64,000 bases of DNA, taken from contig NZ_CP127294.1 of assembly GCF_030285625.1 (NCBI RefSeq), forward strand, positions 9,556,001-9,620,000, written 5' to 3'. Source of the DNA: Amycolatopsis sp. 2-15 (GTDB lineage: Bacteria; Actinomycetota; Actinomycetes; Mycobacteriales; Pseudonocardiaceae). Shown here piece after piece: positions 1-64,000 of this stretch. Position numbers and translations under genes: made by a program. The notes under the pieces were generated by a model, which was given only the letters and a program-made list of their open reading frames with translations, had not been told where the DNA came from and searched no databases. Within the stretch, counting starts at the first letter, position 1, and each line of letters begins with the position of its first letter.

Positions 1-591
1 CACGCCTGGGAACGCATCCCCGTCGACGGCGATCCGCACGACCACGCCTTCAGCCGCTCCGGCGGCGAAAGCCGGACCACCACCGTGACCGTGCACGCCG
101 ACCGCGCGTGGGTGGTGTCCGGTGTGGACGGTCTGACCGTGCTCAAGTCGGGCGGCTCCGAGTTCCACAGCTTCCCGCGCGACGAGTACACGACGCTCGC
201 CGAGACCGACGACCGCATCCTCGCCACCGCCGTCACCGCGCGCTGGCGCTACGACGGCGACCCAGCCGACCGCGACGTGGACTGGGCGAAGAACCACCAG
301 GAGATCCGGCGGACGCTGCTGCAGGCGTTCGCGACGAAACACAGCCTGTCGTTGCAGCAAACCCTGTACACGATGGGTGAGGCCGTGCTGCTCGCACGGC
401 CCGAGGTCGCCGAGGTCCGGCTTTCCCTGCCGAACAAGCACCACTTCCTCGTCGATTTGAGCCCCTTCGGCCTCGAGAATCACAACGAGGTGTTCTACGC
501 CGCCGACCGCCCCTACGGCCTCATCGAAGGCACCGCGGTCCGCGACGAAGCCGAAGAGCCCGGCCCGGCCCGGACCGACGCCGTGCTCTAG
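1..591 (+). CDS. pucL: Urate oxidase (uricase), 5'-truncated by window edge
   Basis: Factor-independent urate hydroxylase, oxidising urate with O2 to 5-hydroxyisourate in purine breakdown. The frame is open from base 1 with no start codon, so the N-terminus lies outside; 196 of the usual roughly 300 residues are present. The uricase signature is visible at residues 47-75 (VLKSGGSEFHSF, then DEYTTL and DRILAT), and LPNKHHFLVDL lies near the C-terminus. The GTG at base 85 is internal, because the residues before it (AWERI, HDHAFSR) already match the family. A purine permease starts 25 bp downstream on the same strand, which supports a catabolic unit. Confidence 0.93.
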   Translation, partial: HAWERIPVDGDPHDHAFSRSGGESRTTTVTVHADRAWVVSGVDGLTVLKSGGSEFHSFPRDEYTTLAETDDRILATAVTARWRYDGDPADRDVDWAKNHQEIRRTLLQAFATKHSLSLQQTLYTMGEAVLLARPEVAEVRLSLPNKHHFLVDLSPFGLENHNEVFYAADRPYGLIEGTAVRDEAEEPGPARTDAVL

Positions 592-616
592 CTCCGAATC
601 CCCACCGGGAGAGCAC

Positions 617-1951
617 ATGTCAGAACGACCATCCCGTCATCCCGTCGATGTGCGCCCGAAGTGGCCACAGCTCGTGCTGGGCGGAATCCAGCACGTCGCG
701 GCGATGTACGCCGGCGTGGTGGCCCCACCGCTGGTGATCGGCGCGGCCGTCGGGCTTTCGCCCGGGCAGCTGAGCCTGCTCATCAGCGCGTCGCTCTTCA
801 CCGCCGGCCTCGCGACGCTCTTGCAGACGCTCGGCGTGTGGCGCTTCGGCGCGCGGCTGCCGCTGGTCAACGGCGTCACGTTCGCCTCCGTCGCGCCGAT
901 CCTCTCGATCGCGCAGCAGCACGCCGGCAACGCGCTGGGTGTCGTCTACGGCGCGACGCTCGTCGGCGGCGTGTTCGTGGTGCTGGCCGCGCCGTTCTTC
1001 TCGAAGCTCACGCGGTTCTTCCCCCCGGTGGTGACGGGGACCGTGATCACACTCATCGGCGTCTCGCTGCTGCCGGTGGCCGTGCAGTGGATTTCCGCGC
1101 AGCAGCCGGCCGCGCGGCCGAGCGGGCTGCTGCTGGCGGGCGTCACGCTGGTCGCGGTGCTGGTGTTCACGCGGTTCCTCAAGGGTTTCTGGAGCCGGAT
1201 CGCCTTGTTGCTGGGCCTGGTCGCCGGGACGCTGCTGGCGTGGCCGCTGGGCGAAGTCGACACATCGACACTCAAGCAGGCACCCGTGTTCGGCATCGCC
1301 ACGCCGTTTCACTTCGGCGCGCCGGTGTTCGACATCGCGGCGATCGTGTCGATGCTCATCGTGATGCTCGTGGTCATGGCCGAGAGCACGGCCGACCTGC
1401 TGGCGCTGGGCGAGATCGTCGGACGGCCGACCACGAGCCGGACCCTGGCCGACGGCCTGCGCGCCGACGGGCTCGCCACCGCCGTGAGCACGGTGTTCGG
1501 CGGGTTCGCGTGCACGGCGTTCGCACAGAACATCGGGCTGGTGTCGCTCACGCGGATGGTCAGCCGGTACGTGGTCGCGGCCAGCGGTGTGGTGCTGGTG
1601 GTGCTCGGCGCGCTGCCAGTCACAGGCGGGATCGTGGCGCTCGTGCCGCAGCCGGTGCTGGGCGGGGCCGGGCTGGTGCTGTTCGGCAGCGTCGCGGTGA
1701 GCGGGGTGCGGACGCTGGCGAAGGCGTCGTTCGAGCATCCCGGCAACGTCGCGATCGTCGCCGCGTCGCTGGGCGTGGGCCTGATCCCCATCGCGGTGCC
1801 GGGTTTCTACTCGGGATTTCCGGCGGCACTGCAGGTGGTGCTGAACTCCGGCATCAGCGCGGGCTGCCTCACGGCCGTGGTGCTGAACCTGGTCTTCGGC
1901 GAGCGGTTGATAGAACGCTCTACCGCCCCGGAGCTATCCTCTGTGCCGTGA
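617..1951 (+). CDS. NCS2-family purine (urate/xanthine) permease
   Basis: A 444-residue, strongly hydrophobic nucleobase:cation symporter-2 protein with about a dozen membrane segments. It is expected to import urate, xanthine or uracil by proton or sodium symport. The family signature FAQNIGLVSLTRM is near residue 295 and the AESTADLLALGEI stretch is near residue 255. The ATG follows a GGGAGAG Shine-Dalgarno. Position directly after uricase and near xanthine dehydrogenase points to urate or xanthine rather than uracil; that choice is inference. The last 15 codons overlap the putative promoter/operator of the following tetR gene, and the TGA stop overlaps that gene's GTG start. Confidence 0.88.
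   Translation: MSERPSRHPVDVRPKWPQLVLGGIQHVAAMYAGVVAPPLVIGAAVGLSPGQLSLLISASLFTAGLATLLQTLGVWRFGARLPLVNGVTFASVAPILSIAQQHAGNALGVVYGATLVGGVFVVLAAPFFSKLTRFFPPVVTGTVITLIGVSLLPVAVQWISAQQPAARPSGLLLAGVTLVAVLVFTRFLKGFWSRIALLLGLVAGTLLAWPLGEVDTSTLKQAPVFGIATPFHFGAPVFDIAAIVSMLIVMLVVMAESTADLLALGEIVGRPTTSRTLADGLRADGLATAVSTVFGGFACTAFAQNIGLVSLTRMVSRYVVAASGVVLVVLGALPVTGGIVALVPQPVLGGAGLVLFGSVAVSGVRTLAKASFEHPGNVAIVAASLGVGLIPIAVPGFYSGFPAALQVVLNSGISAGCLTAVVLNLVFGERLIERSTAPELSSVP
1911..1940 (+). promoter_or_regulatory. Putative tetR promoter with overlapping operator
   Basis: TAGAACGCTCTA (1911-1922) has TAGA/TCTA inverted arms like the TAGACC-type operators known for LmrA/YxaF-class TetR proteins. Its first half can act as a -35 (TAGAAC) 18 bp ahead of a -10-like TATCCT (1935-1940). 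The GTG start at 1948 lies 7 nt after the -10, which fits a leaderless transcript. The site lies inside the permease coding sequence. Confidence 0.45.
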
Positions 1952-2544
1952 CAGGCACGAAGGACCGCATCCTGGCCGCGGGCGCGGAGCTCTTCCGCCG
2001 CGGCGGCTACACCGGCACGGGCGTGAAGCAGATCGTCGAGAAGGCCGGCGCGCCCTTCGGCTCGCTGTACCACTTCTTCCCCGGCGGCAAGGAACAGCTC
2101 GCCGAAGAGGTCATCCGCACCTCGGGGATGGAGTACGCGCAGCTCTACGACCTCTTCATCGCCCCGGCGCCTGATGTCGTGAGTGGCATCGAGGCGTTCT
2201 TCGCCGCCGGGGTGACCACGCTGCTGGACACCGACTACGTCGAGGGCTGCCCGATCGCCACGGTGGCCCTGGAAGTCGCGACGACGAGCGAACCGCTGCG
2301 CCAGGCGACGGCCGACGTGTTCAACGCGTGGATCGACGCGGGCACGGAGAAGTTCGCCGCGTTCGGCCTGCCGGCAGAACAGGCGCGGGTGTTGACGATC
2401 GCGCTGATCACCAGTCTGGAGGGCGCTTTCGTGCTGGCGCGCTCGATGCGTTCACCGGAACCGATGGCGGTGGCCGGCGCCGCCGTGGTCGACGTGGCCC
2501 GGCGGATCCTGGGCGAGCTGGGCCACGACGGGAAGAAGCGCTAG
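1948..2544 (+). CDS. TetR-family transcriptional regulator (LmrA/YxaF-like)
   Basis: A 198-residue repressor. Residues 5-50 form the N-terminal TetR helix-turn-helix (RILAAGAELFRRGGYTGTGV, then VEKAGAPFGSLYHFF), and GGKEQLAEEVI follows as in the LmrA/YxaF subgroup. The rest is a ligand-binding helical domain. The GTG start is chosen because the homology begins there; its last two bases and the next A form the permease TGA stop. No Shine-Dalgarno is seen, but a -10-like box lies 7 nt upstream, so a leaderless mRNA is possible. Autoregulation is likely from the operator-like TAGAACGCTCTA just upstream. The inducer is unknown. The TAG stop is shared as a CTAG palindrome with the convergent malic enzyme gene. 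Confidence 0.88.
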   Translation: MTGTKDRILAAGAELFRRGGYTGTGVKQIVEKAGAPFGSLYHFFPGGKEQLAEEVIRTSGMEYAQLYDLFIAPAPDVVSGIEAFFAAGVTTLLDTDYVEGCPIATVALEVATTSEPLRQATADVFNAWIDAGTEKFAAFGLPAEQARVLTIALITSLEGAFVLARSMRSPEPMAVAGAAVVDVARRILGELGHDGKKR

Positions 2545-4163
2545 CGGTAGTCGGGCGTCCAGCGGGTTCGGCGGACCGTTGCGGCGAGGTGGTCGTCCGG
2601 CCGGGCGACGCCGTCCTTCACGGCTTGCTCGGCGACGGCCGTGGCGATCCGCGTGGCGACCTCGGGCACGTCCTCCCACGCCGGCAGCAGCGGTTCCTCC
2701 GGGTCGGCGAGGGCCGGTGACGCCTCGCCGAGCGTCTTCGCGGCGACGCGCATCATCGCGTCGGTCACGCGGGTGGCGCCGGACGCGGTGACGGCCAGGC
2801 CGATGGCCGGGAAGATGTAAACGTTGTTGCACTGCGCGACGCGGTGCTGCTTGCCGTCGCGCTCGACCGGCGCGAACGGCGAGCCCGTGGCCACGAGGGC
2901 GCGGCCGCCGGTCCAGAAGTCCAGCTCACGCGGGTGCGCTTCGGCGCGGCTGGTGGGGTTGGAGAGCGGAAAGATGATCGGCCGGTCGGTCTTGGCGGCC
3001 AGCTCGCGCACGATGTCCTCGGTGAACGCGCCCGCCGCCGTCGAGAGGCCCAGCAGCACACCGACGTCGACGTTGTGCACTACGTCAGCCAGCGCGGTGC
3101 CCGTCCAGCCCTGGGTGCGCGCGGCGGGCTGGGCGAAGCGGCGCTGGCTTTCCGACAAGTCGGTGCGGTCGTCGGTGAGCAGGCCGGCGATGTCGACGGC
3201 CCAGATGCGCTCGGCCGCCTCGGCGTCGGACAGGCCCTGCGCCACCATCTCCTGGCGGATCATCTCCAGGACGCCGATGCCGGCCGAGCCCGCGCCGAGC
3301 ATCACCACCTGCTGTTGGGAAAGCGGCCGCCCCGCCACCTTCGCCGCCCCGTGCAGCGCCCCGAGCGCGACCGCAGCCGTGCCCTGGATGTCGTCGTTGA
3401 ACGTGAGCAGACGGTCGCGGTAGCGCTCGAGGATCGGCTGGGCGTGCGCGGTGGCGAAGTCCTCCCACTGCAGCAGCACCTCGGGCAGCTCTTCGCGCAC
3501 CGCCGTGACGAAGTCGTCCACGAACGCGTAGTACTCGTCGTCGCCGATGCGCCGGTGGCGCCAGCCGAGATACTGCGGATCTTCGAGGCGCTCGACGTTG
3601 TCGGTGCCCACGTCGAGCAAGATCGGCAATGTGCGCGCGGGATCGATGCCGCCGATGAGCGTGTAGAGCGACAGCTTCCCGATGGGAATGCCCATGCCGC
3701 CGATGCCCTGGTCGCCCAGCCCGAGGATGCGCTGTCCGTCGGTGACCACGATGACGTCGACTTCGCGCCGCGGCCGGTTCCGCAGCACCTCGCGCAGGTG
3801 CTCCCGGTCGGGATACGCCACGTACAGCCCACGCGGGCGCCGGTAGATCTCGCTGAACCGCTGGCACGCCTCGCCGACGGTGGGCGTGTAGACGATCGGC
3901 AGCGTTTCCTCGAGGTGCTCGGCGAGCAGCCGGTAGAACAACGTCTCGTTGCGGTCCTGCAGCCCGCGCAGGAACACGTGCTTGTCCAGATCGGCCGGCC
4001 GGCGCGCGAGCTCCTGGTAGGTGTGCGCCACCTGCTCGCCGATCGTCTTCTCAGCGTTGGGCAGCAGCCCGAGCAGGCCCAGCTCCCGGCGCTCGTCGTG
4101 GGTGAACGCGGTGCCTTTTGTCGTCAACGCGTCGAACAGCCGCTCGTGCCCGCGGTCCGGCAT
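2541..4163 (-). CDS. maeA: NAD-dependent malic enzyme
   Basis: Oxidative decarboxylation of malate to pyruvate with NAD(P)H production. The 540-residue length matches the large malic enzyme family. Visible motifs are VYTPTVGEACQRFS, the GLGDQGIGGMGIPIGKL active-site loop, FNDDIQGTAAVALG (metal-binding Asp residues) and the Rossmann motif GAGSAGIGV. The ATG at 4163 is preferred over one 24 nt upstream because GGGGAG sits 5 nt before it. The gene follows the xanthine dehydrogenase operon and the unknown 4242-4784 gene on the same strand, so it may be co-transcribed. It would drain malate made from purine-derived glyoxylate. NAD rather than NADP preference is from overall family resemblance. Confidence 0.93.
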   Translation of the reverse strand: MPDRGHERLFDALTTKGTAFTHDERRELGLLGLLPNAEKTIGEQVAHTYQELARRPADLDKHVFLRGLQDRNETLFYRLLAEHLEETLPIVYTPTVGEACQRFSEIYRRPRGLYVAYPDREHLREVLRNRPRREVDVIVVTDGQRILGLGDQGIGGMGIPIGKLSLYTLIGGIDPARTLPILLDVGTDNVERLEDPQYLGWRHRRIGDDEYYAFVDDFVTAVREELPEVLLQWEDFATAHAQPILERYRDRLLTFNDDIQGTAAVALGALHGAAKVAGRPLSQQQVVMLGAGSAGIGVLEMIRQEMVAQGLSDAEAAERIWAVDIAGLLTDDRTDLSESQRRFAQPAARTQGWTGTALADVVHNVDVGVLLGLSTAAGAFTEDIVRELAAKTDRPIIFPLSNPTSRAEAHPRELDFWTGGRALVATGSPFAPVERDGKQHRVAQCNNVYIFPAIGLAVTASGATRVTDAMMRVAAKTLGEASPALADPEEPLLPAWEDVPEVATRIATAVAEQAVKDGVARPDDHLAATVRRTRWTPDYR

Positions 4164-4241
4164 GCGTGCTCCCCGTCTGATCCACATCGGACGTTCCGCA
4201 TCGACTCAACCACGGTGCCGTGGCGTCCGCCAGCCCGCCAA

Positions 4242-4784
4242 TCACCAACCGGACACCACGGCGCGGACCGCCTTCTCCGGCTCGAAACCGGCGATCTTGG
4301 CCCCGAGCGCGGCCCGCAACACCGCTGCGGCCCGTTCGAACATCGGTTCCGAGGAACACATGAAATCGAACGCCGCCTGGTCCGCGGTGAGCGAGCCCGG
4401 CGGCAACGGCGAGCCGGCGGTCAACCCCGCGACCACGGCCGCGGCGAATTCGGTGGGCAGACCCACGATGAGCGGCGACGACCACAGCGCCCCCGGAAAG
4501 GTCGGTGCGTCCCCGCAGCCGCCCGCGTCGAAAGCCGAGACACCCACCTCGATCCGGGTACGCGCGCCGTCGCCGGCAGTGAGCCTGCCCCCGAGGAACG
4601 CGCGCCCAGGGTTGCCGCTGATGCGGCGCAGCACTTCGACGTGGGCCCGCACGCTCCCCGTCGCAAGCGCGCCAGCCGCGATGGACGTGCGAGTCCACGT
4701 CGACACGGTGTGCGCCGCGAAGTCCCGTCCGTTGCCAACCGCGACCACGCCGTGCTGCGGGACGTCGCAGATCATGTCCGTCAC
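4242..4784 (-). CDS. Hypothetical protein in the purine catabolic operon
   Basis: A 180-residue protein I do not recognise. Composition and codon use look coding: it has a well-formed IEVGVSAFDAG segment, then FPGALWSSPLIVGLPTEFA, and no membrane segments or signal peptide. GTG at 4784 is the suggested start (ATG at 4775 is an alternative); an upstream ATG at 4817 would lengthen it by 11 residues. It lies 55 bp after the xanthine dehydrogenase large subunit and 79 bp before malic enzyme on the same strand, so a role linked to purine use or to molybdoenzyme function is possible but unproven. A short GGGTCA/TGACCC inverted repeat sits just before the start. Confidence 0.6.
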   Translation of the reverse strand: MTDMICDVPQHGVVAVGNGRDFAAHTVSTWTRTSIAAGALATGSVRAHVEVLRRISGNPGRAFLGGRLTAGDGARTRIEVGVSAFDAGGCGDAPTFPGALWSSPLIVGLPTEFAAAVVAGLTAGSPLPPGSLTADQAAFDFMCSSEPMFERAAAVLRAALGAKIAGFEPEKAVRAVVSGW

Positions 4785-4785
4785 C

Positions 4786-4801
4786 GGGTCATTCTTGACC
4801 C
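4786..4801. repeat. Small inverted repeat between xdh large subunit and hypothetical gene
   Basis: GGGTCA-TTCT-TGACCC is a perfect 6-bp inverted repeat, followed by a second one, GCCGGC-AA-GCCGGC (4802-4815). Together they form two small hairpins in the 54-bp gap. They may attenuate transcription out of the xanthine dehydrogenase operon or act as an operator. There is no U-tract, so terminator function is uncertain. Confidence 0.35.
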
Positions 4802-4838
4802 GCCGGCAAGCCGGCACCAGCGATTTCCCCGCCGGGCC

Positions 4839-7106
4839 CTACGTCCCCGTCAGGTGTTCCGGCCGGACCGGCACCCGGGTGAGCGCCAGGCCCGTCGCGG
4901 CGCGGATGGCGGCGACGATGGCCGGGGTGGAGGAGATGGTGGGGGGTTCGCCGACGCCGCGGAGGCCGTAGGGGGCGTGCGGGTCGGGGCGTTCGAGGAC
5001 GTCGATGGACATCGGGGGCATGTCGAGGACGGTGGGGATGAGGTAGTCGGTGAAGGAGGGGTTGCGGACGCGGCCGCCGTCGACCTGGATTTCCTCCATG
5101 ACGGCGAGGCCGAGGCCCTGGGCGGAGCCGCCCTGGATCTGGCCGAGGACGGCCTGCGGGTTGAGGGCGCGGCCGACGTCCTGGGCGCAGTCGAGGGCGA
5201 CGACCTTCACCAGGCCGAGCTCCACGTCCACGTCGACCACGGCGCGGTGGGCCGCGAAGCCGTATTGCACGTGGGCGGTCCCCTGGCCAGTGACAGGGTC
5301 GAGCGGATAGGTGGGGCGGTGGCGCCATTCGACCGTCTCGTCGAAGGTCGAGGAGCCCAGCACCGACGCGAGATCCGCCAGCACCACGCCGTCGGCCGCG
5401 ACGAGCTTGCCGCCGTGCACGCGGCTCGAAGCGGGCAGCCCGGCGTGCGAAACCAGGCGGGAACGCACGGCGGCGCAAGCGGCCTGCACGGCGCCGCCGG
5501 TCACGTAGCTCTGGCGCGACGCCGACGTCGACCCGCCGTTGCCGATGGAGGTGTCCATGGGCAGCACGGTCACCTGCTCCACGCCGAGCTCGGTGCGCAC
5601 GATCTGCTGCATGATCGTCACGAGCCCCTGCCCGACCTCGCACGCCGCGGTGTGCACGGTGGCCGCCGGCTCGCCGCCGACGAGCTGCAGCCGTACGCGC
5701 ACGGTGGAGTAGTCGTCGAAGCCCTCGGAGAAGCAGACGTTCTTGATCCCCACGGCATACCCGACGCCACGCACCACGCCTTCGCCGTGCGTGGTGTTGG
5801 AGACGCCGCCGGGCAGGTGGCGCAGGTCGAACTCCCGGGAAGCGGGCAACGGCCGCGCACGCAGCCGTTCCAGCAGTTCGGCGACGGGCGCGGCCGAGTC
5901 CACGACCTGGCCCGTCGGCATCACGGCGCCCTCGGTCATCGCGTTGCGGACGCGCAGCTCGACCGGGTCGAGGCCGCACGCGGTGGCCAGCTTGTCCATT
6001 TGCGACTCGTACCCGAACGCCGCCTGCACCGCACCGAAGCCACGCATCGCGCCGCACGGCGGGTTGTTCGTGTAGGCGCCCCAGCAGTCGACCGACACGT
6101 TGTCCACTGTGTACGGTCCGACGCCGAGCGTCGCCGCGTTGGCCACCACCGCGCCGGTGGACGACGCGTACGCGCCGCCGTCGAGGAACAGGCGCGCGCG
6201 GACGTACACGAGCCGGCCGTCGAAGGTGGCGCCGTGCTCGTAGTACATCTTCGCCGGATGGCGGTGCACGTGACCGTAGAAGGATTCCTCCCGGTTGTAG
6301 ACCATCTTCACCGGCTTGCCGGTGTGCAACGCGAGCAGGCACGCGTGCACCTGAATCGACAGGTCCTCGCGGCCGCCGAACGCGCCGCCGACGCCGCCGA
6401 GCGTCAGCCGCACCTTCTCGACCGGCAGCCCGAGCGCGGCGACGATCTGCTGCTGGTCCACGTGCAGCCACTGCGTCGCGACGTACAGGTCCACGCCGCC
6501 GACCGTGTCGGGCACCGCGAGCCCCGACTCCGGCCCGAGGAAGGCCTGGTCCTGCATGCCGACCTCGTACACGCCGGACACCACGACGTCGGCCGGCACG
6601 TCCGCCGAGCCACGCCGGATCCGCACGTGGCGCACCACGTTGCCGCCGTCGTGCAGCGACGGTCCCTCGCCTGCCACGGCTGCTTCCGAGCTGGTGACCG
6701 GCGTCAGCTCCTCATACGTCACCTTGATCCGCTTCATCGCCCGCCGTGCCGTCTCCGGGTGGTCGGCGGCCACGAGCGCCACGGGCTCGCCCTGGTAGCG
6801 CACGACGTCGTCGGCCAGCACCGGCTGGTCGGCGTGCTCCAGCCCGTACCGGTTGACGCCGGGCACGTCCTCGTGGGTCAGCACCGCGTAAACCCCTTGC
6901 ACGGCAAGGGCTTCCGTGAGGTCGATCCCGGTGATCCGCGCATACGGGTGGGGGCTGCGCAGGGTCGCGCCCCACAGCATGTCCTCGTGCCACAGGTCCG
7001 AGGAGTACGCGAACTCGCCGCGCACCTTCACAATGCCGTCGGGCCGCGGCGCGTTGGCGCCGACCCCGTTGACGGTGGCCTGTGCAGTGGTGGTGGTCGT
7101 TGTCAT
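4839..7106 (-). CDS. pucD: Xanthine dehydrogenase, molybdopterin-binding large subunit
   Basis: Catalytic subunit that hydroxylates hypoxanthine and xanthine to urate at the Mo-MPT-cytosine dinucleotide type centre. It is 755 residues, typical of the split actinobacterial enzyme. Visible are the N-terminal hammerhead domain (DGIVKVRGEFAYSSD), the cofactor loop GGVGGAFGGRED near residue 245, and C-terminal YGLRGVGEPP, whose glutamate is the family's catalytic base. The ATG overlaps the deaminase stop (ATGA), giving translational coupling. It is the last of four overlapping genes transcribed from 9773. Confidence 0.93.
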   Translation of the reverse strand: MTTTTTTAQATVNGVGANAPRPDGIVKVRGEFAYSSDLWHEDMLWGATLRSPHPYARITGIDLTEALAVQGVYAVLTHEDVPGVNRYGLEHADQPVLADDVVRYQGEPVALVAADHPETARRAMKRIKVTYEELTPVTSSEAAVAGEGPSLHDGGNVVRHVRIRRGSADVPADVVVSGVYEVGMQDQAFLGPESGLAVPDTVGGVDLYVATQWLHVDQQQIVAALGLPVEKVRLTLGGVGGAFGGREDLSIQVHACLLALHTGKPVKMVYNREESFYGHVHRHPAKMYYEHGATFDGRLVYVRARLFLDGGAYASSTGAVVANAATLGVGPYTVDNVSVDCWGAYTNNPPCGAMRGFGAVQAAFGYESQMDKLATACGLDPVELRVRNAMTEGAVMPTGQVVDSAAPVAELLERLRARPLPASREFDLRHLPGGVSNTTHGEGVVRGVGYAVGIKNVCFSEGFDDYSTVRVRLQLVGGEPAATVHTAACEVGQGLVTIMQQIVRTELGVEQVTVLPMDTSIGNGGSTSASRQSYVTGGAVQAACAAVRSRLVSHAGLPASSRVHGGKLVAADGVVLADLASVLGSSTFDETVEWRHRPTYPLDPVTGQGTAHVQYGFAAHRAVVDVDVELGLVKVVALDCAQDVGRALNPQAVLGQIQGGSAQGLGLAVMEEIQVDGGRVRNPSFTDYLIPTVLDMPPMSIDVLERPDPHAPYGLRGVGEPPTISSTPAIVAAIRAATGLALTRVPVRPEHLTGT

Positions 7107-8443
7107 CGGTCCTCCCGCAGCCGGGCGCTCGCCGCGGCCAGGTCACGGGCGATCGCGGTCTCGTCCTCCTCCCGCAGCGTGCCGTGCTCCACCACGGTCC
7201 GGCCGCCCACGAGCAGCCGCGCCAACGGCGGCGTCGCGCCCAGCACCAGCGCGGCGACCGGATCGGTGATGCCCGCGTATTCGAGCCCCGACAGGTCCCA
7301 CACGGCGAGGTCGCCGACCTTGCCGGCCTCGATCGAGCCCAGCTCGGCGTCGCGGCCGAGGCAGCGCGCGCCGCCCATGGTGCCGAGCCACAGCGCTTCC
7401 CGGGTGGTCAGCGCGGTCGGCCCGCCGCGTTGGCGCGCCTGCAGCAACGCCTGGTGCAGCTCCTCGCCGAGCCCGCCGGACTCGTTGGACGCGGCGCCGT
7501 CGACGCCGAGACCCATGGGTGCGCCGGCGTCGAGCAGGTCGCGCACGGGAGCGATGCCCGCGCCGAGCCGCCCGTTGGACGTCGGGCAGTGCGCCGAGCC
7601 CGTGCCGGTGGCACCGAAGCGGCGGATCGCGTCGGGCGAGAGGTGGATCGTGTGCGCGAGCCAGACGTCGCTCGCCAGCCAGCCGAGCTTGTCCGCGTAC
7701 TCGGCCGGCGTGCAGCCGACCTCGGCGAGGCACTGGCGTTCCTCTTCGAGTGTCTCGGCCAGATGCGTGTGGAGCCGCACGCCCTTGCGGCGCGCCAGGT
7801 CCGCCGCGCCGGTCATCAGCCGCTCGGTGACGGAGAACGGCGAGCACGGGCCGACCGCGATCCGCAGGTGCGCGTCGGGCGACGAGTCGTGGAACCGGTC
7901 GATCACCGCCTCCGTGCCGAGCAGCGCGGCGTCGGTGCCCTCGACGAGGTTGTCCGGCGGCAGGCCACCGTCGGACTCGCCGCGGTCCATCGAGCCGCGC
8001 ACGAAGTGCAGCCGCACGCCGATGCGCTGCCGGGCCGCGACGAGCGCCTCGACCTGGTCGCCGCCGTCGCGGGGGAAGACGTAGTGGTGGTCGGCCACGG
8101 TCGTGCAGCCGGTGAGCGCGAGCCGAGCCATCCCGGCGGTGCCCGCGGCGTGCGTGATCTCCGCGTCGAGCCGGCCCCACACGGGGTAGAGCGCCACGAG
8201 CCACTCGAACAGCGTGTGGTCGGCGGCCATCCCGCGCGTGGCCCACTGGTAGAGGTGGTGGTGGGTGTTGACCAGGCCCGGCGTGACGAGGCAGCCGGAC
8301 GCGTCGACGTGCTCCTCGGCGTCGCCGGTGAAGGTGCCTTCGCCGACTTCGGCGATCACGCCGTTGTCCACGAGTATGTACCCCGAGTCGTATTCGGGGC
8401 CGCTGACGGTGGCGATCGCGGCGTTCTCGATGACCGTCCTCAT
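7103..8443 (-). CDS. 8-oxoguanine deaminase (amidohydrolase superfamily)
   Basis: A 446-residue zinc amidohydrolase. Motifs are GLVNTHHHLYQ (HxH metal ligands) near residue 60, VRLHTHLAET with the next metal His, the WLAHTIHL segment, and GLGVDGAASNES with the metal-binding Asp. The pattern matches 8-oxoguanine deaminases, which convert 8-oxoguanine to urate and ammonia. Placement between the 2Fe-2S and Mo subunits of xanthine dehydrogenase, with ATGA overlaps at both ends, fits feeding another route to urate. A guanine deaminase or other amino-heterocycle hydrolase remains possible. The ATG at 8443 is chosen because homology starts there (MRTVIENAAIATV). Confidence 0.85.
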   Translation of the reverse strand: MRTVIENAAIATVSGPEYDSGYILVDNGVIAEVGEGTFTGDAEEHVDASGCLVTPGLVNTHHHLYQWATRGMAADHTLFEWLVALYPVWGRLDAEITHAAGTAGMARLALTGCTTVADHHYVFPRDGGDQVEALVAARQRIGVRLHFVRGSMDRGESDGGLPPDNLVEGTDAALLGTEAVIDRFHDSSPDAHLRIAVGPCSPFSVTERLMTGAADLARRKGVRLHTHLAETLEEERQCLAEVGCTPAEYADKLGWLASDVWLAHTIHLSPDAIRRFGATGTGSAHCPTSNGRLGAGIAPVRDLLDAGAPMGLGVDGAASNESGGLGEELHQALLQARQRGGPTALTTREALWLGTMGGARCLGRDAELGSIEAGKVGDLAVWDLSGLEYAGITDPVAALVLGATPPLARLLVGGRTVVEHGTLREEDETAIARDLAAASARLREDR

Positions 8444-8913
8444 GCGACACCACCCTTCAGGACAGCAGCCTCGCGGACGGCGTCGAGGATCTTCTCGTAT
8501 CCGGTGCACCGGCAGAGGTTCCCGGCGAGCGCCTCGCGGATCTCCTCGTCGCTGGGCTGGGCCACGCGGTTGAGCAGGTCGTGGGCCGCGACGACGAGGC
8601 CCGGCGTGCAGAAGCCGCACTGCACGGCGCCGTTGTCCACGAAGGACTGCTGCACGGGGTCCAGCTGGTCGCCGTCGGCCAGCCCTTCGACGGTCCGCAC
8701 CGCGCGCCCCTCGACCTGGCCGGCCGCGACGAGGCACGAGCACACCGGCACGTCGTCGAGGTACACCGTGCAGGAACCGCATTCGCCTTGCTCACAGGCG
8801 TTTTTCGAACCCGGCAGGCCGAGCCGCTCGCGCAGCACGTAGAGCAGGCTCTCGCCTTCCCACACGTCGTCGGCCTCGCGGGCCTCGCCGTTGACGGTCA
8901 CGTTCACGCGCAC
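8440..8913 (-). CDS. pucE: Xanthine dehydrogenase, [2Fe-2S] small subunit
   Basis: A 157-residue electron-transfer subunit. The plant-ferredoxin-type cluster ligands are in CEQGECGSC with a further cysteine at VPVCSC. The second cluster is in the helical domain (QCGFCTPG and LCRCTGY). It passes electrons from the Mo site to the FAD subunit. The start is GTG at 8913, supported by GGGGAG 10 nt upstream; a second in-frame GTG two codons later is too far from that site. The start overlaps the end of the FAD subunit by 10 bp and the stop overlaps the deaminase ATG. Confidence 0.94.
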   Translation of the reverse strand: MRVNVTVNGEAREADDVWEGESLLYVLRERLGLPGSKNACEQGECGSCTVYLDDVPVCSCLVAAGQVEGRAVRTVEGLADGDQLDPVQQSFVDNGAVQCGFCTPGLVVAAHDLLNRVAQPSDEEIREALAGNLCRCTGYEKILDAVREAAVLKGGVA

Positions 8914-9773
8914 GTGCGCTCACTCCCCAGGTGTTCGTCCCAGGCCCAGGTCAGCGTGCGCCGAGCGAGCACGGCCAGGGCGTGTCTGCGGTAGTCCGCG
9001 CTGCCGCGGACGTCGTCGATCGGTGCGGCGGCCTCGGCCACGAGGTCGCCGAAGCGCCGTTTCAGCGAGTCCGCCAACGCTGTGGGCGCGTCCCACGGCA
9101 GCTCGACGGCCAGGAACTCCTCGGCCGCTCGGGCCCGGCGCGGAGTGGGTGCGGCGGACCCGACCGCGGCGCCGACCTCACGCCGTGAAGGCCGCAGGTT
9201 CACCGCGAAGGAACAGACGGCGATCACCATCGCGTTGCGCGTGCCGACCTTCGCGAACTGCTGTGGGCCCGCGTGTGCGGGCAGGTGGACGGCGGTGATC
9301 AGCTCGTCGGGCTCCAGCGCGTTGCGCTTCACGCCGAGGTAGAACTCCTCCGCCGGCAGCACCCGTGTCCCCCGCACGGACGCGACCTCCACGCGTGCGC
9401 CGAGCGCGAGCAGCACCGGGTGTGTGTCGCCGGCCGGTGACGCGGCGCCGAGGTTGCCGCCGACCGTGCCGCGGTTGCGGATCTGCGGCGACCCGACGGT
9501 CCGCGACGCCATCGCCAGCGCGGGCAAGGGTTCACCCAGCTCGGTGATCACGCGCGAATAAGGCACGGCGGCGCCGAGCCGGATGGTGCCGTCCGAAGTG
9601 GACCACTGGGCCAGCTCCGCGACGCCGGTGAGATCAAGCAGCGCGGCCGGGCGGCGGTGGTCGAAGTTCAGCTCGACCATCACGTCCGTGCCGCCGGCGA
9701 TCGGCACCGCGTCGGGGCGTTCGGCCTTCACGGCCAGCGCCTCGGCCAGATCGGCGGGTCGCAGGAAATCCAC
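8904..9773 (-). CDS. pucC: Xanthine dehydrogenase, FAD-binding subunit
   Basis: A 289-residue FAD-binding medium subunit of the molybdopterin dehydrogenase family. Visible are the PIAGGTDVMVELNF pyrophosphate loop near residue 25 and the second FAD loop SPQIRNRGTVGGNLG near residue 100, then the CO-dehydrogenase-flavoprotein C-terminal domain. GTG at 9773 is chosen over longer upstream frames because a strong GGGGAGGAG (9781-9789) stands 7 nt before it and family homology begins there (DFLRPADLAEAL). This is the first gene of the xanthine dehydrogenase operon, divergent from pucR. Confidence 0.93.
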   Translation of the reverse strand: MDFLRPADLAEALAVKAERPDAVPIAGGTDVMVELNFDHRRPAALLDLTGVAELAQWSTSDGTIRLGAAVPYSRVITELGEPLPALAMASRTVGSPQIRNRGTVGGNLGAASPAGDTHPVLLALGARVEVASVRGTRVLPAEEFYLGVKRNALEPDELITAVHLPAHAGPQQFAKVGTRNAMVIAVCSFAVNLRPSRREVGAAVGSAAPTPRRARAAEEFLAVELPWDAPTALADSLKRRFGDLVAEAAAPIDDVRGSADYRRHALAVLARRTLTWAWDEHLGSERTCA

Positions 9774-9804
9774 GCTCGAGCTCCTCCCCTCGGGCTGGGT
9801 GTCC

Positions 9805-9833
9805 AGTACACGCCGAACGCGCCCGCGCGGCAA
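9805..9833 (-). promoter_or_regulatory. Candidate promoter of the xanthine dehydrogenase operon
   Basis: Read on the minus strand, TTGCCG (9833-9828), a 17-bp spacer and TGTACT (9810-9805) resemble a weak sigma-70-type promoter. It would give a leader of about 25 nt that contains the strong GGGGAGGAG site before the GTG at 9773. This is inference from spacing only. Confidence 0.35.
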
Positions 9834-9847
9834 CGGTGCCCCGCCAT

Positions 9848-9886
9848 GAAAGCCGCCCCAGCGAAAGACCACCCGTTTGTGCTTTC
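9848..9886. promoter_or_regulatory. Possible PucR-site: GAAAG repeats ahead of pucR
   Basis: The pucR/xdh intergenic region contains GAAAG at 9848-9852 and 9863-9867 and the inverted CTTTC at 9882-9886. This is the only symmetric element between the divergent genes and lies upstream of both. It does not match the Bacillus PucR box, so assignment to PucR is speculative. Confidence 0.25.
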
Positions 9887-9897
9887 CTACAAGCCTG

Positions 9898-11307
9898 ATG
9901 ACGACCGTGAGAACCCTGCTGGGCCTACCCGGCCTGCGCCCGCACCCGAGCACCGCCGAGGGCCTGCTCGACCGCGCCGTCACGCGGATCTACGTGACCG
10001 AGCTGCCCGACCCGGGCCGCTACCTGACGGCGGGTGAGCTCGTGCTGTCCGGGCTGCTGTGGTGGCGTGCGCCGGGCGACGCGGAGCCGTTCGTCGCGGC
10101 GCTGGCGGCCGGTGGCGCCGCCGCGTTGGCCGCGTCGGGCGCCGACGCCGGCGGCATCCCGGAAGACGTCATCGACACGTGCGCCCGCCACGGCGTCCCG
10201 CTGCTGGAAGTGCCGCCGGACCTGTCGTTCGCCGTGGTCACCGAACGCGTGGTGCTCGCGCTCGCGGCCGCCGCCGACGGGGCGCGCAAACGCTTGCTCA
10301 CCGCCGCCGCGGAGGACGCGCCGCTGGCAGACCTGCTGGCCCGCGCAGCCGAAGAGCTGGGCACGGCGTGCTGGGTCCTCTCGGGCGTGCCCCGCGTGGT
10401 GGCCGGTACGGCACCGCTGCCGGTGTCGGCGGCCGAACCCGTGCGCCAGTTCGCCGCCGCCCGCGCCCGGCCGACGGCGGCGGGCGGCCTCACCGTGCTG
10501 CCGGTGGAGAGCCGCCACGCCGTGCCGTGGCTGCTCGCCGTGGACGGACCGCTGAGCACCGCGCAGACGGAGCTCGCCGAGGAGCTGGCCGGGCTCGTCG
10601 GCTTGGCTCGCGCGCGGTCGCGTCCGTCACCGGCGCCACTCGGCGGCAATGTCCGCGCGGTCGCGCTGCGCACCGAAGACAGCTCGGAGGCCGACGATGT
10701 ACTGGCCGAACTCCTGGCCACAACAGAGCTCGCCACATTCAAGGAAGCGATCACGCCCACCGGCAGCCGTGACCACACGGACGCGCTCGCCCTCGTCGCC
10801 GACGACGACTCCTGGCCCGGCGGCTGGGCCGACGACGCGGTGACCGCTCTGTCCACAGTGGAACCCCTGCTGCGCGCGACGCGGATCCTCGCCGGCGTCA
10901 GCGATCCCGTGCCCGCGGCCGAATCACGCGGCGCGTTCGAAGTGGCGCGCCACGCGCTTTCCCTTGCCGCGCAGCGGGAAGGCGACGTGGTGGTCGTGCC
11001 CGCCGCCGCACTGGGCGTGCACCAGCTCCTGCTCGCCGGCGCGTCCACCGACCTGCGCGCCGCGTTGCGCCGGCGCCTGCTCGGCCCGCTGCTCGACTAC
11101 GACGCCGAACAGCATTCGGACCTCGTGCGCACCGTGCGCGTGTTCCTGGAGTGCTCCGGCTCCCCCACGCGCGCGGCGAAAACCCTGCACATCCACGTGA
11201 ACACCCTGCGCTACCGCATCGGCCGCGCCGCCGAGCTGCTCGGCGTGGACCTCACGGACTTCGTCGCGCAGGTCGACGTCTACCTGGCCCTGACCTCGGA
11301 GTCCTGA
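9898..11307 (+). CDS. pucR: PucR-family transcriptional regulator
   Basis: A 469-residue regulator of the PucR/CdaR class. The N-terminal purine-catabolism regulatory domain (about residues 1-120; TVRTLLGLPGLRP, TAGELVLSGLLWW) is followed by a linker and a C-terminal HTH_30 domain (FLECSGSPTRAAKTLHIHVNTLRYRI). It is transcribed away from the xanthine dehydrogenase operon, and by family knowledge probably activates it in response to purine metabolites. ATG at 9898 is preferred to a TTG 21 nt upstream because homology begins at TTVRTLLG. No good Shine-Dalgarno is seen. Confidence 0.88.
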   Translation: MTTVRTLLGLPGLRPHPSTAEGLLDRAVTRIYVTELPDPGRYLTAGELVLSGLLWWRAPGDAEPFVAALAAGGAAALAASGADAGGIPEDVIDTCARHGVPLLEVPPDLSFAVVTERVVLALAAAADGARKRLLTAAAEDAPLADLLARAAEELGTACWVLSGVPRVVAGTAPLPVSAAEPVRQFAAARARPTAAGGLTVLPVESRHAVPWLLAVDGPLSTAQTELAEELAGLVGLARARSRPSPAPLGGNVRAVALRTEDSSEADDVLAELLATTELATFKEAITPTGSRDHTDALALVADDDSWPGGWADDAVTALSTVEPLLRATRILAGVSDPVPAAESRGAFEVARHALSLAAQREGDVVVVPAAALGVHQLLLAGASTDLRAALRRRLLGPLLDYDAEQHSDLVRTVRVFLECSGSPTRAAKTLHIHVNTLRYRIGRAAELLGVDLTDFVAQVDVYLALTSES

Positions 11308-11314
11308 AACGCCA

Positions 11315-11354
11315 TGAAGGGCACCTTCCGGGAATTCCCTCGAGGTGCCCTTCA
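11315..11354. terminator. Bidirectional hairpin between pucR and htpG
   Basis: Perfect 12-bp arms TGAAGGGCACCT (11315-11326) and AGGTGCCCTTCA (11343-11354) enclose a 16-nt loop that itself carries the palindrome GGGAATTCCC. It lies between two convergent stops (11307 and 11366), so it likely ends both transcripts. No T-tract is present, as is common in actinobacteria. I recall similar GAAGGGCACCTT elements as a repeat family in Amycolatopsis; this is memory, not a search. Confidence 0.65.
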
Positions 11355-11365
11355 CGGACCGGTGG

Positions 11366-13312
<1,947 letters not shown>

Positions 13313-13705
13313 GGTGTCGCGTTTTCCTTTCCCACCCACACCAGAAAGACGGCAGCGAGCCTACCTGGGGTGGGCTGGGTGGGTCGGGGGTGCCTGTGTG
13401 GGAGAGGTTCTGGTCCCCGCGCGGCGTGTTGCGGAGGGGCTGTGGGGTGATGCGGTCCTCGCGAGGGCGTGTTGCGGCAGGCGTGCACCCCGAAGCTGGA
13501 TTGTGTTGACGGCCGGTGAACCGTTGTCGAGGCGGGAAAGCATGCCTTGACACGGCTCGCCGCCCGCAAAGACGCTTCGGATCGGGGTGCCGGGGCGGGA
13601 CTGGGTGCAGGTTCCGCAGGTGGGTCGGCGGCGGTTGCGCAGGCCTACGCGGCCTGGATGGGTCGTAAGTTGGGCAGGCGGGTGGCGGTTGGGTGGGGGC
13701 CAAAG
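13313..13705. other. Gene-free stretch upstream of htpG
   Basis: About 390 bp without a convincing gene. Reading frames on both strands here have Gly/Trp/Val-rich or Arg/Pro-rich composition, as expected of GC-skewed noncoding DNA. The htpG promoter should be here but no strong -35/-10 pair could be chosen. The repeat at 13706-13788 closes the region. Confidence 0.5.
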
Positions 13706-13788
13706 CGCCCCAATGTGGCGTTCGGTGCGCTGAGCGCACCCAATGCGGCGTTCGGTGCGTTGAACGCAACCAACGCCGCATTGGGGCG
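13706..13788. repeat. Tandem palindromic repeat element
   Basis: Two adjacent 30-bp units (13711-13740 and 13741-13770) share CAATGnGGCGTTCGGTGCG followed by yTGArCGCAmC. Each has an inner palindrome (GGTGCGC-TGA-GCGCACC at 13724-13740, TGCGTT-G-AACGCA in the second). The outer end 13706-13722 reappears inverted at 13772-13788 (16 of 17 bases), so the whole element folds back on itself. It sits between htpG and the DUF6986 gene stop. I associate this sequence with intergenic repeats of Amycolatopsis genomes (memory only). Confidence 0.75.
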
Positions 13789-13803
13789 CGGCAGGCAGGG
13801 CAG

Positions 13804-15000
13804 TCAGGCCAGGCGGCGGGCGTAGCGGTCGAGGGTCGCGGCGTCGAAGGGGAGTTCGGCCGGCTCCAGGGCGCCGCAGTGGAGGCCGCCCAGGAGGTAG
13901 TGGGCGAGGGCGGCGGCGGTGGCGGGTTCGTCGAGGACGCCGGCCGAGGTTTGGGAGGCGTAGTCGCTGAGGCGCTTCGCGGCGGTGGGGAAGCCTTCGC
14001 GGTAGAAGGCGTAAGTGGCGGCGAAGCGGGTCGGCAGCTGGTGGGGGTGGAGGTCCCAGCCCTGGTAGAAGCCGTTTTCCAGGGAGCGGCGGACCAAGCG
14101 CAGGTGTTCGGCCCAGGCGCCAGGCAGGTCGTCGCCGATCGGCAAGCGGTTGGTGGAGCCGTCGGAAAGGCGAACGCCGGTGCCGGCGGCGGCGACCTGC
14201 ATGAGCTGCTTCGCGAAGTCGGCCGCCGGGTGGGCCATGCTCTGGTAGGCGGCGCCGATGCCGAGGCCCGCGCTGTAGTCGTAGGTGCCGTAGTGCAGGC
14301 CGAAGCAGCGGCCGGCGGCGGCCTGGATGATGCGGGCCACGGTGACGGTGCCGTCGTGGGCGAGGATCGACTGCGCGGTCTCGATCTGCACCTCGAAGCG
14401 CAGGGTGCCCTCGGCCAGGCCGTAGGCGACCTCCAGCTGCCCGAGTACGTCGGCGGCCACCGAGACCTGCTCGATGGCGGTGACCTTCGGCAGGGTGATC
14501 ACGAACCCGTCGGGCAAGGCGCCGTTGCTGAGCAGTCCGGAAAGGAACAGGTCCAGCGTGCGGATGCCGCGCCGGCGGGTGGTGGCTTCGAAGCTCTTGA
14601 AGCGGATGCCCACGAACGGGGTGCCGCCCGTGGTCGCGAGGGTCTGCCCGGCGGCCAGGGCCGCGGCGTCCTCGGCTTCGTCGCCCGGGTTGCCGTAGCC
14701 GTCCTCGAAGTCGATCCGCAGGTCCTCGATCGGCTCGGTGAGCAGCTTCGTCCGCACGCGCTCGGCGACGTCCGCGTCGAGGCCGAGCACGTCGCCGCGC
14801 TCGACGAAGACCCGCATGGCCTGCTTGCCCCAGTCGGCGACCAGGCGGGTGCGGTACTGGGACGCCGACACGTACACGGTGTGCACGGGCCGGCGGCCCG
14901 GCGGCTCACCGGGGTACAGCGCCGCGACGCGCGCGTCGGCCTCGGCCAGGCGCGCGTCGGCGGCGGTGTAGACGTCCTCGGTGAGCCTGCCGTCCCGCAT
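13804..15000 (-). CDS. DUF6986 aldolase (HpcH/HpaI-CitE superfamily)
   Basis: A 398-residue protein of the HpcH/HpaI aldolase-citrate lyase superfamily, sometimes annotated as phosphoenolpyruvate kinase/aldolase. Supporting segments are DLRIDFEDGYG near residue 92 (acidic Mg site), FVITLPKV, LRFEVQIETAQSI, and GLHYGTYDYSA. The reaction is not established. It is translationally coupled to malate synthase through TAATG (the A is shared at base 15000), which suggests a job in glyoxylate or C4 metabolism. Cleavage or formation of a glyoxylate- or malyl-type product is inference. Confidence 0.75.
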   Translation of the reverse strand: MRDGRLTEDVYTAADARLAEADARVAALYPGEPPGRRPVHTVYVSASQYRTRLVADWGKQAMRVFVERGDVLGLDADVAERVRTKLLTEPIEDLRIDFEDGYGNPGDEAEDAAALAAGQTLATTGGTPFVGIRFKSFEATTRRRGIRTLDLFLSGLLSNGALPDGFVITLPKVTAIEQVSVAADVLGQLEVAYGLAEGTLRFEVQIETAQSILAHDGTVTVARIIQAAAGRCFGLHYGTYDYSAGLGIGAAYQSMAHPAADFAKQLMQVAAAGTGVRLSDGSTNRLPIGDDLPGAWAEHLRLVRRSLENGFYQGWDLHPHQLPTRFAATYAFYREGFPTAAKRLSDYASQTSAGVLDEPATAAALAHYLLGGLHCGALEPAELPFDAATLDRYARRLA

Positions 15001-16574
15001 TACTTGATGTGCTCGTAGGCCGGGAGCGTGAGGAAGTCCGGGAACTCGTCGGCCAGCGCGACCTGCTCGAACAGCTCGACGGCCGGCGTGAGCGCGTCTT
15101 CCTTGACCTCGGCCGACAGCTCGCCGCGGACCTCGGCCAGCACGCCGCGCACGAGCTCCGCGGTGACCCTGTCGCCGGTGTCGAGCTGGGTGCCGTTCTT
15201 GACCCACTGCCACACCTGCGAACGGGAGATCTCGGCCGTGGCCGCGTCCTCCATGAGGTTGTGGATGGCCGCCGCGCCGTTGCCGCTCAGCCAGGACGCG
15301 ATGTAGCGGATGCCGACCTCGACGGCGGCGCGCAGGCCGGCCGCAGTGGCACTGCCCGGCGTCGAGGCGACGTCGAGGAGCTGGTCGGCCGTGACGCTGA
15401 CCTCGTCGCGGGTGCGCTCGAGCTGGTTCGGCCGGTCGCCGAGGACCTTGTCGAACTCCTCCTTGCAGAGGGCGACCATGCCGGGGTGCGCGACCCAGGA
15501 ACCGTCGAACCCGTCGGCCGCCTCGCGCGCCTTGTCGGCGTGGACCTTTTCGAACGCGCCCTCGTTGACCTTCGGGTCCTTGCTCGGGATGAACGCCGCC
15601 ATGCCGCCGATCGCGAACGCGCCGCGCTGGTGACAGGTGGCCACGAGCAGCTCGGTGTAGGCGCGCATGAACGGAGCGGTCATGGTCACCGAGTTGCGGT
15701 CCGGCAGCACGAACTTCTCACCGGCGTCACGGAAGTACTTGATCACGCTGAACAGGTAGTCCCAGCGGCCCGCGTTGAGGCCCGAGGCGTGCTCGCGCAG
15801 CTCGTAGAGGATTTCCTCCATCTCGAACGCGGCCGGGATCGTCTCGATCAGCACGGTGGCGCGGACGGTGCCGTGCTCGATGCCGAGGGCCTTCTCGGCG
15901 TGGGTGAACACGTCGTTCCACAGCCGCGCCTCGAGGTGGCTCTCCATCTTCGGCAGGTAGAAGTACGGGCCCTTGCCGCGCTTGAGCAGCTCGGCCGCGT
16001 TGTGGAAGAAGTACAGGCCGAAGTCGACCAGCGCGCCGACGCCCTGGCGGCCGCCGAAGGTGAGGTTGCGCTCGTCGAGGTGCCAGCCGCGCGGGCGGAC
16101 CACGATGGTGGCGTGCTCGACGTCGTCCTTGAGCGCGTAGCTCTTGCCGCCGCTCTCCAGCGTGATGGTCTCGCGGATGGCGTCGGACAGGTTGACCTGG
16201 CCGGACACGACGTTGGCCCAGTGCGGCGTGTTGGCGTCCTCGAAGTCGGCGAGCCACACCTTGGCGCCGGAGTTGAGGGCGTTGATGGTCATCTTGCGGT
16301 CGGTGGGGCCGGTGATCTCCACGCGGCGGTCACGCAGCGCCGGCGGCGCCTCGGCGACCTTCCAGTCGCCTTCGCGGATCTCCTTCGTCTCCGGCAGGAA
16401 GTCGAGCCGGCCGGTCGTACGGGCCTCTTCGCGGCGCTTGCCGCGGGCCGCGAGCAGCTCGTCCCGGCGCGCCGCGAAGGCGTCGTGGAGCCCCGCCAGG
16501 AAGGCGAGGGCTTCCGGCGTCAGGATCTCGTCGCCGCGCTCCACCGAGCCGCCGAGGACCTGGACTTCAGACAT
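15000..16574 (-). CDS. aceB: Malate synthase A
   Basis: Condenses glyoxylate with acetyl-CoA to malate. The 524-residue length is typical of isoform A. Visible are WLADFEDANTPHWANVVSGQ near residue 113, IETIPAAFEMEEILYEL, the signature REHASGLNAGRWDYLFSVIKYF (with the conserved Arg-Trp-Asp) and WLSGNGAAAIHNLMEDAATAEISR near the C-terminus. No isocitrate lyase is nearby, and the divergent regulator resembles allantoin/glyoxylate-type IclR repressors. The enzyme here probably disposes of glyoxylate from purine or allantoin breakdown. Confidence 0.95.
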   Translation of the reverse strand: MSEVQVLGGSVERGDEILTPEALAFLAGLHDAFAARRDELLAARGKRREEARTTGRLDFLPETKEIREGDWKVAEAPPALRDRRVEITGPTDRKMTINALNSGAKVWLADFEDANTPHWANVVSGQVNLSDAIRETITLESGGKSYALKDDVEHATIVVRPRGWHLDERNLTFGGRQGVGALVDFGLYFFHNAAELLKRGKGPYFYLPKMESHLEARLWNDVFTHAEKALGIEHGTVRATVLIETIPAAFEMEEILYELREHASGLNAGRWDYLFSVIKYFRDAGEKFVLPDRNSVTMTAPFMRAYTELLVATCHQRGAFAIGGMAAFIPSKDPKVNEGAFEKVHADKAREAADGFDGSWVAHPGMVALCKEEFDKVLGDRPNQLERTRDEVSVTADQLLDVASTPGSATAAGLRAAVEVGIRYIASWLSGNGAAAIHNLMEDAATAEISRSQVWQWVKNGTQLDTGDRVTAELVRGVLAEVRGELSAEVKEDALTPAVELFEQVALADEFPDFLTLPAYEHIK

Positions 16575-16629
16575 GCGAAACACCCCGAGTCGTTCTTTGG
16601 ATAACGTCCCTACGGTTTTTACCTGACGG

Positions 16630-16658
16630 ACTATAGTTTCTGCATAGCGGAAGCTCAA
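16630..16658 (-). promoter_or_regulatory. aceB promoter with IclR-type operator in the spacer
   Basis: On the minus strand, TTGAGC (16658-16653), a spacer of exactly 17 bp and TATAGT (16635-16630) form a near-consensus promoter for aceB. The spacer is filled by TTCCGCTATGCAGAAA (16652-16637), an imperfect inverted repeat TTCyGC-ATA-GCrGAA typical of IclR-family sites. ACTATAGT is itself palindromic, so the same box can also serve as a -10 for the divergent iclR gene. Binding here would block RNA polymerase. Confidence 0.6.
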
Positions 16659-16696
16659 ACGCTCGGAAGAAGCGGACGTGTGAGGAGGCCCACCTG

Positions 16697-17461
16697 GTGG
16701 CAGCTGAGAAAGGCGGACGGGACGGCGGCGTCCAGTCCCTGCAGCGCGCGTTCGAGCTGCTGGAGCACCTCGCGGACACGGGCGGGGAGGCCAGCCTGTC
16801 GGAGCTCGCGACCCTCTCAGGGCTGCCGATGCCAACCATTCACCGGCTGATCCGGACGCTGGTCGACCTCGGGTACGTCCGGCAGAACACCAACCGCCGC
16901 TACGCCCTCGGCGCGCGGCTCATCCGCCTCGGCGAGAACGCGAGCATGCAGTTCGGCTCATGGGCGCGGCCGTTGCTGGTCGAGCTCGTCGAGGAGGTCG
17001 GCGAGACGGCCAACCTCGCCGTGCTGGAGCGCGACGAGGTCGTGTACGTGGCCCAGGTGCCCTCCAAGCACTCCATGCGGATGTTCACGGAGGTCGGCCG
17101 GCGCCTGCTGCCCCACGGCACCGGGGTCGGCAAGGCGATGCTCGCGCAGCTGCCCGCCGACGACGTCGCCGCGCTGCTCAGGCGCACCGGCATGCCCGCG
17201 TACACCGAACACACCTTCACCGACCCTTCTTCGCTCGCCGCCGAGCTCACGCGCATCGCGTCGCAGGGCTACGCGCTGGACGAGGCCGAGCAGGAGCTCG
17301 GGGTCCGGTGCATCGCCGTCGCGGTGCCCGGCATGCCGGTGCCCGCGGCGGTGTCCGTGTCCGGCCCGTCCGGCCGGCTGACCGCGGACGCGGTGGCGAG
17401 CATCGCGCCCGTGGTGCAGAAGATCGCCGACCGGCTTTCGCAGCAGCTGCCGGTCACCTGA
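16697..17461 (+). CDS. IclR-family repressor (AllR-like)
   Basis: A 254-residue IclR protein. The N-terminal winged HTH spans about residues 10-75 (SLQRAFELLEHLAD, SELATLSGLPMPTIHRLIRTL), and the C-terminal effector domain includes HGTGVGKAMLAQLP, GYALDEAEQELGVRCIAVAV and AAVSVSGPSGRL, features of AllR/KdgR-type regulators that sense small acids such as glyoxylate. The start is GTG, set by AGGAGG at 16683-16688. It is divergent from aceB and probably represses aceB and the DUF6986 gene, and perhaps itself, through the operator at 16637-16652. Confidence 0.9.
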   Translation: MAAEKGGRDGGVQSLQRAFELLEHLADTGGEASLSELATLSGLPMPTIHRLIRTLVDLGYVRQNTNRRYALGARLIRLGENASMQFGSWARPLLVELVEEVGETANLAVLERDEVVYVAQVPSKHSMRMFTEVGRRLLPHGTGVGKAMLAQLPADDVAALLRRTGMPAYTEHTFTDPSSLAAELTRIASQGYALDEAEQELGVRCIAVAVPGMPVPAAVSVSGPSGRLTADAVASIAPVVQKIADRLSQQLPVT

Positions 17462-17952
17462 GCTCGCCGGCCAGGAGGTCCATGAGCAGGCCGTCGTGGA
17501 AGGTGCCGTCGGGGCCGCGTTCGTACTGGCGCAGCAGGCCGACGGGCCGGAAGCCGAGCTTGGCGTAGACGAGCACCGCCTTCTCGTTGGCGGCGGCCGG
17601 GTCGATCGTCAGGCGGTGGTGGCCCTGGGCGAACAGGTGCGCGGCGAGCACACGGATGGCCTCCGTGCCGAGGCCCCGGCCGTGGTGGCTCGGCGCGACG
17701 GCGATGTCGATGCCGGCGTGGCGGTACTGCGGGTCGAGCTCTTCGGAGCTCTGGATGAGCCCGACGACCTCCCCGTCGAGCTCGATGGCGTAGCTGGAGA
17801 AGCCGGCTTCCTCCTCGAGGAGGCTTTCGACCTCGTGCACGGCTTCGCCCCACCACCGCGCGACTTCGGGCGTGGACAGGGATTTCCTGGGCGCGGCGCC
17901 GGTCGCCTTCGGTGAGCGGACGCAGGCGGACGCGCGGACCGTCGATGATCAT
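17454..17952 (-). pseudogene. GNAT acetyltransferase with apparent +1 frameshift
   Basis: A Gcn5-related N-acetyltransferase split between two frames. From ATG at 17952 (after GAGAGGAAA) the frame reads MIIDGPRVRLRPLTEGD, the usual GNAT beginning. The remainder (LSTPEVARWWGEAVHEVESLL, SSYAIELDGEVVGLIQ, the acetyl-CoA loop HHGRGLGTEAI, and YAKLGFRPVG) is in another frame. Removing one G from the run GGG at 17879-17881 restores a 165-residue protein of normal length. It may be a sequencing error or a true null allele. A shortened product could start at GTG 17840. It resembles the aminoglycoside 6'-acetyltransferase-like group, but the substrate is unknown. The stop overlaps the convergent iclR end by 8 bp. 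Confidence 0.7.
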
Positions 17953-18062
17953 GGCTGGGTTTCCTCTCGTCCGGGGTGTCCTGGCGACGAAGGGAAACGG
18001 GAGGTCCACGCGGGCGTCAATCCGTGGCTGGAGTGTGCGCCCGCGCGGGCCGGTGTGTCACC

Positions 18063-18377
18063 TCAATTGCTGCTCACGTGGTCGTCGACCTTGACCGAGT
18101 AGCGAACGTCGCTGCCGTTCACGGTGTTGACGGTCGCGGTGAGGCCCGCCTTGGTCGTTCCGGCGACCAGTTCGCAGCGCATCTGCTGGCCGACCTTCGC
18201 GTCGATCGGTCCCGGGCACGTCACCGAGTCCGGCCGCTGCCCCACCGTCTTCTGCAACGCGTCGGAGATCCCCTTCTCCAGGTCAGCCTTCGCCACCTTC
18301 CGCTGCACCTCTACGTGCGCGGAACACCCGGCCACCAACGCGAGCCCACACACTGCGATTACCACACGACGCAACAC
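18063..18377 (-). CDS. DUF4333 lipoprotein
   Basis: A 104-residue exported lipoprotein. GTG at 18377 follows GAGGAGG at 6 nt. The first 18 residues are a lipoprotein signal (VLRRVVIAVCGLALVAGC) with lipobox VAGC. The mature part carries the DUF4333 pattern, with paired cysteines in VTCPGPIDAKVGQQMRCEL and a C-terminal YSVKVDD strand. The function of DUF4333 is unknown; it is common in mycobacteria and relatives. It starts 11 bp after the end of the 18389-19129 gene, so it may be the last cistron of the T7SS-associated cassette. Confidence 0.82.
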   Translation of the reverse strand: MLRRVVIAVCGLALVAGCSAHVEVQRKVAKADLEKGISDALQKTVGQRPDSVTCPGPIDAKVGQQMRCELVAGTTKAGLTATVNTVNGSDVRYSVKVDDHVSSN

Positions 18378-18388
18378 TGTCTGCCTCC

Positions 18389-19129
18389 TCAGGCCCAGAC
18401 GGAACGCGGAATCAGATCGAGCAGGTCGCACCGCAGGTCCAGCGCGGCGACAAGCTTGTCGAGATCACGGTGATCGGTGATGCGGTCGCCGAAGGCGAGG
18501 TTCGCACCGAGGAGCGTAAACCCTCGGAACGGACGCGGGTCGGTCTTCAGGAAATGAGTGACCTGCGGCACGAGCACCGCACGCGCGAAGCGATCGTCGC
18601 CGGTGCGCACCTCGTACCGTTCGTCGAACTCGGCGTCGCCCACCCGGAGGTCACCGCGGCCGATCGAGGCGTTCACGCGGCTCTCGAGCGGCACCGCCGG
18701 GCGCACCTGCAGTGCCGGGCCGAGTTTCGGAGTGCGCACCCACACGGCTCGCGCGTAATAGGTGGCCACCCCGCGTTGGCGCACCTTGAACCTGGCGCCG
18801 AGGAAGGAACGTCCCCGGTGCGTCCCCCTCACGATTTCGTGTGCCTCGAACGCCTCGGGCGGCCGCACGAACGGATCACTCGGCGAGAACAGCTCGTCCG
18901 CGAAAGAACGTTGCAGGTGGGGGTCGCCTTCGTTGTAGTAGGCGCAATAGGAGTCGTTGCGTTCCTCGTACCGCCACCCTCGCCGCGGCGCTTCCTGGCT
19001 CAACCGCTGCAGCACCCCGGCTTCGGCGCGCTGCATGCTCCGGTTGTTCCACACCACGAACCACGTCACCGCGGCCGCGATCAGGAGCGTGCCGCCGATG
19101 ACGATCACGAGGATCAGCGCGACACTCAC
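18389..19129 (-). CDS. Membrane-anchored hypothetical protein of the T7SS cassette
   Basis: A 246-residue protein with one N-terminal membrane helix (ALILVIVIGGTLLIAAAVTWFVVW, about residues 4-27) and a cytosolic-type domain. Its GRSFLGARFKVRQRG segment and overall layout resemble DUF3137-like actinobacterial proteins; function unknown. The GTG start overlaps the YbaB-like gene stop (GTGA). As the only clear membrane protein of the cassette it could anchor or regulate the secreted partners, which is inference. Confidence 0.72.
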   Translation of the reverse strand: MSVALILVIVIGGTLLIAAAVTWFVVWNNRSMQRAEAGVLQRLSQEAPRRGWRYEERNDSYCAYYNEGDPHLQRSFADELFSPSDPFVRPPEAFEAHEIVRGTHRGRSFLGARFKVRQRGVATYYARAVWVRTPKLGPALQVRPAVPLESRVNASIGRGDLRVGDAEFDERYEVRTGDDRFARAVLVPQVTHFLKTDPRPFRGFTLLGANLAFGDRITDHRDLDKLVAALDLRCDLLDLIPRSVWA

Positions 19130-19602
19130 CGGGTCGATTCCTGGTCGTACACGGAGAAGTCGTCGAACTCACCCTCCGGCGGCACCTCGCGAACCGGCGG
19201 ACGCGGCGGCGGAGCCACCGAGGTCGGGCGAGGGGCACCGAAAAGCTGCTCGTCGGAGTCGAGCACGCGGTCGAGGAACTCGGTGCTGCCGAGGCCGCGG
19301 CCGACGACCTCGGCCTGCATCCGCGCCGCCGCGGCCTGTGCTTCGCCGATCGCTCGCAGCACGTCCGCCGACAGCACGGCGGGATCCGCCTCGCGGGCGC
19401 GTTCGCTGAAGGTGACCGACGCGATCGCGCCGCCCGGTCCCGCGACCACGGTGACCACGCCGTCCGGCGAGGTCGCGGTGCCCATGGCGTCTTTGAGCTC
19501 GTCGGCCACGCGCTGGTACGCCTCGGCTCGGAGGCGGTTGTCGGCCGCGGCCGTGTCGATCGCTTCGATGCGGGCCAGCAGCTGCCGCGCGGTGTCGTTC
19601 AT
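19126..19602 (-). CDS. YbaB/EbfC-family protein, T7SS-associated type
   Basis: A 158-residue protein. Residues 1-100 match the YbaB/EbfC fold (an N-terminal helix, the beta-hairpin VVTVVAGPGGAIASVTFSE, a C-terminal helix), and a Pro-rich acidic tail (PPPRPPVREVPPEGEFDD) follows. Classical YbaB binds DNA, but this actinobacterial subgroup regularly lies next to WXG100/ESX-like genes and its role there is not known. It overlaps the genes on both sides (GTGA at 19126; its ATG overlaps the 19599 stop), so it is translated as part of the cassette. Confidence 0.75.
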   Translation of the reverse strand: MNDTARQLLARIEAIDTAAADNRLRAEAYQRVADELKDAMGTATSPDGVVTVVAGPGGAIASVTFSERAREADPAVLSADVLRAIGEAQAAAARMQAEVVGRGLGSTEFLDRVLDSDEQLFGAPRPTSVAPPPRPPVREVPPEGEFDDFSVYDQESTR

Positions 19603-20099
19603 GCCGTCTGCTCCGGTTTGACGGTGGTGAGGAACTTCTGGAAGTCGTCGATCACGTGCTCGAACTGGTTCTCCAGCAACGCCGACAGCACCACGTGCAG
19701 CACGGCCTGCCGCTGCGGGTCCTGCTGGTCGCGCATCACCAGGAACACCTGGAACTGCACGAGGTCCACCTGCTTGCCCTTGAGCCCGACGGTCAGCTTC
19801 ACCGCCTGCGTGAGGCCCGGGTTCTCCGCCGAGCCGACCTCGTTGCGCCGCCCGAGCTGTACGCCCTGGGCGCCGGCGGCGCGCAGCTTCTCGACGGCCT
19901 CGTCGCCGACCGCCGTGAGCGCGACGTCGTCTTCACGCAGCTCGCCGGTGATCGTGATGTTCGCCGTGAACCCCTCACGCGCCGACGCGGGGTTCAGGGC
20001 GACGAACGCCGCGTCCGGCGTGCCGACCTCGTCGGGCGGAACCGATCGCCACCCCTCCGGCAGCGAGAACTCGATCGGGACGGGGAGGGTGCCTGCCAC
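19599..20099 (-). CDS. DUF1795/LpqN-like hypothetical protein
   Basis: A 166-residue soluble protein that opens with IEFSLPEGWRSVPPDEVG, the start pattern of the PsbP/DUF1795 (DcrB, LpqN) fold. It continues with alternating strands (FTANITITGEL, VKLTVGLKGKQVDLVQFQVFLVM) and a C-terminal helix (EHVIDDFQKFLTTV). No signal peptide is seen. The GTG start lies 32 bp after the end of the WXG100 gene. It may be a chaperone- or immunity-like partner of the upstream secreted protein; there is no direct evidence for this. Confidence 0.65.
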   Translation of the reverse strand: MAGTLPVPIEFSLPEGWRSVPPDEVGTPDAAFVALNPASAREGFTANITITGELREDDVALTAVGDEAVEKLRAAGAQGVQLGRRNEVGSAENPGLTQAVKLTVGLKGKQVDLVQFQVFLVMRDQQDPQRQAVLHVVLSALLENQFEHVIDDFQKFLTTVKPEQTA

Positions 20100-20131
20100 T
20101 GTGTCTGCTCCGAATCTGCTGGTTCTGGTGG

Positions 20132-21546
20132 TCAGAAGCCGAGGAAGTCGCCGACGGCGCCCGCGGCGTTCGCGATGCCGTGCCCGACGTCGGACGCGAC
20201 CTCGCCGACGTCACCGGCCACGTCCTGAACGGTGTCGACGACCTCACCCGGGTCGATGCTGAGATCGAACCCGACCTTGCCACCGATACCCAGGGCCACG
20301 CCGACCGATGCACCGACGTGGAACTTCCCGTCGTCGCCCATGCCGAACTGGCCGCTCGCTTCGGCCCCGACGCCAGCCCACGCCTCGCCGTGCGCACCGG
20401 CGGTGACACCGGCGACCTCGGCGCTCACATTGCCCTCGATCCGGCCGCCCGCGAACCCCTCGACGCTGCCCTGCATCCCGGACCAGCCGAGGGAGCCCTG
20501 GGCGGACGCCTTGGCACCGACTTCCGCAGAAGCGTCGCCCTTCACCGCAACGTGGTCGCCGTAGTGAATTTCGCCTTGCGCACTGCCCTTGGCCAGATAC
20601 GCCTCGGCTGACGCGCCCGCGGTCAGGCCCAGCGCCGAAGCGCCCGCGTGGGCCTCCGCGCCGGCGCCCAGGGCCGCGCCCTCGATCTTGCCGCTGCCGC
20701 CGAAGGTCCCGTCGCCGAACTTCCCGTCGAGCGAACCGTCGACCAGGTCGACGCTCGCCGAGGCCGACACGGTGCTCTCCGACGTGTCGATGCCGAGCTT
20801 TTCGAGCAGGCCGCCCAGCTTGTCGGTGAGCATGCCGTCGGACTGCGAACCCCATTCGCGGGTGTAGTTCTTGCCGCCCTTGTGGTCCTGCCAGCCACCG
20901 GGGTCCTCCTCGACCTCGGCCCACTCCTTCTTGTCCGGGTCCCACACCGTCTTCGTCTTTTTGTCGCGCTCCTCGGCGCCGAACTCGTGGGTCTTGCCGA
21001 GATCCCGGAGTAAGTCCCGTCGTCCTTCTTCTTGAAGCCGAGCTTCTCCGCCGTGGAGCCGCCGGCCTCTTCGAGCGCGGCGCGGGCGGCCCTCAGGATC
21101 CGCTCGGCCTCCTGCGTCGCGGACTGGCCGGGGTCGGCGAAGGCCGGGATCGCGTGTCCCCCGGTGAGGGCCTGATAGGCCTGCACAGTCCACTGCGCGG
21201 ACGCGGCGCGCGTGGCAGCCTGCCCCTGCGTGTACAGCTCGATCGCCCGCTGGGCCTCGGACTGGCTCTTGGTCAGCGCCTCGCCGTAGTCGGCCAGCGC
21301 GTTGGCGCCGCCGCCCAGGACCCCGATGGTGTCGAACCACTTCTTCGGCTCCTGGCCGAAGGTCTCGCGGAACCGGTCGCTCGCCTCGCCGGTCCACTGC
21401 TTCGCGTCGACGCCCGAGAGGCCGTCGGAGATCGCGGCCATCTTCTGGATGTTGCGGACGAGGTCCTTCAGGTCACCAGAGATGAACCGCGGCTCACCGG
21501 GGACGAGTTCCTTCGGGTCGGTCGTCTCCCCCAGCTCGGCGGCCAT
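20132..21546 (-). pseudogene. WXG100-type T7SS-secreted protein, frameshifted
   Basis: Putative type VII secretion substrate. Residues 1-180 contain a helical WXG100-like region (DAKQWTGEASDRFRETFG; the W-T-G motif near residue 52), ending EKLGFKKKDDGTYS. The continuation, RDLGKTHEFGAEERDKKTK and onward, is in another frame; one missing base near 21004-21008 explains this. With it restored, the protein has 471 residues. The second half (about 250 residues) is Gly/Ala-rich with repeated SAEV/GAKASAQG/AHGEAW segments and ends DFLGF, with no recognised catalytic domain. Its start shares TGATG with the EspC-like gene. A sequencing error is possible. Confidence 0.68.
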
Positions 21547-22100
21547 CAGAACACCGGCCCTTCGCGGTCCGCCTCGGCGACGGGGTCAGGGCCCTCCACC
21601 TCGGACTTCGGACCGGGGAACAGCTCCCGGGAGCGCTCGGGGCTCATCACGTCCGGCGGGAGTTCGTCGATCGACCCGCTGATCCGGCCGGTCGCGCCGC
21701 CGGTCCACGCGGGACCGATCTTCTCGCCGTCGTCCGGATTCCCGCCGACGGACCGGTGCAGAATCTCGCCGAGCGGACCGAAGACGCCACCGTCCGTAGT
21801 CCCGCCGAACGCCTTCGCCGCGGTCTTCACGATCGCGTCGCTCGCGGTGTCGTCGGCGCCCGCGTACCGCACCGCCGCCGTGCGCAGGTCTTCGCCGTGG
21901 CCCTGGGCTTTGCCCTCGAGCGCGGCGACGACGGACTTGATCTCTTCGATGAAGCTGCCCCAGCCGGCCTGCACGCCGGGGTGGCCATAGTCGCCGCTCG
22001 GCCCTTGCCACAGCAGGCCCGCGGCGCCTCCGACCACGTCGCCGATGGTATCGGCGGCGCGTTCGAGCTCCTCGGTTACGGCGTCGAACCCACCCGTCAT
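21546..22100 (-). CDS. EspC/ESX-like helical protein
   Basis: A 184-residue protein. Residues 1-100 form an ESX/EspC-like helical hairpin (FDAVTEELERAADTIGDVVGG, a LLWQGPSGDYG turn, then FIEEIKSVVAALEGKAQ). A disordered Pro/Gly-rich tail follows. No signal peptide, as expected for T7SS substrates. ATG at 22100 is chosen because AAGGGG lies 9 nt upstream; a TTG 21 nt earlier is the alternative. It heads the cassette 18063-22100, and its stop overlaps the next start (TGATG). It probably pairs with the WXG100 protein for secretion. No EccC or other secretion machinery is in the window. Confidence 0.68.
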   Translation of the reverse strand: MTGGFDAVTEELERAADTIGDVVGGAAGLLWQGPSGDYGHPGVQAGWGSFIEEIKSVVAALEGKAQGHGEDLRTAAVRYAGADDTASDAIVKTAAKAFGGTTDGGVFGPLGEILHRSVGGNPDDGEKIGPAWTGGATGRISGSIDELPPDVMSPERSRELFPGPKSEVEGPDPVAEADREGPVF

Positions 22101-22149
22101 GCCCGTGAACCCCTTGATCAACCGTCAGCGACGGGTCCACCGTGGCAGA

Positions 22150-22168
22150 GACAGGCGGGTGTCCTGTC
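22150..22168 (-). terminator. Hairpin downstream of ftsY
   Basis: GACAGG (22150-22155) and CCTGTC (22163-22168) form a 6-bp stem with a 7-nt loop in the 107-bp gap between the ftsY stop and the EspC-like gene. It is a weak stem without a T-tract; it may limit read-through from ftsY. Confidence 0.35.
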
Positions 22169-22207
22169 CTCCTTGCCGGTTGATCACCTCAACGGGCGAA
22201 TTCGGGC

Positions 22208-23557
22208 TCAGCCGAGCAGGGCGTCCACGAACGCGCCAGGCTCGAACGGCGCCAGGTCGTCCGGCCCTTCGCCGAGGCCGACGAGCTTCACCGGCACCCC
22301 GAGCTCCTTCTGGACCTGGAAGACGATGCCGCCCTTGGCCGTGCCGTCGAGCTTGGTGAGGACGATGCCCGTGACGTCGATGACCTCGGAGAACACGCGG
22401 GCCTGGGCGAGGCCGTTCTGGCCGGTGGTGGCGTCGAGCACCAGCAGGACCTCGTCGACCTTCGCCTGCTTCTCGACGACGCGCTTGACCTTGCCGAGCT
22501 CGTCCATGAGGCCGGTCTTGGTGTGGAGGCGCCCGGCAGTGTCGATCAGGACCGCATCGGCGCCTTCGTCGATGCCGCGCTTCACGGCGTCGAACGCGAC
22601 GGCGGCGGGATCGGCGGCTTCCTTGCCGCGCACGACCGACGCGCCGACGCGCTCGCCCCAGGTCTGGAGCTGGTCGGCGGCCGCGGCGCGGAAGGTGTCG
22701 GCCGCGCCGAGCACCACGGTCGAGCCTTGCGAGACGAGCACGCGCGCGAGCTTGCCGGTAGTGGTGGTCTTGCCGGTGCCGTTCACGCCGGCGACGAGTA
22801 CCACGGCGGGCTGCTTCTGGCCGTCGACCTCGTGCGGCAACGCGCGCACGGCACGGATGCCGTCCGTGGACAGCGAAGCGGTCAGGACCTCGCGCAGCAC
22901 TTCGCGTGCTTCGGCGGGCGTGCGCACCGCGCGGCGCGAAAGCTCGTCCCGCAAGCGCTCGACGATCTGGGTCGTGGTGGCCGCGCCGAGGTCGGCGATG
23001 AGCAGCGAGTCCTCGACGTCCTGCCAGGAATCCTCGTCGAGGTCGCCGGCGCCGAGCAGGCCCAGCAGGCTCTGGCCGAACATCGAGCGCGACTTCGACA
23101 GCCGCCCGCGCAGGCGCTCCAGGCGGCCGGTCGCGGGGTCGATCTCCTCGATCGGGAGCACCGGCTCGATCGGCTCGACGGTGCCTTCGACCGGCGCGGC
23201 CGCGGGGCCTTCCGACTCCGGCTCGGGCAGCTTGACGTCGCGCATCGTGCGCTGGTCGGAGTCGCGCGGCACCGCGGCGTCGTCGCCCACGGCGGGCTGG
23301 CCGTCGACCTCCGGGCGGTCCTCGACGGGGTGCTCGGCCGGCACCGGTTCCGCGGCGGGCGCAGCGTCGGCCTCACCCCCGGGCGCGAAGGTGATGCCGC
23401 CGGCCGCGGTGTACCCGCCGCCCTTCGGCTTCTCCTCGACCTTGCGCGCCTGTTCGAGGCTGATCCGCCGCCGACGTGCGATGAGCAGCCCGGACACCAG
23501 CACGGCGACCAGGACGACGACGGCGACGATGACGATCCAGAACCAGGTGCTCGACAC
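22208..23557 (-). CDS. ftsY: Signal recognition particle receptor FtsY
   Basis: SRP receptor GTPase that docks ribosome-SRP complexes at the membrane. The 449-residue protein has an N-terminal membrane helix (WFWIVIVAVVVLVAVLVSGL, residues 5-24), an acidic A domain (about 35-150), and the NG domain. GTPase motifs are GVNGTGKTTTTGKLA (P-loop), DTFRAAAADQL, DTAGRLHTK and TKLDGTAKGG. The N-terminal anchor is a known actinobacterial feature. The GTG start has a G-rich site upstream (GGGGG). Confidence 0.96.
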   Translation of the reverse strand: MSSTWFWIVIVAVVVLVAVLVSGLLIARRRRISLEQARKVEEKPKGGGYTAAGGITFAPGGEADAAPAAEPVPAEHPVEDRPEVDGQPAVGDDAAVPRDSDQRTMRDVKLPEPESEGPAAAPVEGTVEPIEPVLPIEEIDPATGRLERLRGRLSKSRSMFGQSLLGLLGAGDLDEDSWQDVEDSLLIADLGAATTTQIVERLRDELSRRAVRTPAEAREVLREVLTASLSTDGIRAVRALPHEVDGQKQPAVVLVAGVNGTGKTTTTGKLARVLVSQGSTVVLGAADTFRAAAADQLQTWGERVGASVVRGKEAADPAAVAFDAVKRGIDEGADAVLIDTAGRLHTKTGLMDELGKVKRVVEKQAKVDEVLLVLDATTGQNGLAQARVFSEVIDVTGIVLTKLDGTAKGGIVFQVQKELGVPVKLVGLGEGPDDLAPFEPGAFVDALLG

Positions 23558-23708
23558 GCCCCCATCCTGTCATCCGCTCCCGGGCTCCCCCAGACACCCC
23601 ACCGCGCTGGGCCCTTCAGGCCAACGGATCACACGCAGAGTTCCGATTCGGCCAAGACTTCACGACGTGGGCTTGCGTCACCGCTTCACCCCGGCTAAAC
23701 CACTCCGG

Positions 23709-24914
23709 ATGAAAACCCACGGCTTCCGCGTCCTCGGCCTCCTTTCGGGGACTTCGGTCGACGGCATCGACGTCGCCGTCGCCGAACTGCACGCCGAGGA
23801 CGACACCGTGGTCCTCACCCCGCTCGGCGAGCTCGACGTGCCCTTCGCGGCGGAAACCCGCGAAGCGGTGCTGAAGGCGCTGCCGCCCAACCCGAGCAGC
23901 GCCGAAGCGCTCACCGTGCTCGACACCCGCGTCGGCCAGGCCTTCGCCGAAGCCGCCGCGCAGGGCATCGCCGAGCACGGGCCCGTGGACGTGATCGCGT
24001 CGCTCGGCCAGACCGTTTACCACTGGGTGGAGAACGGCGTAGCCCTCGGCACGCTGCAACTGGGCCAGCCCGCGTGGATCGCCGAACGCACCGGCACGCC
24101 CGTCGTGGCCGACCTGCGCATCCGCGACATCACCGCCGGCGGCCAGGGCGCACCGCTCGCCAGCACGCTCGACGCGTTGTGGCTGCGTGGCCTCGCCGAG
24201 GAGACGGGCAAGCCCGTGGCCGCGCTCAACCTCGGCGGCATCGCCAACATCACGGTGGTCGGAGAGAGCGACGCGGTGTTCGCCTACGACACCGGCCCTG
24301 CCAACGCGTTGCTCGACCTCGCCGCCGCCCGCGTGACCGGCGGCGAGCAGCACGCCGACGTCGACGGGAAGCTCGCGCTGGCCGGCACCGTCCGCCGGGA
24401 CCTGCTCGACCGGCTGCTCGCCGACCTGTACTTCGCCGCCGCACCACCGAAGTCCACCGGCAAGGAGCATTTCCACGGCGACTACCTCGACGCCGCCCTC
24501 GCCGGCGTGGCGCCGCTCACGCCCGAAGACCTCCTGGCGACTCTCACCGAACTGACCGCCGCGACCGTCGCCGCCGAATGCCGGCGCCACCACGCGGCGA
24601 CGCTGGTCGTCTCCGGCGGCGGCATGCGCAACCCCGCCGTGATGGCGGCGCTGGCGGACAACCTCCCCGGTGTCGCCCTGCGCACCAGCGACGACCTCGG
24701 CCTGCCCGGCGCGGGCAAAGAGGCGTACCTGACCGCGTTGCTCGGCTGGCTGAGCTGGTGCGGCGTGCCGGCCACGCTGCCGTCGGCGACGGGCGCGCGC
24801 GGGCCCCGGCTGCTCGGCGCGCTCACGCCCGGCGCGGCCCCCCTGAACCTTCCGGCCCCGATGGGGGGCATCGTGACTCGCTTGCGGGTCGCGGAAGTTG
24901 GCGCACGACGGTAG
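23709..24914 (+). CDS. anmK: Anhydro-N-acetylmuramic acid kinase
   Basis: Phosphorylates and opens 1,6-anhydro-MurNAc to MurNAc-6-phosphate in peptidoglycan recycling. The 401-residue protein has GLLSGTSVDGIDVAV at residue 10 (phosphate loop), ASLGQTVYHW, LNLGGIANITVV, the sugar-binding AYDTGPANALLDLAA and LVVSGGGMRNPAVMAAL. It is divergent from ftsY with a 151-bp gap. A sodium:solute symporter follows 10 bp later, and the stop TAG is part of that gene's Shine-Dalgarno. The pairing suggests uptake and phosphorylation of a cell-wall sugar. No murQ or nagZ is in the window. Confidence 0.94.
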   Translation: MKTHGFRVLGLLSGTSVDGIDVAVAELHAEDDTVVLTPLGELDVPFAAETREAVLKALPPNPSSAEALTVLDTRVGQAFAEAAAQGIAEHGPVDVIASLGQTVYHWVENGVALGTLQLGQPAWIAERTGTPVVADLRIRDITAGGQGAPLASTLDALWLRGLAEETGKPVAALNLGGIANITVVGESDAVFAYDTGPANALLDLAAARVTGGEQHADVDGKLALAGTVRRDLLDRLLADLYFAAAPPKSTGKEHFHGDYLDAALAGVAPLTPEDLLATLTELTAATVAAECRRHHAATLVVSGGGMRNPAVMAALADNLPGVALRTSDDLGLPGAGKEAYLTALLGWLSWCGVPATLPSATGARGPRLLGALTPGAAPLNLPAPMGGIVTRLRVAEVGARR

Positions 24915-24924
24915 GAGAATCCCC

Positions 24925-26493
24925 ATGAACCCAGTCGATCTGGTGATCGTCATCGTGTACCTGGCGGCGATGCCGATCATCGGCGTGCTGGTCGGCCGCA
25001 GACAGAAGTCCGCGAACGACTACTTCGTCGGTGAACGCAGCATGCCCTGGTGGGCCGTCACGCTCTCGGTCGTGGCCACCGAGACGTCCACGCTCACCGT
25101 GATCTCGACGCCGGGCCTGGTCTTCGGCAGCGAGTTCCTCTTCCTCGAAGTGGCGTTCGGCTACATCCTCGGCCGCATCGTCGCCGCTTTCGTGCTGCTG
25201 CCCCGATACTTCCGCGGCAACTACGTGAGCGCCTACGAGTTCCTCGGCCGCCGCTTCGGGCGCGGTCTGCAGGGCACGGCGTCGGTCACGTTCGTCGTCA
25301 CGCGCCTGCTCGCCGAGGGCCTGCGGCTGTTCGCCGGCGCCATCCCGATCAAGGCGATCCTCGACCACTACGGCATCCACACGTCCTATTGGCACATCGT
25401 GGTGCTGCTGACCGCGCTCACGCTCATCTACGCGTTCGTCGGCGGCATCAAGTCGGTGATCTGGGTCGACGTGATCCAGTGGTCGCTCTACGTCCTCGGC
25501 GCCCTCGGCGCGGTCGTGTTCCTCGCGACCAAGCTGCCCGACGGCTGGACGTCGATCGCCGCGAGCCAGGGCCGTTTCCAGCTCACCGACTTCACGTCCA
25601 ACATCGTCACCAGCCCGTATGCGTTCATCGGCGCGGTGGTCGGCGGCGCGTTCCTGTCGATGGCGTCGCACGGCGCGGACCAGCTGATCGTCGGGCGGCT
25701 GCTGTCGACCAAGAGCCTGCGCGACGGCCAGCGCGCGCTGATCGGCTCGTCGTTCGTGGTGTTCGTGCAGTTCGCGTTGTTCCTGGTGGTCGGCGCCATG
25801 CTGTGGGTCTACACCGGCGGGAAGACGGGCGCGACGGCCACCGCGGTCGCGGCCGGGAAGATGTCCGGCGACGACGTGTTCTCCAACTTCATCGTCAACG
25901 ACCTGCCCGTGGGCCTGGCGGGCCTGCTGATCGCCGGCATCCTCGCGTCCACGATGGGCGCGCTGGCCTCGGCGCTCAACGCACTGTCCACTTCGACCAT
26001 CGCCGACCTCTACCAGCGCTTCACGCACCGGTCGGTGGAGGACTCGAAGCTGCTGCGCTACGGTCGCATGTGGACGCTGATCTGGGCGGTCGTGTTCGCG
26101 ATCTTCGCGTCGCTGTTCACCAACTCGAAGGACCCGGTGATCCAGCAGGGCCTCGGCATCGTCGGCTACACCTACGGCGCGCTGCTGGGCTCGTTCTTCC
26201 TCGGCCTGATCGTGAAGAAGGCGCGCCAGGCCGACGCGGTGATCGCGTTCGCGTGCTCGGTGGTGGGCATGGCGTTCCTGATCCTGTTCGTCAAGTTCGA
26301 CAAGACCACCACTGCCGTGCACATCCAGTTCGGCGCGGCCACGAAGACGCTCGTGCCGCTGGCCACGTACTGGTACACGTTCGTCGGCGTGGTGATCACG
26401 ATGGTCGTCGGCGGGCTGCTCGCGCTGCGCCACCGCGACGCCGACCCGCACGCCGCGGAGGTCGACGCGCCGAAGGCCGAAGTCACCGTCTGA
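24925..26493 (+). CDS. Sodium:solute symporter (SSS family)
   Basis: A 522-residue membrane protein with about 13 segments of the sodium/solute symporter family. The hallmarks are the first-helix break PVDLVIVIVYLAAMPIIGVLVGRR, NDYFVGERSMPWW near residue 35, VATETSTLTVISTPG, GGIKSVIWVDVIQ and ASTMGALASALNALSTSTIADLY. ATG at 24925 follows GGAGAAT. Tight coupling to anmK makes anhydro-MurNAc, another amino sugar or sialic acid a likely substrate; this rests on context only. Confidence 0.88.
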   Translation: MNPVDLVIVIVYLAAMPIIGVLVGRRQKSANDYFVGERSMPWWAVTLSVVATETSTLTVISTPGLVFGSEFLFLEVAFGYILGRIVAAFVLLPRYFRGNYVSAYEFLGRRFGRGLQGTASVTFVVTRLLAEGLRLFAGAIPIKAILDHYGIHTSYWHIVVLLTALTLIYAFVGGIKSVIWVDVIQWSLYVLGALGAVVFLATKLPDGWTSIAASQGRFQLTDFTSNIVTSPYAFIGAVVGGAFLSMASHGADQLIVGRLLSTKSLRDGQRALIGSSFVVFVQFALFLVVGAMLWVYTGGKTGATATAVAAGKMSGDDVFSNFIVNDLPVGLAGLLIAGILASTMGALASALNALSTSTIADLYQRFTHRSVEDSKLLRYGRMWTLIWAVVFAIFASLFTNSKDPVIQQGLGIVGYTYGALLGSFFLGLIVKKARQADAVIAFACSVVGMAFLILFVKFDKTTTAVHIQFGAATKTLVPLATYWYTFVGVVITMVVGGLLALRHRDADPHAAEVDAPKAEVTV

Positions 26494-26612
26494 CTGGCGG
26501 TAATCGCCCCGTTGAGAATTTTTTCCCGATCGAGTGAACCGTTCCGAGGTGGGCGCTCGTGCACCTGACGAGCGCCCGCCACCGGATGGCGGGCCTGGAT
26601 CAGGCGGGGACG

Positions 26613-27251
26613 ATGAAGCGGATTTCTCTGGCACTGGCGGCAGGTTCGATGATCCTCCTGGGCGGTGCGACGGCGTGCTCTTCGGGCTCGTCGGACGGTG
26701 CCGGACAGGGTGGCGCGGCGAACGCGGCCGGTTCGCAGGCAGCTCCGGCGCAGACCGGAGCGCAGAGCAGCACGCCGAGCGCGGCCGACACCCAGGGCGG
26801 CGCGCAAGCCGGTTCGCCCGAGATCGTCGAAGCTCCCGCGGCGGTGCAGGTGCCGCCGGGCAACAAGCGCGTGGCCAACTTCCGCGGCGAAGGCGTGCAG
26901 ATCTACGGCTGCACCGACGGCGCGTGGAAGCTGATCAAGCCGTCGGCCATCATGACCGAGGGCACCAAGTCCGTGGCCCTGCACGACGCGGGCCCGATCT
27001 GGACGTCCACTGTGGACGGCAGCACGGTCGCTGCCACCGCCGTGCCGGGCAAGGCCGTGCAGCACACCGACGCGATCCCGGAGATCCTGCTCAAGTCCGA
27101 CAAGGACACCGGCAAGGGCGTGTTCGGCACCGTCACCTACATCCAGCGCCTCGCCACCAAGGGCGGGCTCGCGCCGACGGGCGCGTGCAACGCGGGTGAC
27201 GTGACCGCCACGCCGTACTCGGCCGAGTACGCGTTCTGGGCCGCGAACTGA
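26613..27251 (+). CDS. DUF3455 lipoprotein
   Basis: A 212-residue exported protein. The first 22 residues are a lipoprotein signal (MKRISLALAAGSMILLGG, then ATAC). A 60-residue Ser/Ala/Gly-rich linker follows, and then a DUF3455 domain (about residues 85-210: IYGCTDGAWKLIKPSA, GPIWTSTVDGS, AIPEILLKS, GVFGTVTYIQRLATKGG). DUF3455 function is unknown. ATG at 26613 is chosen over one 54 nt upstream because the signal peptide begins there and GGGGA precedes it. A strong terminator follows. Confidence 0.82.
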   Translation: MKRISLALAAGSMILLGGATACSSGSSDGAGQGGAANAAGSQAAPAQTGAQSSTPSAADTQGGAQAGSPEIVEAPAAVQVPPGNKRVANFRGEGVQIYGCTDGAWKLIKPSAIMTEGTKSVALHDAGPIWTSTVDGSTVAATAVPGKAVQHTDAIPEILLKSDKDTGKGVFGTVTYIQRLATKGGLAPTGACNAGDVTATPYSAEYAFWAAN

Positions 27252-27262
27252 AGCAGCGCAAC

Positions 27263-27307
27263 AAAAAAAGGGGGCTTCCCGGTTCACCACCGGGAAGCCC
27301 CCTTTTT
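27263..27307. terminator. Strong bidirectional intrinsic terminator
   Basis: A 13-bp perfect GC stem, GGGGGCTTCCCGG (27270-27282) and CCGGGAAGCCCCC (27290-27302), with a 7-nt loop, is flanked by seven A (27263-27269) and five T (27303-27307). It can act in both directions and separates the convergent DUF3455 gene and smc. Confidence 0.92.
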
Positions 27308-27318
27308 CACGTCCGGAG

Positions 27319-30300
27319 TCAGATCGCGGGCACCGGCTCTTCGTCTTCGGCGCGCAGGCGCTGCGAGATCACCTTCGTGATGCCGTCGCCCTGCATGCTC
27401 ACGCCGTAGAGCGCGTCGGCGATCTCCATGGTCGGCTTCTGGTGGGTGATGATGATCAGCTGCGACGAGTCGCGCAGCTGCTCCAGCAGCCCGATCAGCC
27501 GGCGCATGTTGGTGTCGTCGAGCGCCGCCTCGACCTCGTCCATCACGTAGAAGGGTGAGGGGCGGGCACGGAAGATGGCCACCAGCATGCCCACGGCCAC
27601 CAGCGACTTCTCGCCACCCGACAGCAGCGACAGCCGCTTCACCTTCTTGCCCGGCGGGCGTGCCTCCACGTCGACGCCCGTGGCGAGCAGGTCGTTGGGC
27701 TGGGTGAGCACCATGCGGCCCTCGCCACCCGGGAACAGCACGCTGAACACGGTTTCGAACTCACGCGCCACGTCGGCGTAGGCCGAGGCGAAGACCTCAA
27801 GGATCTTCTCGTCGACCTGCCGTATCACGGCTTCGAGGTCCTTGCGCGTGTCCTTGAGGTCCTCGAGCTGGGTCGAGAGGAACTTGTAGCGCTCCTCCAG
27901 CGCCGCGAACTCCTCCAGCGCCAGCGGGTTGACCTTGCCCAGCAGCGTCAGGTCCTTCTCCGCGCGCTTGGCGCGGCGGGCCTGCGTGTCGCGGTCGTAG
28001 GGCATGGGCGGCGGCGGGGTCACGGCCTCGCCGCGCTCCTTGGCCGCCTCGTACTCGGCCATCTCGCCCGCGCTCGGCGGCACCGGCACGTCGGGGCCGT
28101 ACTCCTGGACCAGGTCGGTGAGGCCGATGCCGAAGTCCTCGGCGATCTTGGCCTCGAGCGTCTCCAGCCGCAGCCGCTGCTCGGCGCGCAGGACCTCGTC
28201 GCGGTGCACGGCGTCGGTCAGCTTCTCGAGCTCGCCGGACAGCTCGCGGACCTTGGCCCGCACCGCGGTGAGCGCGGTCTCGCGGGTCTGGCGCTGCGCC
28301 TGCGCTTCGTCTCGTTCGGCGGCCGCGCGCTGCACGGAGTGCTCGATGCGTTCCAGCGCGAGCTCACCGGCGTTGACCACGGCGTTGGCGATCGCGGCGC
28401 CCCGCTCCCGCGCTTCGCGGGCCTTGGCGGCGCGTTCCCGGGCCTCTTGCTCGGCACGGGCCGCGCGACGCAGCGACTCGGCGCGCCCGGCGATGCTGCG
28501 CGCCCGCTCCTCGGAGGTGCGCTGCGCGAGCCGCGCCTCCATCTCCTCCTGGCGGACCACGGCGAGCTGTTCCACGGCCTCGTCGCGCTCGGCCGTGTCC
28601 GGGTCGTCCTCGACCGGCTGCTCGGCGACGGCGGCGAGTCGCTCCTCCAGCTCGGCCAGCTGCGCCAGCGCCTGCTCGCGGCTCTGCTCCACCTTCGCGC
28701 GCTGCCCGGCGAGGCGATCGACCTCGGCCTGCGCCGACCGCGCGGCCTGCTGCATCCGGTTCAGCCGCTCCGACGAACGCGCCTTGCGGACCTTCGCGTC
28801 GCCGAGGGCGTCCTTGGCCTGGCCGACCTCTTCGCGCCGGGCCTGCTGCTCGGCCCGGGCGCCTTCGAGCTCGGCGGTGTGGCGCTCCAGCGCGCGCTCG
28901 GCCGCGCGCAGCCGCTCGCCCGCCTCGTCGACCGCGGCCTGGACCTCGATCACGCTCTCGCGCGCGGCCGAACCACCGGCGACCCAGCGGGCGCCGAACA
29001 CGTCTCCCTCGCCCGTGACCGCACGCACGTCCGGGTGGCTCGCCACCAGCTGACGCGCCACGTCGAGGTCGTCGACCAGCGCCAGCTTGTCCAGCGCCTG
29101 TTCCACGGCCGGGCGCAGCTGCTCCGGCGCCGTCACGACCTCACGGGCCCAGCGGGCGCCGTACGGAAGCATCGGCCACGACGACGTGTCCACACTGGAC
29201 CCGTAGCTGCCCAGCACGATGCCCGCGCGGCCGGAATCGGTGTCCTTCAAGTACTTCAGCGCGGTCAGCGCCTGCTCGCCGCCGGCCACGGCCACGGCGT
29301 CGGCCACCGGCCCGAGCGCGGCGGCCAGCGCCACCTCGTGCCCCGGCTCCACCGTGAGCAGCGCGGCGACCGAGCCCAGCAGGCCCGGCAGCTCGTGCGA
29401 CGCGCCCAGCAGCGCACCGGCGCCGTCCTTGCGCTTGAGACCCATCGACAGCGCCTCGACCCGCGCCCGCTCCGAGGAGATCTCGCGTTCCGTGGCGCGC
29501 TCGGCCTTCACCAGCTCTTCGACGCGCGCCTTGGCGGCGTTGTTGGCCTCGACCGCGCGGTCGTGGCGCTGCATCAGGTCCGCGTCGTCGGACTCCTCGA
29601 CACCGCCCTCGGCCTTGGCCTCTTCGAGCTCCTCCAGCGCGATCTCCGCGCGCTCGGCGGACTCCTGCAGCGACACCGACAGGCGGTCGATCTCGTCGGC
29701 GGTGGCGCCGTTCTTGCTGCGCAGCGCCTCGACCTGGCCGGTCAGCTTCGCCATGCCCTCGCGGCGGTCGGCGATGGCCCGCACCGCGGCCCAGTGGGCG
29801 CGTTCGGCGGCCTGCACGCGCTGTTCGAGGTCCTCGCGCCGCAGCACGGTCTCGGCCAGCAGCTCCCTGGCCTCCATCACGGCCTCGTTGAGCTCCTGCT
29901 CGCGCTCGGCGACCTGCTCGGCCTCGGCCAGCAGCTCCTCCGGGTCACGACCGCCGGTCGGAGCCGACACGTCGGAGGACAGGTGGCGCTGACGCTCCAC
30001 GGCGAGGCGCACGGTGCCGCGCAGGCGCTCGGCCAGCGCGGAGAGCTTGTACCAGGTCTCCTGCGCGGTCTGCAGCTTCGGCGCGTCCTCGGCGAGCGAG
30101 GCCTCCAGCTCCGTCTCTTCGGCGGCCACGACCTCCAGGGCCTGCTCCACCTCGGTACGGCGCTGGCGGGCGGTGCGCTCGTCGGCCTCTTCGCGGGCGA
30201 TGGCGCCGCGCTGGGTCACCAGGTCGTCGGCCAGCAGGCGCAGGCGGGAGTCGCGCAGCTCGGACTGCACCGACTGGGCCTTGCGCGCGATCTCGGCCTG

Positions 30301-30921
30301 CTTGCCCAGCGGCTTGAGCTGGCGGCGCAGCTCGGTGGTGAGGTCACCGAGGCGGTCGAGGTTGCCCTGCATGTTCGCGAGCTTGCGCAAGGTCTGTTCC
30401 TTGCGCTTGCGGTGCTTGAGGACGCCCGCGGCCTCCTCGATGAACGCGCGGCGCTCTTCGGGCTTTGACTCGAGGATCGCCGAGAGCTGACCCTGCCCGA
30501 CGATGACGTGCATCTCGCGGCCGATACCGGAGTCCGACAGCAGTTCCTGCACGTCCATCAGGCGGCAGCGGTCGCCGTTGATCTCGTACTCGCTCGCGCC
30601 GTCGCGGAACATGCGGCGCGTGATGGACACCTCGGAGTACTCGATCGGCAGCGCGCCGTCGGCGTTGTCAATGGTGAGCGTGACCTCCGCGCGGCCCAGC
30701 GGGGCGCGGCCCGCGGTGCCGGCGAAGATGACGTCTTCCATCTTGCCGCCGCGCAGGTCTTTCGCGCCCTGGGTGCCCATGACCCAGCGCAGCGCGTCGA
30801 GGACGTTGGACTTGCCCGAACCGTTGGGCCCGACCACGCACGTGATCCCTGGTTCGAACCGCAGCGTGGTGGCCGAGGCGAAGGACTTGAAACCCTTCAG
30901 CGTCAAGCTTTTCAGGTGCAC
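27319..30921 (-). CDS. smc: Chromosome segregation protein SMC
   Basis: A 1200-residue condensin ATPase. The N-terminal Walker A is VVGPNGSGKSNVLDALRWVMG near residue 30. Long Glu/Arg/Ala-rich coiled coils flank the hinge (about residues 495-650: GLLGSVAALLTVEPGHEVALA, GEGDVFGARWVAGGS). The C-terminal signature is LSLLSGGEKSLVAVGML, with Walker B PFYVMDEVEAALDD. GTG at 30921 (VHLKSLTLKGFKSF) is chosen because all SMC proteins start with this strand and GGAAGGG precedes it; an upstream in-frame start would add 16 unrelated residues. Confidence 0.95.
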   Translation of the reverse strand: MHLKSLTLKGFKSFASATTLRFEPGITCVVGPNGSGKSNVLDALRWVMGTQGAKDLRGGKMEDVIFAGTAGRAPLGRAEVTLTIDNADGALPIEYSEVSITRRMFRDGASEYEINGDRCRLMDVQELLSDSGIGREMHVIVGQGQLSAILESKPEERRAFIEEAAGVLKHRKRKEQTLRKLANMQGNLDRLGDLTTELRRQLKPLGKQAEIARKAQSVQSELRDSRLRLLADDLVTQRGAIAREEADERTARQRRTEVEQALEVVAAEETELEASLAEDAPKLQTAQETWYKLSALAERLRGTVRLAVERQRHLSSDVSAPTGGRDPEELLAEAEQVAEREQELNEAVMEARELLAETVLRREDLEQRVQAAERAHWAAVRAIADRREGMAKLTGQVEALRSKNGATADEIDRLSVSLQESAERAEIALEELEEAKAEGGVEESDDADLMQRHDRAVEANNAAKARVEELVKAERATEREISSERARVEALSMGLKRKDGAGALLGASHELPGLLGSVAALLTVEPGHEVALAAALGPVADAVAVAGGEQALTALKYLKDTDSGRAGIVLGSYGSSVDTSSWPMLPYGARWAREVVTAPEQLRPAVEQALDKLALVDDLDVARQLVASHPDVRAVTGEGDVFGARWVAGGSAARESVIEVQAAVDEAGERLRAAERALERHTAELEGARAEQQARREEVGQAKDALGDAKVRKARSSERLNRMQQAARSAQAEVDRLAGQRAKVEQSREQALAQLAELEERLAAVAEQPVEDDPDTAERDEAVEQLAVVRQEEMEARLAQRTSEERARSIAGRAESLRRAARAEQEARERAAKAREARERGAAIANAVVNAGELALERIEHSVQRAAAERDEAQAQRQTRETALTAVRAKVRELSGELEKLTDAVHRDEVLRAEQRLRLETLEAKIAEDFGIGLTDLVQEYGPDVPVPPSAGEMAEYEAAKERGEAVTPPPPMPYDRDTQARRAKRAEKDLTLLGKVNPLALEEFAALEERYKFLSTQLEDLKDTRKDLEAVIRQVDEKILEVFASAYADVAREFETVFSVLFPGGEGRMVLTQPNDLLATGVDVEARPPGKKVKRLSLLSGGEKSLVAVGMLVAIFRARPSPFYVMDEVEAALDDTNMRRLIGLLEQLRDSSQLIIITHQKPTMEIADALYGVSMQGDGITKVISQRLRAEDEEPVPAI

Positions 30922-31110
30922 GTGGTGCTGACCCTTCCGGCCGCGGGTACTGGCTCTACAGTCGGCCAAGGCTACCCGGGCACCCGCCGTGATCGCGGGA
31001 GGCCGCCCTCTCCCGGCGCGCCTAGCACAAAATGCGGCACACCGGCAACCCCTTGTGTCCCACCCGTCACAGCGCTCACTCGGGCGGCGTAGTCGCCGCT
31101 GTCCTGCCGC

Positions 31111-31398
31111 TCAGCGCTCGACGAAGCCCGTCAGACCGCCCTTCGCCGGGCTCCAGCGCTCGACGACGTGATCCACACTTCCGGGTGATTCTCCCGACCG
31201 CAGGGTGGCCAACAACCGCTCACAGTGGTCTCGACCACCCTCCGCTACCACCTCGACACGGCCGTCGGACAAGTTGCGGGCGAACCCGACCAGGCCGAGC
31301 TCCAGCGCGCGGCTCCGGGTCCACCAGCGGAAACCGACCCCCTGCACGTGCCCGTGAACCCACGCCGCCAACCGGATGTGTGTTTCTTCCTCACTCAC
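31111..31398 (-). CDS. acyP: Acylphosphatase
   Basis: A 95-residue acylphosphatase that hydrolyses acyl phosphates such as 1,3-bisphosphoglycerate. The phosphate-binding loop [15 protein letters not shown] (catalytic Arg) and the catalytic Asn in [17 protein letters not shown] are both present. GTG at 31398 is taken as start ([16 protein letters not shown]); weak GGA-type upstream pairing. It lies 189 bp upstream of smc on the same strand; acyP next to smc is a common actinobacterial order. I see nothing notable in the gap. Confidence 0.92.
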
Positions 31399-31646
31399 GC
31401 GTCCATCCTGCCCCACGCCACCCGCTGCGGACAGTGACGGGGCAGGCCCCGTACCTGCGCGAATGGGTCACAGGCGGTGATAACCTCCCGGCCGGGGTCC
31501 GCGTCCGGCGCCCCGATCCCCCGAACCATTCCGGGGAGCCGGACCGAACCGCGCCACGACTTCCGGCGTCGAAAACCACCTGCGGCCGACGACGTCGAAA
31601 AAGCCGGTGCCGACCTGACAGCCTCGACCTGTACAGAGGAGCCTGC

Positions 31647-32318
31647 ATGTCCCGTCCCGACGGGCCGGATCCGAGCTCACGCATCTCCGTCGCGCCGCCG
31701 AAGGCCGCGAGCGGCCTCATGAACCGGGCCGGTTACGCCATCCTCGGCGTGAGCGGCCTCGTCGTCGCCACGGCCTTCGCCGCGGTCGCCGAACTGGCGA
31801 GCCCGGGCAGCACCACCGCGACGTCCACGAACGTCCCCGGCGGCGGCCAGGGCACCCTGCCGGGCAGCTCGCAGGTCGTGCCGGGCAACGCCGTGCCGGG
31901 CGCCCCGATGACCGTGACCGGCGAGCCGACCCCCGGCGACCCGACGTCGGTCCCCTCGACCCCGACGACCGTGGTCTCCACGGGCGCCGACGGCGTGCCG
32001 ACCACCACCGTGGTCATCCCGCCGCCGAACAACCCGCCCGGGCAGCCGGGCAACCCCGGGCAGAACCCGCCGCCCGGCGGCGGCAACACCAACACGGTCA
32101 AGCCGCCGACCACGACTCCGCGCAGCGACGACCCGCCGCCTACTTCATCGACAGGCTCGACACCGCCGAGCGATTCCTCCAGCCCGCCGCCGTCGAGCCC
32201 GACGTCCAGCAGCAGCGGTGGCGGCGGGTCGAGCAGCAGTGGTGAGCCGCCGAGCTCGCCGCCGGTGTCATCCTCCACGGACGTCCGCACGACGGACCCG
32301 ACCGGTCCCACCAGCTGA
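31647..32318 (+). CDS. Pro/Ser/Thr-rich membrane-anchored exported protein
   Basis: A 223-residue protein with one membrane helix or uncleaved signal at about residues 36-55 (AGYAILGVSGLVVATAFAAVAEL). The remaining 165 residues are an extended, low-complexity extracellular segment (PGNAVPGAPMTVTG, NPPGQPGNPGQNPPPGG, runs of SSSSGGGGSSSS). No folded domain is recognised. AGAGGAG precedes the ATG. It may be a cell-wall spacer or stalk protein. The 250 bp upstream to acyP hold no feature I can name. Confidence 0.65.
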   Translation: MSRPDGPDPSSRISVAPPKAASGLMNRAGYAILGVSGLVVATAFAAVAELASPGSTTATSTNVPGGGQGTLPGSSQVVPGNAVPGAPMTVTGEPTPGDPTSVPSTPTTVVSTGADGVPTTTVVIPPPNNPPGQPGNPGQNPPPGGGNTNTVKPPTTTPRSDDPPPTSSTGSTPPSDSSSPPPSSPTSSSSGGGGSSSSGEPPSSPPVSSSTDVRTTDPTGPTS

Positions 32319-32322
32319 AAAC

Positions 32323-32358
32323 ACGACGATGGCCGCCCCGCGGGGCGGCCATCGTCGT
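32323..32358. terminator. Perfect 36-bp palindromic terminator
   Basis: ACGACGATGGCCGCCCCG (32323-32340) is followed directly by its exact reverse complement (32341-32358). It lies between two convergent genes (stops at 32318 and 32378) and should terminate both. No T-tract is present. Confidence 0.8.
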
Positions 32359-32377
32359 ACTCAGACCTCCGTCGTCT

Positions 32378-33076
32378 TCAGACCTCGAAGCGGTACCCCA
32401 TCCCGGGTTCCGTCAGCAGGTGCCGCGGGCGTGAGGGCTCCGGCTCCAGCTTCCGCCGCAGCTGCGCCAGGTACACGCGCAGGTAGTGCGACTCCGTCTC
32501 GTACGACGGGCCCCACACCTCGTGCAGGAGCTGCTTCTGCGCCACCAGCCGGCCGCGGTTGCGCACCAGCAGCTCCAGCACTCCCCACTCGGTCTTGGTC
32601 AGGTGCACCTCGCGCCCGTCGCGGCGGACCTTCTTCGCCGCCAGGTCGATCGTGAACGACCCGGTGTCCACCACGGCTTCCGCGCCGTCGGGGCCGGCCA
32701 CTGTGGAGCGCCGCACCGCGGCCCGCAGCCGGGCGAGCAGCTCGTCCATGCCGAACGGTTTGGTCACGTAGTCGTCGGCGCCGGCATCGAGCGCCTGGAC
32801 CTTGTCGGCCGAGTCGCCGCGCGCCGAGAGCACGATGATCGGCACGGTGGTCCAGCCGCGCAGGCCGGCGATCACCTCGGTGCCGTCGAGGTCGGGCAGC
32901 CCGAGGTCGAGCACCACCACGTCGGGTTTGGTCTCGGCCACGGCCTTGAGCGCCGCGGTGCCGTCGTGCGCCGTGATCACCTTGTACCCGCGGGCGTTGA
33001 GGTTGATCCGCAACGCGCGCACGATCTGCGGTTCGTCGTCGACCACCAGCACGGTCGCCGCTTTGTCGGAACTCAT
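32378..33076 (-). CDS. kdpE: Response regulator KdpE
   Basis: A 232-residue OmpR-class regulator that activates the kdp operon on K+ limitation. The receiver domain (residues 1-120) has VVDDEPQIVRALR, the phosphorylated Asp in VVLDLGLPDLDG, and YVTKPFGMDELLARLR. The C-terminal winged helix has LTKTEWGVLELLVRNRGRLV and YLRVYLAQLRRKLE. Its ATG overlaps the kdpD stop (ATGA). It is the last gene of the operon. Confidence 0.95.
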   Translation of the reverse strand: MSSDKAATVLVVDDEPQIVRALRINLNARGYKVITAHDGTAALKAVAETKPDVVVLDLGLPDLDGTEVIAGLRGWTTVPIIVLSARGDSADKVQALDAGADDYVTKPFGMDELLARLRAAVRRSTVAGPDGAEAVVDTGSFTIDLAAKKVRRDGREVHLTKTEWGVLELLVRNRGRLVAQKQLLHEVWGPSYETESHYLRVYLAQLRRKLEPEPSRPRHLLTEPGMGYRFEV

Positions 33077-35655
33077 GTGCTCGCTCCCTCCACAGCCTCG
33101 TCCGCGGCCTCGTCGATCTTGAGGAGGTCCTTGTCCGGATTCTGCCCGGTGTAGGCGGGCAGCGAGATCACCACGGTGAGGCCGCCGCCCGGCGTGTCCT
33201 CGGCCCGGATGCTGCCGCCCATCGCCTCGATGAAGCCCTTCGCGACCGACAGCCCGAGCCCCACGCCGGGCGTCGAGTCGCGGTCGCCGCCGAGCCGCTG
33301 GAACGGCGCGAACGCCGAGTCCGCCGTGCCTTTCTTCAGGCCGCGGCCGTGGTCCACGATCCGCAGCTCCACGTACTCCGAGTGCGCGCTCGCCCGTGCC
33401 GAGACCACGCCACCGCCGTGGCGCAGGGCGTTGTCGAGGACGTTGGCGATCACCCGTTCGAGCAAGCCGGGATCGGCCAGCACCGAAGGCAGGCTCACGT
33501 CGACGCCCACCTTCACGTCGCGCGAGTCGTCCACATTGGACAATGCGTGGGCCACCACCTCGTCGTAGCCCACCGGCCGTAGGTGCGGCGTGACCGCGCC
33601 GGTGGCCAAGCGGGAGGAGTCGAGCAGGTTGTCGATGAGCCCGGCGAGCCGGTCGGCCGAGAGCTCGATGGCCTCCAGCAGCTCGCCCGTGTCCTCCTCG
33701 GACAGTGACAGGTCCGGCGCGCGCAGGCTGCCGATCGCCGCCTTGATGGACGTCAACGGCGTGCGCAGGTCGTGGCCGACGGCCGAGAGCAGCGTGGTGC
33801 GCAGCTCCGTCGCCTCGGCCTTGCGCTCGGCCGCCGCGGCGGCCGCGGCCATCCGTTGCTGGCGCAGCGCGAGCAGCGCCTGCCCGGCCACGGCGTCCAG
33901 CACCCGCCTGTCGGCCGCGGGCAGCGCCCGGCCGCGCAGGGTCAGGTGGACATCGGCCGTCACCGCGATGTCCACATCGGCCTCGTCCGGGTCGGCGCAC
34001 GGGAACTGCCCGGCGATCGCAACCTTCTGCCACGCGCCGTTCTTCTTCTCCAGCAACGTGACCGACGTGAGGCCGAAGTTCTCCCGCACCTTCTCCAGCA
34101 GCCGCTCGATCGGGTTCGGGTTGGTCAGCACCGTGCGCGCGTACGACGCCAGCAGCGCGGCTTCCGTGCGCGCCCGCGCGGCCTGGCTGCCGCGCCGGGC
34201 CGCCGAGGCGACGACGAGGGCCACCAGCACGGCGACCACGATCATCGCCACAAGCGTGACCACGTTCTGCGGGCTGTGCACGTTGAGCGTGTACAGCGGT
34301 GGCGTGAAGAAGAAGTTGAGCAGGCCCGCTCCGAACACCGCCGCGAGCACCGCCGGGCCGAGCCCGCCCACGAGCGCGACGATCACCGTCGCGAGCACGT
34401 AGAGGATCACGTCGGTGGAGAACTCGACGGTGTCGCGCAGCAGCACGCCCAGGCCGGTCGCGAGAATCGGCAGCGCCAGGCTCAGCACCCAGCCCAGCAC
34501 GAGCCGCGACGGCGCCAGCGGGCTCGCACCGAGCCGTGCCCGCAGCCGGCCACCGGCGTAGGAGTGCGTGACCATGTGCACGTCGATCGAGCCGGACTGC
34601 TGCACCACGGCCGCGCCGATGCCCTCGTCGAACAGCCGCGCCACCCGCGACCGGCGCGAGGTGCCGATCACGAGCTGCGTGGCGTTGACCCCGCGCGCGA
34701 AGTCCAGCAATGCGGTCGGCACGTCGTCGCCGACGACCGCGTGGAACGTGGCCCCGACCTCCTCGGCCAGCGTGCGGCTGCGGGCCATGGCCGTAGGCCC
34801 GAGGCCGGACAGCCCGTCGCCCCGCAGGATGTGCACCACCTGCAGCTCCGCGCCCGCGCGTGTGGCGATGCGGCTCGCGCGCCGGATGAGCGTCTCGCTC
34901 TCGGGTCCGCCGGTGATGGACACGACGACGCGTTCGCGCGCCTCCCACGTGTCGGTGATCTTCTGCTCGGCGCGGTAGCGCTGCAGGGCGACGTCGACCT
35001 GGTCGGCGACCCACAGCAGCGCCAGCTCGCGCAGCGCGGTGAGGTTGCCGGGCCGGAAGTAGTTGCCCAGCGCGGCGTCGATGCGCTCGGCCGGGTAGAC
35101 GTTGCCGTGCGCGAGCCGGCGCCGCAGCGCCTCCGGCGTGATGTCCACGAGCTCCAACTGCTCGGCCTTGCGCACGACCTCGTCTGGAACCGTCTCCTGC
35201 TGCGTGACGCCGGTGATGCGCTCGACAACGTCGTTGAGGCTCTGCAGGTGCTGCACGTTGACCGTGGACAGCACGTCGATCCCCGACTCGAGCAGCTCCT
35301 CCACGTCCTGCCAGCGCTTGTCGTGGCGCGCGCCGGGCACGTTGGTGTGCGCCAGCTCGTCGATCACGACCACCTCGGGCGCCCGCTTCAGGATCGCTTC
35401 GAGGTCCATCTCCGCGAACTCGTGCCCGCGGTGGCTGACCGTGCGCCGGGGCACGATCTCGAGGCCGTCGAGCAGGTCGGCGGTCTTCTGCCGGCCGTGG
35501 GTCTCCACGAGGCCCACCACGACGTCGGTCCCGCGTTCCAGCCGGCGGCGGGCCTCGCCCAGCATCGCGAAAGTCTTGCCCACGCCCGGAGCCGCGCCGA
35601 GGTAGATCCGCAGTTCTCCTCGGCGCGGCTTCGGGGTCGTGCTCGGTGTGCTCAC
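33073..35655 (-). CDS. kdpD: Sensor histidine kinase KdpD
   Basis: An 860-residue membrane sensor kinase. In order: the N-terminal KdpD domain with Walker A GAAPGVGKTFAMLGEA near residue 20 and VVIDELAHTN; a universal-stress-protein domain (RVVVSITGGPESETLIRRA) near residue 250; four membrane helices at about residues 395-500; a GAF-like region; and the kinase core with phospho-His AVGHDLRTPLTSIKAAI, N-box IANVLDNALRHGG and GRGLKKG/GVGLGLSVAKG. GTG at 35655 is the start (VSTPSTTPKPRRGELRIYLG), with AGGAG 12 nt upstream. It lies 4 bp after kdpC. Confidence 0.95.
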   Translation of the reverse strand: MSTPSTTPKPRRGELRIYLGAAPGVGKTFAMLGEARRRLERGTDVVVGLVETHGRQKTADLLDGLEIVPRRTVSHRGHEFAEMDLEAILKRAPEVVVIDELAHTNVPGARHDKRWQDVEELLESGIDVLSTVNVQHLQSLNDVVERITGVTQQETVPDEVVRKAEQLELVDITPEALRRRLAHGNVYPAERIDAALGNYFRPGNLTALRELALLWVADQVDVALQRYRAEQKITDTWEARERVVVSITGGPESETLIRRASRIATRAGAELQVVHILRGDGLSGLGPTAMARSRTLAEEVGATFHAVVGDDVPTALLDFARGVNATQLVIGTSRRSRVARLFDEGIGAAVVQQSGSIDVHMVTHSYAGGRLRARLGASPLAPSRLVLGWVLSLALPILATGLGVLLRDTVEFSTDVILYVLATVIVALVGGLGPAVLAAVFGAGLLNFFFTPPLYTLNVHSPQNVVTLVAMIVVAVLVALVVASAARRGSQAARARTEAALLASYARTVLTNPNPIERLLEKVRENFGLTSVTLLEKKNGAWQKVAIAGQFPCADPDEADVDIAVTADVHLTLRGRALPAADRRVLDAVAGQALLALRQQRMAAAAAAAERKAEATELRTTLLSAVGHDLRTPLTSIKAAIGSLRAPDLSLSEEDTGELLEAIELSADRLAGLIDNLLDSSRLATGAVTPHLRPVGYDEVVAHALSNVDDSRDVKVGVDVSLPSVLADPGLLERVIANVLDNALRHGGGVVSARASAHSEYVELRIVDHGRGLKKGTADSAFAPFQRLGGDRDSTPGVGLGLSVAKGFIEAMGGSIRAEDTPGGGLTVVISLPAYTGQNPDKDLLKIDEAADEAVEGAST

Positions 35656-35659
35656 GCTG

Positions 35660-36271
35660 TCAGTGTGCTCCTGGCGCAGCGGAATGCACGGCCAAGTTGA
35701 GCAGCAGCACGTTCGCCCCGGGGACACCGATTCCGGCACCCGTCGTGTTGGCCGTCACCAGCTCGCGCACCTTGTCCTCGCTCAGCCCCGTGTTCTTCGC
35801 GACGCGCGGGATCTGCAGGTCGGCATAGGCGACGCTGATCGACGGGTCGAGGCCGGAACCGGAAGCGGTCACGGCGTCGGCCGGCACCTGGGCCGGGGCG
35901 ACGTTCTCCCGCTTCGCGATGGCGTCTTTGCGCTCGGTGATGCTCTTGACGAGGTCCTCGTTGAACGGGCCCTTGTTCGACGCACCGGAGCTGGACGGGT
36001 CGGCGGGACCCAGCGCGTCCTTCGACAACGCCGAGGGCCGGTTGTGGAACCAGGGGTCGTGCGCCGGGTCGGCGGCGACCGGGTCGATCCCGATCAGCGA
36101 CGACCCCACGGCCTGCCCGTTCTGCGTGACGACCGAGCCTTCCGCGTTCGACTGCAGGCCCGGGATCCGCCCGATCGCCCACACGGCGAGCGGGTAGATC
36201 AGCCCGAGCAGCACGGTCATCGCGATGATGACGCGCAGCCCCGCCCAGGTCTGCTTGACCAATGAGTTCAT
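35660..36271 (-). CDS. kdpC: K+-transporting ATPase subunit KdpC
   Basis: A 203-residue single-span subunit that stabilises the KdpFABC complex. The N-terminal membrane helix is VIIAMTVLLGLIYPLAVWAIG, residues 14-34, followed by the conserved SSLIGIDPVAADPAHDPWFHNRPSA and the C-terminal ASGSGLDPSISVAYADLQIPRVAKNTGLSEDKVRELV. ATG at 36271 is taken as start. A GTG at 36280 overlaps the kdpB stop (GTGA) and would add three residues; the choice is open. Confidence 0.94.
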   Translation of the reverse strand: MNSLVKQTWAGLRVIIAMTVLLGLIYPLAVWAIGRIPGLQSNAEGSVVTQNGQAVGSSLIGIDPVAADPAHDPWFHNRPSALSKDALGPADPSSSGASNKGPFNEDLVKSITERKDAIAKRENVAPAQVPADAVTASGSGLDPSISVAYADLQIPRVAKNTGLSEDKVRELVTANTTGAGIGVPGANVLLLNLAVHSAAPGAH

Positions 36272-36276
36272 CAGAT

Positions 36277-38373
36277 TCACCCGATTCCAGGGATGTGGCG
36301 CACGATCAGGTCGATCACCCAGATGCCGAGGAACGGGCTCACGATGCCGCCGAGGCCGTAGATCAGCAGATTCCGGCGCAGCAGCGCGGAAGCCGACGAC
36401 GGCCGGTACCGCACGCCCCGCAGGGCCAGCGGGATCAGGCCGACGATGATCAGTGCGTTGAAGATGACGGCCGAGAGGATGGCCGACTGGGGTGTCGCCA
36501 GATGCATGATGTTCAGCGCGCCCAGCTGGGCGAAGATGGACGTGAACATCGCGGGCAGGATGGCGAAGTACTTCGCGAGGTCGTTCGCGACGCTGAACGT
36601 GGTGAGCGCGCCGCGCGTGATGAGCAGCTGCTTGCCGATCTCCACGATCTCGATGAGCTTCGTCGGGTTCGAGTCGAGGTCGACCATGTTGCCGGCCTCC
36701 TTCGCGGCCGACGTGCCCGTGTTCATCGCGACGCCGACGTCCGACTGCGCCAGCGCGGGAGCGTCGTTCGTGCCGTCACCCGTCATCGCGACGAGCCGCC
36801 CGCCTTCCTGCTCCTTCTTGATGAGCGCCATCTTGTCCTCGGGCTTGGCCTCGGCGAGGTAGTCGTCGACGCCCGCGTCCTCGGCGATGGCCTTGGCGGT
36901 GAGCGGGTTGTCACCCGTGATCATCACCGTCTTGATGCCCATCGAACGCAGTTCTTCGAACCGTTCCTTCATGCCCGGCTTGACCACGTCGGACAGCCGG
37001 ATCACACCGCGCACGAACGCGTTGCCGGCGGTGTTTTCGGCGACCACCAGCGGCGTCCCGCCCTGCTGGCTGATCTCGTCGACGATCCGCTCGGTCTCGT
37101 CCGGCATCGCCCCGCCTCGCTCGCGCACCCACTGGCGCACGGCCGAGGTGGCGCCCTTGCGGACCTCGCGGTCGCCGAGGTCGACACCGCTCATCCGGGT
37201 CTGCGCCGTGAACGGCACGAACTCGGCGAGCTTCTCGTTGTCGCCGGCGGTTTCGGGCAGGCCGTGGTTGGCCGCGATCAGCTCGATGATGCTGCGGCCC
37301 TCGGGCGTGCCGTCGGCGAGGCTGGACAGCCGGGCCGCGCGGGCCAGATCGTCCATCGTGGACCCGCCGACGGGGATCAGTTCGGTGGCCTTGCGGTTGC
37401 CGAAGGTGATCGTGCCCGTCTTGTCGAGCAGCAGCGTCGAGACGTCGCCCGCGGCTTCCACCGCGCGCCCGGACGTAGCGAGCACGTTGCGCTGCACCAG
37501 CCGGTCCATGCCCGCGATGCCGATGGCGCTCAGCAGCGCGCCGATCGTGGTCGGGATCAGGCAGACGAGCAGCGCCGTCAGCACGATCACCGACTGCTCC
37601 TTGCCCGAGTACCCGGCCATCGGCTGCAGCGCCACCACGGCGAGCAGGAAGATGATGGTCAGGGTCGAGAGCAGGATCGTCAGCGCGATCTCGTTGGGCG
37701 TCTTCTGCCGGGAAGCGCCTTCCACCAACGCGATCATGCGGTCCACGAAGGACTCACCGGGCTTGGTGGTGATCTTCACGACGATCCGGTCGGACAGCAC
37801 GGTGGTGCCACCCGTCACGGCCGAGCGGTCGCCGCCCGACTCGCGGATGACCGGCGCCGACTCGCCCGTGATGGCCGACTCGTCGACGGTCGCGATGCCC
37901 TCGACGACGTCACCGTCACCCGGGATGATCTGGCCGGCCTCGACGACGACCAGGTCGCCGACGCGCAGGTCGACCCCGGGCACGCTCTCCTCGGAGCCGT
38001 CTTCGGTCAGCCGCCGCGCGACCGTCTCCTTTTTGGACCTGCGCAGCGACTCTGCCTGCGCCTTGCCGCGTCCTTCGGCGACGGCCTCGGCGAGGTTCGC
38101 GAACAGCACGGTGAGCCACAGCCACACCGCGACGAGGATCGCGAACACGCTCGGCTCGACGATCGCGAACACCGTGGTGAGCGCCGAACCGGCCCACACC
38201 ACGAACATCACGGGGTTCTTCAGCTGGTGCTTGGGGTTGAGCTTGCGCAGCGCCTCGGGCAACGAGAGCCAGAGCTGGCGCGCGTTGAACGCGCCCGCTC
38301 CGACGCGGCCCGCGTTCTCCGCGTGGTGCTGCCGGTCTTCCAGGGGACTTCGTGGGGTTTCGGTGACTGTCAT
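36277..38373 (-). CDS. kdpB: K+-transporting P-type ATPase subunit KdpB
   Basis: A 698-residue catalytic ATPase of the KdpFABC potassium pump. P-type motifs are [19 protein letters not shown] (actuator), [21 protein letters not shown], the phosphorylation site [45 protein letters not shown] and [21 protein letters not shown]. The seven to eight membrane segments are in the expected places. Its ATG overlaps the kdpA stop (ATGA). Confidence 0.97.
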
Positions 38374-40031
38374 GCCAACGCCTCCGCAACGGGCCCGAGC
38401 GCGAGCGCCGGGACGAAAGTGAGGGCCGCGACGAGGACGATGGTTCCGGTGAGCATCGTGGCGAACAGCGGCCCGGTGGTGGGCAGGGTGCCGGCGGTCT
38501 CGGGAACCTTCTTCTGCTTGGCCAGCGAACCGGCCAGGCAGAGGACCGCGATGATCGGGACGAACCGGCCGAGCAGCATCGCGACGCCGAACGAGGACTG
38601 GAACCAGTTGCTCGTGGCGGTCAGGCCGCCGAAGGCACTGCCGTTGTTGTTCGAGGTCGAGGCGTAGCCGTAGAGGACCTCCGACAGGCCGTGCGCGCCC
38701 GAGTTGCCCAGCGCGCTCTGCGTGTCGGGCATCGCCAAGGCGATCCCGGCGCCGACGAGCACGAGCGTCGGCATCGCGAGCATCGAGATCGCCGCGGCGG
38801 TGACCTCCCGCTTGCCGAGCTTCTTGCCCAGGTACTCCGGCGTGCGCCCGACCATCAGGCCCGCGAGGAACATCGCGATCACGGCCATCACGAGGATGCC
38901 GTAGAGACCGGTGCCGACGCCGCCCGGCGAGATCTCGCCGAAGAGCATGTTCAGCAACGGACCGCCGCCGCCCAGGCCCGAGAGGCTGTCGTGCGCGCCG
39001 TTGATCGCGCCCGTGGACGTACCCGTTGTCGTATCGGCGAAGATCGACGTGAGGCTCAGCCCGAAGCGTTGTTCCTTGCCCTCCATGTTGGCTCCGGCGG
39101 CCAGCGCGGCCGGGCTGTTGGTGAAGGACTCCGCGGTCCAGATCAGGGCCAGCATGGCGCCCCACAGCACGCCCATCACCGACAGCAGGACGTAGCCCTG
39201 CTTCTTGTTGCCCACCAGCTGCCCGAAGGTACGGGTGAGGCTGACCGGGATCACGAGGATCAGGAACATCTCGATGAGGTTCGTCCACGCGTTGGGGTTC
39301 TCGAACGGGTGCGAGGAGTTCGCGTTGAAGATCCCGCCGCCGTTGGTGCCGAGCTCCTTGATCGTCTCCTGGCTCGCCGCTGGCGCCAGCGCGATGGTGC
39401 TCTGGCTGCCGTCGGGGTTCGTCACCGCGACGCCGGAGTGGAGACTCTGCACCACACCCAGGCCGATGAGCACGATCGCGAAGACGAACGCCATCGGCAG
39501 CAGCACGCGGATCGTGCCGCGCGTGAGGTCCACCCAGAAGTTGCCGAGGCGGTCGGTCTTCGAGCGGATGAACCCGCGCGTCACCGCGATCGCGACGGCC
39601 AGGCCCACGCCCGCCGACACGAAGTTCTGCACGGTGAGGCCGGTCATCTGCACGAAGTGGCCCATCGTCGTCTCGGGGACGTAGGACTGCCAGTTCGTGT
39701 TCGCCACGAAGCTCGCCGCCGTGTTGAACGCGACCGAGGGCGACACCGCGCCGCGGCCGAAGTTCCACGGCAGCACCGACTGCAGGCGCTGCAGCAGGTA
39801 GAGCAGGACGATCGACGCGAAAGAGAACCCGAGCACCCCGGACGCGTACGTCTTCCAGTGTTGCTCGGAGTCCGGGTTGACGCGGACGATCTTGTAGAAG
39901 ACCTTTTCGACCCGCCAGTGCTTCCCGTTCGAGAAGACGCGGGCCATGTAGTCGCCGAGCGGTTTGTAGACCACCGCCAGGGCGACGAGCAGCAGACCGA
40001 CCTGGACGAGGCCGGCACCGACATCACTCAT
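38370..40031 (-). CDS. kdpA: K+-transporting ATPase subunit KdpA
   Basis: A 553-residue potassium channel-like subunit with about 10 membrane segments. The four degenerate selectivity-filter regions are recognisable, for example [37 protein letters not shown] and [16 protein letters not shown]. It gives ion selectivity to KdpFABC. Its ATG shares TGATG with kdpF, so translation of kdpF, A, B and C is coupled through overlaps. Confidence 0.96.
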
Positions 40032-40132
40032 CAGAACTTCTCCGGCCTCACCAGTGCGATGAACAGGTAGACGATCAGGCCCAGCGCCAGCAGTCCGCCG
40101 ACGATGTTGGCCACGGTGCCCGCGCCGCTCAC
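40031..40132 (-). CDS. kdpF: K+-transporting ATPase subunit KdpF
   Basis: A 33-residue single-span peptide (VSGAGTVANIVGGLLALGLI, ending RPEKF), matching the small KdpF subunit that stabilises the Kdp complex in the membrane. GTG at 40132 overlaps the stop of the preceding 27-residue ORF (GTGA), and its own stop overlaps the kdpA ATG (TGATG). Confidence 0.88.
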   Translation of the reverse strand: MSGAGTVANIVGGLLALGLIVYLFIALVRPEKF

Positions 40133-40212
40133 AGCTTCTCCATCCCGCGCAGGGTCAGGGCGAGGACCACGAACACGCCGATCGTGAGCAAGGCGTACAA
40201 CAAGTCGGCCAC
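40129..40212 (-). CDS. 27-residue membrane peptide, first cistron of the kdp operon
   Basis: A very short ORF: GTG at 40212 preceded by AGAGG at 6 nt, encoding VADLLYALLTIGVFVVLALT, then LRGMEKL. It is one hydrophobic helix with a short positive C-terminus. The stop overlaps the kdpF start (GTGA), the same coupling used along the whole operon, which argues that it is translated. It is not KdpF, which follows it. I recall comparable unnamed small ORFs ahead of kdpF in other actinobacteria. A structural or regulatory role in Kdp is a guess. Confidence 0.65.
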   Translation of the reverse strand: MADLLYALLTIGVFVVLALTLRGMEKL

Positions 40213-40230
40213 AAGGCACCTCTCAAGACA

Positions 40231-40251
40231 GGTCACCCGGGGCGGGTGACC
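40231..40251 (-). promoter_or_regulatory. Hairpin in the kdp leader
   Basis: GGTCACCC (40231-40238) and GGGTGACC (40244-40251) are perfect 8-bp arms around a 5-nt loop, 18 bp upstream of the first kdp cistron. On the transcript this would form a stable hairpin just before the Shine-Dalgarno. It could be an operator, an mRNA stabiliser or a translational control element. No known riboswitch pattern was recognised. Confidence 0.45.
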
Positions 40252-40300
40252 GTTGGACGACGCAACTGTGCGGTCGTAGCGCTGCGTGATGGAGCCGGTC

Positions 40301-40349
40301 TGACGCCTCCTTGACGCGCTCTCCTGGGCCATTTACGCGCTCTTGACAC
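40301..40349 (-). promoter_or_regulatory. Candidate KdpE-binding direct repeats
   Basis: On the kdp (minus) strand GCGTCA occurs twice, 11 bp apart (complement TGACGC at 40301-40306 and 40312-40317). A related GTGTCA lies 32 bp further upstream (40344-40349). Direct repeats at one helical turn are the usual layout for OmpR-class regulators such as KdpE. They lie about 90-140 bp upstream of the first cistron. Assignment to KdpE is inference. Confidence 0.4.
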
Positions 40350-40427
40350 CGGGTGACCCCCGCCACCGCCGTTCGCCTGGTACCCGATGGCGTTCGGTTG
40401 ATCTTGACCGGTGACGCCAAGTAGTTG

Positions 40428-40440
40428 GTGAGTGACTCAC
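40428..40440. promoter_or_regulatory. Palindrome in the kdp/asnB intergenic region
   Basis: GTGAGT-G-ACTCAC is a perfect 6-bp inverted repeat in the 349-bp gap between the divergent kdp operon and asnB, about 120 bp upstream of asnB. It could be an operator for either side. No matching regulator is adjacent. The rest of the gap holds the other elements listed here and no gene. Confidence 0.3.
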
Positions 40441-40506
40441 ACCACAATCCGTAGTGGATCTACGACGGAGCGTGCAATTCGGGCAGACATGGCCCACCCG
40501 GCTGTG

Positions 40507-40536
40507 TTACACCAGTGTTTCGAATAGTTGTATTAC
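40507..40536 (+). promoter_or_regulatory. Candidate asnB promoter
   Basis: TTACAC (40507-40512), an 18-bp spacer and TATTAC (40531-40536) lie in the most AT-rich part of the gap. They would give a leader of about 20 nt containing the strong CGGAGG site (40549-40554) 7 nt before the asnB ATG. Predicted from spacing only. Confidence 0.35.
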
Positions 40537-40561
40537 CTAAGCAAATCACGGAGGCACGCGG

Positions 40562-42400
40562 ATGTGCGGAATCGCCGGCTGGGTTTCCTACGACTCTGAC
40601 CTGTCACAACGGCAGGAGATCGTCGACGCGATGACGGAGACGATGGCGTGCCGCGGCCCGGACGACCGCGGCACGTGGGTGCGCCGCAACGTCGCGCTCG
40701 GGCACCGCAGGCTCGCGATCATCGACCTGCCGGGCGGCCGCCAGCCCATGAGCGTGCGCACGCCCAACGGCGAAATCTCCATGGTCTACAGCGGCGAGGC
40801 CTACAACTTCACCGAACTTCGTGAAGAACTCACGAAGCTCGGGCACACGTGGGAGACCGACAGCGACACCGAGGTCGTGCTCCACGGATACCTGCAGTGG
40901 GGCGACGCGGTCGTCGACCACCTGAACGGCATGTACGCGTTCGCGATCTGGGACGAGCGCGACCAGAAACTCGTGATGATCCGCGACCGCATGGGGATCA
41001 AGCCGTTCTACTACTACCCGACGCGCGACGGCGTGCTGTTCGGCTCGGAGCCCAAGGCGATCCTGGCCAACCCGCTGGCGAGCCGCGTCGTGGACAGCGA
41101 CGGCCTGCGCGAGCTGATGGCGTTCACCAAGCGCCCCGGCTGGTCGCTGTGGAAGGGCATGGCCGAGGTCGAGCCGGGCACCGTCGTCACGGTGTCGAAG
41201 GAAGGCATCCGCACTCGCACGTACTGGAAGCTCGACGCGAAGCAGCACACCGACGACCAGGAGACCACCGTCGCGCGCGTGCGCGAGCTGATGACCGACA
41301 TCGTCAACCGCCAACTCGTGGCCGACGTGCCGCGCTGCGTGCTTCTCTCGGGCGGGCTCGACTCCAGCGCCGTCACGGGTCTCGCGGCCGCGCGGCTGGC
41401 CGAGCAGGGTGAGCAGCTGCGCACGTTCTCGGTCGACTTCACGGGCCAGGAGGAGAACTTCAAGCCGGACGAGATGCGCGACACCCCGGACTCGCCGTTC
41501 ATCCGCGACGTCGCGAAACTCGTCGGCTCGGCGCACCAGGACGTGATCCTCAACCCGGCCGAGCTGTCCGATCCGGAGGTGCGCCGCACCGTGCTGCGGG
41601 CCCGCGACATCCCGGCCGGCCTCGGCGACATGGACACGTCGCTGTACCTGCTGTTCAAGGCGATTCGCGGCGAGTCCACGGTGGCCCTGTCGGGCGAGTC
41701 GGCCGACGAGGTGTTCGGCGGCTACCGCTGGTTCCACGACGAGTCCGTGCACGCCGACACGTTCCCGTGGCTGGCGTTCCGCTCGGGCCTGATGACGGAG
41801 CGGGAAGCGTTGCTGCGCCCCGACGTCGCCACGCACCTGAGCCTCGCCGACTACGTGGCCGACCAGTACCGCACGGCCGTGGACAAGGTCGAGCACCTCG
41901 ACGGCGAATCGGAGCAGGAGGCGCGCATGCGCACCATCTGCAACCTCCACCTGAGCCGCTTCGTGCGAATGCTGCTCGACCGCAAGGACCGCGCGTCGAT
42001 GGCCGTGGGCCTGGAGGTGCGCGTGCCGTTCTGCGACCACCGGCTCGTGGAGTACGTCTACAACACGCCCTGGTCGCTCAAGACGTTCGACGGCCGCGAG
42101 AAGAGCCTCCTGCGGCACGCGACCAAGCACGTGCTGCCGGACTCGGTACGCGACCGCGTGAAGAGCCCCTACCCGTCCACCCAGGACCCCGGCTACCCCG
42201 CCGCGTTGCAGCAGCAGGTGAAGGAAGTCCTGGCGGAGCGCGACAACCCGGTGTTCCAGCTCGTGAGCCGCGAGTGGCTCACGAAGGTGTCCGAAGTGGA
42301 CCCGGTGACGATCGAGCCGACGCAGCGGGTCGGGATGGACCGTGCACTGGACCTGTATCACTGGTTCGACATGTACTCGCCCGAGCTGCAGCTGGACTGA
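40562..42400 (+). CDS. asnB: Asparagine synthase (glutamine-hydrolysing)
   Basis: A 612-residue class II amidotransferase making asparagine from aspartate, glutamine and ATP. Cys2 follows the initiator Met (MCGIAGWVSY) and is the glutaminase nucleophile. RGPDDRGTW, GHRRLAIIDLPGGRQPM and YSGEAYNFTELR complete the N-terminal domain (the usual YNGEIYNF is altered). The synthetase domain has the PP-loop LLSGGLDSSAVTGLAA near residue 262 and SGESADEVFGGYRWF. CGGAGG precedes the ATG. It appears to be monocistronic. Confidence 0.95.
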   Translation: MCGIAGWVSYDSDLSQRQEIVDAMTETMACRGPDDRGTWVRRNVALGHRRLAIIDLPGGRQPMSVRTPNGEISMVYSGEAYNFTELREELTKLGHTWETDSDTEVVLHGYLQWGDAVVDHLNGMYAFAIWDERDQKLVMIRDRMGIKPFYYYPTRDGVLFGSEPKAILANPLASRVVDSDGLRELMAFTKRPGWSLWKGMAEVEPGTVVTVSKEGIRTRTYWKLDAKQHTDDQETTVARVRELMTDIVNRQLVADVPRCVLLSGGLDSSAVTGLAAARLAEQGEQLRTFSVDFTGQEENFKPDEMRDTPDSPFIRDVAKLVGSAHQDVILNPAELSDPEVRRTVLRARDIPAGLGDMDTSLYLLFKAIRGESTVALSGESADEVFGGYRWFHDESVHADTFPWLAFRSGLMTEREALLRPDVATHLSLADYVADQYRTAVDKVEHLDGESEQEARMRTICNLHLSRFVRMLLDRKDRASMAVGLEVRVPFCDHRLVEYVYNTPWSLKTFDGREKSLLRHATKHVLPDSVRDRVKSPYPSTQDPGYPAALQQQVKEVLAERDNPVFQLVSREWLTKVSEVDPVTIEPTQRVGMDRALDLYHWFDMYSPELQLD

Positions 42401-42429
42401 GGTTCCTCGCCGATTCGAGTCGTGGTGCT

Positions 42430-42465
42430 GTGGTCCGCCTCCCCCGCGTCCGGGAGGCGGGCCAC
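42430..42465 (+). terminator. Terminator downstream of asnB
   Basis: GTGGtCCGCCTCCC and GGGAGGCGGgCCAC form a 14-bp stem (one G-T wobble) with an 8-nt loop, 29 bp after the asnB stop and 24 bp before the end of the convergent GNAT gene. It has no T-tract. It can serve both genes. Confidence 0.65.
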
Positions 42466-42489
42466 GGCTCGTCTTCTCGGGTCGGCGGG

Positions 42490-42993
42490 TCAGAGTTCGA
42501 GGCTGGCGTCCACGTCGGCGCCGTGTACGTCGAGGTCCGCGCCGGTGCCGGTGAGCAGGCGGCGGGCGGCGGCGTTGTCCACGGTGGTCGAGGCGATGAA
42601 CCGGGCCGCGCCACCGTCGCGCGCGGCTTCGAGGAGCACTTCCGTCACGCGCTTGCCGATGCCGTGCCCGCGCACCGAGCGGCCCAGCCACACGCCGGCC
42701 TCGACCTCGACGGCCGAGGGACCGTGCACGGGCTGCAGGCGCGCCGCCCCGGCCGCGCGGCCGTCGACCTCGACGAGCCACGTGGTTTCGATCGCGGTGT
42801 CCGGGTCGAGGCAGCGCCGCCGGTGGAACGCGAGAAACGCCTCGCACCGCTCGGGCGTCCAGCCCGGCGGTCCCTCCATCGGAGGCATCACCTCGAGCGC
42901 GTCGGCGTCGGCGACCGCGGCCTCGAGCAGCCGGCGCAGGGCCGGCTCGTCGAGGGGGGTCAGCACGATCTCGGAATCGGAGGCTCCGGTCAC
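42490..42993 (-). CDS. GNAT-family N-acetyltransferase
   Basis: A 167-residue Gcn5-related acetyltransferase. The acetyl-CoA-binding segment is VWLGRSVRGHGIGKRVTEVLL near residue 110, and FIASTTVDNAAARRLLTGTG follows as the usual C-terminal helix and strand. GTG at 42993 (VTGASDSEIVLTPL) is taken as start because longer frames run into the divergent aldo/keto reductase promoter. No strong Shine-Dalgarno is seen. The substrate is unknown. Confidence 0.78.
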   Translation of the reverse strand: MTGASDSEIVLTPLDEPALRRLLEAAVADADALEVMPPMEGPPGWTPERCEAFLAFHRRRCLDPDTAIETTWLVEVDGRAAGAARLQPVHGPSAVEVEAGVWLGRSVRGHGIGKRVTEVLLEAARDGGAARFIASTTVDNAAARRLLTGTGADLDVHGADVDASLEL

Positions 42994-43031
42994 ACCGGAA
43001 AGCTTGGCACGAGGATCTTGTGCACGCGACC

Positions 43032-43049
43032 TGGTAATACGGCTTACCA
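43032..43049. promoter_or_regulatory. Inverted repeat between GNAT and aldo/keto reductase genes
   Basis: TGGTAA (43032-43037) and TTACCA (43044-43049) are perfect 6-bp arms separated by TACGGC, in the 174-bp gap between two divergent genes. An 18-bp symmetric site in this position is a good operator candidate. No regulator gene is adjacent. Confidence 0.4.
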
Positions 43050-43167
43050 ACGTGGCGGTCAACGGGCAACGTGACGACTGTCCAGTGTGGAAGGACTCCA
43101 CGGCTCGAGGCTTCGTCGCTAGGGTGGTTCCGTTCGGTGTCTTCGATGAGAACAGGAGCGGCCTTCG

Positions 43168-44145
<978 letters not shown>

Positions 44146-44155
44146 GTTTGTTCGT

Positions 44156-44192
44156 GCCCCGATGTGGTCTCGTTTCGAGTCCACATCGGGGC
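44156..44192. terminator. Bidirectional terminator hairpin
   Basis: GCCCCGATGTGG (44156-44167) and CCACATCGGGGC (44181-44192) are perfect 12-bp arms. The 13-nt loop holds a further CTCG/CGAG stem. It lies between convergent aldo/keto reductase and iolG stops, so it likely ends both transcripts. Confidence 0.8.
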
Positions 44193-44202
44193 CACGTAAG
44201 AC

Positions 44203-45204
44203 CTACCGGCGAACCTCGCGCACCTCCACCGGACGCCCTTCCCGCCGCGAGAGTTCACAAGCCTCCGCGATGTAAAAAGCCTCCAGCGCATCCTCGGCAC
44301 CCGCGGGGCTCGGCGCCCGGCCGGCGGCGACGTCCAGGAAAGCCGCCAACTCAGCCGCATAAGCCGGCCGGAAGCGTTCCATGAAGCCGGGATACGCGGG
44401 GCCCGGCAAGGGGGTCACGCCCGGTTCCACGGAGTGCAAAGGAGACCGGTCGTCCAGCCCCACCACCACGCCCGACCGGGAACCGAGGGCCTCGAAGCGA
44501 ACGTCGTAGCCCGCGCCGTTGTAGCGGGTCAGCGAGACGGTGGCGAGGGTGCCGTCGTCGAGGGTGAGGAGGACCGCGGCGGTGTCGACGTCGCCGGCTT
44601 CGACGAAGAACTGCTCGCCGCGGTTGGCGCCGACCGCGTAGGCCGAAACGACCTCGCGGCCGGTGACCCAGCGGACGATGTCGAAGTCGTGCACGCCGCA
44701 GTCGCGGAACAAACCACCGGAGTGGGGGACGTAGGCGGCGGGCGGGGGTTCGGGGTCCAAGGTGGTGGCGCGGACGGTGTGGAGCCAGCCCAGCTCACCC
44801 GAAGTGACAGCAGCGCGCGCGGCCTGGTAGCCGGCGTCGAAGCGGCGTTGGAAGCCGATCTGGACCGGCACCGGCGAGCCCGCGATGTGGTCGATGACCG
44901 CCAGGGTGCCGGTGATGTCGGCGGCCACCGGCTTTTCGCAGAACACCGGGAGGCCCGCGTCGACGGCCTTCATGATCAGGTCCGGGTGGGCGTCGGTGGC
45001 CGCGGTGACCACGAGGGCGTCCAGGCCCGCCCCGAACAGCTCAGAGATCCCCGACGCGGCCTCGACGCCGAGTTTCGCGGCCGTGGCCTGGGCACGCACG
45101 GCGTCGACGTCGGCGACGACCACCGAGGAGACCCCGTCGAAGCCCTTGAGCGTTTCGGCGTGGGCGGTGCCGATCCGGCCGGTGCCCGCCAGTCCCAACC
45201 TCAT
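44203..45204 (-). CDS. iolG: Inositol 2-dehydrogenase-type oxidoreductase (Gfo/Idh/MocA)
   Basis: A 333-residue NAD-dependent dehydrogenase, expected to oxidise myo-inositol to scyllo-inosose. The Rossmann motif is GLAGTGRIGTAHAE at residues 4-17, the conserved EKP motif is in VFCEKPVA near residue 92, and the catalytic segment FRDCGVHDFDIVRWVTG follows near residue 165. It is the third gene of the minus-strand arm lacI-iolA-iolG, 28 bp after iolA. Another sugar dehydrogenase activity cannot be excluded, but the locus makes iolG the best reading. Confidence 0.82.
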   Translation of the reverse strand: MRLGLAGTGRIGTAHAETLKGFDGVSSVVVADVDAVRAQATAAKLGVEAASGISELFGAGLDALVVTAATDAHPDLIMKAVDAGLPVFCEKPVAADITGTLAVIDHIAGSPVPVQIGFQRRFDAGYQAARAAVTSGELGWLHTVRATTLDPEPPPAAYVPHSGGLFRDCGVHDFDIVRWVTGREVVSAYAVGANRGEQFFVEAGDVDTAAVLLTLDDGTLATVSLTRYNGAGYDVRFEALGSRSGVVVGLDDRSPLHSVEPGVTPLPGPAYPGFMERFRPAYAAELAAFLDVAAGRAPSPAGAEDALEAFYIAEACELSRREGRPVEVREVRR

Positions 45205-45232
45205 CGTGGAAGCCTCCTGCTCGTCGGAAGAA

Positions 45233-46717
45233 TCAGTGCGTGGGAAAACCGAGGTCGACGCCGTGGGGCTGCCGCGGCCAGCGCGACGTCACGGCCTTCG
45301 CGCGGGTGTAGAAGCGCACGCCCTCGGCGCCGTGCACGTGCGTGTCGCCGAAGAGGGAGTCCTTCCAGCCGCCGAAGGAGTAGTAGGCCATCGGCACGGG
45401 GATGGGCACGTTGATGCCGACCATCCCGACGGTGACGCGCCGCTCGAACTCGCGCGCGGCCAGGCCGTCGGTGGTGAAGATGGCGGTGCCGTTGCCGTAC
45501 GGGTTGGCGTTGACCAGCTCCAGTGCCGCCTCGAACGTCTCGGCGCGCACGACCGACAGCACCGGGCCGAAGATCTCGTCGGTGTACACGGTCATGTCCG
45601 GCGTCACGTGGTCGAGCAGCGTCGGGCCGACCCAGAAGCCGTCCTCACGAGCCGCGAGACCACGGCCGTCGACGACCACCGAAGCACCCGCCCGTTCACC
45701 GGCGTCCACATAGGACACAATCCGGTCCCGCGCGGCAGCGGTCACGACCGGTCCCATCTGCGACGAAGCGTCCACCCCGGGCCCCGTCGTCAGAGAACGC
45801 GTCCGCGAGGCGATCGCCGAGACCAGCTCATCAGCCGTGTCACCCACCGCGACGACCACCGAGATCGCCATGCACCGCTCCCCCGCGCTGCCGTACCCGG
45901 CGGACACGGCGGCGTCGGCCGCACCGGCGACATCGGCGTCGGGCAGCACCACCATGTGGTTCTTCGCCCCGCCGAGCGCCTGCACGCGCTTGCCCGCCGC
46001 CGTCGCGGTCTCGTACACGTGCCGCGCGATCGGCGTCGAACCCACGAACGACACTCCCGCGACGTCCGGATGCGTCAGCAAGGCGTTCACCGCCGCGGCG
46101 TCACCCTGCACCACGTTCAGCACGCCCGGCGGCAACCCGGCCTCGGAGAACAGCTCCGCCAGCCGCACCGACGCCGACGGATCCCGGTCCGAAGGCTTGA
46201 GCACAAACGTGTTCCCGCACGCGATTGCCACCGGGAACATCCACATCGGCACCATCACCGGGAAGTTGAACGGCGTGATCCCGGCGACCACGCCCAGCGG
46301 CTGGCGCAGCGAATACGCGTCGATCCCCCGCGAGACCTGCTCCGAGTGCTCACCCTTGAGCACCTGCGCGATGCCGCACGCGAACTCCACCACCTCCAGC
46401 CCGCGCTGCACCTCGCCCGCGGCATCGGAGAGCACCTTGCCGTGCTCGGCGGTGATCAGCGCGGCCAGCTCGTCGCGGTGGGAGTCCACCAGCTGGCGGA
46501 ACGCGAACATGATCTTCGTGCGCTGCGCCAGCGAACTGTCGGCCCACTCGCGCGAGGCCTTCACCGCCGACGCGACCGCGGCGTCCACATCGGACGGGTC
46601 GGCGAGCACCACCTGCCGCGCCACCTCACCGGTGGCCGGCTGGAAGACGTCGCCACGGCGGCTCGAGACGCCGGCCGTGCGGGCGCCGTCGATCCAGTGC
46701 TGGACGAGTTCGGTCAC
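45233..46717 (-). CDS. iolA: Methylmalonate-semialdehyde dehydrogenase (IolA/MmsA)
   Basis: A 494-residue CoA-acylating aldehyde dehydrogenase, the last step of inositol catabolism (malonic semialdehyde to acetyl-CoA and CO2). Motifs are [23 protein letters not shown], the nucleotide-site [26 protein letters not shown] and the catalytic cysteine in [37 protein letters not shown] near the C-terminus is typical of MmsA. The GTG start follows TAGGAGC, which overlaps the lacI stop codon, so both genes are coupled. Confidence 0.92.
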
Positions 46718-46725
46718 GAGAGCTC

Positions 46726-47721
46726 CTAGCGACGAGCGGTGGTCGAGCGGACCACCAGGGAGGGGTGCAACAGGTGCCGGACCGGCGTCGTACGCTCGCC
46801 GCGCACGCGTTCCAGCAGGGCCTCGAACGCCAGCCGCCCCATCTCGGTGCGCGGCTGGTCCACAGTGGTCAGTGAGACGTGCCGCAGCGAAGCCAGCGAC
46901 GTGTTGTCGTAGCCGACCACCGACACGTCGCCGGGCACGCGCAACCCGTTGTCCTCCAACGCGGAGATCGCGCCCACGGCGTTGAAGTCGTTGCCCGCCA
47001 CCAATGCGGTCGGCAGGTCGGCCCGGTCGTACGTGCTCAGCAGCTCCAGCACGGCCTTCTCGCCGGCGGTGTCCGTGTGCTCGCTGCGCACCACGATCGG
47101 TTCGAGTCCGTGCGCCGTCGTCGCCCGGCGGAACCCTCGGCGACGCGCCGCGGCACCGGCCGCCCCGCCACCGTCCAGGTGCGCGATCCGGCGATGCCCC
47201 AGGCCCACGAGGTGCTCGACGGCCAGCGCCGAGCCCGCCTCACCGTCGTCGTTCACCGTGTCCACCCCGGCCGCGCGCGAAGTCCGCGACACCAGCACCA
47301 CCGGGCATTGGCGGGCCGCGGCCTCGATCGCCGACGCGGGCACCACCGGCGACAGCAGGATCAACCCCGCCGGCCGGAACGACAGCAGGCTGCGCAACGC
47401 GGTGCTCTCCCGCGAGGGCACGCGCCCGCCGGTGTTGAGGATGAGATGGAACCCGGCCGCCTGCGCCGCCGCGTCGAGACCCTCGACCACGTCGGCGAAA
47501 AACGCGTTGCGCAAGTCGTTCACCATCACACCGAGCACCGTCGACGTGCGGCTGGCGAGCGAGCGCGCCATCACGTGCGGCGAGTAACCCAGCTCGTCGG
47601 CTGCCTTCAGCACGGCTTCGCGGCGCAGCGCCGAAACATTGGGCGCACCCCGCATCACCAAGGACACGAGCGCGCGGGAAACCCCCGCCCGCGCGGCGAC
47701 GTCCTCCATGGTGGGCTTCAC
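46726..47721 (-). CDS. LacI-family regulator of inositol catabolism
   Basis: A 331-residue LacI/GalR repressor. The N-terminal HTH is [21 protein letters not shown] with the hinge helix [14 protein letters not shown]. The periplasmic-binding-like effector domain has [33 protein letters not shown] and [17 protein letters not shown] at 47721 is supported by GGAGAGG 10 nt upstream; an in-frame ATG at 47709 is the alternative. It is first in the minus-strand arm and divergent from iolE. Two LacI-type operators stand between them, so it likely represses both arms until inositol or a derivative binds. Confidence 0.88.
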
Positions 47722-47762
47722 GATTCGCTTGCCTCTCCGCCGGAACCGGCCGGAACCGGCCC

Positions 47763-47790
47763 TTGACTCGGGTGCGGCCGACGCTACAAG
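47763..47790 (+). promoter_or_regulatory. Candidate promoter of the iolE arm
   Basis: TTGACT (47763-47768), a 16-bp spacer and TACAAG (47785-47790) precede the operators. Transcription would begin inside the first operator at about 47797, as expected for LacI-type repression. Confidence 0.45.
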
Positions 47791-47791
47791 C

Positions 47792-47822
47792 TTAGAGCGC
47801 TCTAATCAATAGAGCGCTCCAA
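47792..47822. promoter_or_regulatory. Paired LacI-type operators
   Basis: TTAGAGCGCTCTAA (47792-47805) is a perfect 14-bp palindrome with the CG centre typical of LacI-family operators. A second near-copy, TAGAGCGCTCCA (47810-47821), is centred 17 bp downstream. Both lie in the 151-bp gap between divergent lacI and iolE, downstream of the candidate iolE promoter, and can control both arms. Confidence 0.75.
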
Positions 47823-47872
47823 CGCGCACCGAACGGGCCAACGCCAAGGGTCACCGCACGGAGAGGGTTCCC

Positions 47873-48757
47873 ATGAACGCCACCATCCGCATCGCCGCCG
47901 CACCGATCTCCTGGGGGGTGTGCGAAGTGCCGGGCTGGGGCCGGGTCCTCGACGCGCCGACCGTGCTCGGGGAGATGGCGGAGCTCGGCATCACCGCGAC
48001 CGAGCTCGGCCCGCCCGGGTACCTGCCGCGCGACCCGGCCGAGCTGAAGAAGCTCCTCGGCGGCCACGGCCTGAACCTCATCGGCGGTTTCCTCGCCGTG
48101 GTGCTGCACGAGAACCCCGAAGCCGCCCTCGCCGAAGCCGAGGACTCCGCCGCGCTCTTCGCCGCGTGCGGAGCCGAGGTACTCGTACTCGCCGCCGCGA
48201 CCGGCCTCGACGGCTACGACGAACGGCCCGCGCTCACCGACGGCGAGTGGACCACCCTGATCACCACCGCCGGCCGGATCCGCGACGTCGCGGCCGGCCA
48301 CGGCCTCAAGACGGTGCTGCACCCCCACGTCGGCACCCACGCCGAGACGCGAGCCGAGGTCGAAAGGTTCCTCGCCGACTCCGACCTCCCGCTGTGCCTC
48401 GACACCGGTCACCTGCTGATCGGCGGCACCGATCCCGTGGAGCTGGCGCGGCGGTACCCGGACCGGATCGGGCACCTGCACCTCAAGGACGTGCGCGGTG
48501 AGCTGGCCGAAGCCGTCCGCAACGGCACCGTCGGGTACACCGAGGCGGTGGGCAAAGGTCTGTACGTCCCGCTGGGTGAGGGTGACGTGGACATCGAAGC
48601 CATGGTTCGCTTCGTGCACGAAGCGGGCTACGACGGCTGGTACGTGCTGGAGCAGGACACGGCGCTCGACGAGCGCAGCCCCGTGGACCTGCCGAAGCGG
48701 GACGTGGCGGCGAGCCTGGCCTGCCTCGGGGCGATCGTCGGCCGCCTGGCCGGCTGA
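47873..48757 (+). CDS. iolE: Inosose dehydratase (IolE)
   Basis: A 294-residue TIM-barrel (AP endonuclease 2-like) protein, expected to dehydrate scyllo-inosose to 3D-trihydroxycyclohexane-1,2-dione. APISWGVCEVPGWG at residues 11-24 is characteristic. Metal-site segments are LHPHVGTHAET, LCLDTGHLLIGG, IGHLHLKDVRG and WYVLEQDTAL. It is the first gene of the plus-strand iol arm, with GGAGAGGG upstream of the ATG. Confidence 0.88.
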   Translation: MNATIRIAAAPISWGVCEVPGWGRVLDAPTVLGEMAELGITATELGPPGYLPRDPAELKKLLGGHGLNLIGGFLAVVLHENPEAALAEAEDSAALFAACGAEVLVLAAATGLDGYDERPALTDGEWTTLITTAGRIRDVAAGHGLKTVLHPHVGTHAETRAEVERFLADSDLPLCLDTGHLLIGGTDPVELARRYPDRIGHLHLKDVRGELAEAVRNGTVGYTEAVGKGLYVPLGEGDVDIEAMVRFVHEAGYDGWYVLEQDTALDERSPVDLPKRDVAASLACLGAIVGRLAG

Positions 48758-48793
48758 GAAGACAACGAGGAAACGCAGCGAGGAGAGACGACG

Positions 48794-49810
48794 ATGTCCC
48801 ATCGCTTGAGGCGCGGGGTGCCGAAACCGCGCTCGAGGGCCGCCCGGATAGTGGCGGGGCTGCTGGCCACCGGCCTGCTGCTGTCGGCGTGCACCGGGCC
48901 CGCGGCCGAGCCGAAGGCCACGGCCCCCGCCGCGGCGCCGGTCGAGTCCGGGCCGCTCAAGGTCGCCGTGATCACCCACGGCACCGCGGGCGACGCGTTC
49001 TGGAACGTGGTCAAGAACGGCGCCGAGCAGGCGGGCAAGGACCTGGGGGTGCAGGTCGAGTACGCCTCCGACGGTGACCCGGGAGCGCAGGCCAAGCTGA
49101 TCGACAACGCCGTCGCCCAGCAGATCGGGGGCCTGGTCGTCTCGATGGCCAACCCCGAGGCCCTGCAGCCCTCGATCGAGGCGGCGGTGCGCGGCGGCAT
49201 CCCGGTCATCACCATCAACTCCGGCGAGGACAAGAGCGCGGCCTACGGCGCGCTCACCCACGTGGGCCAGAACGAGTCCATCGCGGGCCAGGAAGCCGGG
49301 AAGAAGTTCAAGGACCTCGGCAAGAAGAAGCTGCTCTGCGTGATCCACGAGGCCGGCAACGTCGGCCAGGCGCAGCGCTGTGACGGCGCGAAGAGCGGCT
49401 TCGGCGGCGACGTGCAGATGCTGCAGGTGGACATCTCCAACCCCACCGACGCCGAGTCGCGCATCCGCGGCGCCGTGCAGACCGACCCGTCGATCGATGC
49501 CGTGCTGACGCTGAACTCGCAGGTCGCCGCGCGCGCCGTGAGCGCGATCAAGGGCGTGGGCTCGAAAGCGCAGGTCGGCACGTTCGACCTGAACTCCGAT
49601 GTGGTGGCCGCCATCAAGTCGGGCGATGTGCTCTTCGCCGTCGACCAGCAGCAGTACGAGCAGGGTTACCTGCCGGTCATGTTCCTCAAGCTCTACCGCG
49701 ACAACGCGAACATCGTCGGCGGCGGCAAGCCGGTGCTCACCGGCCCCGACCTGGTCGACAAATCCACTGTGGACAAGGTCGGCCAGTACGTGCAAAGGGG
49801 CACCCGATGA
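48794..49810 (+). CDS. Sugar (inositol) ABC transporter substrate-binding lipoprotein
   Basis: A 338-residue lipoprotein of the periplasmic binding protein type 1 (RbsB-like) family. The signal with lipobox LLSAC ends near residue 33. The binding domain starts [22 protein letters not shown], with [29 protein letters not shown] and [13 protein letters not shown]. Context (iolE upstream, permease and ATPase downstream, iolC onward) points to myo-inositol as ligand. The stop overlaps the permease ATG (ATGA). Confidence 0.9.
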
Positions 49811-50841
49811 CCACCACCACGCTCGACGAACGGCTCGTGAAACCCACACTCATGGACCGGCTGGTGGTCCGGCCGGAGATCGGCGCCTTGCTCGGCGCGG
49901 CTGTCGTCTTCCTGTTCTTCTCCCTCGTCACCGACAAGTTCTTCAGCGCCAGCGGCGCCGCGACCTGGCTCGACGACGCGGCGACGCTCGGCATCATGGC
50001 CGTGGCCGTGTCGCTCCTGATGATCGGCGGCGAGTTCGACCTGTCGGCGGGCGTGATGACGGCCTCGACCTCGCTGGTCACCGCGATCCTCGCGACCGCG
50101 GTGGGCTGGAACGTGTGGCTCGCCCTGCTGGCCTCGCTGGTGTTCGCGCTGCTGGTGGGCACATTCAACGGCTGGCTCGTGATGAAAACGGGCCTACCGA
50201 GCTTCATCGTCACGCTCGGCACGTTCCTGGCGCTGCAGGGCCTCAACCTCGGCGTGACGCGGCTGGTCACCGGCACCGTGCAGGTCTCGGGCATGCGCTC
50301 GACCGACGGCTACGCCTCCGCCGGCTTCGTGTTCGCCTCCACGGTGAACATCGGGGGCACGCCGTTCCAGATCTCCATCGTGTGGTGGATCGGCGTGACG
50401 GCGGTGGCCGCGTGGCTGCTGTCGCGCACGCGGTTCGGCAACTGGATCTTCGCAGTCGGCGGCTCGGCGGCCAGCTCACGCGCGGTCGGCGTGCCGGTGG
50501 TGCGCACGAAGATCCTGCTGTTCATGGGCACGGCGCTGGCCGCGTGGCTCGTCGGCTCGATCAACATCCTGCGGTTCGCGAGCGTGCAGGCCAACCAGGG
50601 CATCGGGCTGGAGTTCCAGTACATCATCGCCGCGGTGATCGGCGGCTGCCTGCTCACCGGTGGCTACGGCTCAGCCGTGGGCGCGGCGATCGGCGCCCTC
50701 ATCTTCGGCATGGCGCGCCAGGGCATCGTGTTCGCCGGCTGGGACAGCGACTGGTTCATGCTGTTCCTCGGGATCATGCTGCTGGCCGCGGTCCTGGTCA
50801 ACAACGCCTTCCGGCGATGCGCGGAAAGGGTCCGGCGATGA
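49807..50841 (+). CDS. Sugar (inositol) ABC transporter permease
   Basis: A 344-residue membrane protein of the RbsC/BPD_transp_2 type with about 8-10 membrane segments. Family features are [22 protein letters not shown] near residue 60, [18 protein letters not shown] and [21 protein letters not shown]. It forms the translocation pore for the neighbouring binding protein and ATPase. It overlaps both neighbours by 4 bp. Confidence 0.92.
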
Positions 50842-51620
50842 GCGCTCCCCTGATCGAAGTCAAGGACGTCGGCAAGATGTACGGCAGCGTCGTGGCCTTG
50901 CGCGACGTGTCCACAGTGGTCAACGCGGGCGAGGTCACCTGCGTGCTCGGCGACAACGGTGCCGGCAAGTCCACCTTGATCAAGATCCTCGCCGGCGTGC
51001 ACCAGCACGATCGCGGCGAGTTCCTGGTCGAAGGCGAGCCAGTGCGGTTCACCTCCCCCCGCGAGGCGCTCGACCGCGGCATCGCCACGGTGTACCAGGA
51101 CCTCGCCGTGGTGCCGCTGATGAGCGTGTGGCGCAACTTCTTCCTCGGCTCCGAGCCGACGACCGGCTTCGGGCCGTTCCGGATGCTCGACCGGAAGAAG
51201 GGCCGCGCGACCACCAAAAAAGCGCTGGCGGACATGGGCATCGACCTGCGTGACGTCGAACAGCCCGTCGGCACGCTGTCCGGCGGTGAACGCCAGTGCG
51301 TGGCCATCACGCGGGCCGTGCACTTCGGCGCGAAGGTGCTGATCCTCGACGAGCCCACCGCGGCGCTGGGCGTGAAGCAGGCCGGCGTCGTGCTCAAGTA
51401 CGTGGCACAAGCGCGCGACCGCGGGCTCGGCGTCGTGCTGATCACGCACAACCCGCACCACGCCTACCCGGTGGCCGACCGGTTCCTGCTGCTCAAGCGA
51501 GGTGCCGCGCTCGGGTCGTACGAGAAGTCCGAGATCGGCATCGAGGAGCTCACGCGGCAGATGGCGGGTGGTGCCGAGCTGGAGGCCCTGGAACACGAAC
51601 TGCGCGCGGTGGAGACGTGA
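50838..51620 (+). CDS. Sugar (inositol) ABC transporter ATP-binding protein
   Basis: A 260-residue ATPase. Walker A is [17 protein letters not shown] near residue 40, the Q-loop is [21 protein letters not shown], the signature is [17 protein letters not shown], Walker B is [12 protein letters not shown] and the H-loop is [13 protein letters not shown]. It is a single-domain ATPase, so it must work as a homodimer rather than as the two-domain RbsA form. ATGA and GTGA overlaps tie it to permease and iolC. Confidence 0.92.
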
Positions 51621-52546
51621 GTCTCGAGGCGCTGACCATCGGCCGGGTCGGGGTGGATCTCTACCCCGAGCAGAGCGGCGTGCCGCTGGCCGAGGTCGCC
51701 ACGTTCGCCAAGTCGCTCGGCGGCACCGCGACCAACGTCGCGGTCGCCGCCGCGCGGCTCGGCCGCCGCACCGCCGTGCTCACGAAGGTGGGGCCCGACG
51801 GGTTCGGCGACTACGTGCGCCAGGCGCTCACGCGGTTCGGCGTCTCGCCCGAGCACGTCGGCACCTCCCCGGACCTGCAGACGCCGGTGGTGTTCTGCGA
51901 ACTGAACCCGCCGGCCGACCCGCCGCTGCTGTTCTACCGCGCCCCCATCGCGCCGGACCTCACGCTGACCGACGCCGACGTGCCGTGGGACGTCGTGCGC
52001 GAGGTGCCGCTGCTGTGGGTCACGGGCACGGGCGTCTCCACAGAGCCCGCGCGCACGACGCAACGCAAGATCCTCGAGGCACGCGGCCGGCGGCAACACA
52101 CCGTGGTCGACCTCGACTACCGGCCGATGTTCTGGCCGGACGCCGAGACCGCGCGCGAGGAGATCGGCTGGATGCTCGACCACGTGACGGTGGCCGTCGG
52201 CAACCGCGCGGAGGTCGAGGTGGCCGTGGGCACGGCGAACCCGGAGGAGGCCGCGGACCGGATGCTCGCGCGCGGCGTGCGGCTCGCGGTGATCAAGAAG
52301 GGCGCGGAAGGCGTGCTCGTTGCGACCCCCGAGGGCCGGGCGACGGTGAAGCCGCAACGCGTGGAGGTGGTGTGCGGCCTCGGCGCGGGCGACGGCTTCG
52401 GCGGCGCCCTCGTGCACGGGCTGCTGTCGGGCTGGGAGCCGGTGCGCCTCGCGAAGTACGCGAATGCGGCGGGTGCGCTGGTCGCGGCGCGGCTCGCGTG
52501 CGCCGACGCGATGCCGACCGCCGCGGAGATCGAGGAGCTGCTGTGA
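51617..52546 (+). CDS. iolC: 5-dehydro-2-deoxygluconokinase (IolC)
   Basis: A 309-residue PfkB-family kinase that phosphorylates 2-deoxy-5-keto-gluconate in inositol catabolism. Visible are [18 protein letters not shown] at the N-terminus, [19 protein letters not shown] (first PfkB signature) near residue 32, and [19 protein letters not shown] with the catalytic Asp near residue 260. The GTG start is in GTGA with the ATPase stop, and its own stop overlaps the aldolase start the same way. Confidence 0.9.
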
Positions 52547-53439
52547 CGCCCTTGCTGACCGACGAACGCTGGAGCGAGCTGCTGCGCGTGCGGGCCACCG
52601 ACCCGGGCGCGGTGCGGCGCGCCTACGCGTCCCGGCGGCGGCGCGAGAACCTGTTGTCGGACAGAGGCACCCTGTTCCTCGTGGCCGCCGACCACCCGGC
52701 GCGCGGGGCGCTGGGCGTGGGCGGCGACCCGCTCGCGATGGCCGACCGCCGGTCGCTGCTCGAACGGCTGCTGGTGGCGCTGGCCAACCCGGCCGTCGAC
52801 GGGCTGCTCGCCACCCCCGACGTCGTCGAGGAGCTGCTGCTGCTCGACGCGCTGCACGACAAGGTCGTGATCGGCTCGATGAACCGCGGCGGCCTCGCCG
52901 GCGCCGACTGGGAGATCGACGACCGCTTCACCGGCTACCACGCCGCGTCGCTCGTCGACTGCCGGCTCGACGGCGGCAAGATGCTGCTGCGGCTAGTCGA
53001 CGCCGACCCCGGCACCGTCCCGACGCTGCAGGCCTGCGCCGACGCGGTCACGGAGCTCGCGTCCTACGGCCTCGTCGCCATGGTCGAGCCTCTGCCCTAC
53101 GCCCGCGCCGAAGGCCGGCTGGTGCTGCAGAAGGACGCGGCGGCGCTGGCCCGGGCCGTCACGGTGGCCTCGGGCATCGGCGTGACGTCGGCGCACACCT
53201 GGCTCAAGCTGCCCTCGACCGACGACACCGCCGTGCTGGGCGCCACGACGCTGCCGGTGGTGATCCTCGGCGGGGTGCCCTCCGGCGACCCCGCCGCCGA
53301 CCTGGCGTCGTGGGGCCGCACACTGCGCCACGACGTGGTGCGCGGCCTCGTCGTGGGCCGTACCCTGCTCTACCCGCCCGACGGCGACGTCGGGTCCGCC
53401 GTGGCAGCTGCCGCGAAGATCCTGGAGGCCGCGAAGTGA
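52543..53439 (+). CDS. Cgl0158-family deoxy-phosphogluconate aldolase
   Basis: A 298-residue TIM-barrel protein resembling the Cgl0158 family found in actinobacterial iol clusters in place of IolJ. It should cleave 2-deoxy-5-keto-gluconate 6-phosphate into DHAP and malonic semialdehyde. Segments include GTLFLVAADHPARGALGVG, KVVIGSMNRGGLAGADWEIDDRFTG, and a likely Schiff-base lysine in TSAHTWLKLPST, followed by LPVVILGG. It is linked to iolC and iolB by GTGA overlaps. Confidence 0.82.
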   Translation: MTPLLTDERWSELLRVRATDPGAVRRAYASRRRRENLLSDRGTLFLVAADHPARGALGVGGDPLAMADRRSLLERLLVALANPAVDGLLATPDVVEELLLLDALHDKVVIGSMNRGGLAGADWEIDDRFTGYHAASLVDCRLDGGKMLLRLVDADPGTVPTLQACADAVTELASYGLVAMVEPLPYARAEGRLVLQKDAAALARAVTVASGIGVTSAHTWLKLPSTDDTAVLGATTLPVVILGGVPSGDPAADLASWGRTLRHDVVRGLVVGRTLLYPPDGDVGSAVAAAAKILEAAK

Positions 53440-54326
53440 GCGCACTGCACCGTCCACACGGGACACTGACCGACGACTCCGACCCGATTCTGCTGACGCC
53501 CGAAGGGGCCGGCTGGTCGCACACCGGCTTGCGGGTGCTCAAGGTCGGCCGCCGGCTGCCCCGGATGATCGAGACCGGCGAGTTCGAGGCGTTCGTGCTG
53601 CCGCTGTCGGGCTCACTCACCGTGCGCGTCGACGACGAGGAGTTCGAGCTCGAGGGCCGCGACTCCGTGTTCTCGCGCGTCACGGACTTCGTCTACGTGC
53701 CCCGCGACGCCGAGGTGGTGCTGACCTCGCCGACCGGCGCCGAGGTGGCGATGCCGATGGCCCGCTGCGAGCGCCGGCTGGAGCCGAGGTACGGCGCGGC
53801 CGAGGACGTACCGGTGGAGGTCCGCGGCTCGGGCCAGGCGAGCAGGCAGGTCACCAACTTCGGCGTGCCCGGCGTGTGGGACCACGCGGACAAGCTCAAC
53901 GCGTGCGAGCTCATCACGCCCGACGGCAACTGGTCCTCGTACCCGCCGCACAAGCACGACGAGGCGAGCGAGTGCGAGGTCGTGAACGAGGAGATCTACT
54001 ACTTCCGCATCGCCGGGCGCGACGGTGTCACGCCCTCGCGCGAGGGCTTCGGCCTGCACCGCACCTACACGGCCGACGGCGAGCTCGACGAAGACGTGGC
54101 GGTGCGCGACGGAGACGTCTTCCTGATCCCGCGCGGCTACCACGGTCCGTGCGTCGCGGCGCCGGGTTACCCGATGTACTACCTGAACGTGCTGGCCGGG
54201 CCCGCGCAAGAGCGTTCGATGGCGTTCTGCGACGACCCCGCCCACGGCTGGGTCCGCGACACCTGGGCGTCGCAGGAGCTGGACCCGCGTTGTCCTGTCA
54301 CCGATCACGAGGGGCGGCGGCGATGA
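53436..54326 (+). CDS. iolB: 5-deoxy-glucuronate isomerase (IolB)
   Basis: A 296-residue bicupin that isomerises 5-deoxy-glucuronate to 2-deoxy-5-keto-gluconate. The metal-binding cupin motif is SSYPPHKHDEASECEVVNEEIYYF near residue 168. RDGDVFLIPRGYHGPCVAAPGYPMYYLNVLAG supplies the second His. The GTG start is in GTGA with the aldolase stop, and the end overlaps the iolD ATG. Confidence 0.93.
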   Translation: MSALHRPHGTLTDDSDPILLTPEGAGWSHTGLRVLKVGRRLPRMIETGEFEAFVLPLSGSLTVRVDDEEFELEGRDSVFSRVTDFVYVPRDAEVVLTSPTGAEVAMPMARCERRLEPRYGAAEDVPVEVRGSGQASRQVTNFGVPGVWDHADKLNACELITPDGNWSSYPPHKHDEASECEVVNEEIYYFRIAGRDGVTPSREGFGLHRTYTADGELDEDVAVRDGDVFLIPRGYHGPCVAAPGYPMYYLNVLAGPAQERSMAFCDDPAHGWVRDTWASQELDPRCPVTDHEGRRR

Positions 54327-56161
54327 AGCTGACGACGGCGCAGGCGTTGGTGCGCTGGCTGCTCGCGCAGCGGTCCGAGACGCTCGACGGGCGGGAAGTG
54401 CCGCTGTTCCCCGGTGTCTTCGCGATTTTCGGCCACGGCAACGTCCTCGGCCTCGGCACGGCGCTGGAAGAGCACCGCGACGAGATCCCCGTCTGGCGCG
54501 GGCACACCGAGCAGGGCATGGCGCTCGCGGCCGTCGGCTACGCGAAGGCGACGCAACGACGCCAAGTCGGCGTGGTGACGTCGTCGATCGGGCCGGGCGC
54601 CTTGAACATGGTGACGGCGGCCGGCGTGGCGCACGCGAACCGGCTGCCGGTGCTGCTGCTGCCGGGCGACACGTTCGTCAGCCGCGCGCCCGACCCGGTG
54701 CTGCAGCAGATCGAGCCCTTCCACGACGGCACGGCGACGGTCAACGACGCCTTCCGCGCTGTGAGCCGCTACTTCGACCGGATCACGCGCCCGGAGCAGC
54801 TGCTCGCGACGTTGCCGCAGGTCGCGCGCGTGCTCACCGACCCGGCCGACTGCGGGCCCGTGACGTTGGCGCTGCCGCAGGACGTGCAGGCCGAGACGTT
54901 CGACTTCCCGTCTTCGCTGTTCGAACCCGTGACGCACCGGCTGCCGCGCCCGCGCCCGGACCGGCGCGCGGTGACCGAGGCGGCCGGCGTGCTGCGCGCG
55001 GCCCGGCGCCCGCTGCTGGTGCTCGGTGGCGGCGTGCGCTACTCGGGCGCGGGCAAGCGCGCGCTGGAGTTCGCCGAGCGGCACGGGATTCCCGTCACGG
55101 AGACCACCGCCGGGCGAACACTGGTGCCGCACACGCACCCGCTGTACGCGGGACCACTGGGCATCACCGGGTCGGCTTCGGCGAACGCCGTGGCCGCGTC
55201 GGCCGACGTGGTGTTCGCCGTCGGCACCCGGCTGCAGGACTTCACCACGGCGTCGTGGACGGTGTTCTCGCCGGACATGCGGCTGGTCACGCTCAACGCG
55301 GCCGCGTTCGACGCGGTGAAGCACGGCGCGCTGGCCGTCATCGGCGACGCCTACGCCGGGCTGGATGACCTGGCCACCCAGCTGGAAAGCCGGCGCGTCG
55401 ATCCACAGTGGACTTCCCAGGCCGCCGAGGAACGCGCCAAGTGGGACACGCACATCGGCGCTTTGCGTTCCGCCACCTCGGAGATCCCCAGCTACGCGCA
55501 GGTCGTCGGTGTGGTCAACGACCTGTCCGAGCCCCGCGACTACGTGATGACCGCGTCGGGCGGGCTGCCCGGTGAGCTGATCGGCGGCTGGCGCGGCTCC
55601 GGCGAGGTGAGCATGGACGTGGAGTACGGCTTCTCGTGCATGGGTTACGAGCTCTCCGGCGCGTGGGGCGCCGCGATCGCGCACGACGCCGGCCTCGTGA
55701 CGACCCTGCTCGGCGACGGCTCGTACCTGATGCTCAACTCTGACCTGTTCTCCGCCGCGTTCGCCGGCCACCCACTCGTCGCGGTGGTCTGCGACAACGA
55801 CGGGTACGCCGTGATCGCGCGCCTGCAGCAGGGCCAGGGTGGCAAGCCGTTCAACAACTTCTACGCCGATTGCCGCACCTCCCACGCCGAGCCGCCACGC
55901 GTGGATTTCGCACGCCACGCGGAATCGTTGGGCTGCGCGGTGTTCTCGGCTTCGTCGGTCGACGATCTCCGGGACGCGTACGCCAAGGCGCGCGCGGCCG
56001 CCGTCGCCGAGAGCCGGCCCGCGGTGGTCGTGGTGCGCACGCTGCCCGCGGCCTGGACGGAAGCCGGCGCGTGGTGGGAGGTCGGCGTGCCCGAGCACCT
56101 GGCGGGCCGCCCGGACTTCGACGCCGCGAAGCCCGGGCAGGTCCGCTACCTGAGCCGCTAG
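54323..56161 (+). CDS. iolD: 3D-(3,5/4)-trihydroxycyclohexane-1,2-dione hydrolase (IolD)
   Basis: A 612-residue thiamine-diphosphate enzyme that opens the trihydroxycyclohexane-dione ring to 5-deoxy-glucuronate. The N-terminal PYR domain has the cofactor Glu in GHTEQGMALAAVGYAKA. The central domain follows (LLVLGGGVRYSGAG). The C-terminal PP domain holds the Mg-ThDP motif LLGDGSYLMLNSDLF. It is the last gene of the iol plus arm. Its TAG stop shares a CTAG palindrome with the convergent gene. Confidence 0.94.
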   Translation: MKLTTAQALVRWLLAQRSETLDGREVPLFPGVFAIFGHGNVLGLGTALEEHRDEIPVWRGHTEQGMALAAVGYAKATQRRQVGVVTSSIGPGALNMVTAAGVAHANRLPVLLLPGDTFVSRAPDPVLQQIEPFHDGTATVNDAFRAVSRYFDRITRPEQLLATLPQVARVLTDPADCGPVTLALPQDVQAETFDFPSSLFEPVTHRLPRPRPDRRAVTEAAGVLRAARRPLLVLGGGVRYSGAGKRALEFAERHGIPVTETTAGRTLVPHTHPLYAGPLGITGSASANAVAASADVVFAVGTRLQDFTTASWTVFSPDMRLVTLNAAAFDAVKHGALAVIGDAYAGLDDLATQLESRRVDPQWTSQAAEERAKWDTHIGALRSATSEIPSYAQVVGVVNDLSEPRDYVMTASGGLPGELIGGWRGSGEVSMDVEYGFSCMGYELSGAWGAAIAHDAGLVTTLLGDGSYLMLNSDLFSAAFAGHPLVAVVCDNDGYAVIARLQQGQGGKPFNNFYADCRTSHAEPPRVDFARHAESLGCAVFSASSVDDLRDAYAKARAAAVAESRPAVVVVRTLPAAWTEAGAWWEVGVPEHLAGRPDFDAAKPGQVRYLSR

Positions 56162-58134
56162 GCCCAGAGCTTCGTCAGCGCGTCGACGTCGAGGACGGTG
56201 GCGAACTTCGGGAAGATCGTGCCGGTGAGGAACTCGTGGGTGCCGGGCTCCGGGTCGGCGCTGGCGTCGTCGAGCACGAGGATGCGGTAGTCGCGGTCCA
56301 TCGCCTCGCGCACGGTGCTGAGCACCACGCCGCTGGTGCTGATGCCGGCCAGCACGAGCGTGTCGACGTCGCGGCCGCGCAGCTGAGTGTCGAGGTCGGT
56401 GGTGGTGAACGCGCCGACGCGGATCTTGCGCACCGAGACGTCCTGCGGCTGCGGGCTGAGCCGCTCGTCGATCTGGGTGGCCGGGGCGGCGGCGTGCATC
56501 ACCGCGCGGCTTTCGGGCGAAACCATGCGCGCGAACACGCTGGTGGACGGGATGGCGTCGAACTCGGCGTCGTCGAAGCCGACGCGGACCCAGCCGACGT
56601 GCCCGCCGTGGGCGCGGACGTCGGCGATGGCGGTGTCGACGCGATCGACCAGCGCCTGGTCGTCGGCGACGCGGCTCACGATGCCGGCCTGGTAGTCCAT
56701 GACGAGCAGGGCGGTGCGGGCCGGGTCGAGCTGTTCGGTCATTTCCGGGTGCCTTTCGGGATGGGTGGATCGCGCCAGCGTCCGGTCGAGGACGTTGACG
56801 AGCAGGAAGACGACACTCGCGATCACCAGGAACCACGCCAGGTGATGGAGGCCGCCGGTGTCGGCGCGTTGGCCGTAGAAACCTCCTTGGGCGGCGGAGG
56901 AGACGATGGCGCCGAGGTAGCCGAAGGTGCGCAGCAGACCCGCGGACGTGCCCACGTCGTCGGAGTTCGCCTGCCGGTACACGGCGTTCTGCAGCGCGAG
57001 GCTGTTGAGCCCTTGGGGGATGCCGAAGATCAGCACGATCCCGACGATCGTCCACAACGGACTGGCCGGCATCAGCGTCAGCAAGAGCACACACGCGACG
57101 AGCTGCGCGACCGCGGCGACGACCAGCTTGCCGCGCAGCCCTTGCCGGCGTCCGGTGATCGCCGAGACCACGATGCCGGTGGCGAACATCGGCAGCGTGA
57201 CCAGGCCCGTGGTGCTCGCCGACAGGCCGCGGCCGTCCTCGAGCCACTGGGTGAAGCCGTAGATGAAGCTGTAGGACACGACATACGCGAGCAGGGCGCG
57301 GCCGTAGGTGAGCAGCAGCGGAACATTGCCGCCGAGCACCCGCAGGTCGATGAACGGGCGGGGGTGGCGCAGCTCGTGCACGGTGAACGCTGCGGCGGCG
57401 AGCACGGTGATCACGACCAGGTACCACGAGCCGGCGTGCGGGTTCATGAGGAACAGCAGGAGCGCGACCAGCGTCGTCGCGAACAGGGCCATGCCGGGGA
57501 AGTCGAGGTTCAGCTTGCCCGGGGCGCGTTCGTCGCGCGGGAAGCGCAGCCGGCCGAGTACGAACGCCACGATCGCGATGGGAATGTTGATCGCCAGCGT
57601 GGCCTGCCAGCCGCCGAGGCCGATCAGCAGCCCGCCCAGCGGCGGGCCGATCACGGCGATGGTCTGCGTGGCGATCGCGAGGATGGTGAGCACGCCGGCG
57701 GGACTGTCCTTGCCGGTGCGGCGGCCTTCGTCGCGGATCAGCCGCATCGCCGCGGGGTAACCGGCGCAGGTGCCGAAGCCGAGGATCACCCGAGCGACGA
57801 TCAGCACCGCCAGGTTCGGGGCCAGGGCGCCGATCACACCCGCTACCCCGACCAGGGCCGTCGCGGGGAGGAACAGCCGGCGCGGACCGTAAATGTCGAT
57901 CAGGCGCCCGACCACGGGCTGGCCGACCGCCGTCGCGAGGTAGAGCGCGGAGATCAGCCACGCCGTCTGCGAGGGCGGCGCGCCGAGCGCGACACCGATC
58001 GGCACCAGCGCGACCGAGACGATCGTGGAGTTGATCGGGTTCAGGATCGCGCCGGAGACGAGGGGCGCGATGAGCTTGCGGTCGAACCCGTCGCCCGCGC
58101 CGAGCCGCTCACGCGTTTTCACGGGTGTGCTCAT
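56158..58134 (-). CDS. MFS transporter fused in frame to an isochorismatase-like domain
   Basis: One open frame of 658 residues. Residues 1-460 are a major-facilitator efflux-type transporter (motif A VGRLIDIYGPRRLFLP, ARVILGFGTCAGYPAAMRL, at least 12 membrane segments). Residues 465-658 are an isochorismatase/cysteine-hydrolase domain (ALLVMDYQAGIVSRV with the catalytic Asp, SVRKIRVGAF with the Lys). The usual cysteine position reads AGISTSGVVLSTVREA, without Cys. An ATG at 56742 with AAAGG upstream may also start the hydrolase separately. The ATG at 58134 overlaps the marR stop, so MarR and drug or metabolite export are linked. The substrate is unknown. Confidence 0.8.
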   Translation of the reverse strand: MSTPVKTRERLGAGDGFDRKLIAPLVSGAILNPINSTIVSVALVPIGVALGAPPSQTAWLISALYLATAVGQPVVGRLIDIYGPRRLFLPATALVGVAGVIGALAPNLAVLIVARVILGFGTCAGYPAAMRLIRDEGRRTGKDSPAGVLTILAIATQTIAVIGPPLGGLLIGLGGWQATLAINIPIAIVAFVLGRLRFPRDERAPGKLNLDFPGMALFATTLVALLLFLMNPHAGSWYLVVITVLAAAAFTVHELRHPRPFIDLRVLGGNVPLLLTYGRALLAYVVSYSFIYGFTQWLEDGRGLSASTTGLVTLPMFATGIVVSAITGRRQGLRGKLVVAAVAQLVACVLLLTLMPASPLWTIVGIVLIFGIPQGLNSLALQNAVYRQANSDDVGTSAGLLRTFGYLGAIVSSAAQGGFYGQRADTGGLHHLAWFLVIASVVFLLVNVLDRTLARSTHPERHPEMTEQLDPARTALLVMDYQAGIVSRVADDQALVDRVDTAIADVRAHGGHVGWVRVGFDDAEFDAIPSTSVFARMVSPESRAVMHAAAPATQIDERLSPQPQDVSVRKIRVGAFTTTDLDTQLRGRDVDTLVLAGISTSGVVLSTVREAMDRDYRILVLDDASADPEPGTHEFLTGTIFPKFATVLDVDALTKLWA

Positions 58135-58565
58135 TCTTCGACCACGCGCTCCAGCAAGGTCAGCGCCTGGTCCAGGACCTGGCGCTCGGCGTCGGTGAAA
58201 CGCTGCTCGAACGCGCTGGCCAGCCACTCTTCCCGGCTGGCGCGAGCCCCCTGGGCGACAGCGCGGCCCTCGTCGGTCAGGAAGAGCAGCTGGCGGCGCG
58301 CGTCTTCGGCGTCGACCTCACGCCGGATCAGGCCTTGTTCGTGCAACGCCGCGACCGTCTTGGCCATCGACTGCGGCCGGACCCGTTCCGCGCCGGCCAG
58401 CTGGCTGGCCGACCACGGTTCGGAGATCGCCAGCCGAGCCAGCGCCGACGCCTGCGGCGCGCTCAGGCCGCGCACGGATGACGCGTCCTGCATCCTCCGC
58501 CGCAGCCGGCCGACGAGGATCCGCAGCCGCTGGGCCACGACGTCGGGAGAGCTCTGTTCGTTCAC
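58131..58565 (-). CDS. MarR-family transcriptional regulator
   Basis: A 144-residue winged-helix repressor. The DNA-binding region spans about residues 30-95 (LSAPQASALARLAIS, SASQLAGAERVRPQSMAKTVAALHEQGLI, then the wing DAEDARRQLLFLTDEGRAV). The GTG start lies 7 nt after a TAGGCT -10-like box, which would give a leaderless mRNA. An inverted repeat just upstream is the probable autoregulatory site. It is co-transcribed with the downstream transporter fusion (ATGA overlap). Confidence 0.9.
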   Translation of the reverse strand: MNEQSSPDVVAQRLRILVGRLRRRMQDASSVRGLSAPQASALARLAISEPWSASQLAGAERVRPQSMAKTVAALHEQGLIRREVDAEDARRQLLFLTDEGRAVAQGARASREEWLASAFEQRFTDAERQVLDQALTLLERVVEE

Positions 58566-58566
58566 G

Positions 58567-58602
58567 ATAGACAGCCTACACTGATCAGCTTTGGCTGCCT
58601 AT
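58567..58602. promoter_or_regulatory. Probable MarR operator
   Basis: ATAGACAGCC (58567-58576) and GGCTGCCTAT (58593-58602) are inverted arms with 9 of 10 bases matching. The 16-bp centre contains TGATCA. The element lies directly upstream of marR and covers a possible -35/-10 pair on the minus strand (TAGGCA-N17-TAGGCT), so binding would repress marR and the transporter. Confidence 0.55.
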
Positions 58603-58611
58603 TTTCTTGAT

Positions 58612-59421
58612 CTACGCCACGTGCTCGTCAAGCCAGGGGCGCAGGATCGGCAGCACGGCCTTGGCCTGCATGGCGGTCATGTGGTCGAGACCTTCGAGGA
58701 GCTCGACCTTCCACCCGTCCTGTTCGAGGGCCGCGCGGTTCTCGCCGAGGGGGCCTGCGAGGTCGACCGTGACGCCGCCCCAGCGTTCGCCGTATTCGAT
58801 GCGGTCTTCGGCGCCCGCGAAGCACAGGCGGGGGCACGTCAGGTGGACGGCGTGGTCGTCGAAGCCTTGCAGGGCCTCGTAAAGCGTGACGAACTGGCGG
58901 GTCTGAGCCGTGGACAGGGTGAAGTCGACGGAGTCCCAGTCGCCCGGCGTCGCGTCGCCGCCGTCCGTGCGGGGCATCGCGTGCGTCGCCCGGGTGACGG
59001 CGAGCATCGCGTCGTACGGGCCGTCGAGCGGCGGGTAGCCGCCCATCACCAGGGCGGTGAGGCGGTCGGTGCGCAGGGCCAGCTGCAGGCCGACGACGGC
59101 CAGCCAGGAGTAGCCGTAGTAGGCGAAGTGTTCGGCGTTCACGGCCGATGCGATCGCCAGCAGGTCGGTGGATATTTCGTCCGGCGTAAGGGTTTCCGGG
59201 CGCGGGTGGGCGAGGGTGTGGCCCTCGTAGTCGAAGGCGATCACGCGGAAGCCGGCGAGGCCGTCGATGAGCGAGCGGCCCAGCGCGGGGTCGCCGCCCC
59301 ACTGGCGCACGGCCTCGGCCTGCTCGCCCTCCAACGGACGCGGGTTCACGGGCAGCAGCAACGCCGGTCCGTCGCCGTGCACCTCGACGTCGATCGTGGT
59401 TCCACTGGGCAACGTAAGCAT
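58612..59421 (-). CDS. Alpha/beta hydrolase
   Basis: A 269-residue alpha/beta-fold hydrolase. The nucleophile elbow is YYGYSWLAVVGL (G-Y-S-W-L) near residue 103. The acid is probably the Asp in FAGAEDRIEYG and the base the His in EGLDHMTAMQ. The N-terminal strands (GTTIDVEVHGDGPALLLPVN, FRVIAFDYEGHTLAHP) are typical of the family. ATG at 59421 is preferred because a G-rich site (GGGGG) precedes it; ATG at 59433 is possible. The substrate is unknown. No regulator gene is adjacent although tandem operators precede it. Confidence 0.82.
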   Translation of the reverse strand: MLTLPSGTTIDVEVHGDGPALLLPVNPRPLEGEQAEAVRQWGGDPALGRSLIDGLAGFRVIAFDYEGHTLAHPRPETLTPDEISTDLLAIASAVNAEHFAYYGYSWLAVVGLQLALRTDRLTALVMGGYPPLDGPYDAMLAVTRATHAMPRTDGGDATPGDWDSVDFTLSTAQTRQFVTLYEALQGFDDHAVHLTCPRLCFAGAEDRIEYGERWGGVTVDLAGPLGENRAALEQDGWKVELLEGLDHMTAMQAKAVLPILRPWLDEHVA

Positions 59422-59435
59422 GACGGCCCCCATCT

Positions 59436-59491
59436 CTTTACGCTGTAAGCGATTGGCGGCGACGATACTTTACGTCGTATGGAGTTGTCGA
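59436..59491 (-). promoter_or_regulatory. Promoter with tandem CTTTACG operators
   Basis: Two 15-bp sites, CTTTACGCTGTAAGC (59436-59450) and CTTTACGTCGTATGG (59468-59482), are in the same orientation 32 bp apart, three helical turns. The second fills the 18-bp spacer of a minus-strand promoter, TCGACA (59491-59486) and TATCGT (59467-59462). The layout fits a TetR-like repressor. The same gap also precedes the flavin monooxygenase stop at 59494. Confidence 0.5.
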
Positions 59492-59493
59492 GT

Positions 59494-60552
59494 TCAGAGG
59501 CCGAGGTAGCGGCGGATCTCCCGCACGGCGGCACGTCCGGCGCGGTTGGCGCCGACGGTGCTGGCCGAGGGCCCGTAGCCCACGAGGTGCAGGCGCGGTT
59601 CGGCGACCACACGCGTGCCGTCCATGCGAATGCCGCCGCCTGGGGTGCGCAGGTGCAGGGGCGCGAGGTGGTCGATCGCCGCGCGGAAGCCGGTGGCCCA
59701 GAGGATCAGGTCCGCGGGTTCGAAGGTGCCGTCGGCCCAGACGACGCCTTCGGGCACGAGGTGGTCGAACATCGGCTTGCGGTCGAGATACCCGGTGGCC
59801 TGCGCGGCGCGCACCTCGGGCGTCACGGCGAGGTCGGTGACGCTCACGACGCTCTGCGGCGGCAGCCCCTCGCGCACGCGCTGCTCCACCTTCGCGACGG
59901 CCTGGCGACCCCAGTCCTCGTTGAACTCCTCGTCGCGCCACACCGGCGGGCGGCGGGTGACCCAGGTCGTCGACCTCGCGACGGGCCCGATCTCCATCAG
60001 CAGCTGCACCGCCGAGATACCGCCGCCGACCACGACCACGCGGTGGCCGCGGAACGCCTCGGCGCCGGGGTAGTCGGCGGTGTGCAGCTGGCGGCCGGTG
60101 AAGAGCTCCTGCCCCGGGTAGTGCGGCCAGAAGGGGCGGTCCCACGTGCCGGTCGCGCTGATCACGGCGCGGGCGGCCCACGTCTCGGCGGGCGTCTCGA
60201 CCAGCAGGCGGTCGCCGTCCTCGCGGATGGCCGTGACGTCGACCGGGCGGTGCACGGGCAGGTCGAACGTCTTCTCGAACCGGGCGAAGTACTCGGACAC
60301 GACCTCACTGGCGGGCCGCCTCGGGTCGGGCATGCCGAACGCCATGCCGGGCAGGTCGTGGATGCCGTTGACCTTGCCGACGACGAGCGAGGGCCAGCGG
60401 TACTGCCACGCGCCGCCGGGGCGTTTGCCGTGGTCGAGGACCACGAAGCCGGTCTCGTTGGCGAGACCCGCGCGGCGCAGGTGGTACGCCGCCGACAGCC
60501 CCGCCTGTCCCGCCCCGATCACCACGACGTCGGACTCGTGATCCGCACTCAT
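59494..60552 (-). CDS. Flavin-dependent monooxygenase / NAD(P)-binding protein
   Basis: A 352-residue FAD- and NADPH-binding oxidoreductase of the flavin-containing monooxygenase or Trk-type class. The N-terminal FAD motif is VVVIGAGQAGLSAAYHLRRAG, residues 9-29. The second Rossmann motif VVVVGGGISAVQLL, near residue 168, binds NADPH. LILWATGFRAAIDHLAPL is the usual C-terminal ATG motif. The substrate is unknown. ATG at 60552 is used although no clear Shine-Dalgarno precedes it. Confidence 0.85.
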   Translation of the reverse strand: MSADHESDVVVIGAGQAGLSAAYHLRRAGLANETGFVVLDHGKRPGGAWQYRWPSLVVGKVNGIHDLPGMAFGMPDPRRPASEVVSEYFARFEKTFDLPVHRPVDVTAIREDGDRLLVETPAETWAARAVISATGTWDRPFWPHYPGQELFTGRQLHTADYPGAEAFRGHRVVVVGGGISAVQLLMEIGPVARSTTWVTRRPPVWRDEEFNEDWGRQAVAKVEQRVREGLPPQSVVSVTDLAVTPEVRAAQATGYLDRKPMFDHLVPEGVVWADGTFEPADLILWATGFRAAIDHLAPLHLRTPGGGIRMDGTRVVAEPRLHLVGYGPSASTVGANRAGRAAVREIRRYLGL

Positions 60553-60596
60553 GCAACGTTCAACAACGGGGCGGAGCGCGTATTTCGAGCGGTGAC

Positions 60597-61892
60597 TCAC
60601 ACGGCGACGCGGTTGCGCCCGGCGTCCTTGGCTCGGTAGAGGGCGGCGTCGGCCGAGCGCAGCACCTGGTCGAGCGTGTCGCCCGCGTCGGGGTAGCCGG
60701 CGACGCCGACGGACACCGACAGGCCGCTGACCCGCGCCGTCCCGCCGACCACCACACTCAGCTCCCCCACCGCGACGCGCACGCGCTCGGCGATGGCGAG
60801 CACGGGCGTGCCGCCGGTGGCCGGCAGCAGCACCACGAACTCTTCGCCGCCGAAGCGCCCGACCGTGTCGCTCTGGCGCACAGCCTCCGCGATCGCCACG
60901 GCGACGGCGGCGAGGACCTCGTCGCCGGTGAGGTGGCCGTAGGTGTCGTTGATGCGCTTGAAGTGGTCGAGGTCGATCATCAGGACGGCGAACTCGCTGC
61001 CGGGGCCCCGTCGGCGGGCCCGGGTGAACTCGCGCGTGGCGAGGTCGTGCCAGCCCGCGGTGTTGAGCAGCCCGGTCTTCTCGTCCGTGACCGCGGCGAC
61101 CTGCAGCTGCTGCTTCAGAAGCAGGTAGCGGTGCAGCAGAAGCAGCGGCGCCACCACGAAAACGACGAGCACGGGTTGCGCCACGAGCGCGAGCGAGGCG
61201 AGGCCGCCCAGGCACAGCGTGGCGATCTCGAAGGCGTTGTCCTCCCACGTGCCGATGAGGTCCGCGGCCTGACGGCTGCCCGTGTAGAGGTAGATGCCCG
61301 CGGCGACCAGCGCCATGTTGACCACCTCGAACACGGCCGCCGCCGCGACGAGGGCGAGCACGCCGTGCCACGTGTTGAGGGTCGCGTCGTTGAGGTGGTC
61401 GATGGTGAGCACGGAGGACGCCGCGAAGCAGCTGAGCATCGCCCACGCTGTGCTGGCGAGAAACCGGTGTGCCGGCCGCGTACGGACGCTTCGCCAGACC
61501 CGCAGCCACAGGTGCACGTAGAGGACGAGCGCCAGCAACGCCACCCACGCCGGCGGCAACAGGAAGGCACCCGCGAGGTACCAGACGGAGGTGACGTTGA
61601 TGTGCGTCTGGCCGCTCATCCACCGCCGCAGCCGCTCGATCCGCCGCGACATCTCCGCCTGCGCGATCCCGAGCACGACGAGCGTCGCGAACCACCCGAA
61701 CTGGACCGGGCCGCCGAAGTTGGTCACGAACCCGACCGCCACAGCCGTCACGGCCGCGAGCTCGCAGACCACGGCGTACGCGATCCACCTCCGCCGCGCC
61801 ACCACCCACATCCCCCACCGCGACGGCAGGCCGTCCCACTCCCGCCACGCCGCCAGCGCACCCCGGACGCCCCGGGGACCCGCTCCCAGCAT
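60597..61892 (-). CDS. Membrane diguanylate cyclase (GGDEF)
   Basis: A 431-residue protein that should make c-di-GMP. About six to seven membrane helices fill residues 35-260, followed by a GGDEF domain from about residue 270 (TDEKTGLLNTAGWHDLA, LMIDLDHFKRINDTYGH). The active site is GRFGGEEFVVLLP. An RxxD product-inhibition site (RQSD) stands five residues before GGEEF, so feedback inhibition is likely. No EAL or sensory PAS domain is seen. It is not linked to its neighbours functionally. Confidence 0.92.
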   Translation of the reverse strand: MLGAGPRGVRGALAAWREWDGLPSRWGMWVVARRRWIAYAVVCELAAVTAVAVGFVTNFGGPVQFGWFATLVVLGIAQAEMSRRIERLRRWMSGQTHINVTSVWYLAGAFLLPPAWVALLALVLYVHLWLRVWRSVRTRPAHRFLASTAWAMLSCFAASSVLTIDHLNDATLNTWHGVLALVAAAAVFEVVNMALVAAGIYLYTGSRQAADLIGTWEDNAFEIATLCLGGLASLALVAQPVLVVFVVAPLLLLHRYLLLKQQLQVAAVTDEKTGLLNTAGWHDLATREFTRARRRGPGSEFAVLMIDLDHFKRINDTYGHLTGDEVLAAVAVAIAEAVRQSDTVGRFGGEEFVVLLPATGGTPVLAIAERVRVAVGELSVVVGGTARVSGLSVSVGVAGYPDAGDTLDQVLRSADAALYRAKDAGRNRVAV

Positions 61893-61974
61893 CGTGACGC
61901 CCCTTCGGCCGACGAGGTGGCCCAGGGTAGCCGGTCAACCCTCCGCCGTCGCCGGACCGGGGGAAATCCCGGAG

Positions 61975-62451
61975 GTCTTCTGCCCCGCGGACATGGTTGG
62001 GGTAGAGCGGGTGCGCAATTCCGCGGGTGTCAGCGGCGGCGCGGTGCCCGGATGGGTTCGCGAGCCCGCCGCCCTTGGTTGTCCACGACCAAGCCGGCCG
62101 GAGATCTTGAGCCCTGCGGATGTGGTTGAGGTGGACGGGTGGGCAACTCCCGAGTCGGGTGAGGCTGTGCCCGGGCTCGCAAGCCCGCCACCCCTGGCTG
62201 TCCACAACCGAGCCGGACCGGAGATCCGGAGCCCTGCGGACATGGTTGAGGAGAGCGGGTGAGCAACTCCCGAGTCGGGTGAGGCTGTGCCCGGGTTCGC
62301 AAGCCCGCCACCCCTGGTTGTCCACAACCGAGCCGGACCGGAGGTCCTGAGCCCTGCGGACGTGGGCATTCCCGAGTCGGGTGAGGCTGTGCCCGGGTTC
62401 GCGAGCCCGCCACCCCCGGTTGTCCACAACCGAGCCGAGTTGTGGACAACC
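61975..62451. repeat. About 120-bp tandem repeat with DnaA boxes
   Basis: Four consecutive units with a period of about 120 bp: a diverged one (about 61980-62100), two nearly identical (62101-62220 and 62221-62340), and a last one about 20 bp shorter (62341-62440). Each has a CGGGyT..AGCCCG-type hairpin, and the last three also carry CCCGAGTCGGG. All end with a DnaA-box-like nonamer: 62079-62087 (TTGTCCACG), 62198-62206 (CTGTCCACA), 62318-62326 and 62420-62428 (TTGTCCACA), plus an inverted copy at 62441-62449. Frames stay open because 120 is a multiple of three, but the encoded text is low complexity and I judge it noncoding. Confidence 0.82.
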
Positions 62452-62602
62452 GGGCGTTCCGCGCCGCTTTCGCCGGGTTTCGTCGGGGTGGGCCGATAGG
62501 ATGGACAAGGGCACGCCCCCCAGGGAGGGCGGGGCTTTGCCTCCCAGGCCGCGTCGCGCCGGTCAGGCGGGGCGCAGAGCAGGTGCGGTGCAGGTACGGT
62601 CG
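62452..62602. other. Intergenic DNA between DnaA-box repeat and coxG
   Basis: No gene is seen. It contains GC-rich weak hairpins (for example GCCCC/GGGGC around 62514-62534) that could terminate coxG transcription on the minus strand. With the repeat, the gene-free span from 61893 to 62602 is 710 bp. Confidence 0.4.
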
Positions 62603-63397
62603 TCAGCGGCGGCGCAGTGCCCGGATGATCATGAAGACCACGAACAGCACCGCGGCGCCCGCGGCGACCGGGATGAGGCGTTTGGCCACGGACTGGCCCG
62701 CGTAGTCCAGGAGGTCGATGGCTTCGGTTTCGCCGGTCGAGCCACCGGAGGGGACGCTGCGGAGCTGGGGTTTCGGGGCCGCTGAGCCGGCTTCGGCGCT
62801 GTCGGCGGCGGATTGTTCGGCGAGGTCGCCCTTCGCGGCCGCTTCGGCAGCCGGAGCGGCCGAAGTCGCCGGAGCGGTCGAAACCGAGCCTGAGCCGGCA
62901 GACGCCGCGGCTGAACCAGCCCCGGCGGCGCCAGCGCCTGCACCCGCGCCGTCAGCGCGCAGTGAATCGGCCAGGTTGCCCGCGAAGGTGTCCAGCAGTT
63001 TCCCGCCCACCTCCGAGATCAGGCCGCGGCCGAACTGCGCCGGGCGGCCCGTGATGGCGATGTCGCTGCCCACGTCGCCGTGGGTGCCGCCGTCGTCGGT
63101 CGAGCGCAGCGTCACGGTCACGGTCGCCGCGGCGGTGCCGCCGCCGCGGGAGTCCTTGCCGGAGGCCTTGATGACGACCTTGCGGGCCGCCTCGTCCTTT
63201 TCTAGGAACTCGCCGGATCCCTTGTACAGCAGGGAGATCGGGCCCAGCTTGACCTTCACCGTGCCCGTGAAGGAATCGCCCTCCACCTTCGTGAGCGCGG
63301 CCCCCGGCATGCACGGGGCGACGCGCTCGGGGTCGATGACGGCCTGCCAGACCTCCTCCAGAGGCGCGGGGACGGTGAATTCGTGGTCGAGCCGCAC
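62603..63397 (-). CDS. coxG: CoxG-like SRPBCC protein with C-terminal membrane anchor
   Basis: A 264-residue protein of the carbon monoxide dehydrogenase subunit G family. Residues 1-150 form an SRPBCC fold (HEFTVPAPLEEVWQAVIDPERVAPCMPGA, then ITGRPAQFGRGLISEVGGKLL). An Ala/Ser/Gly-rich linker and a C-terminal membrane helix (LIPVAAGAAVLFVVFMIIRA) follow. By family knowledge CoxG recruits CO dehydrogenase or related molybdoenzymes to the membrane. GTG at 63397 is set by GGAGAGGAGG 7 nt upstream. It follows the coxM-type gene on the same strand. Confidence 0.85.
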   Translation of the reverse strand: MRLDHEFTVPAPLEEVWQAVIDPERVAPCMPGAALTKVEGDSFTGTVKVKLGPISLLYKGSGEFLEKDEAARKVVIKASGKDSRGGGTAAATVTVTLRSTDDGGTHGDVGSDIAITGRPAQFGRGLISEVGGKLLDTFAGNLADSLRADGAGAGAGAAGAGSAAASAGSGSVSTAPATSAAPAAEAAAKGDLAEQSAADSAEAGSAAPKPQLRSVPSGGSTGETEAIDLLDYAGQSVAKRLIPVAAGAAVLFVVFMIIRALRRR

Positions 63398-63447
63398 GGG
63401 CCGACCTCCTCTCCTTCGAACCGCAGAACCAAAAGCCAAGAACCGAT

Positions 63448-63488
63448 GAGGCCCACCTTACGGCCGCGACGGCCGAAAGGTGGGCCTC
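63448..63488 (-). terminator. Hairpin between coxM-type gene and coxG
   Basis: GAGGCCCACCTT (63448-63459) and AAGGTGGGCCTC (63477-63488) are perfect 12-bp arms around a 17-nt loop containing CGGCCG. It lies 8 bp after the coxM-type stop and upstream of coxG. It may terminate or attenuate transcription, making coxG expression lower or separate. Confidence 0.6.
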
Positions 63489-63496
63489 GTCGACAA

Positions 63497-64000
63497 TCAG
63501 GCTCCGACCGCAGCCGTCAGGGCACGGCCCGTGAGCACCCGCGCGAGGTGCTGCCGGTACTCGATGTCGGAGTTGCCGTCCGCTGCCGGGTTCGTGCCGT
63601 CGGCGGCGTGCGCGGCGGCGGCGCGGATCACGTCGGCGTTGGCCGAAGCGCCCACCAGCGCCTGTTCCACGGCGACGGCACGCACGGGCGTCGAGCCCAT
63701 GTTCGTCAGCGCCACGTGGGCCTCCTCGATCACGCCGCCCTCCGTGCGGACGGTGGCCGCGACCGCGACCATCGACCACGCCTGCGCCACCCGGGTGAAC
63801 TTCTCGTAGTGCGCGCGCCAGCCCGTGTGCTTGGGCAGGCGCACCTCCACGAGCAGCTCGTCGGGCGCCAGGGCCGTGGTGAAGAAGTCCTGGAAGAAGT
63901 CCGCCGCCGCTACCGTGCGACGGCCGCCGGGGCCGGCGATCACGAGCGAAGCTTCCATCGCCAGCACCGGCGCCGCCAGGTCGCCCGCCGGGTCGGCGTG
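63497..64000 (-). CDS. coxM: Molybdoenzyme FAD-binding medium subunit (CoxM-type), partial
   Basis: The C-terminal 167 residues of a CO-dehydrogenase/xanthine-dehydrogenase family FAD subunit; the start lies beyond the window end. The frame is open to base 64000 and begins HADPAGDLAAPVLAMEA, the usual segment after the second FAD loop. It continues VRLPKHTGWRAHYEKFTRVAQAWSMVAVAATV and ends in the typical C-terminal domain. It is probably the last structural gene of a second molybdenum hydroxylase operon followed by coxG. Whether the enzyme oxidises CO cannot be told without the large subunit. Confidence 0.88.
   Translation of the reverse strand, partial: HADPAGDLAAPVLAMEASLVIAGPGGRRTVAAADFFQDFFTTALAPDELLVEVRLPKHTGWRAHYEKFTRVAQAWSMVAVAATVRTEGGVIEEAHVALTNMGSTPVRAVAVEQALVGASANADVIRAAAAHAADGTNPAADGNSDIEYRQHLARVLTGRALTAAVGA

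Follow-up and report, generated by a model that had tools for sequence, protein, structure and literature searches.

A dispersed gene-less element of Amycolatopsis joining putative DnaA boxes to a damage-type promoter match

In the genome of Amycolatopsis sp. 2-15 (a single contig of 10,050,063 bases), positions 62413-62535 of the window (the whole 64,000-nucleotide stretch of DNA analysed here, G000:C1:9556001-9620000) are, to judge from their sequence, one copy of a dispersed gene-less element of ~123 bp. With about even weight for and against, we read this element as a damage-responsive, gene-less promoter unit that binds DnaA, its copies together acting as a DnaA reservoir near the origin that is tied to damage signalling. 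A wider reading, which we hold only tentatively and lean against, is that of a distributed system coupling replication initiation to the damage response, in which DnaA loading would gate firing, firing would reset the reservoir, and short hairpin RNAs would be made. We know of no settled account of DnaA restraint in these actinobacteria or of cross-talk from PafBC to initiation. In the element, initiation and damage signals meet on a single ~123-bp DNA that is repeated dozens of times close to the origin, in a genus whose members produce antibiotics, and its rule of helical spacing can be put to the test. Should DnaA bind, initiation and damage signalling would be physically linked through the element; if it does not, there would still be a large family of orphan damage-type promoters beside a terminator-like hairpin.

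Three parts make up the proposed unit: a pair of DnaA boxes that DnaA would bind; a PafBC-dependent, RecA-independent damage promoter at a preferred helical phase to the boxes; and a GC-rich hairpin with a T-rich stretch at the start, after which the transcript would end at ~30-45 nt. DnaA on its boxes would act from one helical face as a gate on RNA polymerase/PafBC. PafBC would be activated by single-stranded DNA arising from damage or at stalled forks, whereupon the copies would fire, giving short self-terminating transcripts, while the boxes together would act as an origin-proximal DnaA reservoir whose occupancy is linked to damage signalling. The parts, their spacing, the copy number, the closeness to dnaA, the preference for 3'-end gaps and the fact that some sites are shared with G059, the closest relative found, are all read from the sequences.

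Extent and distribution of the element

A search with the whole intergenic gap in 80 genomes of the genus (own genome included) gives matches in 66, and the part 62415-62534 recurs at many places with ~75-83% identity. An alignment of 28 copies was made into a covariance model (R1), which in the own genome finds at least 42 matches at E values up to 0.1, or 39 after removal of three echoes that overlap other matches (9618404, 2889278 and 1177866). Two of the own copies lie in opposite orientation within 2 kb of each other (L217 4238 and 6023; 1872237 and 1874022). R1 also matches in 13 of 13 further Amycolatopsis genomes, a non-random choice made mostly for good whole-gap hits and few contigs, and in at least 18 of 120 genomes of the family, covering at least 11 of the 46 genera sampled. 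Among 121 genomes of the order that were scored, at least 8 have matches, all 8 within Pseudonocardiaceae, and the element is not seen outside this family. Copy numbers are lower bounds, at most 150 candidates being scored per genome (29 in the family and order scans, 7 in the whole-gap search). A strict pattern run over the GTDB contigs finds 67 stretches, all in Amycolatopsis, Actinokineospora or Kibdelosporangium. The copies from other genomes used below are 89 of 97 matches; the eight weakest were dropped, seven of which adjoin a stronger match or overlie it on the other strand. Rfam covariance models give no match up to E 1 in window positions 61000-64000, no title or abstract among the literature matches listed describes the element, and none of the papers searched contains both 'PafBC' and 'DnaA box'.

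The initial annotation of this DNA, made from the letters alone, had centred on a tandem repeat with DnaA boxes. The repeat is there, but the conserved part is the element at its right edge, which runs on to ~62541, beyond the repeat; promoter-like and hairpin modules at 62480-62541, to the right of the feature then described, had been missed. The features of the region are collected in Table 1.

Table 1. Features in and around the gene-free gap, in window coordinates
Feature	Position	Strand	Remarks
Flanking diguanylate cyclase (GGDEF) gene	60597..61892	-	start uncertain: 61811 (own gene caller) or 61892 (longest ORF)
Tandem array, probable local duplications of [flank + left box]	61969..62439	+	steps about 120/120/102; absent in G059
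Duplicated box, 1 mismatch, TTGTCCACG	62079..62087	+	box scan
Duplicated box, 1 mismatch, CTGTCCACA	62198..62206	+	box scan
Duplicated box, exact TTGTCCACA	62318..62326	+	box scan
Element copy	62413..62535	+	covariance model R1, 126 bits; best copy in own genome; R1 built including it
DnaA box 1 (putative), exact TTGTCCACA	62420..62428	+	starts 60 bp before promoter motif
DnaA box 2 (putative), exact, inverted	62441..62449	-	starts 39 bp before promoter motif
PafBC/RecA-NDp-type promoter match, TCGTCGGGG-N8-TAGGAT	62480..62502	+	1 mismatch to TTGTCRGNG-N8-TANNNT
GC-rich hairpin at predicted start	62510..62541	+	short T run 62536-62538 inside outer stem; start inferred from -10 hexamer
Flanking CoxG-family gene	62603..63397	-	3' end faces element

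DnaA boxes, promoter and start hairpin

Most copies carry TTRTCCACA at element position 7, and the larger class adds its inverse 21 bp on. In copies of a second class the two boxes run in the same direction, 19 or ~30 bp apart, a layout with which an inverted-repeat hairpin is impossible. Counting exact boxes, the 39 own copies comprise 13 with an inverted pair, 5 with two direct boxes, 17 with one and 4 with none, and the 89 other copies comprise 26, 5, 47 and 11, respectively. Conservation of the nonamer among dispersed copies, raised in the initial annotation, is borne out, at least one exact box being present in 35/39 own and 78/89 other copies. The exact inverted pair occurs 11 times in the own genome (10 of the 11 inside R1 matches) and 67 times in seven others, and is absent from each reversed-pattern control. 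Exact TTGTCCACA occurs 147 times genome-wide (37 for the reversed pattern); 42 of the 100 listed (those below 4.39 Mb) fall in own copies, and the 39 own copies together hold 53 exact boxes. In the 64-kb window there are 20 boxes with up to one mismatch, while shuffled sequences have a mean of 5.74 and 0 of 100 shuffles reach 20.

The link to DnaA made in the initial annotation remains the best reading of these boxes. The table of high-affinity boxes in PMC4285127 gives TTGTCCACA for M. tuberculosis and S. coelicolor. The palindromic operator of a dimeric regulator is disfavoured relative to DnaA because box 1 and the direct boxes are non-palindromic and TTATCCACA variants occur among the copies. 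Domain I of actinobacterial DnaA is described as forming dimers (PMC13270200). Palindromy also counts: flank positions 2-4 beyond the boxes pair above shuffles (p 0.001, 0.002 and 0.007 over 76 inverted pairs, with kinship ignored; not significant in the 21 own pairs alone), so the inverted pair may also have a hairpin role.

The initial annotation had also held that the site is not the standard oriC, and dnaA indeed lies ~2.06 Mb away. The presumed oriC lies in the gap after dnaA, which only gene order identifies as the dnaA-dnaN gap. In the own genome this gap (1630511-1631588) contains mismatch-bearing boxes but not one exact TTRTCCACA, a single exact box being found just upstream of dnaA; the gap after dnaA in G059 (L213 6817-7864) likewise has no exact one. 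The oriC of Kutzneria albida, as given in PMC4210621, is also without exact TTRTCCACA.

To the right of the boxes, 62480-62502 (-10 hexamer at 62497-62502) is the only promoter match with up to one mismatch on either strand of the 64-kb window. In mycobacteria, the RecA-independent damage promoter has the consensus tTGTCRgtg - 8 nt - TannnT (PMC5656591) and is the target of PafBC (PMC6789036, PMC11804915), whose action is described as following single-stranded DNA binding and proceeding by sigma adaptation (PMC11804915). The own genome encodes PafB and PafC beside the Pup ligase (L307 759-2728), with WYL/WCX and HTH_PafC domains; PDB matches of the PafB are 7p5x, 9fnd and 6sj9. With the 8th position open (TTGTCRGNG-N8-TANNNT), the motif is found at up to two mismatches in 86/128 copies and in 1/128 shuffles, while 33/128 copies (11/39 own, 22/73 named) have four or more mismatches.

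Genome-wide the promoter pattern occurs 32 times (0 for the control), and the 30 loci examined divide into 12 elements and 18 non-element loci. A box with up to one mismatch lies within 120 bp upstream at 12/12 element loci and at 0/18 of the others. Behind each of the 18 stands a gene in the same orientation, in most cases no more than 250 bp away (1,117 bp in one case). Seven of these genes encode the proteasome ATPase or proteins of DNA repair, replication or dNTP hydrolysis (O6-methylguanine methyltransferase, a DnaN-like clamp, RadA, dGTPase, DNA polymerase IV and a RarA-like ATPase). No evident tie to DNA damage is seen for the remaining 11 (PadR, a beta-lactamase-fold protein, an efflux pump, PEP mutase, an M20 hydrolase, DUF3375, PPOX and four family-less proteins). 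Genes next to element copies lie on either strand at varied distances, and the element as a promoter for the next gene is rejected on that ground. The gene-linked match before the DnaN-like clamp just listed (G000:C1:2261915-2261937, L284) suggests that this second sliding clamp of the genome, which scores slightly below the NCBIfam dnaN cut-off, may be damage-induced.

The distance between boxes and promoter was counted in 95 of the 128 copies (promoter with up to three mismatches, boxes with up to one). Inverted boxes (n=87) start 39-40 bp upstream of the promoter in 70 cases, 28-29 bp in 16 and elsewhere in 1, and direct-strand boxes (n=83) start 60-61 bp upstream in 58, 49-50 bp in 13 and elsewhere in 12. 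The two main distances differ by about one helical turn. Since the intervening stretch is poorly conserved and diverges at preserved spacing, its length is better kept than its letters. The copies were found by a fixed-length model that may favour some spacings, but the same box distances recur at the 12 element loci picked up with nothing more than the promoter pattern. The two spacing classes may partly represent two related length subfamilies, but one-turn changes at single loci are harder to explain in that way: at two loci matched by their neighbouring genes, distances of 60/39 in one species correspond to 50/29 in the other.

The GC-rich hairpin at the predicted start is followed by ten T-enriched positions (bin means 0.24-0.41, compared with 0.06-0.24 in most later bins; 85 copies), and the hairpin and T-rich stretch may together act as a terminator. 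Greater stability than in same-composition shuffles is not found for this hairpin across copies (mean z -0.89) or in the window copy (z -0.52; 54/200 shuffles as stable). In four copies (L062, L080, L100/L229 and L107/L236) a shared sequence, TTTCTAG or TTTCCAC ... CAACAC or GAACAC, follows the hairpin at the same point, at the right edge of the element, and in L112, whose contig is as long as that of L080, an ORF with an rve integrase domain begins at this very point. This may reflect an insertion sequence with the hairpin as its target; no integrase was found among the own neighbours tested.

The tandem array and inheritance of the sites

The gene-free gap of 710 bp reported in the initial annotation is confirmed (61893-62602, with the GGDEF gene on its left and the CoxG-like gene on its right). 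So are its inverted box, which is exact, and the arrangement of the last two boxes as GGTTGTCCACAAC-N8-GTTGTGGACAACC at 62418-62451. The array comprises the four units described there, starting at 61969, 62098, 62218 and 62338, but not every unit ends in an intact nonamer: of the four direct boxes two are exact TTGTCCACA (62318 and 62420) and two carry one mismatch. The box-carrying parts of the units start at 62054, 62173, 62293 and 62395 (steps of 119/120/102), and Tandem Repeats Finder reports 62054-62365 with a period of 120 and 89% matches. The array itself shows no sign of special keeping of the nonamer, as its boxes are changed at 2/36 positions while two adjoining units are 92% identical. 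No second long copy of the whole array is found in the own genome.

G059 is collinear with the own genome at both flanks of the gap (93.5% identity over 4,016 columns and 90.2% over 1,404). Its gap holds a single partial unit without box and without element, and for this reason the array is best read as a probable local tandem duplication of [flank + left box], which would have added three left boxes at this site; alternatively, the array may have been lost in G059. Phasing of boxes at 120 bp, noted as unusual in the initial annotation, does not hold up as a design, being missing in G059 and apparently arising by this duplication.

Among the G059 pieces compared, 23 of the 39 own copies have a syntenic stretch and 12 have none. 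The element is common to both genomes at eight of the syntenic sites (1, 3, 5, 12, 20, 22, 28 and 33) and absent or replaced in G059 at nine (0, which is the window site, 2, 7, 14, 15, 18, 21, 26 and 30); the other six were assigned to neither group. Where the two genomes differ, they do so over entire intergenic stretches. Over six of the shared sites, boxes agree at 101/108 positions, spacers at 124/158 (p 0.0009) and flanks at 1690/2120 (p 0.0002), counts that were summed by hand over sites picked after alignment of 11 (1, 3, 5, 12, 22 and 33, leaving out 4, 27 and 34, which were not aligned as shared, 20, with a deletion, and 28, with another box layout). The deletion at site 20 in the own genome removed both boxes and kept the promoter, so the boxes appear dispensable at that site.

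Rival readings, known systems and genome position

The main rival, unlikely in our judgement though substantial, is a promoter-bearing intergenic repeat (REP-, Correia- or MITE-like) derived from a PafBC-controlled locus, with boxes that have no present replication role. Dozens of copies, diverged and partly degenerate, whose presence varies between close relatives, speak for it, as does the preference for 3'-end gaps. Judged by neighbouring genes from our own codon-usage ORF caller rather than annotation, own copies lie in 12 convergent, 24 co-directional and 2 divergent gaps (1 more inside an ORF call), as compared with 9/50/30 among other gaps of at least 140 bp (p 3e-4), and divergent positions are rare in the named copies as well (2/67 with two called neighbours, against 2/38 own). 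It explains less well that no partner gene family adjoins the copies, that no clean insertion or target duplication is seen by eye at eight differing sites, that spacing is kept though the sequence between boxes and promoter diverges, that spacing changes by one turn at two loci, and that copies cluster around dnaA. A mobile element with a partner gene is set back by the same lack of clean insertion and by the lack of a dominant shared neighbour family among 94 of the 117 neighbour proteins. A family of terminators or 3'-end punctuation, in which the two palindromes would terminate the neighbouring transcripts and any resemblance to boxes and promoter would be incidental, seems improbable to us. 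The named copies speak for it, with 43 convergent, 22 co-directional and 2 divergent gaps (6 more at the edge of or inside an ORF call) compared with 13/46/48 for other gaps (p 6e-14), and with 24/48 plus-strand left genes ending -10 to +7 nt from the element start; the T-rich stretch after the hairpin and the pairing beyond the boxes agree with it. In G059, by contrast, 16 copies show no significant gap preference (6/8/2 compared with 5/14/10 for other gaps, p 0.16). Direct-box copies keep their boxes though a left hairpin is impossible there, the right hairpin is no stabler than shuffles, and the promoter match is far above shuffles, with the same motif preceding genes; a pure hairpin or terminator reading is set back by the first two of these points.

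The two proposals of the initial annotation on the array fare worse. A single datA/DARS-like control locus has in its favour several DnaA boxes in one gap, and we consider it very improbable for a site that is one of dozens of copies, where a mismatch is present in two of the four array boxes and neither array nor element occurs in the corresponding G059 gap. That the boxes were spread by chance within a repeat is scarcely credible; the duplicated array alone, without special keeping of its boxes, would fit, but inverted pairs number 11 and 67 against 0 in the reversed-pattern controls. Against the preferred reading of a DnaA-binding damage promoter unit stand the 4/39 own copies without an exact box and the 17 with just one, the 11/39 own and 22/73 named copies with at least four promoter mismatches, the loss of boxes with retention of the promoter at site 20, the pairing beyond the boxes that makes a hairpin role possible, the ordinary stability of the start hairpin, the several gene-linked promoters before genes without evident damage tie, the weak replication polarity (119 compared with 80) and the 9/23 syntenic G059 sites without the element.

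REP/BIME, Correia and similar intergenic repeats, some of which bear promoters or protein sites, resemble the element in being short, dispersed, palindromic and placed at gene 3' ends. The element differs from them in its DnaA-box pair at a preferred helical phase to a damage promoter, in its clustering around dnaA and in having no mobile partner seen among 94 neighbour proteins. Like datA and DARS1/DARS2 of E. coli and the DnaA-box clusters near oriC of B. subtilis and S. coelicolor (PMC4585315), the element has boxes that are intergenic, outside oriC and better kept than the spacers. Unlike datA and DARS1/DARS2, it occurs in dozens of small copies rather than at one or few loci, has no single conserved position (the window site is empty in G059), has two boxes rather than a core of three, and is joined to a damage-type promoter. 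With the mycobacterial PafBC (RecA-NDp, P1) promoters (PMC5656591, PMC6789036, PMC11804915) it shares the motif TTGTCRGNG-8 nt-TANNNT, in a genome that encodes PafB and PafC beside the Pup ligase and has the same motif before its own DNA-repair genes. It departs from them in that no gene follows it at a constant distance, its predicted start carries a hairpin and T-rich stretch, and a DnaA-box pair is present upstream, which the 18 gene-linked motif loci lack.

Position relative to dnaA was compared for 199 hits (150 of 299 listed, 39 own and 10 of G049). For these listed hits, which come from 13 genomes, the distance from dnaA is within half of the maximum in 169 cases and never exceeds 0.7 of it, and of the exact pairs in seven further genomes 63/67 lie within half and 29 in the nearest tenth, some genome lengths being rounded in these counts. 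In the own genome the 39 copies have a median distance of 0.86 Mb, compared with 2.30 Mb for 20 gene-linked motifs (Mann-Whitney p 1.5e-4). PMC4210621 describes, for a related genus, a conserved core surrounding oriC, and part of the clustering may be due to such a core. By orientation, 119 of the 199 listed hits are co-directed with replication and 80 are not, the copies being non-independent, and a strong strand polarity is rejected.

Two further sites differ in their make-up. At G000:C1:1540413-1540455 (L247) there are three exact TTGTCCACA, including an inverted pair, and no promoter motif within two mismatches in the surrounding 600 bp, so that the site has boxes only. At a variant site, G000:C1:1646901-1647030 (L238), ~15 kb from dnaA, TTATCCACA boxes stand with a -10-like hexamer and a GC hairpin in an otherwise different layout; with 127/130 positions identical in G059, it is the best conserved of the sites compared.
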